Shown piece after piece: positions 1-49,054 of a DNA stretch of 49,054 nt. Under the pieces are notes generated by a model. The model had not been told where the DNA came from and did no database searches. It saw nothing but the letters and a program-made list of their open reading frames with translations. Within the stretch, counting starts at the first letter, position 1. Each line of letters starts with the position of its first letter. Source of the stretch: an uncultured Gammaproteobacteria bacterium (GTDB lineage: Bacteria; Pseudomonadota; Gammaproteobacteria; Pseudomonadales; Pseudohongiellaceae); the NCBI GenBank assembly GCA_913058275.1, contig CAJXQP010000002.1:1-49054 (forward strand), in the 5' to 3' direction. A program made the translations under genes and the position numbers.

Positions 1-44
1 CACCTCTCTATTCGTCGGCAGCGTCAGATGTGTATAAGAGACAG
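1..44 (+). other. Illumina Nextera i5-side adapter (residual CAC + index CTCTCTAT + TCGTCGGCAGCGTC + mosaic end AGATGTGTATAAGAGACAG); non-biological
   Basis: Exact match to the Nextera Read 1 adapter TCGTCGGCAGCGTCAGATGTGTATAAGAGACAG at 12-44, preceded by an 8-nt index (4-11). Confidence 0.98.
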
Positions 45-3000
45 CCATATGAGGGACCTTCTTCAAGCGCATTGATACTGCCTTCAAGTAACGAGGATAC
101 TGAGCGAACCACACTAGACCGGTTTCAGAAAGAAAACCTTCATGAAGCAGGCCTGCAAGCTGATTCTCTACATCCTCAGCGACGTAGGTCAGAGCGCCCT
201 TCTTTAAATCCGACACGACGCGACCTATCTCGTAGTGCTCATTCATTACTTGAACAAAAAGCGTTTCTATTTTTTCAGCGATACTAAGAACTTTAGACTT
301 ACCGGAGTTTAATCGCTGTTCGAATTCGAGCTTGCTACGCGGCATCGAACCATCAAGATCGAAAGCCGCGATATAACTAATCCACGTCGCATCTAGTGCT
401 AACTGACCCAACGCAAAAGGCGCTTTCAGCACCAGTGTATCGGCTAGTCTGACAAATTTCTTCTTCAGCTGATTACGCTGCTGAATACTCCTCAACTGAT
501 ACAGCTTTACTAAGCCTTGCTTGTGCTTCTGCTGAGCGAGAAATTTGTCGGAAAACAGACACACCCCTACAGTTTCGCCCTCGTCGACAAGAGCAGGAAA
601 TCGTATTAGCTTTAGGGATTCGCCTATTTCTATTTGCTCTGGTAAATCCTTAAAGTCCCAATCTTTGGCTCCCGTTGCTTCTAAGGGATGATTATAGCCA
701 GAATCTTCATTGGAATTGTGACTAGCATCACCATGGATAAGGCTATTTTCACCGTTTTCCAGTAAACCTTGTTGCTGGAGCTGCTCCCTGACCTCCTTAA
801 TACTGCCAGCAAATGCTATTTCTTTCTCTGAGCCCTTCAATACGCGAATTTTGGTGTTCAGATGCGCAGGCAGCTGAATCTGTTCGAACTCCGCTCTATC
901 TAGCTCTAGGCCCTTTAGATTGCGAATTTGCGCTAGCAGGGAAGTAATTAGATCCCCGTCCTTATTCGACATCTGTTGACAAGCCTGGGCAACAAACGCA
1001 TTCACAGGTATAAAGTTCTTACGACGGGATTTCGGTAAACCCTTAATCAGCGCTGTACATTTTTCAGCCAAATTGCCGGGCACGGCCCAGTCTAGGTCGG
1101 CTTGCTGTAATTGGCTAACCATCTCTACAGGTACTTCCAAGGTAGCCCCATCCGCTACGCTTCCAGGCTCAAAAACATAGTCCAGTCGCAGATTATTCTT
1201 GTGCACCGCCGCCGCATCCGGAAAAGAATGCAATGCATCCATCGCGGCATCTGAGTCGATCAGGTTATCAACCGTCATCAAGAGAGATTTTTCGGCAGAC
1301 TCACCTTGTTTACGAACCCAAGCCGCTAAGTCGCGAGTGGAGCACACAGTCTCTGGCAGGCGCTGTTCATAGAACGCTGCAACATCTCGTTCAGCCACTA
1401 GCACGTCTGGCCTGCGCATTTTTTCTTCTTGCTTTGCAAGGGAGGCTAAGAATTCGCGATTCCGGTGATAAACCTTTAAATCGGTAGTAACTTCCCCAGC
1501 AATCAATCCCTCTTGAATGAAGAGTGTTCTGGAAGTCTTAGGATCAATTTTGCTATAACTTAGTAGCGCCTTCTCAATGATCACTAACCCGTAAAGCTGC
1601 ACTTTCTCATAGGCCATTACCTGCTGGCGTTTCTTGCTCCAGTGCGGCTCAAAATACTCGCGTTTCACGAGATGCAAGGCCATCTCCTCAATCCACTCAG
1701 GCTGAATCTTGGCTGCTTGTGTTGCAAAAGTTTGCGACGTCTCAATCTGCTCGCCGCTAACTATCCACTTCGCGCCTTTGTTGGCCAAGACAGATGTCGA
1801 GAACAAGGAGAAGGTCTTATTCCTATTACCGCGAAAACTCCGCCCATCTAATCGCTTCGCTATCTGGTTTAAGGAGCCACTGATCAGGCTTTTATGAATC
1901 GCCTCATAATCACCAACCTCACGGTTCATACGAAGACCGAGTTTCTGGCAGGAGAGAAGCAATTGATGATGAACCTCACGCCATTCACGCATGCGCATAT
2001 AAGAGAGAAAGTATTTCTTGCAGTGCTTACGCAGTTGGCCCTGATTCAGGTCCTGTCTCTTCTTCTCAAAGTCTTCCCATAACTTTACCAAACTTAGAAA
2101 ATCGGAATCTTCATGATCAAATTCAGCTAGCTGCTGTTTAGCCTGCTGTCTGTTATCGCTAGATATCTCTCTTGGGTCTTGAATGCCCAGCGCACTAACT
2201 ACGATCTGCATTTCGCGCAGGCAATTTTGTGCGCTCGCAGTAATTAACATTCGCGCGTATCTGGGATCTACAGGCAAGACTGCCATCTTGCGACCACTAT
2301 CAGTCAAGCGACGTGAATGACTTAGGGCATCTAGTTCTATGAGTAATTTTATTCCTTCGTTAATAGCTCTCGGTTCGGGGGCATCAAGAAAAGGAAATTG
2401 CTCAATTTCTCCAAGGCGCAGGTGTTTCATGCGCAATATAACGGAAGCCAGATTCGTTCGCATGATTTCCGGATCAGTGAATTCCGGCCTCGATTCAAAA
2501 TCATTTTCCGCATATAGACGAATACAAACACCGTCGGCCATGCGACCACAACGCCCCTTCCTCTGATTCGCGCTCGCTTGAGATATAGCCTCGATAGGCA
2601 ACCGTTGCACCTTGCTCTGCAAACTGTAACGGCTTATTCGCGCAAGACCTGTATCGATTACATAGTTGATGCCGGGAACTGTAATCGATGTTTCGGCAAC
2701 ATTTGTGGCCAAGACAATCTTTCTGCCTCGGCCCGGTTTGAATATTTTTATCTGCTCCGAATAGCGCAGCCTTCCATATAGAGGCAGGATGTCTACGTCT
2801 CGATATTCCTGCTTGCGCAGCTTGGTCGCGGTTGCCCGTATCTCTCGTTCGCTACTGAGAAACACCAGTATATCTCCGCTGGACGAACCCTTTTGCTTGT
2901 CATTCTTGGCAATATCTTCGACGGCTCTGATAATGCTATCAATTTGTAGATCGTCGTCTATCAGCTCTCCCGAGGCCTCCGCGAGAGGTGCATACCGAGT

Positions 3001-3756
3001 CTCTACAGGATAGTTTCTTCCAGAAACCGCTACAATTGGCGCATTGTCAAAATGCTTGGAAAATTTCTCTACATCGATTGTTGCTGATGTGACAATCAAC
3101 TTGAGGTTCTTGCGCTTTTGTAACAACTGCTTAAGGTAGCCCAGCAGAAAATCGATATTAAGTGAGCGCTCATGCGCCTCATCGATAATTAGCACTTCAT
3201 ATTTATTCAGGAACTTGTCTTGCTGAATCTCAGCGAGCAAGATGCCGTCCGTCATTAATTTCAGGAAGCTGCGCTCACTTGTATTATCTTTGAAGCGTAT
3301 TTGCGAACCGACACCGCCACCTATCTCTACACCGAGCTCATCAGCGATTCGATTTGCAACCGATAATGCCGCTAAGCGTCTAGGCTGAGTGTGACCAATT
3401 AGGCCGCGCACCCCAAATCCAGCATCGAGACAGACCTTAGGTAATTGAGTGGTCTTACCAGAGCCGGTGTCGCCAGCGACGATGAGCACTTGATGTTCGC
3501 GAAGTAATTCGGTGATTTCTTTTGCTCGGGCACTAACCGGGAGGTTTTCTGGATAGTCAATTTTTACCGGAATAGCTGCGCGTCTTAATTCACAGGCGCG
3601 TTGAGATTTCTCGATCGCCGCCGCCGCGGCGGCTAGCGACGATGCCAGATCCTTCTGGGACAAATTGCCACGCTGAATCTTGTTCAGCGTATTCTCCAAA
3701 CGAAAAACATCTGCGAGCTGACAAGTATCGAGCTTCTGCTTCAAGGAATCTAACAC
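45..3756 (-). CDS. hrpA: ATP-dependent RNA helicase HrpA (DEAH box), C-terminus truncated by the contig end; GTG start inferred
   Basis: Reverse strand near 3400-3520 translates to VLIVAGDTGSGKTTQLPKVCLDAGFGVRGLIGHTQPRR (Walker A of HrpA-type DEAH helicases). No terminated minus ORF is listed here, consistent with a frame open to the window edge. Confidence 0.9.
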
Positions 3757-3815
3757 GGTTATTCCGTTTTCGGATTTATACTAGAGGTTGCTGCGCTACT
3801 AGAGATACGTGTCGG

Positions 3816-5459
3816 CTAGGCCTTGTCACGCAATTCTCTATGTAGAATTTTCCCAATTAATGATTTAGGAATGTCTTCGATTAGGACGTATTCTCTAGGC
3901 ATCTTGTAAGCCGTCAGCCCTTCCTTACAGTGTGCACGCACAGATTCAATATCGAGATCTTTTTGACTCGGCACAATGAAAAGCTTGATTGACTCACCCG
4001 TTTTTTCTGATGGAACTCCGATTGCGGCGCACTCTAATACCCCTGGGTGCCGATTGACCCAATCTTCGATTTCGTTAGGAAACACATTGAAACCAGAGAC
4101 AAGGATCATGTCCTTCTTTCGATCGACGATCGAGATATAGCCATCATCACTGATTTCCACATAGTCGCCTGTCTTGAACCAGCCGTCACTAGTTAACGCT
4201 TCAGCCGACTCTTCCGTCGCCTCCCAATAGCCCTTCATTACTTGTGGCCCCCGAATCCAAAGCTCGCCGCGCTCGCCTGTTGCAACCTCAATACCATCAT
4301 CATTCACGACTTTTGTTTCCGTCTCGGGCACTACAGGCCCTACGGTGCCAGCGCGCTCCTTGCCTGGGATATTAACGGCTACAACTGGAGAACACTCCGT
4401 TAAGCCGTAACCTTCATAGATTGGGCTATCCGTAGCCTTAGCCCACTCTTCACTGACAGACGTAGTCATAGCCATACCACCGGCGCCGCAAAACTTCAGG
4501 GAACTAAAATCGATGCTAGGAAAATCTTTGTGGCGCAGTAGAGCAAGATACAGGGTGTTTATGCCTACAAACCCGCTGATCGGCCACTTCTTGAACAGCT
4601 TAACTAGCCCTGCAGTGTCTCTAGGGTTTGGCACCAAGATATTGTGATTGCCCGAGTAAGGCATGGTGAGACAGTGCAGTAGAAATGCGTAGCTATGATA
4701 CAGCGGGAGCGGAGCTAGAATGCTTTCAACCTTGTCACCGATCACTCCGAGACAACGAGATCGAAGCTGCATCATATTGGTAATCAAATTATTGTGGCTC
4801 AGCATGGCACCCTTTGCAACACCCGTGGTTCCTCCCGTATACAAAATCAGCGCAGTATCATCGCCCTGTCCGGCTTCAGGGTAATCGAATGATGGAACTG
4901 GCGTGTTAGCGACAGTATGAAAGTCTGCAGTGTTGCTTAGAGAATAAGCGGGCACCAATCTACGAACAGTTTTAATGACGAAATTTAGAAAAAGACGCTG
5001 TAAGGGCTTCTGAATATCACCGAGCTGAGTCACGATGATTGTTTCAATTTTGGTTCCAGGTAATATTTTTTCTAACTTATCGCAGAAGTTAGACAGTATC
5101 ACTATGCCTTTAACACCTGAATCTTTGAACTGATGTGCCATCTCTTGAGCTGTGTACAGTGGGTTCGTATTGACTACCACTAAGCCAGCTCGAGTTGCCC
5201 CATAGAAGGCGATAGGAAACTGCAGGATATTGGGCAGCTGGATAGCTATCCTGTCGCCAGGCTTCAGATTTGTTTGAGTAATCAAGTAGTGCGCGAAGCG
5301 GTCGCTTAACTCATCAACCTCACCGTAATCTAGGGTTCTCCCTAAGCAAGTGAACGCGGGCAATTGCGCGTGCTCGCTGCAAAAATTGTCGACTAGCTGC
5401 GATAGTTTTGAAAATTTTTCAGGGCGCAGATCATCGCTAAGCTTCTCAATCATAGGCAT
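3816..5459 (-). CDS. fadD: Long-chain fatty acid--CoA ligase
   Basis: 547 aa; AMP-binding motif YTGGTTGVAKGAMLSH, YGLTECSP, GWFKTGDY, and C-terminal K in SLIGKILHRELR. Confidence 0.93.
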   Translation of the reverse strand: MPMIEKLSDDLRPEKFSKLSQLVDNFCSEHAQLPAFTCLGRTLDYGEVDELSDRFAHYLITQTNLKPGDRIAIQLPNILQFPIAFYGATRAGLVVVNTNPLYTAQEMAHQFKDSGVKGIVILSNFCDKLEKILPGTKIETIIVTQLGDIQKPLQRLFLNFVIKTVRRLVPAYSLSNTADFHTVANTPVPSFDYPEAGQGDDTALILYTGGTTGVAKGAMLSHNNLITNMMQLRSRCLGVIGDKVESILAPLPLYHSYAFLLHCLTMPYSGNHNILVPNPRDTAGLVKLFKKWPISGFVGINTLYLALLRHKDFPSIDFSSLKFCGAGGMAMTTSVSEEWAKATDSPIYEGYGLTECSPVVAVNIPGKERAGTVGPVVPETETKVVNDDGIEVATGERGELWIRGPQVMKGYWEATEESAEALTSDGWFKTGDYVEISDDGYISIVDRKKDMILVSGFNVFPNEIEDWVNRHPGVLECAAIGVPSEKTGESIKLFIVPSQKDLDIESVRAHCKEGLTAYKMPREYVLIEDIPKSLIGKILHRELRDKA

Positions 5460-6637
5460 TACTTAGTCAGTAGGGTCATGGCTTCTTCCAGACCCTTAAC
5501 AGAAAGAGGAAACATGCGATCTTCTACGAGCTCTCTGATCACTTCGATTGAGTAGCTGTGCTCCCAAAAATCCTTAGGCGTAGGATTGATCCACACTACA
5601 TTGTCGAATACATCTGTAAGTCGCTTTATCCAAACCGCGCCGGCCTCACCGTTGTAATGCTCGATACTGCCTCCGACATGAGTCACCTCATAGGGGGCCA
5701 TAGTGGCATCCCCTACGAATATGACTTTGTAGTCTTTGGAATATTTATGAAGTATGTCAAACGTCGACGTTGTCTCGGCGTGACGCCTGATACTCTTTGA
5801 CCACACAGATTCGTAGATGAAGTTATGAAAATAGAAATACTTAAGATGTTTAAATTCTGTTCGCGCGGCGGAAAACAATTCTTCGCATAGCTTAACGTGC
5901 GGGTCCATCGAACCACCCACATCGAAAAACAACAAGACCTTCACCGAGTTGTGACGTTCGGGCACCATCTTAATATCGAGGAGTCCCGCGTTTTTCGCAG
6001 TTGATGATATGGTATCGCTTATATCCAACTCTTCCGCTGCGCCAGTCCTCGCGAATTTACGCAGCCGGCGCAGTGCCATCTTGATATTTCTCGTCCCGAT
6101 CTCTACAGAATCATCGAGGTCACGATAGTTACGCTTGTCCCAGACTTTGGCCGCACTACCATTACGACCTCCTTCCTGCCCGATTCGAATTCCTTCGGGA
6201 TTGTAGCCATAGGCTCCAAACGGCGATGTGCCACCGGTACCGATCCACTTATTACCGCCCTGATGCCTCTTCTTCTGTTCTTCCATTCGCTTACGAAATT
6301 CTTCCATAAGCTTTTCTAAGCCACCTAACGCTTCGATCTTGGCTTTTTCTTCATCGCTTAGCATCGACTCCATTTGCTTACGCAACCAGTCATCGGGTAT
6401 CTCATACATCGCAAGATCATTGATAGCATCGACGTTCTCGAAATACTTACCGAAGGCAATATCGAACTTATCGAAGTTCTTTTCGTCTTTGACGAAACAC
6501 ATGCGTGACAGATAGTAGAAGTCTTCGACATTCGCGAAGATCACATTTTGCTTCAGGCATTCAAGCAGTGAGAATAGTTCGGTGAAAGAAACGGGGAGCC
6601 GTTCATTCTTGAGGGTCATGAAAAAATTAATCAGCAT
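5459..6637 (-). CDS. VWA domain-containing protein (CoxE-like), partner of the adjacent MoxR ATPase
   Basis: 392 aa; VWA-like core VLLFFDVGGSMDPH; adjacent to a MoxR AAA ATPase. Confidence 0.85.
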   Translation of the reverse strand: MLINFFMTLKNERLPVSFTELFSLLECLKQNVIFANVEDFYYLSRMCFVKDEKNFDKFDIAFGKYFENVDAINDLAMYEIPDDWLRKQMESMLSDEEKAKIEALGGLEKLMEEFRKRMEEQKKRHQGGNKWIGTGGTSPFGAYGYNPEGIRIGQEGGRNGSAAKVWDKRNYRDLDDSVEIGTRNIKMALRRLRKFARTGAAEELDISDTISSTAKNAGLLDIKMVPERHNSVKVLLFFDVGGSMDPHVKLCEELFSAARTEFKHLKYFYFHNFIYESVWSKSIRRHAETTSTFDILHKYSKDYKVIFVGDATMAPYEVTHVGGSIEHYNGEAGAVWIKRLTDVFDNVVWINPTPKDFWEHSYSIEVIRELVEDRMFPLSVKGLEEAMTLLTK

Positions 6638-6677
6638 AACTAAGTCTCTGCCAAGTCTAGAATCGGGTTATCCGAGA

Positions 6678-7523
6678 CTAGCTTTTAGCTCTATGCATAA
6701 AGGCCAATTTCTCTAACAAGTGCACATCTTGCTCGTTCTTTAGCAATGCGCCATACAGAGGTGGAATAGCGTTCTTTGCACTGTGATTCTTCAGTACATC
6801 TTCTGGAATATCGTCCGCCATTAGCAGTTTCAACCAGTCAATCAGCTCGGACGTTGATGGCTTCTTCTTCAAGCCGGGTATTTTCCGGACATCGAAAAAT
6901 ACATCCATTGCTTGAGAGAGCAACTCCTTCTTTAGATTCGGGTAATGTACATCGACTATTTTTTCCATCGTCTGACTATCTGGAAATTCTATGTAGTGGA
7001 AGAAGCAGCGACGAAGAAATGCATCGGGGAGTTCTTTCTCGTTGTTACTTGTAATAATAACGATAGGCCGCGTTTTCGCCTTGATTAGTTCCTTTGTCTC
7101 GTAAACGAAGAATTCCATCTTATCGAGTTCCAGCAATAAGTCGTTTGGAAATTCGATGTCAGCTTTGTCTATTTCGTCGATCAACAATATTGATTGATCG
7201 CCAGACTCGAAAGACTCCCAGAGCTTACCTGGCACTATGTAATTGCCGATATCGTGGACCTTGTCATCGCCTAACTGCGAATCGCGCAATCGGGAGACCG
7301 CATCGTATTCATATAGGCCTTGCTGCGCCTTCGTAGTTGATTTGATATGCCATTGAATAAGAGGCAGGTTTAAGGATTTGGCGACCTGCTCTGCCAACAT
7401 CGTCTTACCCGTACCGGGCTCGCCTTTAATCAATAGGGGTTTCTGCAGGGCAATTGCCGCGTTAACGGCCAATTGCAACTCATTTGTCGCTACATATTCA
7501 TCGGTGCCGGTAAAATTCATCAA
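6678..7523 (-). CDS. MoxR-family AAA+ ATPase
   Basis: 281 aa; Walker A GEPGTGKT, Walker B ILLIDEIDKAD, sensor-like IITSNNEKELPDAFLRRC. Confidence 0.92.
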   Translation of the reverse strand: MMNFTGTDEYVATNELQLAVNAAIALQKPLLIKGEPGTGKTMLAEQVAKSLNLPLIQWHIKSTTKAQQGLYEYDAVSRLRDSQLGDDKVHDIGNYIVPGKLWESFESGDQSILLIDEIDKADIEFPNDLLLELDKMEFFVYETKELIKAKTRPIVIITSNNEKELPDAFLRRCFFHYIEFPDSQTMEKIVDVHYPNLKKELLSQAMDVFFDVRKIPGLKKKPSTSELIDWLKLLMADDIPEDVLKNHSAKNAIPPLYGALLKNEQDVHLLEKLAFMHRAKS

Positions 7524-7725
7524 TCTTTCCCACTGCTCAATTTAACAGCGCGTATTGTAAACACCAGGCCCCTATTAATACAGGAAAAACCAGACCTTGC
7601 TCCTCGATCGAGGTGCCTATCTAGCCTGCCAGCAATAACGCACTATCCTGCTTTATGCATGGTTTCGTGAGCAAACCCTCCTGATCAGGACCCGAAGTCC
7701 CTATCTAGCCAGCTCCCCTTACTAT

Positions 7726-8388
7726 CTATGCTCCTACCTCAACAATTTTCCTGCCTCGCTCGGTGATATACCAGCGCACACCTATTCGCCCGGCAAGGGA
7801 TTTCAATGTAAGAAAGCCCGATGCCTTAGTCATAGTGGATTCGTCAGTATCTGCTTTGCGACATAAATCTGGTAGAGACCGATAGATAAACCTGCCGCAC
7901 CCCAAGGTCTTTAGTACCTTAGAGGATGTTGTATCCAATTCATGGGGATCTGCTTCATTCGCCATCGCCACGTCAGTCAAACTGTCATCTTCGGTCTCCG
8001 TATCGATGAGGGGAAGTAACTCCTCTTGTAATTGTTTTAACTGGTATTGCAGCAAATCGACCTTGTCACTGTTAGCTCGGGTCTCGCTGAGTATGCTACT
8101 CGACACTTTGACCAAAAAGAATCTGGGGGCGATAGCCACCGCGAGACAGATTGCGACATAGTTCAGAAGGTTTGCTGGATTACCCTCGCTATCTACGATC
8201 AAAGTACTGCCAAATATCGAGAGAATAAAAGGCGCCAGAAAAGTCATCAGCACACCCAACATATGCAGCGCCACAGCAAGCCGCTTTCGATCGTTTGCTT
8301 CGAGCCAAGCGAGATAGTAGTTGATAACGCCGCCAGCGGCACCGATAACGAGCATAATAAAAACGAGGGAAATCAAATGAGCAGCCAT
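7726..8388 (-). CDS. Membrane protein with two or more N-terminal TM segments, a coiled region and a C-terminal winged-helix-like segment; possibly a YEATS-associated-helix type protein
   Basis: 220 aa; hydrophobic N-terminus (LISLVFIMLVIGAAGGVINYYLAWLEANDRKRLAVALHMLGVLMTFLAPFILSIFG) and C-terminal VRWYITERGRKIV; family name from memory only. Confidence 0.6.
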   Translation of the reverse strand: MAAHLISLVFIMLVIGAAGGVINYYLAWLEANDRKRLAVALHMLGVLMTFLAPFILSIFGSTLIVDSEGNPANLLNYVAICLAVAIAPRFFLVKVSSSILSETRANSDKVDLLQYQLKQLQEELLPLIDTETEDDSLTDVAMANEADPHELDTTSSKVLKTLGCGRFIYRSLPDLCRKADTDESTMTKASGFLTLKSLAGRIGVRWYITERGRKIVEVGA

Positions 8389-8505
8389 AACTAACCTCTG
8401 ATTGCTAAGCTGTTGTTTTAATTTAGTAAATTTCGAACTATTGCCACAAGGGACGCAAATTCAAACAGAAAATTCACGCGGGGGGAAGTTCTTTGTTCTA
8501 GAAAG

Positions 8506-8889
8506 CTACTTAGCTACATTAGAAGATTCTGCTATTACTTTGTTATTTAACAATCTTTTGTTCATTTTTTTCTTGAAAAAAGACATTGCAGTTGCCAGCA
8601 ATAGAGCTAGTAGCACTGCCAAAACAAGAGGCACGAAACTCCTAAATGCAGACTCAATGCCTCCGGTCATTGCATCGAGAGCCGCCACCATAAGTGCGGG
8701 CGCCATTACGCTGTCCTGTGAATTGCTATACCACGGAGTAAAAACAACCGCTATCGCAACTGCACGGATGCTATAGGATGCCCAAATCGCGCGCTCGAAG
8801 CGGGTTACTCTCCAGAAGATTCCGGTAATAATTACCGCAGCACCTAGATATAAGGTCCAGAAGAACCAATAATTACCGATCGAATCCAT
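8506..8889 (-). CDS. Hypothetical membrane protein
   Basis: 127 aa; about 3-4 predicted TM helices; start overlaps the ycgN-family stop by 1 nt, suggesting an operon. Confidence 0.65.
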   Translation of the reverse strand: MDSIGNYWFFWTLYLGAAVIITGIFWRVTRFERAIWASYSIRAVAIAVVFTPWYSNSQDSVMAPALMVAALDAMTGGIESAFRSFVPLVLAVLLALLLATAMSFFKKKMNKRLLNNKVIAESSNVAK

Positions 8890-9353
8890 TACGCCTTAAC
8901 CCATCGAATAATATGTTCTTCGAAACCATCTGGATGCACATACTCCTCGGAGATCACTCTATCTTCGAGCAATATCCCTGCAGCTGCCATTTTCTCGCGT
9001 GACCCAGCCAATAACGGGTGCCAATCAAACAGCTTCTTGCCTTTGCTTCGAAGTTTGTAGGCACAACTATCGGGCATCCATGTACTCGTCTGAAGATTCA
9101 TTTCTCTCACGTCTAGGCAATCGGGTACTAATTCTGTCCTTGATTCATAGCAGCCACAGAGGCTTGTTTTCTCATCAAAATAGCGGCACACAATCCGTGT
9201 ATAGCTAATCTCGTCGCTGTCCTCGTCAACAAACTTCTTAAGACAACAACGCCCGCATCCATCACAAAGCCCCTCCCATTCCTCGGGATTTAACTCAGTA
9301 AGTGGCAGCTCCCAGAATTTGGGTCGTAATCCAGTGTTAGGAGTAGTCATCAA
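8889..9353 (-). CDS. YcgN/UPF0260 family cysteine cluster protein
   Basis: 154 aa; CDGCGRCCLKKF...CRYFDEKTSLCGCYESR...DSCAYKL cysteine cluster. Confidence 0.9.
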   Translation of the reverse strand: MMTTPNTGLRPKFWELPLTELNPEEWEGLCDGCGRCCLKKFVDEDSDEISYTRIVCRYFDEKTSLCGCYESRTELVPDCLDVREMNLQTSTWMPDSCAYKLRSKGKKLFDWHPLLAGSREKMAAAGILLEDRVISEEYVHPDGFEEHIIRWVKA

Positions 9354-10525
9354 TCACCCTTAGTGATTATAGCGGTGAGCTCATCTTCTAGCAGTTCGCG
9401 CCGCCATCCAGCGAAATCGCCAGACCATTGTAGCTCTCCATCTCTTTCGTAACTTCTGAGCAATTCCACGAGGAACTTCTTGCGCCCGAGTAGCTCAACA
9501 GACATGCCTAAATCTTCCGCCTTCGTATTAGCTACCTGCTTACTCAGCTTCAATTTTTTTCTAAGAGGCGCGCTCAGAGGCCTGTTTAACAGAGCAGGGT
9601 CCACTTCGATTCTACTTGATGAATCACTAAGTAATTGATACAGCTCAGGTGCGTTGCGGGACAGGAAACGGGCATCAACATCTTCAGCATTGCTAACATC
9701 TCCTATTGTGAAATCGTCATCCTTAATCGGGCGGGAAACGGCGGCACACAAATTCAGAAGATCGTTGTCCTTAACGATCCAGCTACGCGGTTTGTTTCTT
9801 TGTCGCGCCTTGTGTTCACGCCAAACACAAAGTTGTTGCAGGGCCTGAAGACCCTGGGTATCGAGACGCCAGGCATTGCTAAAACCCGTATAATAAGATT
9901 CCCACTGTGATTCTTGCTCAAGCCTTTGCGCGTTGACTAACTGTTGTGCACTTTCCGCGCGCAGCCAGTTGGTCATGCCTTTTTGTTCAATCTGATTGCT
10001 GAGTATTTCACGAACTTGCAGCAGATAGCGGACATCAGCAGCGGCATAATGGATTTGCTTTTCTGTCAAAGGACGCTTGATCCAATCAGAACGCGTCTCA
10101 TCTTTGGCAACCGTGATGCCAAGCAACTGCTCTATCAAAGCTTGATAGCTAATGCTAAAACCAATTCCTAGGAAGGCAGCAGCGAGCTGCGTATCAAAGA
10201 GGGAAACTGGCAAGCAACCCAAGAACGTTTGTAACAGACTGAGATCTTCACTACAGGAATGCATTACTAGTGTGACTGATGGAGAACTAAGCAGCTGCTT
10301 GAATCCAGACCAGTCATCAATCGATAGTGGATCTACTAGATAGCAGCACTTGCTATCGGCTATTTGCAGCAAGCCTATGCGCGCATAGAAAGTACTGGTT
10401 CGCTCGAACTCTGTGTCAACAGCGAGAAATTCTTCAGAAGCCCATTCCAAGCAGAGAGCATTGAGAGTAGCCGCATCGCTAACATATTCGATTGGCATGC
10501 CGTCGCAAAGTACAGATTCGCTCAT
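9350..10525 (-). CDS. rnd: Ribonuclease D
   Basis: 391 aa; DEDD exonuclease ([26 protein letters not shown]) and HRDC region; 4-nt overlaps with both neighbours. Confidence 0.93.
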
Positions 10526-11127
10526 GACTGCTCCATGGACCTACGTCCTGCAAAGGCATGAGTGAGTGTGCTCCCATCAACAAATTCCAATTCGCCTCCG
10601 ACAGGAACACCGTGCGCTATTCTAGAAACCTGTACGCTGGAGTTTTTCAACTGCTCCGCTATATAGTAGGCGGTAGCATCTCCTTCGACATTCGGATTGC
10701 AGGCGATTATAACTTCCTCGATATCATTGTTTTTTACTTTGTCTAGCAACTGACTTATGCCTAGCTGCTCCGGACCTATACCGTCGATAGGCGACAGGTG
10801 CCCCATTAGTACGAAATAGATACCCCTAAATGAACCCGATTGCTCTATTGCGAAGATGTCTGCAGGTGATTCTACTACACAACATATTTTGTGATTGCGC
10901 GATCTGCTTGCACAAATGCGGCAGGTATCCTCTTCAGTGAGAGTTCTGCAATGGATGCAGTTCCCCACTTCGTTTATAGCCGCGGTAAGAGATGCGCTAA
11001 GCTTCTCACCACCGGACCTGTTTCTTTCCAATAAGTGCAGGGTCATTCGCTGCGCCGATTTGGGCCCGACACCTGGAAGGCAGCGAAAGGCCTCGATGAG
11101 CTGATCAATTAGAGGGCTGGAATTCAC
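10522..11127 (-). CDS. recR: Recombination protein RecR
   Basis: 201 aa; [19 protein letters not shown], zinc finger [16 protein letters not shown], Toprim region VVESPADI. Confidence 0.97.
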
Positions 11128-11135
11128 AACTACTC

Positions 11136-11456
11136 CTAGAAAGGAAACTTAAAGCCATCGGGCATTTTCATTCCGCCGGTCATGCCACTTAGCGATTCTT
11201 TACTCTTCTCTTCGATCTTCCTAACCGCATCATTTACAGCCGCCGCAAGCAGGTCTTCTATAACGGCTTTGTCCTCGTTCATCAATGCATCATCGAGACT
11301 AACGCCGACAACGTCATGTTTTCCGTTCATTGTGACCCTGACCAAACCGGCACCAGATTCACCTTCTGTTCTCGTTTTGATCTGCTCTTCTTGAGCCTTC
11401 TGAAACTGTTCTTGCATCAGTTTGGCTTGCTTCATGATTTCATTCAAATCGGTCAT
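11136..11456 (-). CDS. ebfC: YbaB/EbfC family nucleoid-associated protein
   Basis: 106 aa; dnaX-ebfC-recR order; [19 protein letters not shown]. Confidence 0.95.
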
Positions 11457-11464
11457 GTTCGTTA

Positions 11465-13306
11465 CTAATCCTTATGAGGCGCTATAGTTTCTTTCGCTAG
11501 AGTACCCGAAAAGTGCTTCAGCAATTCCTGCACATTTTCATCACTCTCGAAATCGTTGACCATCGCAACATGCTTCTCTTGCTTTACTCTTTGACTGCGC
11601 ATCGCCGGCGTTTCGTTCTTTGCATCTGCTATCTCAATTTGCACTGAGACCTCAAAAGCAAAATAATTGCTCAAGGCTTGAGAAATTTTCGGCAAAAGCT
11701 CTTCGCTGAAAACCGCGCTCTGAGAATGGTCCAAGACGAAGTGTATGCTGTTAGAACCTGCTCGCTGAAAGTCCGAGTTGGCAAGAACGTTCGCGGCTAT
11801 ACCCGTTATTTCGAGTTGAGGGTAGAGACGTAACCAACTCTCTGGGCTCAGTGAATCTAGCGTTATCTCTCCTAGTGCGGCTGCGCTGTCTGGCTTGTCG
11901 CTTTTGTCTCCCTCATTAGGAGCTTCCCGTTTTTCTTGGCTAGCATCGATTACTCTTTTGCTGGGAAATTCAACACTAGCATGTACGGTATCACGAGGCT
12001 GTTGTTCGATCAGATCAGTAGGCACTTCAGTGGATACTTCGGCCTCCTCTTCACTCAAATTTTCAGATTCAGGTTCTTCAAGGTGCGCCGGGGCTACTAT
12101 TTCTGCGGCGGGTTCATTCTTTTTTTTTTCGCTTTCGTTCTCGCTTGTCCCAGCGCCGCCCGATTCATCAGTAATCGAGGAATCCGTACTTACCATAGGC
12201 TCTAGGTTTGTAGGCTCTACATAACTTGGGGAAAATACCAACATGCGAATTAGCAACATTTCGAATGCAGTCCGCACCTCTCCCGAGAGACGTAAATCTT
12301 CCCTGCCCTTGATTCCCATTTGATAATACAGTTGCACATCTTCTGCGCTGATCAAGGAGGCCAGCTCTACTATCTGTGGCATGTCGCCAAAACTGTTGTC
12401 CGCAGCCTTAGGCTCGATCTGCGCAATAGCGACGCGGTGTAATGTGGATAACAGACTATCGAGGGTATGACTATAGTCTGGTGTCTGTTCAGCTATATCG
12501 CGAATGAGTTCGAGAATTGTTGAGACTGATCTCGATGCCATCCCCTTTAACAACTCATACACTTGCTCCTGCGGTGGCACGCCTAGCATCTCGATGACAC
12601 CATCGGTGGCAACCCTCCCCTCGCAATAGGAGATCGCCTGATCCACCAGAGTGAGGGCATCACGCATGCTGCCCGATGCAGCTGCAGCAATCTGCCACAG
12701 CGCTGGCTCTTCGAATTCTAACTCTTCTTTTTCTAACACTGAGCCGAGATATTCAGAAATAAGCTGTGGGCTCAAATTTTTCAAATTGAACTGCAAACAT
12801 CTCGACAAGATAGTAATCGGTAACTTCTGAGGGTCAGTTGTAGCAAACAGAAATTTTACGTGAGGAGGTGGCTCTTCAAGCGTCTTTAAGAGTGCATTGA
12901 AGCTATGATTGGATAGCATATGCACCTCATCGATGAGGTAAACCTTGAAGCGACCTCGGCTTGGTGCATATTGCACGTTGTCGAGAAGCTCTCGTGTGTC
13001 TTCTACCTTGGTGCGGGATGCTGCATCCACTTCGATAAGATCGATGAATCGACCCTCATTAATTTCTGTGCAAGAGCCGCATTTTTCGCAGGGGACTGAG
13101 CGAATTCCTTCCTCGCAATTTAAACACTTCGCAAGTATGCGAGCGAGAGTGGTCTTACCCACACCCCGAGTACCAGTAAATAGGTAGGCATGATGCAGCC
13201 GCTCATTATCTAGTGCATTAATAAGGGATTTGAGAACATGAGCCTGTCCAGCTACTTGAGAGAAGTTACTGGGTCGCCATTTGCGGGCTAGGACTTGATA
13301 GCTCAT
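11465..13306 (-). CDS. dnaX: DNA polymerase III subunits tau and gamma
   Basis: 613 aa; [36 protein letters not shown] zinc module, [10 protein letters not shown]. Confidence 0.97.
12114..12130 (-). promoter_or_regulatory. Candidate programmed -1 frameshift or transcriptional slippage site in dnaX (GA10G followed by a -1-frame TGA)
   Basis: Minus strand GAA AAA AAA AAG AAT GAA; the -1 frame reads AAA GAA TGA, matching the E. coli A AAA AAG AGT GA arrangement. Confidence 0.75.
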
Positions 13307-13387
13307 CAGGTTTCTTCGTCAATAGTCTGGCTGGTGTACATACCTAGATCAGAGATATCGACTCTCGTGAGAATGTGATTAGAGGCA

Positions 13388-13495
13388 GCCCTTGCCAGCC
13401 ACACCGCGGCACATGAGTCAGCTACTACCGTTGCTCCCTTCCGGGCCTGGCGGGGTTTATAACTTATCATTGCGTGGGGACCGACAAGAGTTACC
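13388..13495 (-). ncRNA. ffs: Signal recognition particle 4.5S RNA, small bacterial type (ends approximate)
   Basis: Minus strand contains GCCAGGCCCGGAAGGGAGCAACGGTAG...TGTGCCGCGGTGTGGCTGGCAAGGG, close to the E. coli 4.5S core CCAGGTCAGGTCCGGAAGGAAGCAGC...GTGTGCCGGGATGTAGCTGGCAGGG; upstream of dnaX. Confidence 0.9.
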
Positions 13496-13648
13496 AGAGC
13501 GCATAATACCATAGACGACGGCGTATGCAGCCCGGAATAGCAGAAAATCAACAGCTTAAATTAAGCCCGCTAGACGCCGAAGAAGAATAGCCAAAATTTT
13601 CACTACGCTATGGTTTTCAGCTTGACCAGCTTCGCTCTTTGACTTTGT

Positions 13649-15544
13649 TTATGGCAAAGACAAAGTCACCAGCCTGGAATCTCCACCGCCACCAACCGCG
13701 ATTGCAATATACTGTATACCTGCAACCGAATAAGTCATCGGCGTGCCTTGTGGAGGCAGTGGCAACTCTACTTCGTGAATGATTTCTCCGCTAGCCTTAT
13801 TATAAGCCCTTATCAGGTTGCGACCTCCATCAGATTGAGCCATAAACAATAGTGTCTTCGTCAACAAGGGACCTACCCTGCTCGCGCTGCCGACTGGACC
13901 GGGATCTAATATACCCATATCGATTATCTTCTGGCGCATCCCCTCACCATGGGGAACCATCCATTCATGCTCGCCTGTGTTTAGATTGATAGCCGTGATG
14001 CGTCCATAAGGAGGTTTAGTCAACGGCAAACCCTGAGGGCCGGCTACTGATCTTGGTCCTCCTCGAACGAAATCCAAATCGGAGCGCTCCGGAGGAGATT
14101 CTCGTAGTTGCACTACGATAGGTACCGAAGCAGAAGGTATATAGTACAAGCCAGTATCTGGGTCAAATGCCGCTCCATGCCATTCGCCGCCACCGCCCCA
14201 ACCTGGAAACTGAATCGCTCCACGCAGTGAAGGTGGAGTAAATAACGGTCCATAGTCATATTTTTCGATGTTCTGTAGCGCTTCTCGACGTAACTCCGCA
14301 CTGAAATCGATCAAGGTTTCATCAGATATTCCCTGAGGTTCGAATGCAGCAGGCTTGGTAGGAAACGGCTGGGTTGCCGAGAGCACTTCTCCTAGCACTG
14401 TACTTTGAGGTACCGCTCTTTCTTCTATGGGCCATACTGGCTCGCCAGTAACACGGTCGAATACATAGGTAAAACCTTGCTTTGATATTGCCGCTACTGC
14501 CTTAATCGGTCGGCCATCAACAGTGATATCAACGAGTGTTGGCGCTGCAGGTAAGTCATAGTCCCAAACTCCATGGTGCACCATCTGAAAATGCCAGAGT
14601 CGCTCGCCGGTCTCTGCACTAACTGCGACCAAACTTTCAGCGAATAGATTGTCGCCTTTGCGCAACCCACCGTACCAATCATTAGTCGGGGTGCCAATCG
14701 GAATGTAAACGATGCCGAGCTCATCATCGGAACTCATGATCGTCCACGAATTGGTATTGCCAGAATATTCCGCGGAGCCATTCTCCCAAGTGTTATTACC
14801 AAATTCACCAGCCTGCGGAATCGTCTTGAACATCCACTCCAAGTCACCAGTAACAGGATTAAAGGCTCTAACATGCCCAGGAGGCATCTCCTTGGTTCGT
14901 CCGCCGTCTAAAACAATCGAGTTAACCACGACTCTGTTATTGGTCACCAACGGCGGTGAAACTACACCATACTGCGACTTATCAATTTCTCTACCCAGGC
15001 CCAAAGACAAATCGATTCTGCCATCATCACCAAAATTGGTATCTGGTTCCCCTGATGCAACATCGATAGACCACAGCGTGGAGTCATTAGTCGCGAAAAA
15101 TATTCGCTCTTCGCCATCTTCTTCCCAGTAAGCAACACCTCGCGTGTTATAGCCTAAATTTGTAGGTTGCCCTGCTTCCCAAGCTCTGGTGTCAAAAACC
15201 CATTTTTCAGCACCACTGACAGCATCCAAAGCGGCGATTCTACCGAAGGACGTGGGCACATACATCGTATCCCCCACTACTATGGGTGTTGCCTTATATC
15301 CCGCGGGCGTGGCCCGGGCATTATCATTGGCTACGTTAGTCGCGACGGTTGCATTATCTACGCTGCTCCAACTCCACGCGGTTGTTAAGCTGCTGACATT
15401 GTTTGCATCAATCAGGTCAAGAGGGGAATATTTTTGGGAGCCGTTGTCACCACCGTAGCTGGGCCAGTCGGCTGCTTGGGTCATTATTGTCGCTAAGATG
15501 AAAAGTGACGTGATGAGAATTTTTTGAGGTGTTGTTATTGGCAT
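13649..15544 (-). CDS. PQQ-dependent (quinoprotein) dehydrogenase, secreted/periplasmic
   Basis: 631 aa; signal-like N-terminus KILITSLFILATIMTQA; DWPSYGGDNGSQKYSPLDLI and PQQ propeller repeats such as FDRVTGEPVWPIEERAVPQS. Confidence 0.9.
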   Translation of the reverse strand: MPITTPQKILITSLFILATIMTQAADWPSYGGDNGSQKYSPLDLIDANNVSSLTTAWSWSSVDNATVATNVANDNARATPAGYKATPIVVGDTMYVPTSFGRIAALDAVSGAEKWVFDTRAWEAGQPTNLGYNTRGVAYWEEDGEERIFFATNDSTLWSIDVASGEPDTNFGDDGRIDLSLGLGREIDKSQYGVVSPPLVTNNRVVVNSIVLDGGRTKEMPPGHVRAFNPVTGDLEWMFKTIPQAGEFGNNTWENGSAEYSGNTNSWTIMSSDDELGIVYIPIGTPTNDWYGGLRKGDNLFAESLVAVSAETGERLWHFQMVHHGVWDYDLPAAPTLVDITVDGRPIKAVAAISKQGFTYVFDRVTGEPVWPIEERAVPQSTVLGEVLSATQPFPTKPAAFEPQGISDETLIDFSAELRREALQNIEKYDYGPLFTPPSLRGAIQFPGWGGGGEWHGAAFDPDTGLYYIPSASVPIVVQLRESPPERSDLDFVRGGPRSVAGPQGLPLTKPPYGRITAINLNTGEHEWMVPHGEGMRQKIIDMGILDPGPVGSASRVGPLLTKTLLFMAQSDGGRNLIRAYNKASGEIIHEVELPLPPQGTPMTYSVAGIQYIAIAVGGGGDSRLVTLSLP

Positions 15545-15678
15545 GCTGCCCCCGGGGATTGAATTATGTGCTTTGGGGATACTACCTTAGGGGGTGTTCG
15601 ATGGGTACTGTGTGTTGGGCTGAGAGCAAAGGGGAATACTATAGGACTCAATGAGGCACGAAGAGGAATTGACTCGAC

Positions 15679-15835
15679 TATTAGCTTAGCTAATTCTCTC
15701 GCCCTGCGGGCAGCCTTTGGCCGTCCTGCGCTCTACGCGCTTGTGATCCTAAATTTGGCTAAGCCAAATTCATACCCCCTACGGGGCGGCTTTGCCGTCT
15801 GCGGAGCTGCCCTCCTGTCGAACCTCAGGGCTCTC
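15679..15835. repeat. Cluster of short inverted repeats (tandem hairpins)
   Basis: ATTAGC-TTA-GCTAAT (15679-15693), GCCC-TGC-GGGC (15700-15710), GCGC-TCTAC-GCGC (15728-15740), AATTTGGCT-A-AGCCAAATT (15752-15770), CCCC-CTAC-GGGG (15775-15786), CGGC-TTT-GCCG (15787-15797). Confidence 0.8.
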
Positions 15836-15843
15836 ACCCAACC

Positions 15844-15897
15844 CACCGCCATAAACAAAAAACCCGACTGAAGTCGGGTTTTTTGTTTATGGCGGTG
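15844..15897. terminator. Perfect inverted repeat/bidirectional terminator (26-bp arms, 2-nt centre) extending into the tRNA-Ser 3' end
   Basis: CACCGCCATAAACAAAAAACCCGACT-GA-AGTCGGGTTTTTTGTTTATGGCGGTG; core with A6/T6 tracts on both sides. Confidence 0.93.
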
Positions 15898-15977
15898 AGA
15901 CAGGGATTCGAACCCTGGAAACATTTCTGTTTACACACTTTCCAAGCGTGCTCCATCGGCCTCTCGGACATCTCACC
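15890..15977 (-). tRNA. tRNA-Ser (anticodon GGA), CCA encoded
   Basis: Minus strand GGTGAGATGTCCGAGAGGCCGATGGAGCACGCTTGGAAAGTGTGTAAACAGAAATGTTTCCAGGGTTCGAATCCCTGTCTCACCGCCA; class II tRNA with variable arm. Confidence 0.96.
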
Positions 15978-16055
15978 ATTGTTCTGTTCGCATACTGGCT
16001 GTTGCGAGAGCGGCGTAACCTTAGCCTACCGCTTGTTTGAATTCAAGTTCATCGT

Positions 16056-16874
16056 TTATTGTCTAATGAGACGGCTGTTCACTGAGTCAGATGTCACAGG
16101 CGCGGTGCTTCGGTATACGTTGATATCCAGACCGCCGCGGCGCAGGAAGTTCATTCCTACTCTGAGTTCACTTGGCCTACATTTAAGCATGATGTCGCGG
16201 AATATGCGCTCAGCACAATCCTCGTGATAGCTATGGTGCTCACGGAAGGAAATTAAATACTTCAGCAAACTCGATTCGCTGATCTTCATACCTGTGTAGC
16301 GTATCTCGATACTTGCCCAATCTGGCTGGCCAGTTACCGGACAGTTCGATCTAAACAGATCTGAATACAGAACTTCGTCGTCGGCATCTGCATCGACAAC
16401 ATTCAATAATTCGGAATCGGGCTGCTGCGCGATAAGCTCAACGTCGATGTGATCTATGCACCGCCCTGCCCGTGCGCCGATTGACTCGTTATGGGTTTCG
16501 TCCAGCGAATGTATCGTTACTTTTACTTCCGAGTGACTTACCGATGAAAGGTCTTGCTCAATAACAGAGCGCATGGTCTCCGTGTTTTTATAGCGTTCTT
16601 GATTTAAAGAGTTGAGATAGAGCTTCAACGATTTCGATTCGACGATGTTTTCCGATTCGCAATTGAAATAAAACTCGCCTATCGCCACCTGCGGCTTGCC
16701 TGAACTGTTCAGCCAGGAAAGCTCATAGGCTTGCCAATGGTCGAGACCAAACATGCGGATTTTTTTATCGATATCCAATAGCGATCGACTAGCCCAACGG
16801 GGTATTGGGTACAGCACATCGGGCTGGTACTTTTTGGGGTGTTCAGTATGGCTGCCGAGAGGATTGTCTGTCAT
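16056..16874 (-). CDS. queF: NADPH-dependent 7-cyano-7-deazaguanine reductase QueF (long form)
   Basis: 272 aa; catalytic region SNCPVTGQPDWASIEIRYTG, HEDCAERIF. Confidence 0.95.
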   Translation of the reverse strand: MTDNPLGSHTEHPKKYQPDVLYPIPRWASRSLLDIDKKIRMFGLDHWQAYELSWLNSSGKPQVAIGEFYFNCESENIVESKSLKLYLNSLNQERYKNTETMRSVIEQDLSSVSHSEVKVTIHSLDETHNESIGARAGRCIDHIDVELIAQQPDSELLNVVDADADDEVLYSDLFRSNCPVTGQPDWASIEIRYTGMKISESSLLKYLISFREHHSYHEDCAERIFRDIMLKCRPSELRVGMNFLRRGGLDINVYRSTAPVTSDSVNSRLIRQ

Positions 16875-16889
16875 AGTATTTCGAGGCTA

Positions 16890-17663
16890 CTAGGTTCTTA
16901 GTCCAGTTCCCCTGCGTAGCAACCAGATACAAGAAGTAAACAGTATGACAATGAAGACGCATAGGATAAAGAACGCCCAAGTGACATCGACATCCGAAGT
17001 TCCCAAAATGCCGTATCTGAATGTGTTGACCATATAAAATATCGGATTCAGAGCAGAGACGAACTTCCAAAAAGGTGGCAATAATTCTACCGAATAAAAC
17101 ACGCCACCCAGATAGATAAGGGGCGTTAGGACAAAGGTAGGGATAATGGAAATGTCATCGAAGCTATTCGCAAATAACGCGTTAATAAAACCGGCAAGCG
17201 CAAACACAATGGATGTTAAGAGCACGACGGTAACCGTGATAAGTAGATTTTGAATTTCGAGATCAGCAAAGAACAAAGAGATAAAGGTTACGATTGTTCC
17301 GACAGCTAAGCCTCGCGCCATCCCTCCTACTATAAAACCAGAGAGAATAATGTAATTCGGCACTGGAGATACTAATAATTCTTCAATGCTATGTTGAAAC
17401 TTGTGGCTAAAGAAAGAGGACACGACATTAGAGTAGGAGTTCTGTATTACCGCCATCATGATCAATCCAGGCACGATAAACTCCATGTACTGAAACCCGC
17501 CCATCTCACCTATGCGTCTACCTACTAAATTGCCAAAAATCACAAAGTAGAGCCCTATCGTAATCGCAGGCGGCACGAGAGTCTGCAACCAAATTCGAGC
17601 GAATCGGCGTATCTCTCTTCTGACTATTGTTTCAAAAGCTATGTATTTATGATTCGAGAACAC
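16890..17663 (-). CDS. ABC-2 type transporter permease (YadH-like)
   Basis: 257 aa multi-TM; FIVPGLIMMAVIQNSYSNV; adjacent ATPase. Confidence 0.92.
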   Translation of the reverse strand: MFSNHKYIAFETIVRREIRRFARIWLQTLVPPAITIGLYFVIFGNLVGRRIGEMGGFQYMEFIVPGLIMMAVIQNSYSNVVSSFFSHKFQHSIEELLVSPVPNYIILSGFIVGGMARGLAVGTIVTFISLFFADLEIQNLLITVTVVLLTSIVFALAGFINALFANSFDDISIIPTFVLTPLIYLGGVFYSVELLPPFWKFVSALNPIFYMVNTFRYGILGTSDVDVTWAFFILCVFIVILFTSCIWLLRRGTGLRT

Positions 17664-17674
17664 TGTGTATTTTC

Positions 17675-18601
17675 CTAGTCGTTACTTTCGAGCTTGGACA
17701 AGAAAAGTTGCTCGAGCCTATTCGTCTTGTTTCTCATGCTATCTATTTTTATATCAGCCTTACTGAACACAGAGAACACCTCGTTGATACTAAGACCACC
17801 AGAGACTGTAACCTCAATGCAATGCTCGTCGACAATTTCGAGATTCGCATTATCTAGTTTTAAATCAAAGCCTGACGGAATCTCCGACTTTGTTTCCAAT
17901 ATATAGACTTGAGAATCGAGCTCGTTTAGCAGCTTACGCATACTGGTGTTCTCAACTATTTTGCCTTCATCAATAATGGCAATATTGCGACAGAGTTGCT
18001 CAGCTTCTTCTAAATAGTGCGTCGTCAATATAATCGTAGTGCCGTTATCATTTATCTCAGCCAGAAATTTCCACATCGAGCGACGCAGTTCTATGTCGAC
18101 ACCAGCTGTGGGCTCATCAAGTATCAGTAATCTTGGCTCATGAACGAGGGCCCTAGCGATCATCAGGCGTCTCTTCATACCACCGGAGAGAGTTCTGGAG
18201 CGCTCATCGCGCTTCTCCCATAGTCCCAACTTGCGCAGATATTTCTCGCAACGCTGGGCAGCTAGCTTTCGCGGCAGCCCGTAGTAACCAGCCTGTGTCA
18301 TGACGATATCGCGAACTTTCTCGAATAGACTGAAATTCACTTCCTGGGGAACGACCCCAAAGTCTAGTTTGGTCTCGTAGACGTGAGTATCGACGTTCTT
18401 GCCAAACACCTCTACCGAACCTGATGTCTTGTTGACTAGCGTTGAGATCACACCAATCGTCGTTGATTTACCCGCGCCGTTGGGTCCCAGCAAGGCGAAA
18501 AAGTCGCCCTCCTCAACTTCTAGAGAAATACCCTTGAGCGCCTCGAAACCGTTTGAATAGGTTTTAGCCAGGTTTTGAATGGAGATTGCTATGGTCATCA
18601 A
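17675..18601 (-). CDS. ABC transporter ATP-binding protein (YadG-like)
   Basis: 308 aa; Walker A GPNGAGKST, signature LSGGMKRRL, Walker B LLILDEPTAGVD. Confidence 0.95.
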   Translation of the reverse strand: MMTIAISIQNLAKTYSNGFEALKGISLEVEEGDFFALLGPNGAGKSTTIGVISTLVNKTSGSVEVFGKNVDTHVYETKLDFGVVPQEVNFSLFEKVRDIVMTQAGYYGLPRKLAAQRCEKYLRKLGLWEKRDERSRTLSGGMKRRLMIARALVHEPRLLILDEPTAGVDIELRRSMWKFLAEINDNGTTIILTTHYLEEAEQLCRNIAIIDEGKIVENTSMRKLLNELDSQVYILETKSEIPSGFDLKLDNANLEIVDEHCIEVTVSGGLSINEVFSVFSKADIKIDSMRNKTNRLEQLFLSKLESND

Positions 18602-18734
18602 AAGTAGTCTTTAAGTGTTGTCGTTACAGCGTGCGCTAGTGCAGCAGGAGTATGTCGATTGTTAGATCGATTGGCAACCAAGTGCCCGCTGAACAAAGCG
18701 GATGAGTCGGCGCGAAAACAGATACTCTAGAACT

Positions 18735-18765
18735 AGAAAAGCCCGGCGTTAGCCGGGCTCTTTTA
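18735..18765 (-). terminator. Intrinsic terminator following tRNA-Glu
   Basis: AGCCCGGC-GTTA-GCCGGGCT stem with flanking A/T tracts, just 3' of the tRNA on the minus strand. Confidence 0.85.
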
Positions 18766-18767
18766 TA

Positions 18768-18843
<76 letters not shown>

Positions 18844-19245
18844 TTAAGACTTTACATAGCTGCTCTCTCAAGCAGCGGGGGATTCTAAGAAGCTTGGCCT
18901 GCTCAGTCAAGAGCAAAGCCACAATATTCGGAATATTTATGCTTACTTCGCTCGAAATGAGCTGCTTTCTCTGTTTACTCGCAGCCTACCGGTCTATTCG
19001 GCAAAATACCGACCCTTTGTCACCCACGCAGACTTGAACCCATAACGAAGATCTAGTTGCATCAATTCAAGGTATCTTGACCCTAAAATTGGACTATGCC
19101 ATCCTCGCGTAAGTCTCTGTACTCTCCAAAAGACTGTAAAAACAGCGCTGATGTACAGACCCTATTGAATCGGCCGATGCTATCAGGGTGCCGATAAGAA
19201 TACGCCTCACTACCAGAGGCCGTTGGGGATACTAGGAAACCAACC

Positions 19246-19503
19246 ATGATTGATAAGCGTCAGAAGCAAGTTGATAAAGCCGATGTAAGCATTGATCAAA
19301 AATTGATCGAAGAAGGCACCGCTCAACTCAATAGTGAGATTCAAGTATTGGAAGCTTGGCTCACTGAACTCGATTCTTCAGATAAAGATAATTCTGAGGT
19401 GCTAGCCGCCAGAAAGTCCTACAACGATATGTTAAGCAGTCGCAAGGAAATGCTTAGCACACTCGCAAAACAGGCAAAACTCCAGTCAGTCGGCACGAAC
19501 TAG
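19246..19503 (+). CDS. Hypothetical small coiled-coil protein
   Basis: 85 aa, charged, heptad-like sequence; ATG start; co-oriented with the downstream dUTPase. Confidence 0.65.
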   Translation: MIDKRQKQVDKADVSIDQKLIEEGTAQLNSEIQVLEAWLTELDSSDKDNSEVLAARKSYNDMLSSRKEMLSTLAKQAKLQSVGTN

Positions 19504-19608
19504 CTAAAAAGCGCAGATATCTAAGGCGTCTGAACTCATAGAGAACATATACCGCTACTACTTTCGAATAGCCCAACACCCGGCCTTTTAACCTAAGAAT
19601 CCACTCCG

Positions 19609-20268
19609 ATGCTGTCAGATCAACAAGCTAGAACCATGCTGTCACTTCAGTCAGCTATGAATGCTAAGGTAGACCCTGATTGGGTGGCTGCTCGCTATCC
19701 TTACATGCGCGCCGTGGTTATCGAGGCCGCTGAAGCCATAGAGCATCATGGCTGGAAATGGTGGAAGAAGCAGGAAAAGAACATTCCGCAACTGCAGATG
19801 GAGTTGATCGATATATGGCATTTCTTGCTCTCTCAGATCTTGCTTAATGAGGGAGGAAGTGAGACCGCAGCCCTACTTAAGCTGAACGAACAACTAAAGG
19901 CCATAGAAAATTCAAATCAAGTGGATTTCGACGGAAAATCATACACCTTAAGTTCAATGGACCTGCTTGAGCAGATTGAACTACTTATTGGAATCTCTGC
20001 GGCACGAAGGATCGAGATGTCAGTATTCGCCTCAATAATGAGCAATTGCGAAATGGGTTGGACCGAGTTGTACTGCCAGTATGTCGGCAAGAATGTGCTC
20101 AACTTCTTCCGACAGGATCATGGCTATCAGGATGGTAGCTATCAGAAAATGTGGAATGGCCGCGAGGACAATGAATATCTAGTTGAGGTAATGGCAGACC
20201 TAGATCCAAGTGATGCCGAGTACGAAGACAAACTCTACTCGGCTCTGCGCAAACACTACCCTAACTAG
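19609..20268 (+). CDS. dUTP diphosphatase, all-alpha dimeric (dUTPase_2 / MazG-like NTP-PPase superfamily)
   Basis: 219 aa; EAAEAIEHHGWKWWKK...LQMELIDIWHFLLS and FFRQDHGYQDGSYQKMWNGREDNEYL. Confidence 0.85.
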   Translation: MLSDQQARTMLSLQSAMNAKVDPDWVAARYPYMRAVVIEAAEAIEHHGWKWWKKQEKNIPQLQMELIDIWHFLLSQILLNEGGSETAALLKLNEQLKAIENSNQVDFDGKSYTLSSMDLLEQIELLIGISAARRIEMSVFASIMSNCEMGWTELYCQYVGKNVLNFFRQDHGYQDGSYQKMWNGREDNEYLVEVMADLDPSDAEYEDKLYSALRKHYPN

Positions 20269-20289
20269 CTCTGGATCTACTCGAGCGTG

Positions 20290-20868
20290 CTAGTAGTAAG
20301 CGTTCTCTTTGACTGTGTGATCCGTAACGTCACGCACTTCCTTCAACTGGGGAACCTGCTCTAGCAGAGTCTTCTCTACGCCGTTTTTGAGCGTGACATC
20401 GACCATTCCGCAGCCCTGACAGCCTCCACCAAAGCGAAGAACAGCGACATTCTCTTCAAATATCTCTTCGAGAGACACATTTCCACCATGCGCTGCCAAT
20501 CCAGGATTGACTTCGTTGTATAAGATGTAATTAACCCGATCTTCGATTGGGCTATCGTCGGAGATCTTAGGTAAGCGCGAGTTTGGCGCCTTAATCGTAA
20601 GCTGGCCACCCATGGAGTCCTTAGCGAAGTCCACTACAGCCTCCTCTAGAAAAGGGATGCTAGCCAATTCGATGAAGGTCTTGAAGTTTTCATATTGCTT
20701 CACTTCGTCGTCTTCTTTTTCTTCACCAGGCCGACAAAATGAGATGCAGGTTTCAGCTTTTGGAGTACCTGCATCCAGAATGAAAATTCGCACTGATATA
20801 CCCTCGCAATCTTGCTTCTCGAGCAATTCAGTAAGGTATTCTTGTGCAGATTCGGTGATGGTAACCAT
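20290..20868 (-). CDS. nfuA: Fe-S biogenesis protein NfuA
   Basis: 192 aa; A-type-like N-terminus plus NifU-like C-terminus with [23 protein letters not shown]. Confidence 0.95.
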
Positions 20869-21053
20869 ATGTCTTCTCGCGCTTATGTTTGGGGCTGCAG
20901 GAATTATACTCCAATCGATCAGAAATTAGAATACCCGAGTGTATTACTAGGTTATTTTCACGATGCCTTAAGCCTGCATATTTGCTAGACTTGGCGGCTT
21001 TTTGGAGCAGCGATCTTGTATCGACCAGCAAACAGCAAATTGAGCACAACAAC

Positions 21054-24000
21054 ATGAAAACCAGCGAATCAGAAACACTTCTACGCAGCCTACTCCAACA
21101 GCGCATTTTGGTGCTCGATGGCGCTATGGGGACCATGATTCAGTCACGCAAACTGACAGACGCAGAATTTCGCAGCGACCGCTTTGCAGACTTTCCCCAT
21201 GAGCTGGCCGGCAACAACGACCTGCTCAGCCTGACCCAGCCCGAAGTGATCAAGCAGATCCACCTAGCCTACCTGCTGGCAGGCGCAGATATAGTTGAAA
21301 CGAATACCTTCAATTCGACACGCAGCTCACAATCCGACTATCATCTGGAGGACCTGGCCTATGAGCTCAATCTCGAAGCCGCCAAGCTCGCTAGAGCCGC
21401 ATGTGATGAGATAACAGCGAAGACCCCAGAGCGACCTCGATTCGTAGCCGGCGTGTTAGGACCAACAAGTAAGACCGCATCGCTCTCGCCCAAGGTCAGC
21501 GATCCTGGTTTTAGAAACATAAGCTTCGATGAGCTAGTCGCTGATTACAGTAACTCCACTAATGCGCTTATCGAAGGGGGCGCGGATATCATCATGATCG
21601 AGACAGCGTTCGATACGCTGAATGCGAAGGCTGCAATTTTTGCTATCAGCGAATGCTTCGAGACCCAAGGCCTGACTCTACCCATAATGATATCCGGCAC
21701 GATTACCGATGCCAGCGGCCGTACACTTTCCGGCCAGACCGTCGCCGCATTCTGCAACTCAGTGGCCCATGCCCGCCCTCTTTCTATTGGCTTCAACTGC
21801 GCCTTGGGGGCGGAACAACTGCGCCCTCACATCGAGGAGACCGCCGCACTCGTCAATTGCTTTGTTGCCACACACCCAAACGCTGGCCTTCCAAATGAAT
21901 TTGGTGAATACGATCAGTCTCCTAGCGAGATGGCCGCAATCATTACTGACTTTGCCGAAAGAGGCTTCGTAAACGTAGTCGGCGGCTGCTGTGGCACCTC
22001 CCCAGATCACATCGAGGCAATCTGCAAGGCAGTCGAAGGAATTCCTCCTCGCACGATTCCTGAGCTTAAGCCTGCATGCCGCCTTGCCGGTTTAGAGGCC
22101 TTCAATATAGATTCCGCATCTCTGTTCGTTAACGTGGGCGAGCGCACCAACATAACCGGCTCGGCAAAATTCTCCCGACTGATTATCGATGAAAACTACG
22201 ACGAAGCACTCGAGGTCGCCCTGCAACAGGTCGAGTCTGGCGCGCAGATCATCGATATCAACATGGACGAAGGCATGCTTGATTCCGAAATGGCGATGAA
22301 GAAATTTCTGAAGCTCGTTGCCTCAGAGCCTGATATCTGTCGCGTGCCGATAATGATTGACTCATCCAAGTGGGAGATCATCGAGACTGGACTTAAATGT
22401 GTTCAGGGTAAGTCCATCGTAAACTCGATCAGCCTGAAAGAAGGCGAGGAAGACTTTCTCGAGAAGGCTAAGCTCTGCTTGAAATATGGTGCAGCCGTTA
22501 TTGTTATGGCGTTCGACGAAAAAGGTCAGGCAGACTCGCTGGAAAAGAAGAATGCAATCTGCAAGCGCAGCTACGACCTACTAACACAGAAGTTAGATTT
22601 CCCCGCCGAAGACATTATATTCGACCCTAATATCTTCGCCGTGGCGACGGGCATCGAAGAGCATAACAACTATGCTGTGGACTTTATCGAATCTTGCCGC
22701 TATATCAAGAAAAACCTGCCTGGCGCATTGATTTCTGGTGGCGTGAGTAATGTCTCGTTCTCATTTAGAGGCAATAATACCGTCCGCGAAGCAATTCACT
22801 CCGTCTTTCTCTATCACGCGATAAAGGCCGGCCTCACAATGGGCATCGTCAATGCTGGGCAGCTAACCGTCTATGATGATATCCCGGCCGACCTAAAAAA
22901 AGCAGTAGAAGACGTCATCCTCAATAAGCATGACAACGGTACCGAAAACCTGATGGAGGTGGCAGTAAACTACTCCGGAGGTTCACAAAAGAAAACCGCA
23001 GCAGATATTGCGTGGCGCGACGCCGATGTTGAAAAACGCCTAGCCTATGCTCTCGTAAAAGGCATTACAAAATTCATAGAGGAAGACACCGAAGAAGCCA
23101 GACAGAAAGCTGACAAGCCCATAGAGGTTATTGAAGGGCCTCTAATGAAAGGCATGGACGAGGTCGGCGATCTTTTCGGTAGCGGCAAGATGTTTCTACC
23201 GCAGGTCGTTAAGAGCGCTCGGGTAATGAAGCAAGCTGTAGCCTATTTACTGCCCTATATCGAGGCGGAAAAAGGCGGCGTAATACAGAGCAAGGGCAAG
23301 ATATTAATGGCCACTGTGAAAGGAGACGTACACGACATCGGCAAAAATATTGTCGGAGTCGTGCTCGGCTGTAACAACTACGATGTGATCGATCTAGGAG
23401 TCATGGTCCCCTGCGAGAAAATTCTTCAGGTCGCAAGGGATGAGAACGTCGATGTGATTGGTCTCAGCGGGCTGATAACTCCATCGCTGGACGAGATGAT
23501 TCATGTCGCTGGCGAGATGCAGCGACTCGATTTTAATATTCCTTTATTGATAGGCGGCGCAACAACATCCAAGGCGCATACCGCGGTCAAGATTGAACAG
23601 CATTATAATAACGACAGCACGATCTATGTACCTGACGCCTCTAGAAGCGTGTCCGTTGTTAGCACCCTACTCAATAACAAAAACAAGCCCGGGTATGCGA
23701 GCAAAATTCGCAGCGAATACGAAGTCATTCGAGAGCGAGTGGCAAATAGATCAACCAAGCTAAAATTACTTCCCTATAAGAAGGCAAATGCCAATCCGTT
23801 CACTACTGACTGGAGTAATTATACAGCGGCTAAGCCTGCCTTCTTAGGCACAAAGGTATTCACTGACTATGCCCTTGAGGATCTCCTCGACTATATAGAC
23901 TGGACACCATTCTTTATTACTTGGAGTCTCGCAGGAAAATACCCAGCTATCCTGAATGATCAAAAAGTTGGTGAGGCTGCCACCGACCTGTTCACCGACG

Positions 24001-24743
24001 CAAAGGCGCTCTTGAAGAAGATCGTTGACGAGAAACTACTGACAGCAAAGGCTGTGATAGGGTTCTGGCCGGCCAATAAGATAGAGGACAACGACGTTCA
24101 GCTCTATGCCACGGATGAGTCCGGCGCCGTGCTTAATAAACTGCATTTCCTCAGGCAACAGATACCCAAAGAAGTCGAGTTACCCAACCTCTGCTTGGCT
24201 GATTTCATTGCTCCTCAATCAGCAAGAAATGGCACAGATTACATAGGCGGATTCGCCGTTACCACGGGCATTGGTGCCGATGAGCTCGCTGCCAAGTACT
24301 CGGCACAGAATGACGACTACACCGCGATTATGGTGAAGGCGCTCGCCGATCGTCTGGCCGAAGCCTTTGCTGAGCACATGCATGAGCGCGTACGGAAAGA
24401 ATTTTGGGGCTTTGATCCTGCTGAAAAATTGTCAGCGACTGAGCTGATCGGCGAAAAATACCGTGGAATTCGTCCGGCACCTGGCTACCCAGCTTGCCCC
24501 GATCACTCGGGAAAAGAGACTCTCTTTTCTCTCCTGAATGCTGAGGAGGAAACACAGATCGAGCTGACCGAAAGTTTTGCCATGAGCCCTGCCGCAAGCG
24601 TTAGTGGCTTCTACTTTGGACATCCAGAATCAAAGTATTTCTCTGTAGGTAAGATTACTCAGGAACAGGTGGATGATCTGGCCAATAGAAATGGCAAACC
24701 GACAGCAGAAATGACAAAATTACTCACTCCGAATTTGGAATGA
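21054..24743 (+). CDS. metH: Cobalamin-dependent methionine synthase (start moved to the internal ATG at 21054)
   Basis: [29 protein letters not shown], cobalamin-binding [13 protein letters not shown], activation domain [13 protein letters not shown]. Confidence 0.97.
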
Positions 24744-24819
24744 GACCTGCATAAGACTCACAGTTAGAAGTCATTCTAACCAACAATGAGATAGCAGTTA
24801 ACAGAGAGTATTGAGCAAC

Positions 24820-26478
24820 ATGTACAGATACGACGGGTATGACCATCAGATGTTAGCGGATCGAGTCGCGCAATTTCGCGATCAGACCAATCGCTACATT
24901 GATGGCAAGCTAAGTGAAACTGAGTTCCTACCCCTACGCCTCCAGAATGGACTCTACGTACAACGCCTTGCACCGATGCTGCGCATCGCTGTACCCTACG
25001 GCATGCTGTCCTCAACACAGCTGCGCAAGCTTGCCTACATAGCCAATCACTACGACAAGGGTTATGCACATTTCACTACTCGCCAGAATATTCAATATAA
25101 TTGGCCAGCTTTAGCCGATGTCCCAGATTTGCTCGCCGATCTCGCAGACGTAGAAATGCATGCCATACAAACTAGTGGCAACTGTATTCGCAACACCACA
25201 ACCGATCAATTTGCAGGCGCAGCACCAGATGAACTAGAAGATAGCAGAGCGTATTGCGAGATCATCCGTCAGTGGTCGAGCTTCCACCCTGAATTTGGCT
25301 ATCTACCACGAAAATTTAAGATTGCCGTCTGCGGTACTCTCGACGATCAGGCAGCTACTCAAGTTCATGATATCGGCATCTATATTGTCAAAGGAGAAAG
25401 TGACGAAATAGGCTTTCGCATTCTCGTGGGTGGCGGCCTCGGTCGTACGCCAGTTATAGGCAAAGAAATATTTAATTTCGTTGAGAAGAAACATCTTCTA
25501 ACGGCGCTCGAGGCGATACTTCGTGTCTATAACCGCGAGGGGCGCCGCGACAATAAGTACAAAGCGAGGATCAAAATACTCGTAAAGGAAACTGGTGTCG
25601 AAGAGTTCAAGAACAAAGTAGTAGAGGAATGGGCGCTCATTAAAAATTCCTCGCTTACGCTTACAGACGAAGAAATTGATCGCTGCCAGAAGTTTTTCGA
25701 TGCTCCGGATTATCAAGAATTGAGCAATAATCCGCCACAACTAACTGATAAATTACAGAGTAATATACTGTTCGCGGCCTGGCACTCTCAAAATGTAAAA
25801 CCACACAAGGTCAGAGGCTACTCTATAGTGACTGTTTGTTTTAAAGAGACAGGTGTCGCTCCTGGGGACATCACAGACCGCCAGCTAGAACAAATAGCCA
25901 ACTTATCTGACCAGTATAGCTTCGGCGAAATACGAATTAGCCACAAGCAGAATATCGTCATGGCTGACGTCCGTCAGGACCAACTCTTTGAGCTGTGGAA
26001 AGCGTTAGAATCTGGAGCAATGGCGAGCCATAATCTTGGCCTACTAACTGACGTTATCTGCTGCCCTGGCGGAGACTTCTGCGCACTAGCCAATGCGAAA
26101 TCCATTCCTATAGCCGAATCGATTCAGCGAAAGTTTAATGACCATGATGAACTCACGAATATTGGCGAGATGAACCTAAATATTTCCGGATGCATGAATG
26201 CTTGCGGGCATCACCACGTCGGCAATATCGGCATTCTCGGTGTCGACAAAAAGGGCGAGGAATATTACCAAGTTTCCTTAGGGGGCTCATCGAAGAACAA
26301 CGCTAGTCTCGGTAAAATAATAGGCCCCTCTTTCGCACAAGAAGAAATACCCGATGTGGTCGAAACTATCGTGGGCGTGTACAAAGAGAAGCGCAATGGC
26401 GACGAAAAATTCATCGAAACCTACAACCGAATCGGAATAGATCCATTCAAGGAGAAAGTCTATGCCAAAGCTGATTAA
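24820..26478 (+). CDS. cysI: Nitrite/sulfite reductase hemoprotein (sulfite reductase beta-like); the listed ORF begins with TTG at 24811
   Basis: Siroheme/4Fe-4S cysteines CCPGGDFC and NISGCMNACGHHHVGNIG. Confidence 0.88.
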   Translation: MYRYDGYDHQMLADRVAQFRDQTNRYIDGKLSETEFLPLRLQNGLYVQRLAPMLRIAVPYGMLSSTQLRKLAYIANHYDKGYAHFTTRQNIQYNWPALADVPDLLADLADVEMHAIQTSGNCIRNTTTDQFAGAAPDELEDSRAYCEIIRQWSSFHPEFGYLPRKFKIAVCGTLDDQAATQVHDIGIYIVKGESDEIGFRILVGGGLGRTPVIGKEIFNFVEKKHLLTALEAILRVYNREGRRDNKYKARIKILVKETGVEEFKNKVVEEWALIKNSSLTLTDEEIDRCQKFFDAPDYQELSNNPPQLTDKLQSNILFAAWHSQNVKPHKVRGYSIVTVCFKETGVAPGDITDRQLEQIANLSDQYSFGEIRISHKQNIVMADVRQDQLFELWKALESGAMASHNLGLLTDVICCPGGDFCALANAKSIPIAESIQRKFNDHDELTNIGEMNLNISGCMNACGHHHVGNIGILGVDKKGEEYYQVSLGGSSKNNASLGKIIGPSFAQEEIPDVVETIVGVYKEKRNGDEKFIETYNRIGIDPFKEKVYAKAD

Positions 26479-26962
26479 TAAAAACGCCGTAATAGACAAC
26501 CGTTGGACGGTAATGAAAGCATCTACCGGGCCGGAAATTTTACAAGTTGTACCCGGCAAGAACTTCATCGCGCCTCTGCAGTTCTGGAAGCTTTACCAAG
26601 AAGAGCTGAATGAATACGACGGCAACATTGCAGTGTGGTTAAACTCTGATGAAAACCCTGCACAGATCACTGGAGAGTTACACTCTCTCCCGCTGATCGC
26701 GCTCAATTTCCCAGTGTTTACAGACGGACGCTCCTATACCAACGCACGGGAAATAAGGCAAAAATATGCCTACACCGGAGAGATCCGAGCTATAGGCGAT
26801 GTGCTGCGCGATCAGCTTTACTACATGGCGCAATGCGGCTTTGACAGTTTCGATATTCGTCACGATCAAGAAGTAGATCTTTGCCTTGATGCGTTTAAAG
26901 ACTTCGAGACTTGCTATCAGTCCACTATCACGGAACCCACTCCCTTGTTCAGGCGACGCTAA
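26462..26962 (+). CDS. DUF934 domain-containing protein
   Basis: 166 aa; FPVFTDGRSYTNAREIRQKYAYTGEIRAIGDVLRDQLYYMAQCGFDSF; overlaps the sulfite reductase gene. Confidence 0.9.
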   Translation: MPKLINKNAVIDNRWTVMKASTGPEILQVVPGKNFIAPLQFWKLYQEELNEYDGNIAVWLNSDENPAQITGELHSLPLIALNFPVFTDGRSYTNAREIRQKYAYTGEIRAIGDVLRDQLYYMAQCGFDSFDIRHDQEVDLCLDAFKDFETCYQSTITEPTPLFRRR

Positions 26963-27001
26963 CTCGCTATAGTCTAGAACTATTAGCAAGACAGCTGCAC
27001 T

Positions 27002-28161
27002 ATGGAACCTGACTCCCTACTCTTTTCCTTCTTCCTCATTTTCACCGGTGCGGCGGTGCTCTCAACGATTGCCCTGTTCTTTCGTCAACCTCTACTCGTA
27101 CGTATATCTGCGTGGGCGCCCTGCTTGGCCCTTACGGCCTAGCCTATATATCAGATGCTAGCCTGCTGACCGACATCGCCGAATTCGGCATTATCTTCTT
27201 ACTGTTTTTACTCGGCTTAGATATGCAGCCGAAAAAACTTTTATCTACCTTACGCAAAACTTTCCTAGTCACACTCGCAAGCTCTGTTGTGTTCGTTCTT
27301 CTTGGATATTCTACGGGCCTTCTATTTGGTTTTAGCCAAACGGAGAGCCTCGTTATCGGGTTTAGTTTAATCTTCTCGAGCACCATTATTGGCATCAAGC
27401 TATTGCCCACAACCGTTCTACATCAAAAGCACATGGGAGAATTAATGGTTGGTATATTGCTACTCCAAGATTTCATCGCTATTTTCCTAATCACCTTCCT
27501 AGACGCCGGAAACCTACAACAGTCCACAGCATTAAGAGTCTTAATTGCCTTTCCAGTGCTGTTGGTATTCGCCTATTTCACTACACAGTATGTCCTGATA
27601 CGACTGATCGCTCGGTTCGATCATTTTAAGGAATATATTTTCCTGCTAGCCATTGGTTGGTGCCTAGGCTTATCAGAACTTGGAGTTGCGCTAGGGCTCT
27701 CAGCTGAGATTGGTGCGTTTGTGGCAGGTGTGGCTTTGGCAACGAGTCCAATCTCACTTTATATAGCAGACAGACTAAAACCACTTCGCGATTTTTTCTT
27801 AATACTGTTCTTCTTTACACTGGGCGCGCAGTTTAATCTTTTGCTACTGCCCGACATCTTTGTCGCCTGTGTGGTATTGGCATTAGCTGTCCTTACAATA
27901 AAGCCTATCGTATTTCGATATTTATTAAAGAGATTCAGCGAGAAAAACAGGCTAGCCTGGGATGCCGGCCTGAGGTTAGGGCAGATTAGTGAATTTTCCC
28001 TACTAATAGCCTTCGTAGCAACGCAGTCTGGAGTGATAGGTGAGATCGCCTCCCTCACTATTCAAGGTGCGGCGATCCTGACTTTCCTAGTTTCTTCTTA
28101 TATTGTAGTGCTGTTCTGCCCAACGCCTATCGCAATCAACCCGAAACTGCGCAGTGACTAG
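27002..28161 (+). pseudogene. Cation:proton antiporter (CPA2/KefB-like), frame-disrupted near 27100 (or sequencing error)
   Basis: Frame 1 ATG at 27002 encodes MEPDSLLFSFFLIFTGAAVLSTIALFFRQPLLV then shifts; the ORF 27112-28161 continues VGALLGPYGLAYISDASLLTDIAEFGIIFLLFLLGLDM. Confidence 0.8.
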
Positions 28162-28179
28162 TCATTCAGTCTGAGATAA

Positions 28180-29175
28180 TCAGCTATTGAGATCGAGCAC
28201 GAAGCGCCCGTTTGCACCACCTTTTAACACCTGCGCCAGGCTCGCATCGAGCTCAGCGAATCCAATATCAGTACAAATGTCCTCTAGCTCATCTAGCTTC
28301 CATTCTGCTCCCAGCTTATTCCACAGGCGCCGTTTAGTTCCGATTGGTAGTTGCACCGAATCGACCCCTAAAAGATTTACGCCACGTAAAATAAACGGAA
28401 GAACTGTAGTAGAAAAACTAGGAGACTGCACCAAGCCACAGGCGGCTACACTGCCACCATAACGCAGCGATTTGATTACGTTACTGAGTGTATCCCCGCC
28501 AACCACATCCACCGCAGCGGCCCAATCTTCTTTTAGCATAGGACGAGTGTTTTCTTCTCCAAGCACGTTGCGGTCAACAACTTCAGACGCACCCAGTTTT
28601 AAAAGCCTATCGTGAGCCTCAGCCTTACCCGTGCTCGCAGCCACTTCAAAGCCAAGCTTGCTCAGTAGAGCAACCGCAATCATGCCAACACCACCACTCG
28701 CGCCAGTTACCAACACCTTGCCCTGCTTTGGCTCGGCACCATTGAGTAGGAGCTTCTCAACACACAGTGCGGCAGTAAAGCCCGCAGTACCTAGAATCAT
28801 ACTTTCTTTTTGACTTAGCCCAGATGGCAGCTTGACGACCCATTCAGACGGCACACGAATCATTTGCCCAAAGCCGCCGCTAGTGTTCATGCCAAGGTCA
28901 TAACCGATGACCAGCACCTCGTCGCCGGCATTCAGACCAGCATCAGTGCTGCTAACGACTGTTCCCGCTGCATCTATACCCGGCGTGTGCGGGTATTGCC
29001 GTGTAACAGCTTTATTGCCGCTAAACGACATGGCGTCTTTGAAGTTAAGCGAGGAATAATTAACCTGAATAAGAGTGTCGCCATCGGGCAACTCATCAAT
29101 ATTGCGATCAACTACGACCGCGCTGTATTTTCCTTCGCTATCTTCTGAAACCTGCAATGCTTTGAATTCTTGCAA
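28180..29175 (-). CDS. acuI: YhdH/YhfP family quinone oxidoreductase (AcuI-like acrylyl-CoA reductase, MDR superfamily)
   Basis: 331 aa; VNYSSLNFKDAMSFSGN, HTPGIDAAGTV, VTGASGGVGMIAVALLSKLG. Confidence 0.88.
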   Translation of the reverse strand: MQEFKALQVSEDSEGKYSAVVVDRNIDELPDGDTLIQVNYSSLNFKDAMSFSGNKAVTRQYPHTPGIDAAGTVVSSTDAGLNAGDEVLVIGYDLGMNTSGGFGQMIRVPSEWVVKLPSGLSQKESMILGTAGFTAALCVEKLLLNGAEPKQGKVLVTGASGGVGMIAVALLSKLGFEVAASTGKAEAHDRLLKLGASEVVDRNVLGEENTRPMLKEDWAAAVDVVGGDTLSNVIKSLRYGGSVAACGLVQSPSFSTTVLPFILRGVNLLGVDSVQLPIGTKRRLWNKLGAEWKLDELEDICTDIGFAELDASLAQVLKGGANGRFVLDLNS

Positions 29176-29246
29176 TTATCTATCCGCCTTAGTTGATGAT
29201 TTATTCGCCAAGGCATCAAGCCCTGTTCGCTTTTCTCGAGTTATTG

Positions 29247-30338
29247 TTACTGAAACGTAGTAGTCGTCGATTTTCCTATCCAGTTAGAGAGCAGTTTTTC
29301 CACTGTACCCTGTAATGCACCACCAATCTTATCTTGTAAAGATTTAGGTAGCTCGTACTCGACTTCGTAGACATCTGCTTCTTCGCAGGCACTTACGATG
29401 CAGTCGTCACTGGTTTTTATCTCGTCGACCATATAACGCTCTTTAGCCTGAGTACCGACCCATGTTTCGCCAGTAGCGATTTTGTCGATCTCTACACTGG
29501 GTCGATGCTCTTTGATCCAGGCCTTAAAAATGTCGTGCATTGTTTCTACTTCTTCCTGAACCTTGTCGCGACCTTTCTGAGTAATTTCTCCAAACTGGGT
29601 TAGTGTTCTCTTAAATTCACCGGCACTAATAATTTCGTAGTCGACTTCGTTCTTCTTCAGCACACGATGAAAGTTTGGCAACTGAACCAACACGCCTATT
29701 GAGCCAATAATTGCAAAGGGTGCGGATATCAAGCGGTCGGCTAAGCAAGCCATCATATAGCCGCCGCTAGCTGCAACTTTGTCTACACAGATAGTAAGAG
29801 GTATTTGCTTGCTCTTAATACGCAGCAGTTGCGAGGATGCAAGTCCATACGCATGAACCATGCCTCCCGGGCTTTCTAGGCGCAATAAAACCTCATCGAG
29901 AGGTTCCGCCAGCGTCAATATGGCTGTAATTTCCTCGCGTAGAGATGCCACTTCATCTGCAGAAATATTTCCGGTGAAGTTGATTACATACACGCGCTTC
30001 TTTCTTTGCTCTGACTCGCCCGCCTGTGTAGCAACATCATCAGCCTTTTTCGCCGCCTCTTTATCTGCTTTAGCCTGCTCCTTGGACTCGAGTTTTGCCT
30101 GCTTCTTCTCGTCTTTGTGAACTTGCTTTAACTGATCTTTGGCGAGCACCGAATGGCGCAAGGTATCCTTCATGTCGTCGAAATGCTCATTGAGATGAGT
30201 AACCTTGATCTGACCTTTCCTACCGGTCTTGCGCTGACGATTTCCGCTAGCAGCAATCACCCCTATCACAATGACAATTGCCACCACGATGGTCACCGCC
30301 TTTGCCAAAAACATGCCGTACTGAATCAAATATTCCAA
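29247..30338 (-). CDS. sohB: Protease SohB (S49 family)
   Basis: 363 aa; LESPGGMVHAYGLASSQL, VDKVAASGGYMMACLADRLISAPFAIIGSIGVL. Confidence 0.94.
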   Translation of the reverse strand: MEYLIQYGMFLAKAVTIVVAIVIVIGVIAASGNRQRKTGRKGQIKVTHLNEHFDDMKDTLRHSVLAKDQLKQVHKDEKKQAKLESKEQAKADKEAAKKADDVATQAGESEQRKKRVYVINFTGNISADEVASLREEITAILTLAEPLDEVLLRLESPGGMVHAYGLASSQLLRIKSKQIPLTICVDKVAASGGYMMACLADRLISAPFAIIGSIGVLVQLPNFHRVLKKNEVDYEIISAGEFKRTLTQFGEITQKGRDKVQEEVETMHDIFKAWIKEHRPSVEIDKIATGETWVGTQAKERYMVDEIKTSDDCIVSACEEADVYEVEYELPKSLQDKIGGALQGTVEKLLSNWIGKSTTTTFQ

Positions 30339-30423
30339 ATGTATTTCTCCTGTGGTGCTCGCTATTTGTGTATTTTGCCTCTATTGCTTAAGGAATTCAA
30401 AAATTACCATCTTCCTAGCAAGC

Positions 30424-31239
30424 CTACCTTTTCCCAACCTCATCAATAAAGGTGCCAATTAGCTTACCAGCAACACTTATCTTCTCAGACGGCACATTAG
30501 GCAATGAATCAATATCGAACCACCGTGCATCTGCGATTTCGGAAGGCTCCGGGACAATCTCTCCGCTATCGTATTCTGCTAGAAACCCCAACATTAACTG
30601 CGACGGAAATGGCCAAGATTGGCTGGAAATATAACGGACATTTTTAACCTGCAGATTTACTTCTTCCTTGACCTCTCTGTGCACTGTCTGTTCAGGCGTC
30701 TCCCCAATCTCGATAAAGCCGGCCAAGCAGCTGTAGAAGTTAGACTTGAAGCGTGAACTTTGAGCAAGAAGCATCTGATCGCCTTTAGTCACCAGCATAA
30801 TCACACATGGGCTAATACGCGGAAAGAAATGTAGCGAACAGTGGTCACAGACTAGGGTTCGCTCGCTCCCATGATGGATCGTCCGAGTGCCGCAGGTGCC
30901 GCAAAATCGGTGGTTCTTATACCAATCGACCAGCTGACTCGCCCTGCCTGCGAGCAGAAACTTCTCCTGATCCGAAAAGAACAAGAGGCTGCGCAGAGAA
31001 TTGAGTTTAGCGTGAAGAGCGACTGATATATCCTGTTGCAGGCTTACAGCAATTACCGCTGTGTCGGCATCTTGTTGCAGCAGGATTAAGTCTGTTGAAT
31101 CATCTAGGTGATCTCTTATCTGCTCAAGGTTCCACAGAACTTCCTCATCACGTACTAAAATCTGCGATGAGTAAAATAATATGAAACTATCGGATTCGCT
31201 TAACAGTTGAGGGCTGAGAAAATGTTCTTCGTGGGACAT
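30424..31239 (-). CDS. nudC: NAD(+) diphosphatase NudC
   Basis: 271 aa; zinc site FCGTCGTRTIHHGSERTLVCDHC; Nudix box GFIEIGETPEQTVHREVKEEV. Confidence 0.94.
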   Translation of the reverse strand: MSHEEHFLSPQLLSESDSFILFYSSQILVRDEEVLWNLEQIRDHLDDSTDLILLQQDADTAVIAVSLQQDISVALHAKLNSLRSLLFFSDQEKFLLAGRASQLVDWYKNHRFCGTCGTRTIHHGSERTLVCDHCSLHFFPRISPCVIMLVTKGDQMLLAQSSRFKSNFYSCLAGFIEIGETPEQTVHREVKEEVNLQVKNVRYISSQSWPFPSQLMLGFLAEYDSGEIVPEPSEIADARWFDIDSLPNVPSEKISVAGKLIGTFIDEVGKR

Positions 31240-31402
31240 GAATGCTCGATAGACAGGTGGCTGGGACTATTTCTGGAGCTACGCTGCTCAGAAAATCGCA
31301 ACAGTTTGTATTTATGGGGTATTCGCAGAGATCTACTGCGAGTTGGCGCAAGATACTATAGTTTCTACGAGTGCTGTTCAAGATGATTCGTGCCGATTAC
31401 GA

Positions 31403-32128
31403 CTAGGCTTGTGTTTCGCCTTCTAAATCCAGCCACAGACATCCTTGCTCGCTGCTTTTAGCTAACTCGTTTAGTCGCTGCCGATGAGCCTCCAGCTCAT
31501 CGCTACCAGCCTTGATCACTGTAATCTTCTCTCTGTGGGCAGTGTTTTTCTTGGCTTTAGCCCTGCGTGTAGATCCTTCTAATGTACCTTCGGCTAGCAG
31601 CAAACTGGATTGCCCGCTGGTCATTACCAGATAGACATCGGCTAAGATTTCCGCGTCCAGTAAGGCTCCGTGAAGTTGTCTCTGCGTATTATCAACGCCG
31701 TAACGCTTACAGAGTGCATCGAGGCTATTACGCTGCCCAGGATGCTTCTCACGAGCGAGCAGCAGACTATCGAGGACGCCGCAGAAACTCGCTATCTTAA
31801 GCGCATCAGTTTTTGTCGCACGCAGCTCGTGGTCTAGAAACCCGATGTCGAATGGCGCATTGTGGATAACCAATTCCGACCCGTCGATGAACTCGAGAAA
31901 CTCAGATTCGACCTGATGGAAACGCGGCTTATCAGCAAGGAAATGTGATGTAAGGCCGTGTACTTCCATGGCCCCTGCATCGATCTCTCGATCAGGGTTG
32001 AGATAGCAGTGAAAATGCTTACCGGTGAGTTTGCGATTATCGATCTCCACGCAGCCTATCTCGATAACTCGATGGCCCTGAGAAGGATCCAAACCAGTTG
32101 TTTCGGTATCAAGTACTACTTGACGCAT
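31403..32128 (-). CDS. dnaQ: DNA polymerase III subunit epsilon
   Basis: 241 aa; LDTETTGLDPSQGHRVIEIG, HNAPFDIGFLDHEL, HGALLDAEILADVYL. Confidence 0.96.
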   Translation of the reverse strand: MRQVVLDTETTGLDPSQGHRVIEIGCVEIDNRKLTGKHFHCYLNPDREIDAGAMEVHGLTSHFLADKPRFHQVESEFLEFIDGSELVIHNAPFDIGFLDHELRATKTDALKIASFCGVLDSLLLAREKHPGQRNSLDALCKRYGVDNTQRQLHGALLDAEILADVYLVMTSGQSSLLLAEGTLEGSTRRAKAKKNTAHREKITVIKAGSDELEAHRQRLNELAKSSEQGCLWLDLEGETQA

Positions 32129-32189
32129 AATATTCTCTTCATGAATCGACTACTTACGTAGCTAGTTATTTTTCATTATCAGGATTGAA

Positions 32190-32627
32190 CTAATTCAACT
32201 CATCTATTCCCTGATTCGCCAACTGATCAGCGATCTCGTTTTCAGCATGACCGCTATGCCCTTTGACCCAAACCCATTCGATTGTATGTCCGCCCACAAG
32301 ACCATCGAGCTCTTTCCAAAGCTCTACATTTAGTACGGGCTTCTTGCTGGCGGTACGCCAATTTCGCTTTTTCCAATTTTCAATCCACTCGGTGATTCCG
32401 GTGAGTACGTATTTGGAGTCTGTGGTAATAACCACGTCGCAAGACTTGGTTAATGCCTGAAGGCCCCTGATCACTGCCGTGAGCTCCATTTTGTTGTTGG
32501 TACTCATGATCTCGCCACCATGCAGAGTTTTCTCCACTCCATCATAGCGCAGCAACACGCCCCATCCGCCTGGCCCAGGATTACCTCGGCAGGCTCCATC
32601 GGTATACATCTCTACTACTTGTGACAT
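32190..32627 (-). CDS. rnhA: Ribonuclease HI
   Basis: 145 aa; [45 protein letters not shown]. Confidence 0.97.
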
Positions 32628-32668
32628 AGGAATATCGGACGCCTTAATAGTTTACTACTGTTATGCTT

Positions 32669-33466
32669 TCAGTGGATCTTAATCTTAGCACGAACGTTTT
32701 CCGTAGAGGGCATCACCGAGGGGCGCGCACGTAACCCTCGCCATTTTGGCAGTACGGGTGTAAGAGGCATTGATTGTTTAATGCAATGAATAAAATAAGC
32801 TCCGCCAAAAGGGCTGTGTAGCTTGTTTCCAAAATTTTCTAGGCTCTCTGCACGGCTTAATAGTTTTGATATTTTCACAGGCATAAAATGCAAACCGTAG
32901 GAAATCGAGTCGATGTGCAGGTCTAACAGTTTTAGCCAGTCGCTGACGCGGCCCTTGGAAATAAATTTCCCCCGCCAGGGAATATTCTTCTTCCGTTTGA
33001 ATAGCTTCCAGAATCCCCAACAACTATAAGGATTGAAGCCTACGATAAACATGTGACCACCAGGGCGTAATACTCGAGTAGCCTCTCTCAAAACACGGTG
33101 ACTATTCGCCGCAAAATCGAGAGCATGATGAATAACGACAACATCAACGCTATCGCTGCTAAGGGGTAACTCCTCGTTACTCGCTACAGCTTTAGTCGAG
33201 CCTGCCCTAAAACTGGGAGAGAAAATTATCTTGTGGCCCACAGGGCTGTGATCAATGAGAGAATGCTCTTCACTAAACCCGAGCTGCAGTATGTGGTAAC
33301 CGAAAAGCTTCTCAAGAGCAGTGTGAATCGCCTCCTTCTCGGCTCTAAAAACAGCCTCGCCCTGCGGAGTTTGAAACCAATGCGCCACCTGATTTGAGAG
33401 CATATCTGAGTCAGGCATGCCACGAAGCAGGCGACGGCGGGTTTCATGTTTGGAGAGTAGGTTCAT
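32669..33466 (-). CDS. Class I SAM-dependent methyltransferase (start moved to the ATG at 33466)
   Basis: LPLSSDSVDVVVIHHALDFAANSHRVLREATRVLRPGGHMFIVGFNPYS; conserved neighbour of rnhA. Confidence 0.88.
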   Translation of the reverse strand: MNLLSKHETRRRLLRGMPDSDMLSNQVAHWFQTPQGEAVFRAEKEAIHTALEKLFGYHILQLGFSEEHSLIDHSPVGHKIIFSPSFRAGSTKAVASNEELPLSSDSVDVVVIHHALDFAANSHRVLREATRVLRPGGHMFIVGFNPYSCWGFWKLFKRKKNIPWRGKFISKGRVSDWLKLLDLHIDSISYGLHFMPVKISKLLSRAESLENFGNKLHSPFGGAYFIHCIKQSMPLTPVLPKWRGLRARPSVMPSTENVRAKIKIH

Positions 33467-33716
33467 TTTCACGTCTTGAGTGAGTCTGCACTGATCAATT
33501 CTGAGGCAATATAGTGTAAACACTATCGGCAGAGAAATTAAGCAATATTCCGCAACATACGTGCCTTCGCTAGGTATTACGGCTTGTAATAGCCTATCAT
33601 GTCGTTTTAGGTGCAATACCATCCCTATGATCAGCGCTATCCAGCCTACTCCTTCGCCGCAAGGAGCATAAACTCCGAGACTAGCATACAGGCATATTTA
33701 GGGCGAAATCCCATCA

Positions 33717-35420
33717 TTGAAGCCGGGGTACTCGCCGCACTTTATGGCTGAAAAGACTCGTGCTAATACTTCATCTGAAACACATGCATTTTACCAAATT
33801 CACTTACTTACTTTTCAGGCATCTGATTTGCGAACACTAATTAGAAACACCTTATTTGCACTGCTTCCTCTGCTGCTTGCTGCTTGTCAAAACTCCCAAC
33901 AATTGGGGCCACCCTCAGATGAGTCTGGAGCGGTTAGCACAATGCAGGAGCCAGCGCGCAGCCCAAAGGCTTCACTTGGAAATTCCCAGAGAATGAATAA
34001 GGAATCGTCGCTGATCGCAGATTCCGATACCGGCTATGATGATCTATGGGAAAGAATACGAGGCGGATTTCAACTTCATGAGCATTACTCTCATCCAAAT
34101 GTCGCGAGATACATTCAGAACTATTCAACGCAACAACGCTATTTCGACCTGCTACAGACAAGGGCCTCACCTTTTCTATTTGAAATCGTAGAAGAAATTG
34201 AACGACGCGGACTGCCAATGGAATTTGCGCTACTGCCAATGGTCGAAAGTACCTATAACCCCAATGCCTATTCGAGAGAGCATGCCGTCGGCCTATGGCA
34301 ATTCATTGGCGCTACGGGGGCGAGCTTAGGGTTACAACAAGACTGGTGGTTTGATGGTCGCAGAGATCCTTTGGCCTCAACTCACGCCGCCTTGGAATAT
34401 ATGGAGCAGCTCTACAAACAATTCGACGAAGATTGGTTGCTCGCCATCGCCGCCTATAACACAGGGAATGGAAACTTACGCCGAGCTATTCGTAAGAATG
34501 AGGAGCAGGAGGTAAATTTCTGGACTCTTAATCTGCCAGGAGAGACAAAGGCGCATGTCCCGAAGCTACTCGCCCTTGCAGCCATCATCGCTGACAACGA
34601 ACTATGGAACATCGAATTAGAGCCGCTTGCCAACGAGCCGGTGCTGCGCTCCGTTCGGGTTGGTTCGCAGATAGATCTCTCTCAAGCTGCAAGGCTAGCC
34701 CAGATCGAGTATGAGCAACTACGCGCGCTAAATCCCGGCTATCTCCAATGGGCCACTCATCCAGATCAACCACAGGAAATGCTTCTCCCCTTCGAAAACG
34801 CGGCATTACTGGAGAATGCGTTAGTGGGCATTGATAAACATGAACTTCTGACTTGGGATCGGTATGAGATAAAGCCTGGTGATACGCTGGGCGCAATTGC
34901 TGCTAAGTTAAATACTCGGGTTGATATACTGCAGACATTTAACTCCCTAGTTGGGAGTCGCATAACAGCGGGTGAGTCGCTATTGATTCCGCGTACCACT
35001 GACCCCGAGCTTCTGGCTTCTGCACCACGCATAACAAGAGGATCAGAACGCCAACTTCCTCAGATACCAAAGGAATACAGAGTGAGATCCGGAGATAACC
35101 TCTGGGTCATAGCAAGACGCTTTCAGCTACACTCTAAAGAAATAGCCGCGTGGAACCAGATCCCCCTCGACGAATTACTGCAACCCGGGCAAGTATTGAA
35201 CTTATCCTACGCACTTGAAGACAAGAATGAAGCGCCCGAAGTTCAGGCCAGCGACAGCCCTGATTTTTATGTTGTGCGTCGTGGCGATAGCATGGACGCG
35301 ATAGCCAGCCGCTTTGGCATTGACTTGCAAAAGCTGTTGCTGTGGAATGAGCTCCACATAGGCGAATTAATCTTCCCCGGACAAGAACTTCAGGTTATTC
35401 CGGTGAGCTTAGGAAACTAG
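33717..35420 (+). CDS. mltD: Membrane-bound lytic murein transglycosylase D with LysM repeats; lipoprotein (true start possibly TTG at 33828)
   Basis: Lipobox LLPLLLAAC; SLT region FALLPMVESTYNPNAYSREHAVGLWQFIGATG; LysM repeats YEIKPGDTLGAIAAKLNT, YRVRSGDNLWVIARRFQ, YVVRRGDSMDAIASRFGI. Confidence 0.93.
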   Translation: MKPGYSPHFMAEKTRANTSSETHAFYQIHLLTFQASDLRTLIRNTLFALLPLLLAACQNSQQLGPPSDESGAVSTMQEPARSPKASLGNSQRMNKESSLIADSDTGYDDLWERIRGGFQLHEHYSHPNVARYIQNYSTQQRYFDLLQTRASPFLFEIVEEIERRGLPMEFALLPMVESTYNPNAYSREHAVGLWQFIGATGASLGLQQDWWFDGRRDPLASTHAALEYMEQLYKQFDEDWLLAIAAYNTGNGNLRRAIRKNEEQEVNFWTLNLPGETKAHVPKLLALAAIIADNELWNIELEPLANEPVLRSVRVGSQIDLSQAARLAQIEYEQLRALNPGYLQWATHPDQPQEMLLPFENAALLENALVGIDKHELLTWDRYEIKPGDTLGAIAAKLNTRVDILQTFNSLVGSRITAGESLLIPRTTDPELLASAPRITRGSERQLPQIPKEYRVRSGDNLWVIARRFQLHSKEIAAWNQIPLDELLQPGQVLNLSYALEDKNEAPEVQASDSPDFYVVRRGDSMDAIASRFGIDLQKLLLWNELHIGELIFPGQELQVIPVSLGN

Positions 35421-35432
35421 TGGGAAATTGAC

Positions 35433-36992
35433 ATGACAGATAACTTAAGCACCAGCGTTGCACCAAAAGAGTTTCTCGGCCATCCGCGCGGCTTAGTTAT
35501 TTGCTTCCTAACCGAGATGTGGGAGCGCTTTAGTTATTATGGAATGCGCGCCCTGCTCATCTTCTATTTAACCCAACACTTCCTCTTCTCTGATCAATCT
35601 GCCTCAAGCATCTATGCCGCCTATATCTCACTCGTCTATATAACACCCGTTATTGGAGGAGTTGTCGCGGACCGCTATATCGGCCCAGTTAAGGCGGTCA
35701 TTCTAGGGTCACTATTACTCGTCGCCGGCCACCTAGGCATGGCAATCGAAGGCTCTCAAGCGGTAGAGACCATAGTGGGTGGTGAGACGCTAATTCAGCG
35801 TGACCCGTTCTATCTTCAGGTATTCTACTTCTCGCTAGGGCTAATCATTATGGGTGTAGGCTTTTTGAAAGCCAATATCTCTACGCTCGTAGGCTCGATG
35901 TACGAACGCGAAGATCCCAGACGCGATGGCGCCTTTACGCTGTTCTATATGGGAATCAATGCCGGTTCATTTTTAGGCGCGATAATCTGCGGACTGTTAT
36001 TGCAATATAAAGGTTTCAGCTGGGGTTTCGGCGCAGCCGGTATCGGCATGCTGTTTGGGTTAGTGGTATTCATAAAAGGTCATCATCTATTTGGTGACGC
36101 CGGCAAGCCTAAAGACCCAGTGGCGCTGCAGCAGAAAATTATCCCCGGAATAAGCCGCGAAATTCTTATCTACATCTTGGCCTTCGTCGGCGTTTTGGTG
36201 TGTTGGCAGTTAATGCAGGCACCCCCGCTAGTTGGCGGCCTGGTTGGCGCAACACTTGTAGGCATGACTCTGACAGTTGTTGTCTACGCGTTCACTAAAT
36301 GTGAGCCGATGGATAGAAATAGGATGCTCGTCTGCCTCTTCTTAATGAGCTATCAGATTATCTTTTGGTCTCTGTGGGAACAGACAGGCAGTTCACTAAA
36401 CCTGATGGCTGATCGAAACGTAGATCGCATCGTGTTCGGCCTCGAACTACCGGCAGCGATGTTTCAATCGGTTAATGCCTTCTTTATAATTACCCTAGCG
36501 CCGATCTTCAGCATTGTCTGGATCTATCTAAACCGACGCGGCTGGGAACCCAGCACGCCTACTAAATTTGCCCTAGCACTTATGCAGCTCGGGCTCGGTT
36601 TCTTGTTCTTGGTGTATGGCGCCTCCCTTGCGACTGACCCTACCCAGATCGCGCTAATCTGGCTGATTCTGCTGTATTTGCTGCATACCACGGCTGAGCT
36701 GTGCATATCCCCGGTTGGGCTTTCTATGACCACCAAACTCTCTGTACCAAGTGTAGTTGGCATGATGATGGGCTGCTGGTTTCTAGCTATGGCCGGAGGA
36801 AATTATATATCTGGCACTATTGCAGCCATGACCGGTTCCGACACTATCGGAGGGGAAGTTGTAGACCCCGCGGCGGCACTTGCCAACTATATGGATGTCT
36901 ATTACACGGCCGGTATCTACAGTATCGGTATCGGGGTGCTTGCCTTGTTTATTTCGCCCGTATTGAAACACTTTATGCATGGCATTAAGTAA
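35433..36992 (+). CDS. POT-family peptide MFS transporter
   Basis: 519 aa; FLTEMWERFSYYGMRALLIFYLTQ; FYMGINAGSFLGAIICG. Confidence 0.94.
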   Translation: MTDNLSTSVAPKEFLGHPRGLVICFLTEMWERFSYYGMRALLIFYLTQHFLFSDQSASSIYAAYISLVYITPVIGGVVADRYIGPVKAVILGSLLLVAGHLGMAIEGSQAVETIVGGETLIQRDPFYLQVFYFSLGLIIMGVGFLKANISTLVGSMYEREDPRRDGAFTLFYMGINAGSFLGAIICGLLLQYKGFSWGFGAAGIGMLFGLVVFIKGHHLFGDAGKPKDPVALQQKIIPGISREILIYILAFVGVLVCWQLMQAPPLVGGLVGATLVGMTLTVVVYAFTKCEPMDRNRMLVCLFLMSYQIIFWSLWEQTGSSLNLMADRNVDRIVFGLELPAAMFQSVNAFFIITLAPIFSIVWIYLNRRGWEPSTPTKFALALMQLGLGFLFLVYGASLATDPTQIALIWLILLYLLHTTAELCISPVGLSMTTKLSVPSVVGMMMGCWFLAMAGGNYISGTIAAMTGSDTIGGEVVDPAAALANYMDVYYTAGIYSIGIGVLALFISPVLKHFMHGIK

Positions 36993-37107
36993 TTCACACC
37001 CTTTGCCGCAATCTCGGCCAAATACCAGTTAGTGATCGAGTGTGGGTAATCACCACAAAATGCAGTAAAATGAACAGCACAAAAGCCAGCTAAAACAGGA
37101 TAAAAGC

Positions 37108-37914
37108 ATGGGTTATCTCACAGGTAAAAAGTACTTAATTCTTGGTGTTGCAAGCAAGCTCTCAATCGCCTCTGGCATTGCCGAGGCGATGCATCGCGAA
37201 GGCGCCGAACTCGCATTCACCTATCAGAATGAGAAACTCAAGGAACGTGTTCTTAAATTTGCGGCAAGCTGGGACTCAAATTTAGTGTTCCCATGCGACG
37301 TTGGCAAAGACGAAGAGATTGCAGACCTATTCGCTGAACTCGGCAAGAGCTGGGACGGGTTAGATGGCATAGTTCACTGTCTAGCTTTCGCTCCGGGCAA
37401 CGAGCTCGACGGAAACTATGTAGATGTAACGACACGAGAAGGATTTTTAATGGCGCACGAAATCAGCTCCTACAGCTTCGTCGCCCTCGCTCAAGCTGGA
37501 AAGTCCATGATGGCTGGCCGAAATGGTTCTCTGCTCACGCTGAGTTATCTGGGAGCAGTACGCAGCCTTCCTAACTATAATGTTATGGGTCTAGCAAAAG
37601 CTAGCTTAGAAGCAAACGTACGTTATATGGCAGCTAGCCTTGGACCTGAAGGGACGAGGGTGAATGCTATATCTGCAGGCCCGATAAAGACCCTCGCCGC
37701 TGCAGGCATTAAGAGTTTTAGGAAAATGCTTAAGCACAATGCGCAGCAAACCCCTCTTAGGAGGAACGTTACAATCAGCGAAGTAGGAAATGCCGCGAGT
37801 TTTCTCTGCTCTGATCTAGCCTCTGGAATCAGTAGCGAGATTCTTTACGTAGATGGCGGCTTCAATACTACCGCCATGGGCTCGCTCAACGATCTAGAGA
37901 CTGCAGAGAACTAG
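37108..37914 (+). CDS. fabI: Enoyl-[acyl-carrier-protein] reductase (NADH) FabI
   Basis: 268 aa; [56 protein letters not shown]. Confidence 0.96.
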
Positions 37915-38000
37915 CCGCCTAAGAATTGAAAGCTATTTACGTTGCCGCTGCTTCGTTGGAAAACGACTCTGCGGCGTCAAGAACGCTTTTAACTAGTAAG

Positions 38001-39893
38001 TCAGAGAGGCTGCTCATCTAGAATGCTTGACTCGATGTCCGCATTCTCTTGTAAGTTGCTCATGTAGGCCTGGAAGTCGCTATTACCTAAATCAGCGACC
38101 ATGCCGCTAACCATATTTTCTCGGTCTATCTGTGGCAAAGTAGCTATAGAGCCAGCATTGATACTATTCAGTTCAACAATGACTGCAGTGTCATTGGTCA
38201 ATGTAAGATTGTCATAGGTAGACGTATCCGAATCGGCTAGAGACATGGAAAAGACCTTGGCCAAAATCTCTCGATTAACAGTTACTGCGCCCCTGCTTGT
38301 GCCTTCCTCAGTCAGCCATTCGATTTCGTTGTCTGCCAAGAGCTGGTCAACCGACTCATCATTTTCTATATTGGTGAGAAGCTGATCATTAAGAGCCTGA
38401 ACTGCCTCGCGCTCCATCTGGGTGCGAATTATTACTGCTATCTCTGGCTCGACTTCCTCGATTGGCAATACGGCAGCCTCATTGAAAAGCAAAACATTCA
38501 GTACAACCGCCTGCGAAGGGCTTAGCTCAACCACTTCACTGTTGTTGCCCTCAAGCAAAACCTCCTCAGAAAAGGCTGCAGCAATAAGCGCCTGGTTGGA
38601 GAAAATACCGCTTCCTCCAGTACGACCGAAAGTGCCACTAATGAGCACGTCCAATCCCAGTTCTTCCGATATCGTTTCTAAATTCCCCGTCTCAAACGCT
38701 AGATTAGAAAGATCGCCTAATCGCTGTGCGTAAATCAGCTCTACCTCTGAGCTCTTTAACTGACGCTCGATGCGATCAGCGACCTCCTCAAAACTCTGAA
38801 ATACATTTTCTGAGTCCTCCGTAAGCATAACGATGTGAACACCGAAATCCGATATTACTGGGCCCGAAACTTCATCCACGGATAGAATTTCTAGCACTTC
38901 TTCGAGGGCGACAGGAAAGGCTGTACCATCTGTATAGCCGATATCTCCGCCGTCTTCTGCAGAAACAGTGTCTGTAGAGACGTCCAACGCTACTGCTCCA
39001 AAGTCCTCACCGGCATCAATTCGCTGCTTAGCCGTAGCCGCCATCTCTAGAGCCTGTTCTTCGCTGAGATCTCCTCCAACTTCGAAAAGTATGTGGGACG
39101 CACGCTTTTCTGCGGACCCTTCAAAAGCCGATCGCTCTGTTTCATACTGCGCTTCAATGACACCTTCATCGAGCTCTATCTCATTAGAGATTATGTTTTT
39201 ATCCAACAGCACATAGCTCACTGATACCGTTTCGGGCTGCGTGAAATCTTGTGGGTTCTCAGTGTAATAACTCTGAATCTGGGCATCTGAGATCGCCGTG
39301 CCGAGAGTTCGAGTGCCTAACGGGATTGAGAGATAGCGAAAATCTCGCGTCTGAGCCGCCAGACCGGCTATTCGTTCTAATTCTGAGTCAGTGACAAAGG
39401 CCGAACTGCTATAAGCGTTAGCAAGCTGTGACAGCAACATCTGTTGCTGCAAAGTATCTCTATAGATGGGAATGCTGAAGCCCTGGCTAGCCATAGTCCG
39501 TATCGCTAAATCAGAATCGAACACGCCGTTTATTTGGAAATTAGGATTTTCTATAATCGACCTATCAACTCGATTGCTAGAAACAGACATATTCGATGCT
39601 TGGGCGGATTGTCTTAACAACACCTCTTCTACGATTTGCCCCAGCGCTATTTGCTCAAGTAGACCCTGATCTAGAGAATCTGCGCTTCCACCAATAGAAT
39701 TCAATAGATTCTGTGTATTCGCTTGTAACTGAGCTTCGGATACTTCTTCGCCATTGATTTCAGCGACTGGAGGCGATGTTATGAAGCCATTCATAATCGA
39801 ATCCACTCCGAAAAGGGCGAATATAGCCACGATGAAGCCGATAATTACCTTGGCTATCACACCCTGTGAATTGTCACGTATATCTTGCAGCAT
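38001..39893 (-). CDS. ppiD: Peptidyl-prolyl cis-trans isomerase PpiD (SurA_N/parvulin)
   Basis: 630 aa; MLQDIRDNSQGVIAKVIIGFIVAIFALFGV; parvulin region ASHILFEVGGDLSEEQALEMA...GGDIGYTDGTAF. Confidence 0.93.
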   Translation of the reverse strand: MLQDIRDNSQGVIAKVIIGFIVAIFALFGVDSIMNGFITSPPVAEINGEEVSEAQLQANTQNLLNSIGGSADSLDQGLLEQIALGQIVEEVLLRQSAQASNMSVSSNRVDRSIIENPNFQINGVFDSDLAIRTMASQGFSIPIYRDTLQQQMLLSQLANAYSSSAFVTDSELERIAGLAAQTRDFRYLSIPLGTRTLGTAISDAQIQSYYTENPQDFTQPETVSVSYVLLDKNIISNEIELDEGVIEAQYETERSAFEGSAEKRASHILFEVGGDLSEEQALEMAATAKQRIDAGEDFGAVALDVSTDTVSAEDGGDIGYTDGTAFPVALEEVLEILSVDEVSGPVISDFGVHIVMLTEDSENVFQSFEEVADRIERQLKSSEVELIYAQRLGDLSNLAFETGNLETISEELGLDVLISGTFGRTGGSGIFSNQALIAAAFSEEVLLEGNNSEVVELSPSQAVVLNVLLFNEAAVLPIEEVEPEIAVIIRTQMEREAVQALNDQLLTNIENDESVDQLLADNEIEWLTEEGTSRGAVTVNREILAKVFSMSLADSDTSTYDNLTLTNDTAVIVELNSINAGSIATLPQIDRENMVSGMVADLGNSDFQAYMSNLQENADIESSILDEQPL

Positions 39894-39968
39894 AGTTGTT
39901 CCTAAATTCCGCTAAATCGCTAATCAACCACTCCCTGCTAGGAGAGGAAGTAATGTAATTCGTAAACC

Positions 39969-39993
39969 AAAAAAGGCGCATCATAGATGCGCC
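39969..39993 (-). terminator. Intrinsic terminator downstream of hupB
   Basis: Minus strand GGCGCATC-TAT-GATGCGCC followed by TTTTTT. Confidence 0.85.
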
Positions 39994-40136
39994 CTACTTT
40001 CTCTTGGGAACCGCGGGGAAATCAGTCTCTCATTCCCGATCAATTAGATTCTTAGCCATAAATTCTAGAGCATCGAATCAGTAGCAACTGAGGTTATCTC
40101 AGCTAAATAATTGAACTTGCAGTCCAATCAACTCAA

Positions 40137-40412
40137 TTAAGAGTTAACAGAATCCTTAAGTGCCTTGCCTGCTTTAAAGCTAGGTACACGAGCCGCTTTA
40201 ATTTGAATTGGCTCGCCAGTTTGGGGATTACGACCAGTTCTAGCCGCTCTGTGCTTAGTAGCAAAAGTTCCGAAACCTACCAATACAACAGGTTCTTCTT
40301 TCTTCAATGAATCTGTTATTGCGTCGATCATTGCATCGATAGCACGACCAGCAGCAGCTTTAGGAAGGTCCGCACTAGCGGCAACAGCATCTATTAATTC
40401 TGATTTATTCAC
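40137..40412 (-). CDS. hupB: DNA-binding protein HU
   Basis: 91 aa; [29 protein letters not shown]...[25 protein letters not shown]. Confidence 0.97.
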
Positions 40413-40422
40413 GTTATCCCCT

Positions 40423-40458
40423 TTTTCTAAATTTAAGTGATTTTCTAAATTTAAGTGA
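40423..40458 (-). repeat. Tandem direct repeat (2 x 18 bp) in the hupB leader
   Basis: ttttctaaatttaagtga at 40423-40440 and 40441-40458. Confidence 0.92.
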
Positions 40459-40643
40459 TTTTTTAACCCAGTAAACGCCTAAAAAATACTGGTGTATTTG
40501 AAGCAATACCAATGACAAAAAGCCACAAATTTTAAGCTCTGGCGTAACCTAATTCTTTTCCCAAAAATATGACGTAAACCCACCGTGATACCTGACCTTT
40601 ATACCAATTGCTTGAAAGCCATGTCAACCGGAAACACGTGGTA

Positions 40644-43073
40644 TCAATGGGTTTTTATCTGCTTTTCATCACTGCTTTTATCTTTATCTTCTTGCTTTGC
40701 ATCTTTATCTGAGGAAGCTTTTTCATCACCACTTATTGGAGTGGGCTGAAACTCAAGCGCGTGCTCCAAAACTTGGTCGATCCAGCGAACAGGAATGATC
40801 TCCAAATCCGCTTTGATATTGTCTGGAATTTCTTTTATGTCTCTCTCGTTATCGGCGGGAATTAGCACAGTCTTAATGTTGCCTCGGTGCGCGGCCAACA
40901 ATTTTTCCTTCAATCCACCGATTTTAAGCACCTGCCCTCGTAATGTTATTTCTCCTGTCATTGCTACGTCAGCGCGGACAGGAATAGAGGTCAGAGCGGA
41001 TACTAGAGCAGTACACATACCGACACCTGCGCTAGGCCCATCTTTGGGAGTAGCGCCTTCAGGTACGTGTATGTGAAGATCGTATTTCTCATGGAAGTTG
41101 GTGGCCAGACCAAGCGATTCAGCTCGACTCCTAACCACGGTAAAAGCAGCTTGAATTGATTCCTGCATTACATCACCGAGAGAGCCTGTCTTAGTGGTTT
41201 TGCCCTTACCATTTACTGCGACTGCTTCTATAGTTAGCAGCTCGCCACCTACGGAGGTCCAAGCTAGTCCGTTAACCTGACCTATCAGGTTTTGTTCTTC
41301 CGCCTTGCCATAGTCATATTTTCGAACACCAGAATATTGCTCCAACTCATCGGAGGTAAGGTTAACCACCTCAGTACTGCTTTCCAGAGAATTCTCTTTA
41401 ACGACCTTCCGGCAAATTTTGGCTATTTCCCTTTCTAGGCCGCGGACTCCTGCCTCGCGCGTGTAATAACGAACTAAGTCACTAATTGGCTCTGTAGTGA
41501 AGGTCAATTCCTTATCTTTAACGCCGTTGCTCTTCTTTTGCTTCGGAATTAGATAGCGCTCTGCGATGCTTATTTTTTCTTCCTCTGTATACCCGGGAAG
41601 TCGAATAACTTCCATACGATCCAGAAGCGCCTCAGGAATGTTCATGCTATTGGAGGTACACACAAACATAACTTCCGAAAGGTCGTAGTCGACCTCAAGA
41701 TAGTGATCATTGAAACTATGGTTTTGCTCTGGATCAAGTACTTCCAGCAAGGCCGAAGCGGGATCTCCGCGGTTATCCATCCCCATCTTGTCAATCTCGT
41801 CTAACAAGAACAATGGGTTTTTAACCCCAACCTTGGATAGTTTCTGTACCAATTTGCCAGGCAGGGAACCTATATAGGTTTTTCTATGGCCCCTTATTTC
41901 TGCCTCGTCACGAACGCCACCAAGCGCCATGCGCACAAACTTTCTATTGGTCGCCCTTGCGATCGATTCTCCCAGAGAGGTCTTACCTACTCCAGGTGGT
42001 CCCACCAAACAGAGTATCGGGCCTTTCAATTTCTTTACACGCTTCTGTACGGCGAGATATTCGAGGATTCTTTCTTTAACTTCCTTCAGGCCGTAGTGGT
42101 CAGTCTCGAGAATTTCTTCTGCCTTAACCAAGTCCATGCGAACCTTGGACCGCTTCTTCCACGGAATACTAACCATCCAATCGAGATAGGTACGCACAAC
42201 CGAAGCTTCCGATGACATAGGTGACATCTGCTTCAATTTGTTTAATTCCGAAACGGCCTTCTCTTTTGCTTCTTTGGGCATGCCAGCGTCATCGATGCGT
42301 GTTTTAAGTTCCTCAGCCTCATTCGGTACATCATCCATTTCACCCATTTCTTTCTGAATGGCCTTCATCTGCTCGTTCAGATAGTACTCGCGCTGACTTT
42401 TCTCCATCTGCTTCTTAACACGCCCACGAATGCGCTTTTCTACCTGAAACAGATCGATTTCTGACTCGATCAGCGCCATTAAGTGTTCGATTCTTGCCTG
42501 CAGGCTGACCAGCTCCAACAGGTTCTGCTTCTGTGCAAGCTGCAAAGTCATGTGATTCGCGATGGTATCGATTAGGCGCCCTGGCTCATCGATGCTGGAG
42601 ATAGACGTCATTACCTCTGGCGGTATTTTCTTACTGAGTTGCACATACTGCTCAAACTGTGAAAGCAGAGAACGAATCAGTGATTCAGACTCTTTTTCGG
42701 GAACTGCGTCAGTAGTAAGAACCAGAATCTCGGCGCGAAAGTGATCCGCATCGAATCTTACATTGCGCAATTGAGCTCGATCTAAACCCTCTACTAGCAC
42801 CTTAACCGTGCCGTCGGGCAAGCGAATCAGCTGCAGAATCGTCGCGACTGTACCAATCTGATATAAATCATCGGCAGCCGGCTCATCGTCGGAGGCGTTC
42901 TTCTGCGCCACCAACAAGACCTGCTTATTGCTCGCCATGGCAATTTCCAGGGCTTTGATAGATTTTGGTCTGCCGACGAATAACGGCTGAACGATTTGCG
43001 GATAGACCACTACATCGCGCAGTGGCAATAATGGTAATTGTGTGTTGCTGGGATCGTCCGAGGGTATGCTCAT
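40644..43073 (-). CDS. lon: ATP-dependent protease Lon
   Basis: 809 aa; [17 protein letters not shown]; catalytic [11 protein letters not shown]...[12 protein letters not shown]. Confidence 0.97.
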
Positions 43074-43197
43074 ATACTACTCTATGAATTCGTGGACACG
43101 CCTAATTAAGGCGCACTAAAAGTGATTGGGTGGCCCTAGGGCCTACTTTCAAAGATGGTGCCAGAGCCTCAAATATCAAGGCTTTGGCAGAACTTAA

Positions 43198-44490
43198 TCA
43201 GTTCTGATCATCTGCAGCAGATTTGCTCTGCTGCTCGACATTCTCGTACATAAGCAATGGCTCTGATTCTCCTTCTATAACAGCGGCATCAATAATTACC
43301 TTGCTGACCTTCTCCATTGAAGGAATCTTGTACATGGAATCTAATAATACGGTTTCCATAATGGAGCGCAGCCCACGAGCGCCCGTTTTACGATCTTTTG
43401 CCTTTCTCGCAATAGCACGAAGCGCATCATCGCGGAATTGTATTTCAACCCCTTCCATTTCGAACAACTGAGCATATTGCTTAGTTAATGAGTTCTTCGG
43501 CTCACGGAGAATGCGTACCATCGCGTCCAGATCCAACTCATCTAGAGTCGCAATCATTGGTAAGCGACCGACGAATTCAGGGATAAGTCCGTACTTAACT
43601 AAGTCTTCAGGCTCCACGCCACGCAACGTTTCGCCAACTTTGCTCTCTTCTTCCTTAGATCTCACTTCTGCCGAGAAGCCGATACCACTCTTATCAGAAC
43701 GATCTCGAATGATCCGATCCAATCCAGCAAAGGCACCGCCACAGATAAACAGGATATTAGCCGTATCTACTTGCAGGAACTCTTGTTGTGGATGTTTACG
43801 ACCACCCTGAGGCGGAACGGAGGCAACCGTGCCCTCTATGAGCTTCAGCAAAGCCTGCTGCACACCCTCGCCTGAGACATCGCGAGTGATAGATGGATTG
43901 TCTGACTTTCGGGAAATCTTGTCGATTTCATCGATATAGACGATGCCTATTTGAGCCTTTTCTACATCGTAATCACATTTTTGTAACAGCTTCTGAATGA
44001 TGTTTTCTACATCCTCACCTACGTAACCGGCCTCGGTGAGAGTTGTCGCATCAGCGATAGTAAAGGGAACATCCAGCAAGCGCGCCAAGGTTTCTGCCAG
44101 CAGAGTCTTACCCGTTCCGGTAGGACCTACCATCAAGATATTACTCTTGCTTAGCTCGACCTCACCATTGGATTTTGCGTAGTTGAGTCGCTTGTAATGG
44201 TTATAAACCGCTACGGCAAGCACCTTCTTGGCGCTTTCCTGTCCGATGACATACTCATCAAGCGTTTTTTTGATTTCTTCGGGGATTGGGAGCTTGCGCT
44301 CGGTGGTTTCGGTGTCCTTTTCCTGAATTTCTTCGCGGATTATGTCATTGCACAAATCAACGCATTCATCACATACGAACACCGATGGGCCCGCAATTAG
44401 TTTGCGAACCTCATGCTGGCTCTTACCGCAGAACGAACAATACAGCAGTTTGCCGTTATCGTCGCCTTTATTAAAATTATCGTCTGACAT
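43198..44490 (-). CDS. clpX: ATP-dependent Clp protease ATP-binding subunit ClpX (start moved to the ATG at 44490)
   Basis: Zinc finger [46 protein letters not shown]; adjacent to clpP. Confidence 0.97.
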
Positions 44491-44681
44491 CTGAACTACA
44501 ACCTGAAATCTACAAATTTGGCTAGAGCCCGAACTAGCGGACATCTAGGTATTGACCGGGAATTCTATCCACTCCAAACCCCGGAACCTGAATGCGAACC
44601 TGTGACAAGTGAAAATTTGGCTTGTTCCATTGCCTTCTAAAATGGCGACATCCGCATGGAATTGCAAGCCCACAGGCCTTT

Positions 44682-45314
44682 TTAAACGCTTTCTATACTC
44701 TTTCTATCTACTCTTCGCTGAATTACTTTATCCACCAATCCATATTCCTGTGCTTCATCGGCGCTCATGAAGTTGTCTCGTTCTGTGTCCTTCGCAATAG
44801 CTTCTACCGACTTTCCAGTATTCTCAGCAAGTAGGACATTAAGACTCAGCCGTAACTTTATGATTTCATTAGCTTGTATTTCAATGTCTGAGGCCTGGCC
44901 TTGAGCTCCACCACTGGGCTGATGAATCATCATGCGTGAATGGGGCAGCGCTAAGCGCTTACCCTTCGCGCCGCCGGCTAGCAACATAGCCCCCATGCTA
45001 GCAGCCTGCCCAATACACATTGTGCTCACATCCGGCTTGATAAACTGCATCGTATCGTAAATCGATAGCCCGGCTGTAACCGACCCGCCTGGAGAATTGA
45101 TATATAAGTGTATGTCTTTATCTGGATTTTCAGATTCTAAGAACAACATCTGCGCGACAACCAGATTGGCCATGTGGTCTTCCACCTGTCCCGTCATGAA
45201 TATCACCCTGTCCTTCAACAATCTGGAATAAATGTCGTAGGAGCGCTCACCACGGGCGGTTTGCTCGACTACCATAGGCACGAGAGCCGCCGTGGGTTGA
45301 ATATTATTTGACAT
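44682..45314 (-). CDS. clpP: ATP-dependent Clp protease proteolytic subunit
   Basis: 210 aa; [60 protein letters not shown]. Confidence 0.97.
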
Positions 45315-45408
45315 GTATCCCTGTCCTTTTATGTACTCACTAAATAGTACCGGCTAACGATGCCAGCTAAGTAAATAGCGGTGAAGTTACGTTTTTGAAA
45401 ACAGCTTG

Positions 45409-46755
45409 TTAGGCATCCGGTTCTGCGTCTTCGTCTGGCTGCTCGTCTGTTGCCTTCGGTTCCGGCTGAATTACTTCCTGATAACTCACCAGCTTATCGC
45501 TCACAGCTGATTGTTCTATAACGTAATCGAAAACCTGATCCTCAAGGACGCTAGACTCAATCGTAGCTAATTGCTCTTGGTTGCCGTAATACCAATTGAT
45601 AACTTCATCTGGCGACTCATAGGTTGACGCGAGCTCCTCTATCGATTCTCGCACCTTCGTTGGGTCTGCTTTCAGTTCCTGCTGCTGAATTACTTCGCCT
45701 AGCACTAGGCCTAACAGCACCCGTCTAGCGGCCTGCTCTTTAAACAATTCGTCTGGCAGCATATTTGGATCGATGTTTTGTCCACCGCCAAACTGTTGCA
45801 TCGCCTGCTGCCTTAGCTGTTCGATCTCGCCGCCGACTAAAGCGTCGGGAATCTCTGCGTCCACAACTTCTACAAGGCAGTCCATGATCTTGTTCTTAAG
45901 CTTATTACGACTCGCCGTCTTCAATTCACGGCGCATATTATTTGTCACTTCTTCGCGAAAAGCGTCATTTCCGCCTTCTTCGACGCCGAAGCTCTTATAG
46001 AATTCTTCATCTACAACAGGCATGACCTGCTCACTCACAGAATTCAGTGTGATCTCGAAAGCGACCTCTGCCCCCGCCAATTCCTTATTGTGGTATTCCT
46101 CGGGGAAGCTTAAATCCAAGGTAAATGCGTCGTCTGCAGACTTTCCTTCTATTCCAGATTCGAACCCAGGAATCATACGCTCAGAACCAAGAACCAAATT
46201 CGTTCCCTGCGCGCTGCCACCCTCAAAGTCTTCACCATCACGACTACCTACATAGTTAATGTTGACCATATCTTCCGTAGCTGCGGCTCTGTCGCAGACT
46301 TCCCAGCTTTGTTTCTGCTTACGCAGGGTCTGTATCATCTCATCAATATCAGCCTCTGAGATATCTGCTCCTAAACGTTCCGCCTTAATCGTCGATAAAT
46401 CCGGCAAAGTAATCTCTGGGTACACTTGAAATGTCGCTACAAATTCTAAATCTTGACCCTCGTCCAGGTTTTTCGGGTCAATATTGGGCTGACCGGCTGG
46501 CTTCAGGCTTTCCTGATCGATGGCCTCGTAATAGGACTGGCTCATCATCTCGCCTACCACTTCCTGCCGCACGCCAGCTCCAAACTTGCTTTTGATTACC
46601 TTGTAGGGAACCTTGCCTTTTCGAAAGCCATTTAGCTTTACGTTTCTAGCAGCCTCCTGTAATCGCGTGTTAACAGCACTATCGACTTTCTCGCTAGGAA
46701 CAGCGACAGTCATCTTTCTTTCTAAACCTTGTGTAGTTTCAACGGAAACCTGCAT
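45409..46755 (-). CDS. tig: Trigger factor
   Basis: 448 aa; MQVSVETTQGLERKMTVAVPSEKVDSAVNTRLQEAARNVKLNGFRKGKVP. Confidence 0.96.
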   Translation of the reverse strand: MQVSVETTQGLERKMTVAVPSEKVDSAVNTRLQEAARNVKLNGFRKGKVPYKVIKSKFGAGVRQEVVGEMMSQSYYEAIDQESLKPAGQPNIDPKNLDEGQDLEFVATFQVYPEITLPDLSTIKAERLGADISEADIDEMIQTLRKQKQSWEVCDRAAATEDMVNINYVGSRDGEDFEGGSAQGTNLVLGSERMIPGFESGIEGKSADDAFTLDLSFPEEYHNKELAGAEVAFEITLNSVSEQVMPVVDEEFYKSFGVEEGGNDAFREEVTNNMRRELKTASRNKLKNKIMDCLVEVVDAEIPDALVGGEIEQLRQQAMQQFGGGQNIDPNMLPDELFKEQAARRVLLGLVLGEVIQQQELKADPTKVRESIEELASTYESPDEVINWYYGNQEQLATIESSVLEDQVFDYVIEQSAVSDKLVSYQEVIQPEPKATDEQPDEDAEPDA

Positions 46756-47066
46756 GTATAAACCTCATCATTTCCAAGCGAAAAACTCGGAATTTTTAAT
46801 ATCAATCAATATCGAGATATTTTACTGAACTAATCTGGATATTGGTTAGCGATAGCTGGATAGCCTCATTGGGCAAGCTCTTGATTTTAATACTTTTCAA
46901 GAGCCAACGGGCTACCGCCTGCCCGCAAAGTGCGGATTTTCCCACATCGAAAACTCAGATTCAATCACAGAATATGGGCCCAAAGCTGGTAAAATCAACG
47001 TACAATTTCATAATTGGAGGAAGTCGTGCGATATTCTCGCTCTTCAACTCCCAATTGGCTAAATAC

Positions 47067-47690
47067 ATGATAAGCAAGTCTGAAATAGGCGGCGTTATTT
47101 TGGCAGGCGGCAAAGCCTCGCGAATGGGCTTCCGCGACAAGGCTCTAGAGCCCTTACACACTAGACCATTACTTGAGCATGTTATAGCTAAGGCCGCGCC
47201 TCAAGTAGCGCATCTGATACTGAGCGTTAATCATAATATCGAGCGCTATCAAGCATTTGGCTTGCCGATGGTAAACGATCGCACAGATGGCTATGGCGGT
47301 CCATTACTGGGTATCTTGAGCGCCATGCATTGGTTTCGGGGTGCTAAGACTGCCAAAGGGATTCGCTACCTTGCCTGCTTCCCTGGAGACGCTCCTGAAT
47401 TCCCCAAAGATGTGGTATACCAACTGGGGCTGGAGTTAGACAAAAAATCCGCCGCCGCTGCCTACATCTTTCATAGAGATCAAATCCAACCTCTCTTCTC
47501 TGTTTGGCGTCTTGATATAATCCAAAAAATAGAAGATGCCGTGGCTGACGGTTTGTTTGGGCCTAAATTACTTTTTGGCTCTCTCAATGCTGTAGCGGTG
47601 AATTATGAGGACAACTCTCCCGGTGCTTTCAGCAACATCAACAGTAGGGAAGATTTAACTGCAGCCGCGCTACTCATCAGCCGTGAATAG
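47067..47690 (+). CDS. mobA: Molybdenum cofactor guanylyltransferase (start moved to the ATG at 47067)
   Basis: GVILAGGKASRMGFRDKALEPL; NDRTDGYGGPLLGILSAMHW. Confidence 0.85.
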   Translation: MISKSEIGGVILAGGKASRMGFRDKALEPLHTRPLLEHVIAKAAPQVAHLILSVNHNIERYQAFGLPMVNDRTDGYGGPLLGILSAMHWFRGAKTAKGIRYLACFPGDAPEFPKDVVYQLGLELDKKSAAAAYIFHRDQIQPLFSVWRLDIIQKIEDAVADGLFGPKLLFGSLNAVAVNYEDNSPGAFSNINSREDLTAAALLISRE

Positions 47691-47942
47691 CCCATTTACG
47701 CTGCCCAAAAATTGTTCAATTGAAATTATTTCATAGTTTAGAAGAACGCTCTATCTCGTTGTTTACTATTGATAAAACAGAAACGTTGATTTCTCAAAAA
47801 GCCTCGTACCTCGTTGTTTTAAATAACTTTATTGACTTATTTCTGGCAAAGAAGCTGGGAACTGCATAACTATGAATGGCATATTATTTGCGCCCTAGTA
47901 AATATTCGTAACAATTATTACCTTGTTATTACTCGCTGGCTT

Positions 47943-47997
47943 GGGGTTGCCTGCCAGATTCCAGATCCGGACCGGTTCTGGAATCGGCTGCAACCCC
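47943..47997. repeat. Long imperfect palindrome (hairpin) in an intergenic region
   Basis: GGGGTTGC-ct-GCC-a-GATTCCAGA-tccggaccggt-TCTGGAATC-GGC-t-GCAACCCC. Confidence 0.85.
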
Positions 47998-48097
47998 GAG
48001 CTAGCGGAGACCAAGTAAAATTACTCTTGTCATCTGTCCAGTGAGGGGGGTATGCTCGGTTCAAATAGCTGCAATTAGAAGAGAAAACTCCCGCACG

Positions 48098-48289
48098 ATG
48101 TCTGACAACCGGCACAAAGATAATTCCCATGAGCCCGCTCCCGATCGCAGCGAAAGGATATTTAGCGAGCAAGATCTTTGGTACTTCAAAATCCGTGAGG
48201 GTGATGAAGTAGGCCCATTTCGATACCGTAGTGAAGCGCAAAGTAATCTCGAAAACTTCATGGAACAACTCCGAGCTCAACTGAAGTAA
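48098..48289 (+). CDS. DUF6316-like small protein
   Basis: Internal ATG 48098; SERIFSEQDLWYFKIREGDEVGPFRYRSEAQSNLENFMEQLRAQ; family name from memory. Confidence 0.65.
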   Translation: MSDNRHKDNSHEPAPDRSERIFSEQDLWYFKIREGDEVGPFRYRSEAQSNLENFMEQLRAQLK

Positions 48290-48382
48290 CACATCATCAA
48301 GCACGCCCGTCCCTGCTTTAAACCAAGTTCGTAAATGTCGCATATCCAGCCGCCGTGCGTTACACTGGCGTAGCATGTTTGT

Positions 48383-48775
48383 ATGGCAACATCTTCAATG
48401 AATTCATCCACTAATACGCAACGAACCATAACTATCGGTTATGGTCCCGGCTATGCCAAGAGCGAAGTCTGGAATGATTTAAAGTCGAAACTAATCATTC
48501 CCACCGAAATTTTTTCTATAACGACAGCGCAGCGATATAACCCAGCCCTGATCCTCTTGGACCATCACTTAATCCGCGAAATGGATCATGCGAAATGGGT
48601 AGAAGAATTTCCAGACTCGATCTTTCTATGCACTGATTCTATGGATTTGGACGCCGATCTAATCCTCACAAATAATCTACCCTATCGACAAACTTGCAAG
48701 CTATTAGAGATGGCTTGTTACCAATGGGTACTGAAGAGCGAGAAAACCGAGCGCGCGAGCTTGTATTCAAGCTAA
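48383..48775 (+). CDS. Receiver-like (degenerate REC) N-terminal segment of a signalling protein
   Basis: 130 aa; alternating strand/helix pattern (ALILLDHHLIREMD...FPDSIFLCTD); stops just before the GAF-coding frame. Confidence 0.5.
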   Translation: MATSSMNSSTNTQRTITIGYGPGYAKSEVWNDLKSKLIIPTEIFSITTAQRYNPALILLDHHLIREMDHAKWVEEFPDSIFLCTDSMDLDADLILTNNLPYRQTCKLLEMACYQWVLKSEKTERASLYSS

Positions 48776-49044
48776 CGCAGAATGATTCAATGGAATTCCC
48801 CTTAGATGAATTTTCTATTGCCGGTTACGCTGCACACACCGATACGGAACTCAATATTCCCGACGCATATCAACTCTCAAAAGATGTACCTTATAGTCTC
48901 AATCGCTCATTCGACCAAAAAACTGGCTATCGAACCAAGTCTATACTGGCCATACCTTTGGCGAACAAACAGAAAGAAGTTATCGGCGTGTTGCAATTTA
49001 TCAATCGTAAAAAAGCTCGCTCGCTCAAAGTGTCTGATGAGAAA
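48724..49044 (+). CDS. GAF-domain protein fragment (partial, runs off the contig; offset frame relative to 48383-48775)
   Basis: Frame from ATG 48724: MGTEERENRARELVFKLTQNDSMEFPLDEFSIAGYAAHTDTELNIPDAYQLSKDVPYSLNRSFDQKTGYRTKSILAIPLANKQKEVIGVLQFINRKK, typical of cyclase/HD-GYP-associated GAF domains. Confidence 0.75.
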
Positions 49045-49054
49045 CTGTCTCTTA
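49045..49054 (+). other. Partial Nextera mosaic-end adapter (CTGTCTCTTA...); non-biological
   Basis: The last 10 nt equal the first 10 nt of CTGTCTCTTATACACATCT. Confidence 0.85.

Follow-up and report, generated by a model that had tools for sequence, protein, structure and literature searches.

The importance of gamma, the short dnaX product, has long been debated in Escherichia coli. In Thermus, RNA polymerase slips on a run of nine A residues (A9) in dnaX, which is accompanied by stops in both alternative frames, and gamma and tau are produced in approximately equal amounts, as described in PMC5009743 and PMC1088944. The use of slippage in Thermus was attributed, as a suggestion, to its two tRNA-Lys (PMC5009743). 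For dnaX genes split into two ORFs and carrying A10, transcriptional realignment was proposed in the GeneTack study (Antonov et al., 2013; PMC3711429), which used the shifting of orthologs in both directions as the criterion for this process. Bacterial RNA polymerase is documented to slip both ways on A or T stretches of such length (PMC6260861).

The window, i.e., the whole stretch of DNA analysed here (49,054 nucleotides), carries dnaX as a single ORF on the minus strand. The genes follow in the order SRP RNA, dnaX, ybaB, recR, and an RNase D-like gene from upstream to downstream, and the bacterial small SRP RNA directly 5' of dnaX occupies positions 13390-13486 on the minus strand (Rfam RF00169, 68.4 bits). 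An Rfam search of dnaX gave no matching element. The features of the gene are as follows:

11465..13306, minus strand: dnaX, tau reading frame, 613 aa, one ORF (TIGR02397, 435.9 bits; Pfam domains)
12236..12604, minus strand: domain III (PF12169), residues 235-357, the last folded domain common to tau and gamma (Pfam)
12120..12129, minus strand: candidate A10 slippage tract, codons 393-396 (read from the sequence; A9-A12 in 97 of 110 family dnaX genes)
12119..12125, minus strand: in-frame A_AAA_AAG heptamer within the tract, a possible ribosomal -1 site or contributor (read from the sequence)
12114..12116, minus strand: -1 frame stop TGA, 3 nt past the run; predicted gamma of 397 aa ending in ...KKKE (read from the sequence)
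12097..12099, minus strand: +1 frame stop TAG, 20 nt past the run; predicted alternative gamma of 402/403 aa ending in ...RMNPPQK (read from the sequence)
12086..12110, minus strand: weak CGCCG/CGGCG stem, probably not functional (-6.1 kcal/mol, z +0.29 vs. shuffles; arms not kept in near relatives)
11483..11854, minus strand: tau domain V (PF12170), residues 485-608, absent from gamma (Pfam)

The A10 site is located between domain III and domain V, as in E. coli. The sense strand of codons 393-398 is GAA AAA AAA AAG AAT GAA, exactly as read in the first-pass annotation, and the gamma end predicted there (a -1 slip leading to ...KKKE and a stop at about codon 397) was confirmed. This TGA could be reached either by a -1 shift on A_AAA_AAG or by one extra A. 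The TAG in the +1 frame was missing from the first-pass annotation; it could be reached by one A fewer or by two extra A's, giving 402 or 403 aa. The run is not a product of chance, since it is the sole A/T run of at least 8 in the whole window and one of only two A10 runs in an assembly of 3.16 Mb, and the 175 kb of dnaX flanks searched in relatives contained one A/T run of at least 9. The second A10 run of the assembly (L342; genome G000, contig C127:2009-2018) lies at the extreme end of an ORF of 387 aa (...PFKKKS, stop); slippage there would change the last residues only or lengthen the protein.

We propose that this one gene would supply two clamp-loader subunits, tau and gamma. RNA polymerase would slip on A10 and release mRNAs with fewer or more A's. 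Messages with A10 (or A13) would be read through to tau of 613 aa, while other run lengths would direct ribosomes into a shifted frame, either -1 (397 aa) or +1 (402/403 aa), and the stops lying 3 and 20 nt beyond A10 would end translation after domain III, yielding gamma without domains IV-V. That dnaX has some programmed tau/gamma output appears close to certain from its sequence. Transcriptional slippage of the Thermus type is probably the main route to gamma, whether or not ribosomes contribute a share, and we put its probability at about 0.7. This mechanism is favoured because the long run (A9+), the stops in both frames, and the absence of ribosomal stimulators together constitute the anatomy of Thermus dnaX. 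From these features, we infer that slippage occurs, with some efficiency, and that gamma is used.

The dnaX sample comprised 80 named loci from genome contigs, 110 from the window's family, about 120 from its order and class, and an E. coli control. Pseudohongiella is among the named near relatives, so that the window's family is probably Pseudohongiellaceae. Runs of A9-A12 were present in 97 of the 110 family genes (A10 in 70), nearly all of which kept the zero frame (tau), and the heptamer A_AAA_AAG was kept in 88 of the 97. These data, together with a -1 stop within 30 nt in all 94 A9+ family genes having tau as one ORF, bear out the conservation in relatives that had been put forward in the first-pass annotation as a check. 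The remaining 13 family genes included two with an A6 heptamer, one with A8, and ten scored as tractless; nine of the latter form one clade, and the tenth is among the fragments ending at a contig edge. The linker diverges across the family while the tract stays at the same place. Outside the tract, 42% of the dnaX Lys codons are AAG.

Stop statistics of the 94 single-ORF family genes were compared with codon shuffles, a null that ignores relatedness. The -1 stop within 30 nt (94/94) was expected by shuffling in 52.8 genes on average (maximum 67), the +1 stop (90/94) in 35.5 (maximum 46), and both stops together (90/94) in 19.7. Both stops were also near in all 32 family representatives with less than 80% core identity. 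On the tree, the position of the +1 stop moved at least 38 times and that of the -1 stop at least 29 times, and both stayed close to the run. The presence of A9+ changed approximately 22 times across the whole tree (FastTree topology). An independent-pairs test provided four supported pairs, all with differences in the expected direction, a number at which significance is out of reach.

Run lengths were bimodal (6-7 vs. 9-12), and the two groups of sites differed in their surroundings. The heptamer class outside the family (n = 55; A6 or A7 with in-frame A_AAA_AAG) was selected for a -1 stop within 18 nt, hence its -1 statistic is no evidence; its +1 stops within 30 nt were at chance level (15/55 vs. 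15.9 in shuffles). Among 32 A9+ sites outside the family with tau as one ORF, 29 had their +1 stop no more than 30 nt away (on average 11.3 in shuffles, maximum 19). An in-frame A_AAA_AAG was missing from 29 A9+ sites, of which 27 had both stops no farther away than 30 nt (on average 7.8 in shuffles, maximum 13). The median upstream anti-Shine-Dalgarno pairing was -9.4 kcal/mol in the heptamer class vs. -2.3 in the family and -2.0 at other A9+ sites. Downstream folding z was -1.47, -0.03, and -0.21, respectively, although this measure is crude, as the proven E. coli stem (-23.2 kcal/mol) has a z of only -0.5. Thus, the A9+ class as a whole showed neither a strong Shine-Dalgarno element nor a structured downstream region, both of which are present in the heptamer class. 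A10 with stops in both frames was also observed in Thiothrix (L065, L079, L081, L084), where T comes after the run and A_AAA_AAG is missing, and in Thalassolituus and Oceanobacter (L058, L066, L072).

In the window gene itself, no strong Shine-Dalgarno-like element was found about 10 nt upstream (-4.7 kcal/mol vs. -7.4 in E. coli), in agreement with the first-pass annotation, which had also described the downstream stem as short and weaker than that of E. coli. The stem arms are present (CGCCG at 12106-12110, CGGCG at 12086-12090), and we rejected this stem as a stimulator for its weakness and for the loss of its arms in near relatives. Consequently, of the E. coli-type arrangement suggested initially, the heptamer with a near -1 stop stands, but the Shine-Dalgarno and stem stimulators are absent from the A9+ class. 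The other option given there, Thermus-like slippage, is favoured by a run of at least 9 and by the conservation of stops in both alternative frames.

Several relatives depart from the common organisation. In L173 (A11), the rest of tau is in the +1 frame and the zero frame leads to gamma; in L185 and L188 (A10), the zero frame likewise leads to gamma, and the rest of tau is in the -1 frame. These orthologs, in which a change in tract length or in the flanks moves tau out of the zero frame, are thus shifted in both directions, which is the mark of transcriptional realignment in PMC3711429; they may be natural variants or assembly errors in single draft genomes. Four other loci, L198, L199, and L202 from family f22 of the order and L182 from the window's family, have a reversed organisation with a zero-frame stop directly after A_AAA_AAG and tau in the -1 frame, so that tau would need a ribosomal -1 frameshift. 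In genome G132 (L100/L020), an in-frame TGA about 50 codons past the tract, with the remaining tau in another frame, is probably an assembly or sequence error.

The tractless clade (L140, L147, L148, L154, L161, L162, L163, L164, and L168; nine genomes, full support) encodes DnaX proteins of 463-499 aa, in which the globular part of domain V is missing and a tail resembling the tau C-terminus is kept. PF12170 was not found in L154 or L161, nor anywhere in the genomes G134, G135, and G098 of this clade. In E. coli, the C-terminal tail of tau is the part contacting Pol III alpha (PMC11470591). Loss of the tract along with most of what gamma lacks is expected if the job of the tract is to make gamma; as a single event, this joint loss is only suggestive.

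The explanations considered here overlap, and the confidences attached to them are not meant to sum to one. If gamma were made by a programmed -1 ribosomal frameshift of the E. coli type on A_AAA_AAG, ending at TGA, with A10 being incidental, the intact heptamer and -1 stop of the window gene and the G that family sites retain behind the run would be accounted for. The tRNA-Lys content also agrees: only tRNA-Lys(UUU), on which the shiftiness of AAG depends in E. coli, was found in relatives (8/8 family genomes examined), and a non-exhaustive set of patterns revealed no CUU isoacceptor in these eight genomes. However, true heptamer sites have both the strong Shine-Dalgarno element and the structured downstream region that A9+ sites lack, and such a frameshift leaves unexplained the floor of 9 in run length, the +1 stops (90/94), the heptamer-less sites, and the flips with tau in the +1 frame, which makes it quite improbable. 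Sliding of ribosomes on the A run of a faithfully copied mRNA, with exit in either frame, would account equally well for both stops and the missing Shine-Dalgarno element and stem; multi-frame, stimulator-free sliding on AAA-rich runs is known from E. coli extracts (PMC4363877). Slippage and sliding cannot be separated by sequence alone. Nevertheless, most demonstrations of sliding used longer AAA arrays, Thermus dnaX sets a transcriptional precedent on A9 (PMC5009743), and the sharp floor at 9 (approximately the length of the RNA-DNA hybrid) and the free choice of phase fit RNA polymerase better, and we regard sliding as improbable.

A tentative possibility, overlapping with transcriptional slippage as the main route, is that both layers operate, i.e., that slippage is supplemented by a degree of -1 frameshifting by ribosomes on the retained A_AAA_AAG. 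G follows the run at 87/94 family sites vs. 12/32 A9+ sites elsewhere, and the heptamer frequency in the family contrasts with about one third at A9+ sites outside it. This retention, along with the intact heptamer in the window gene, looks as if some ribosomal function were preserved and speaks against slippage as the main route; on the other hand, the third Lys codon may persist for protein or codon reasons, and heptamer-less A9+ sites keep both stops just as well. That there is no programmed product at all, the run being a homopolymer that arose by chance or from a Lys-rich linker, or else a phase-variable switch at the DNA level, seems very improbable. The linker is of low complexity, and frame-flipped tracts occur in a few genomes, but the tract is fixed in place across the family despite the divergence of the linker, AAG is common among the other Lys codons of dnaX, stops in both frames are far above the null, and tau is in frame in almost all genomes.

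With transcriptional slippage preferred as the main route, the comparison of families suggests, somewhat less firmly, that a whole gammaproteobacterial family swapped E. coli-type frameshifting for Thermus-type slippage, that similar swaps were repeated in the class, that no second tRNA-Lys was involved, and that a daughter clade then lost the tract and the globular domain V of tau. The idea of two tRNA-Lys as the reason for slippage seems not to apply to the window's family, where UUU alone was found in eight genomes. The mechanism itself is already known, and the proposed exchange of one mechanism for the other across the class is of greater interest; a literature search that was thin on subscription journals turned up no account of slippage-type dnaX from the window's family. 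Independent conserved routes to gamma, via different molecular layers, argue for selection on the short subunit. The related families, in which ribosomal and slippage types are clearly marked in the sequence, offer a natural comparison. The +1 stop is a simple marker that separates the two mechanisms in genomes, in which a product shorter than the main one otherwise easily escapes notice.

Compared with described systems, the window gene resembles dnaX of Thermus thermophilus (Larsen et al., 2000, as cited in PMC5009743 and PMC1088944) in having tau as one ORF, a long A run late in the gene, and stops nearby in both other frames. In Thermus, gamma is translated from length-altered mRNAs; the same origin is proposed for the window dnaX. 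It differs from Thermus in the run (A10 vs. A9), the gammaproteobacterial host, the A_AAA_AAG still embedded in the tract, and the finding of only tRNA-Lys(UUU) in its relatives, whereas Thermus has two tRNA-Lys. With E. coli dnaX, it shares A_AAA_AAG with a -1 stop one codon on and a (predicted) gamma without domains IV-V; unlike E. coli dnaX, it lacks both a strong Shine-Dalgarno element and a strong stem downstream, and it has a run of 10 instead of 6 and an extra +1 stop. In the two-ORF A10 dnaX genes (PMC3711429), the zero frame leads to gamma and slippage is needed for tau, whereas the zero frame of the window dnaX encodes tau; a few of its relatives are of the two-ORF type.
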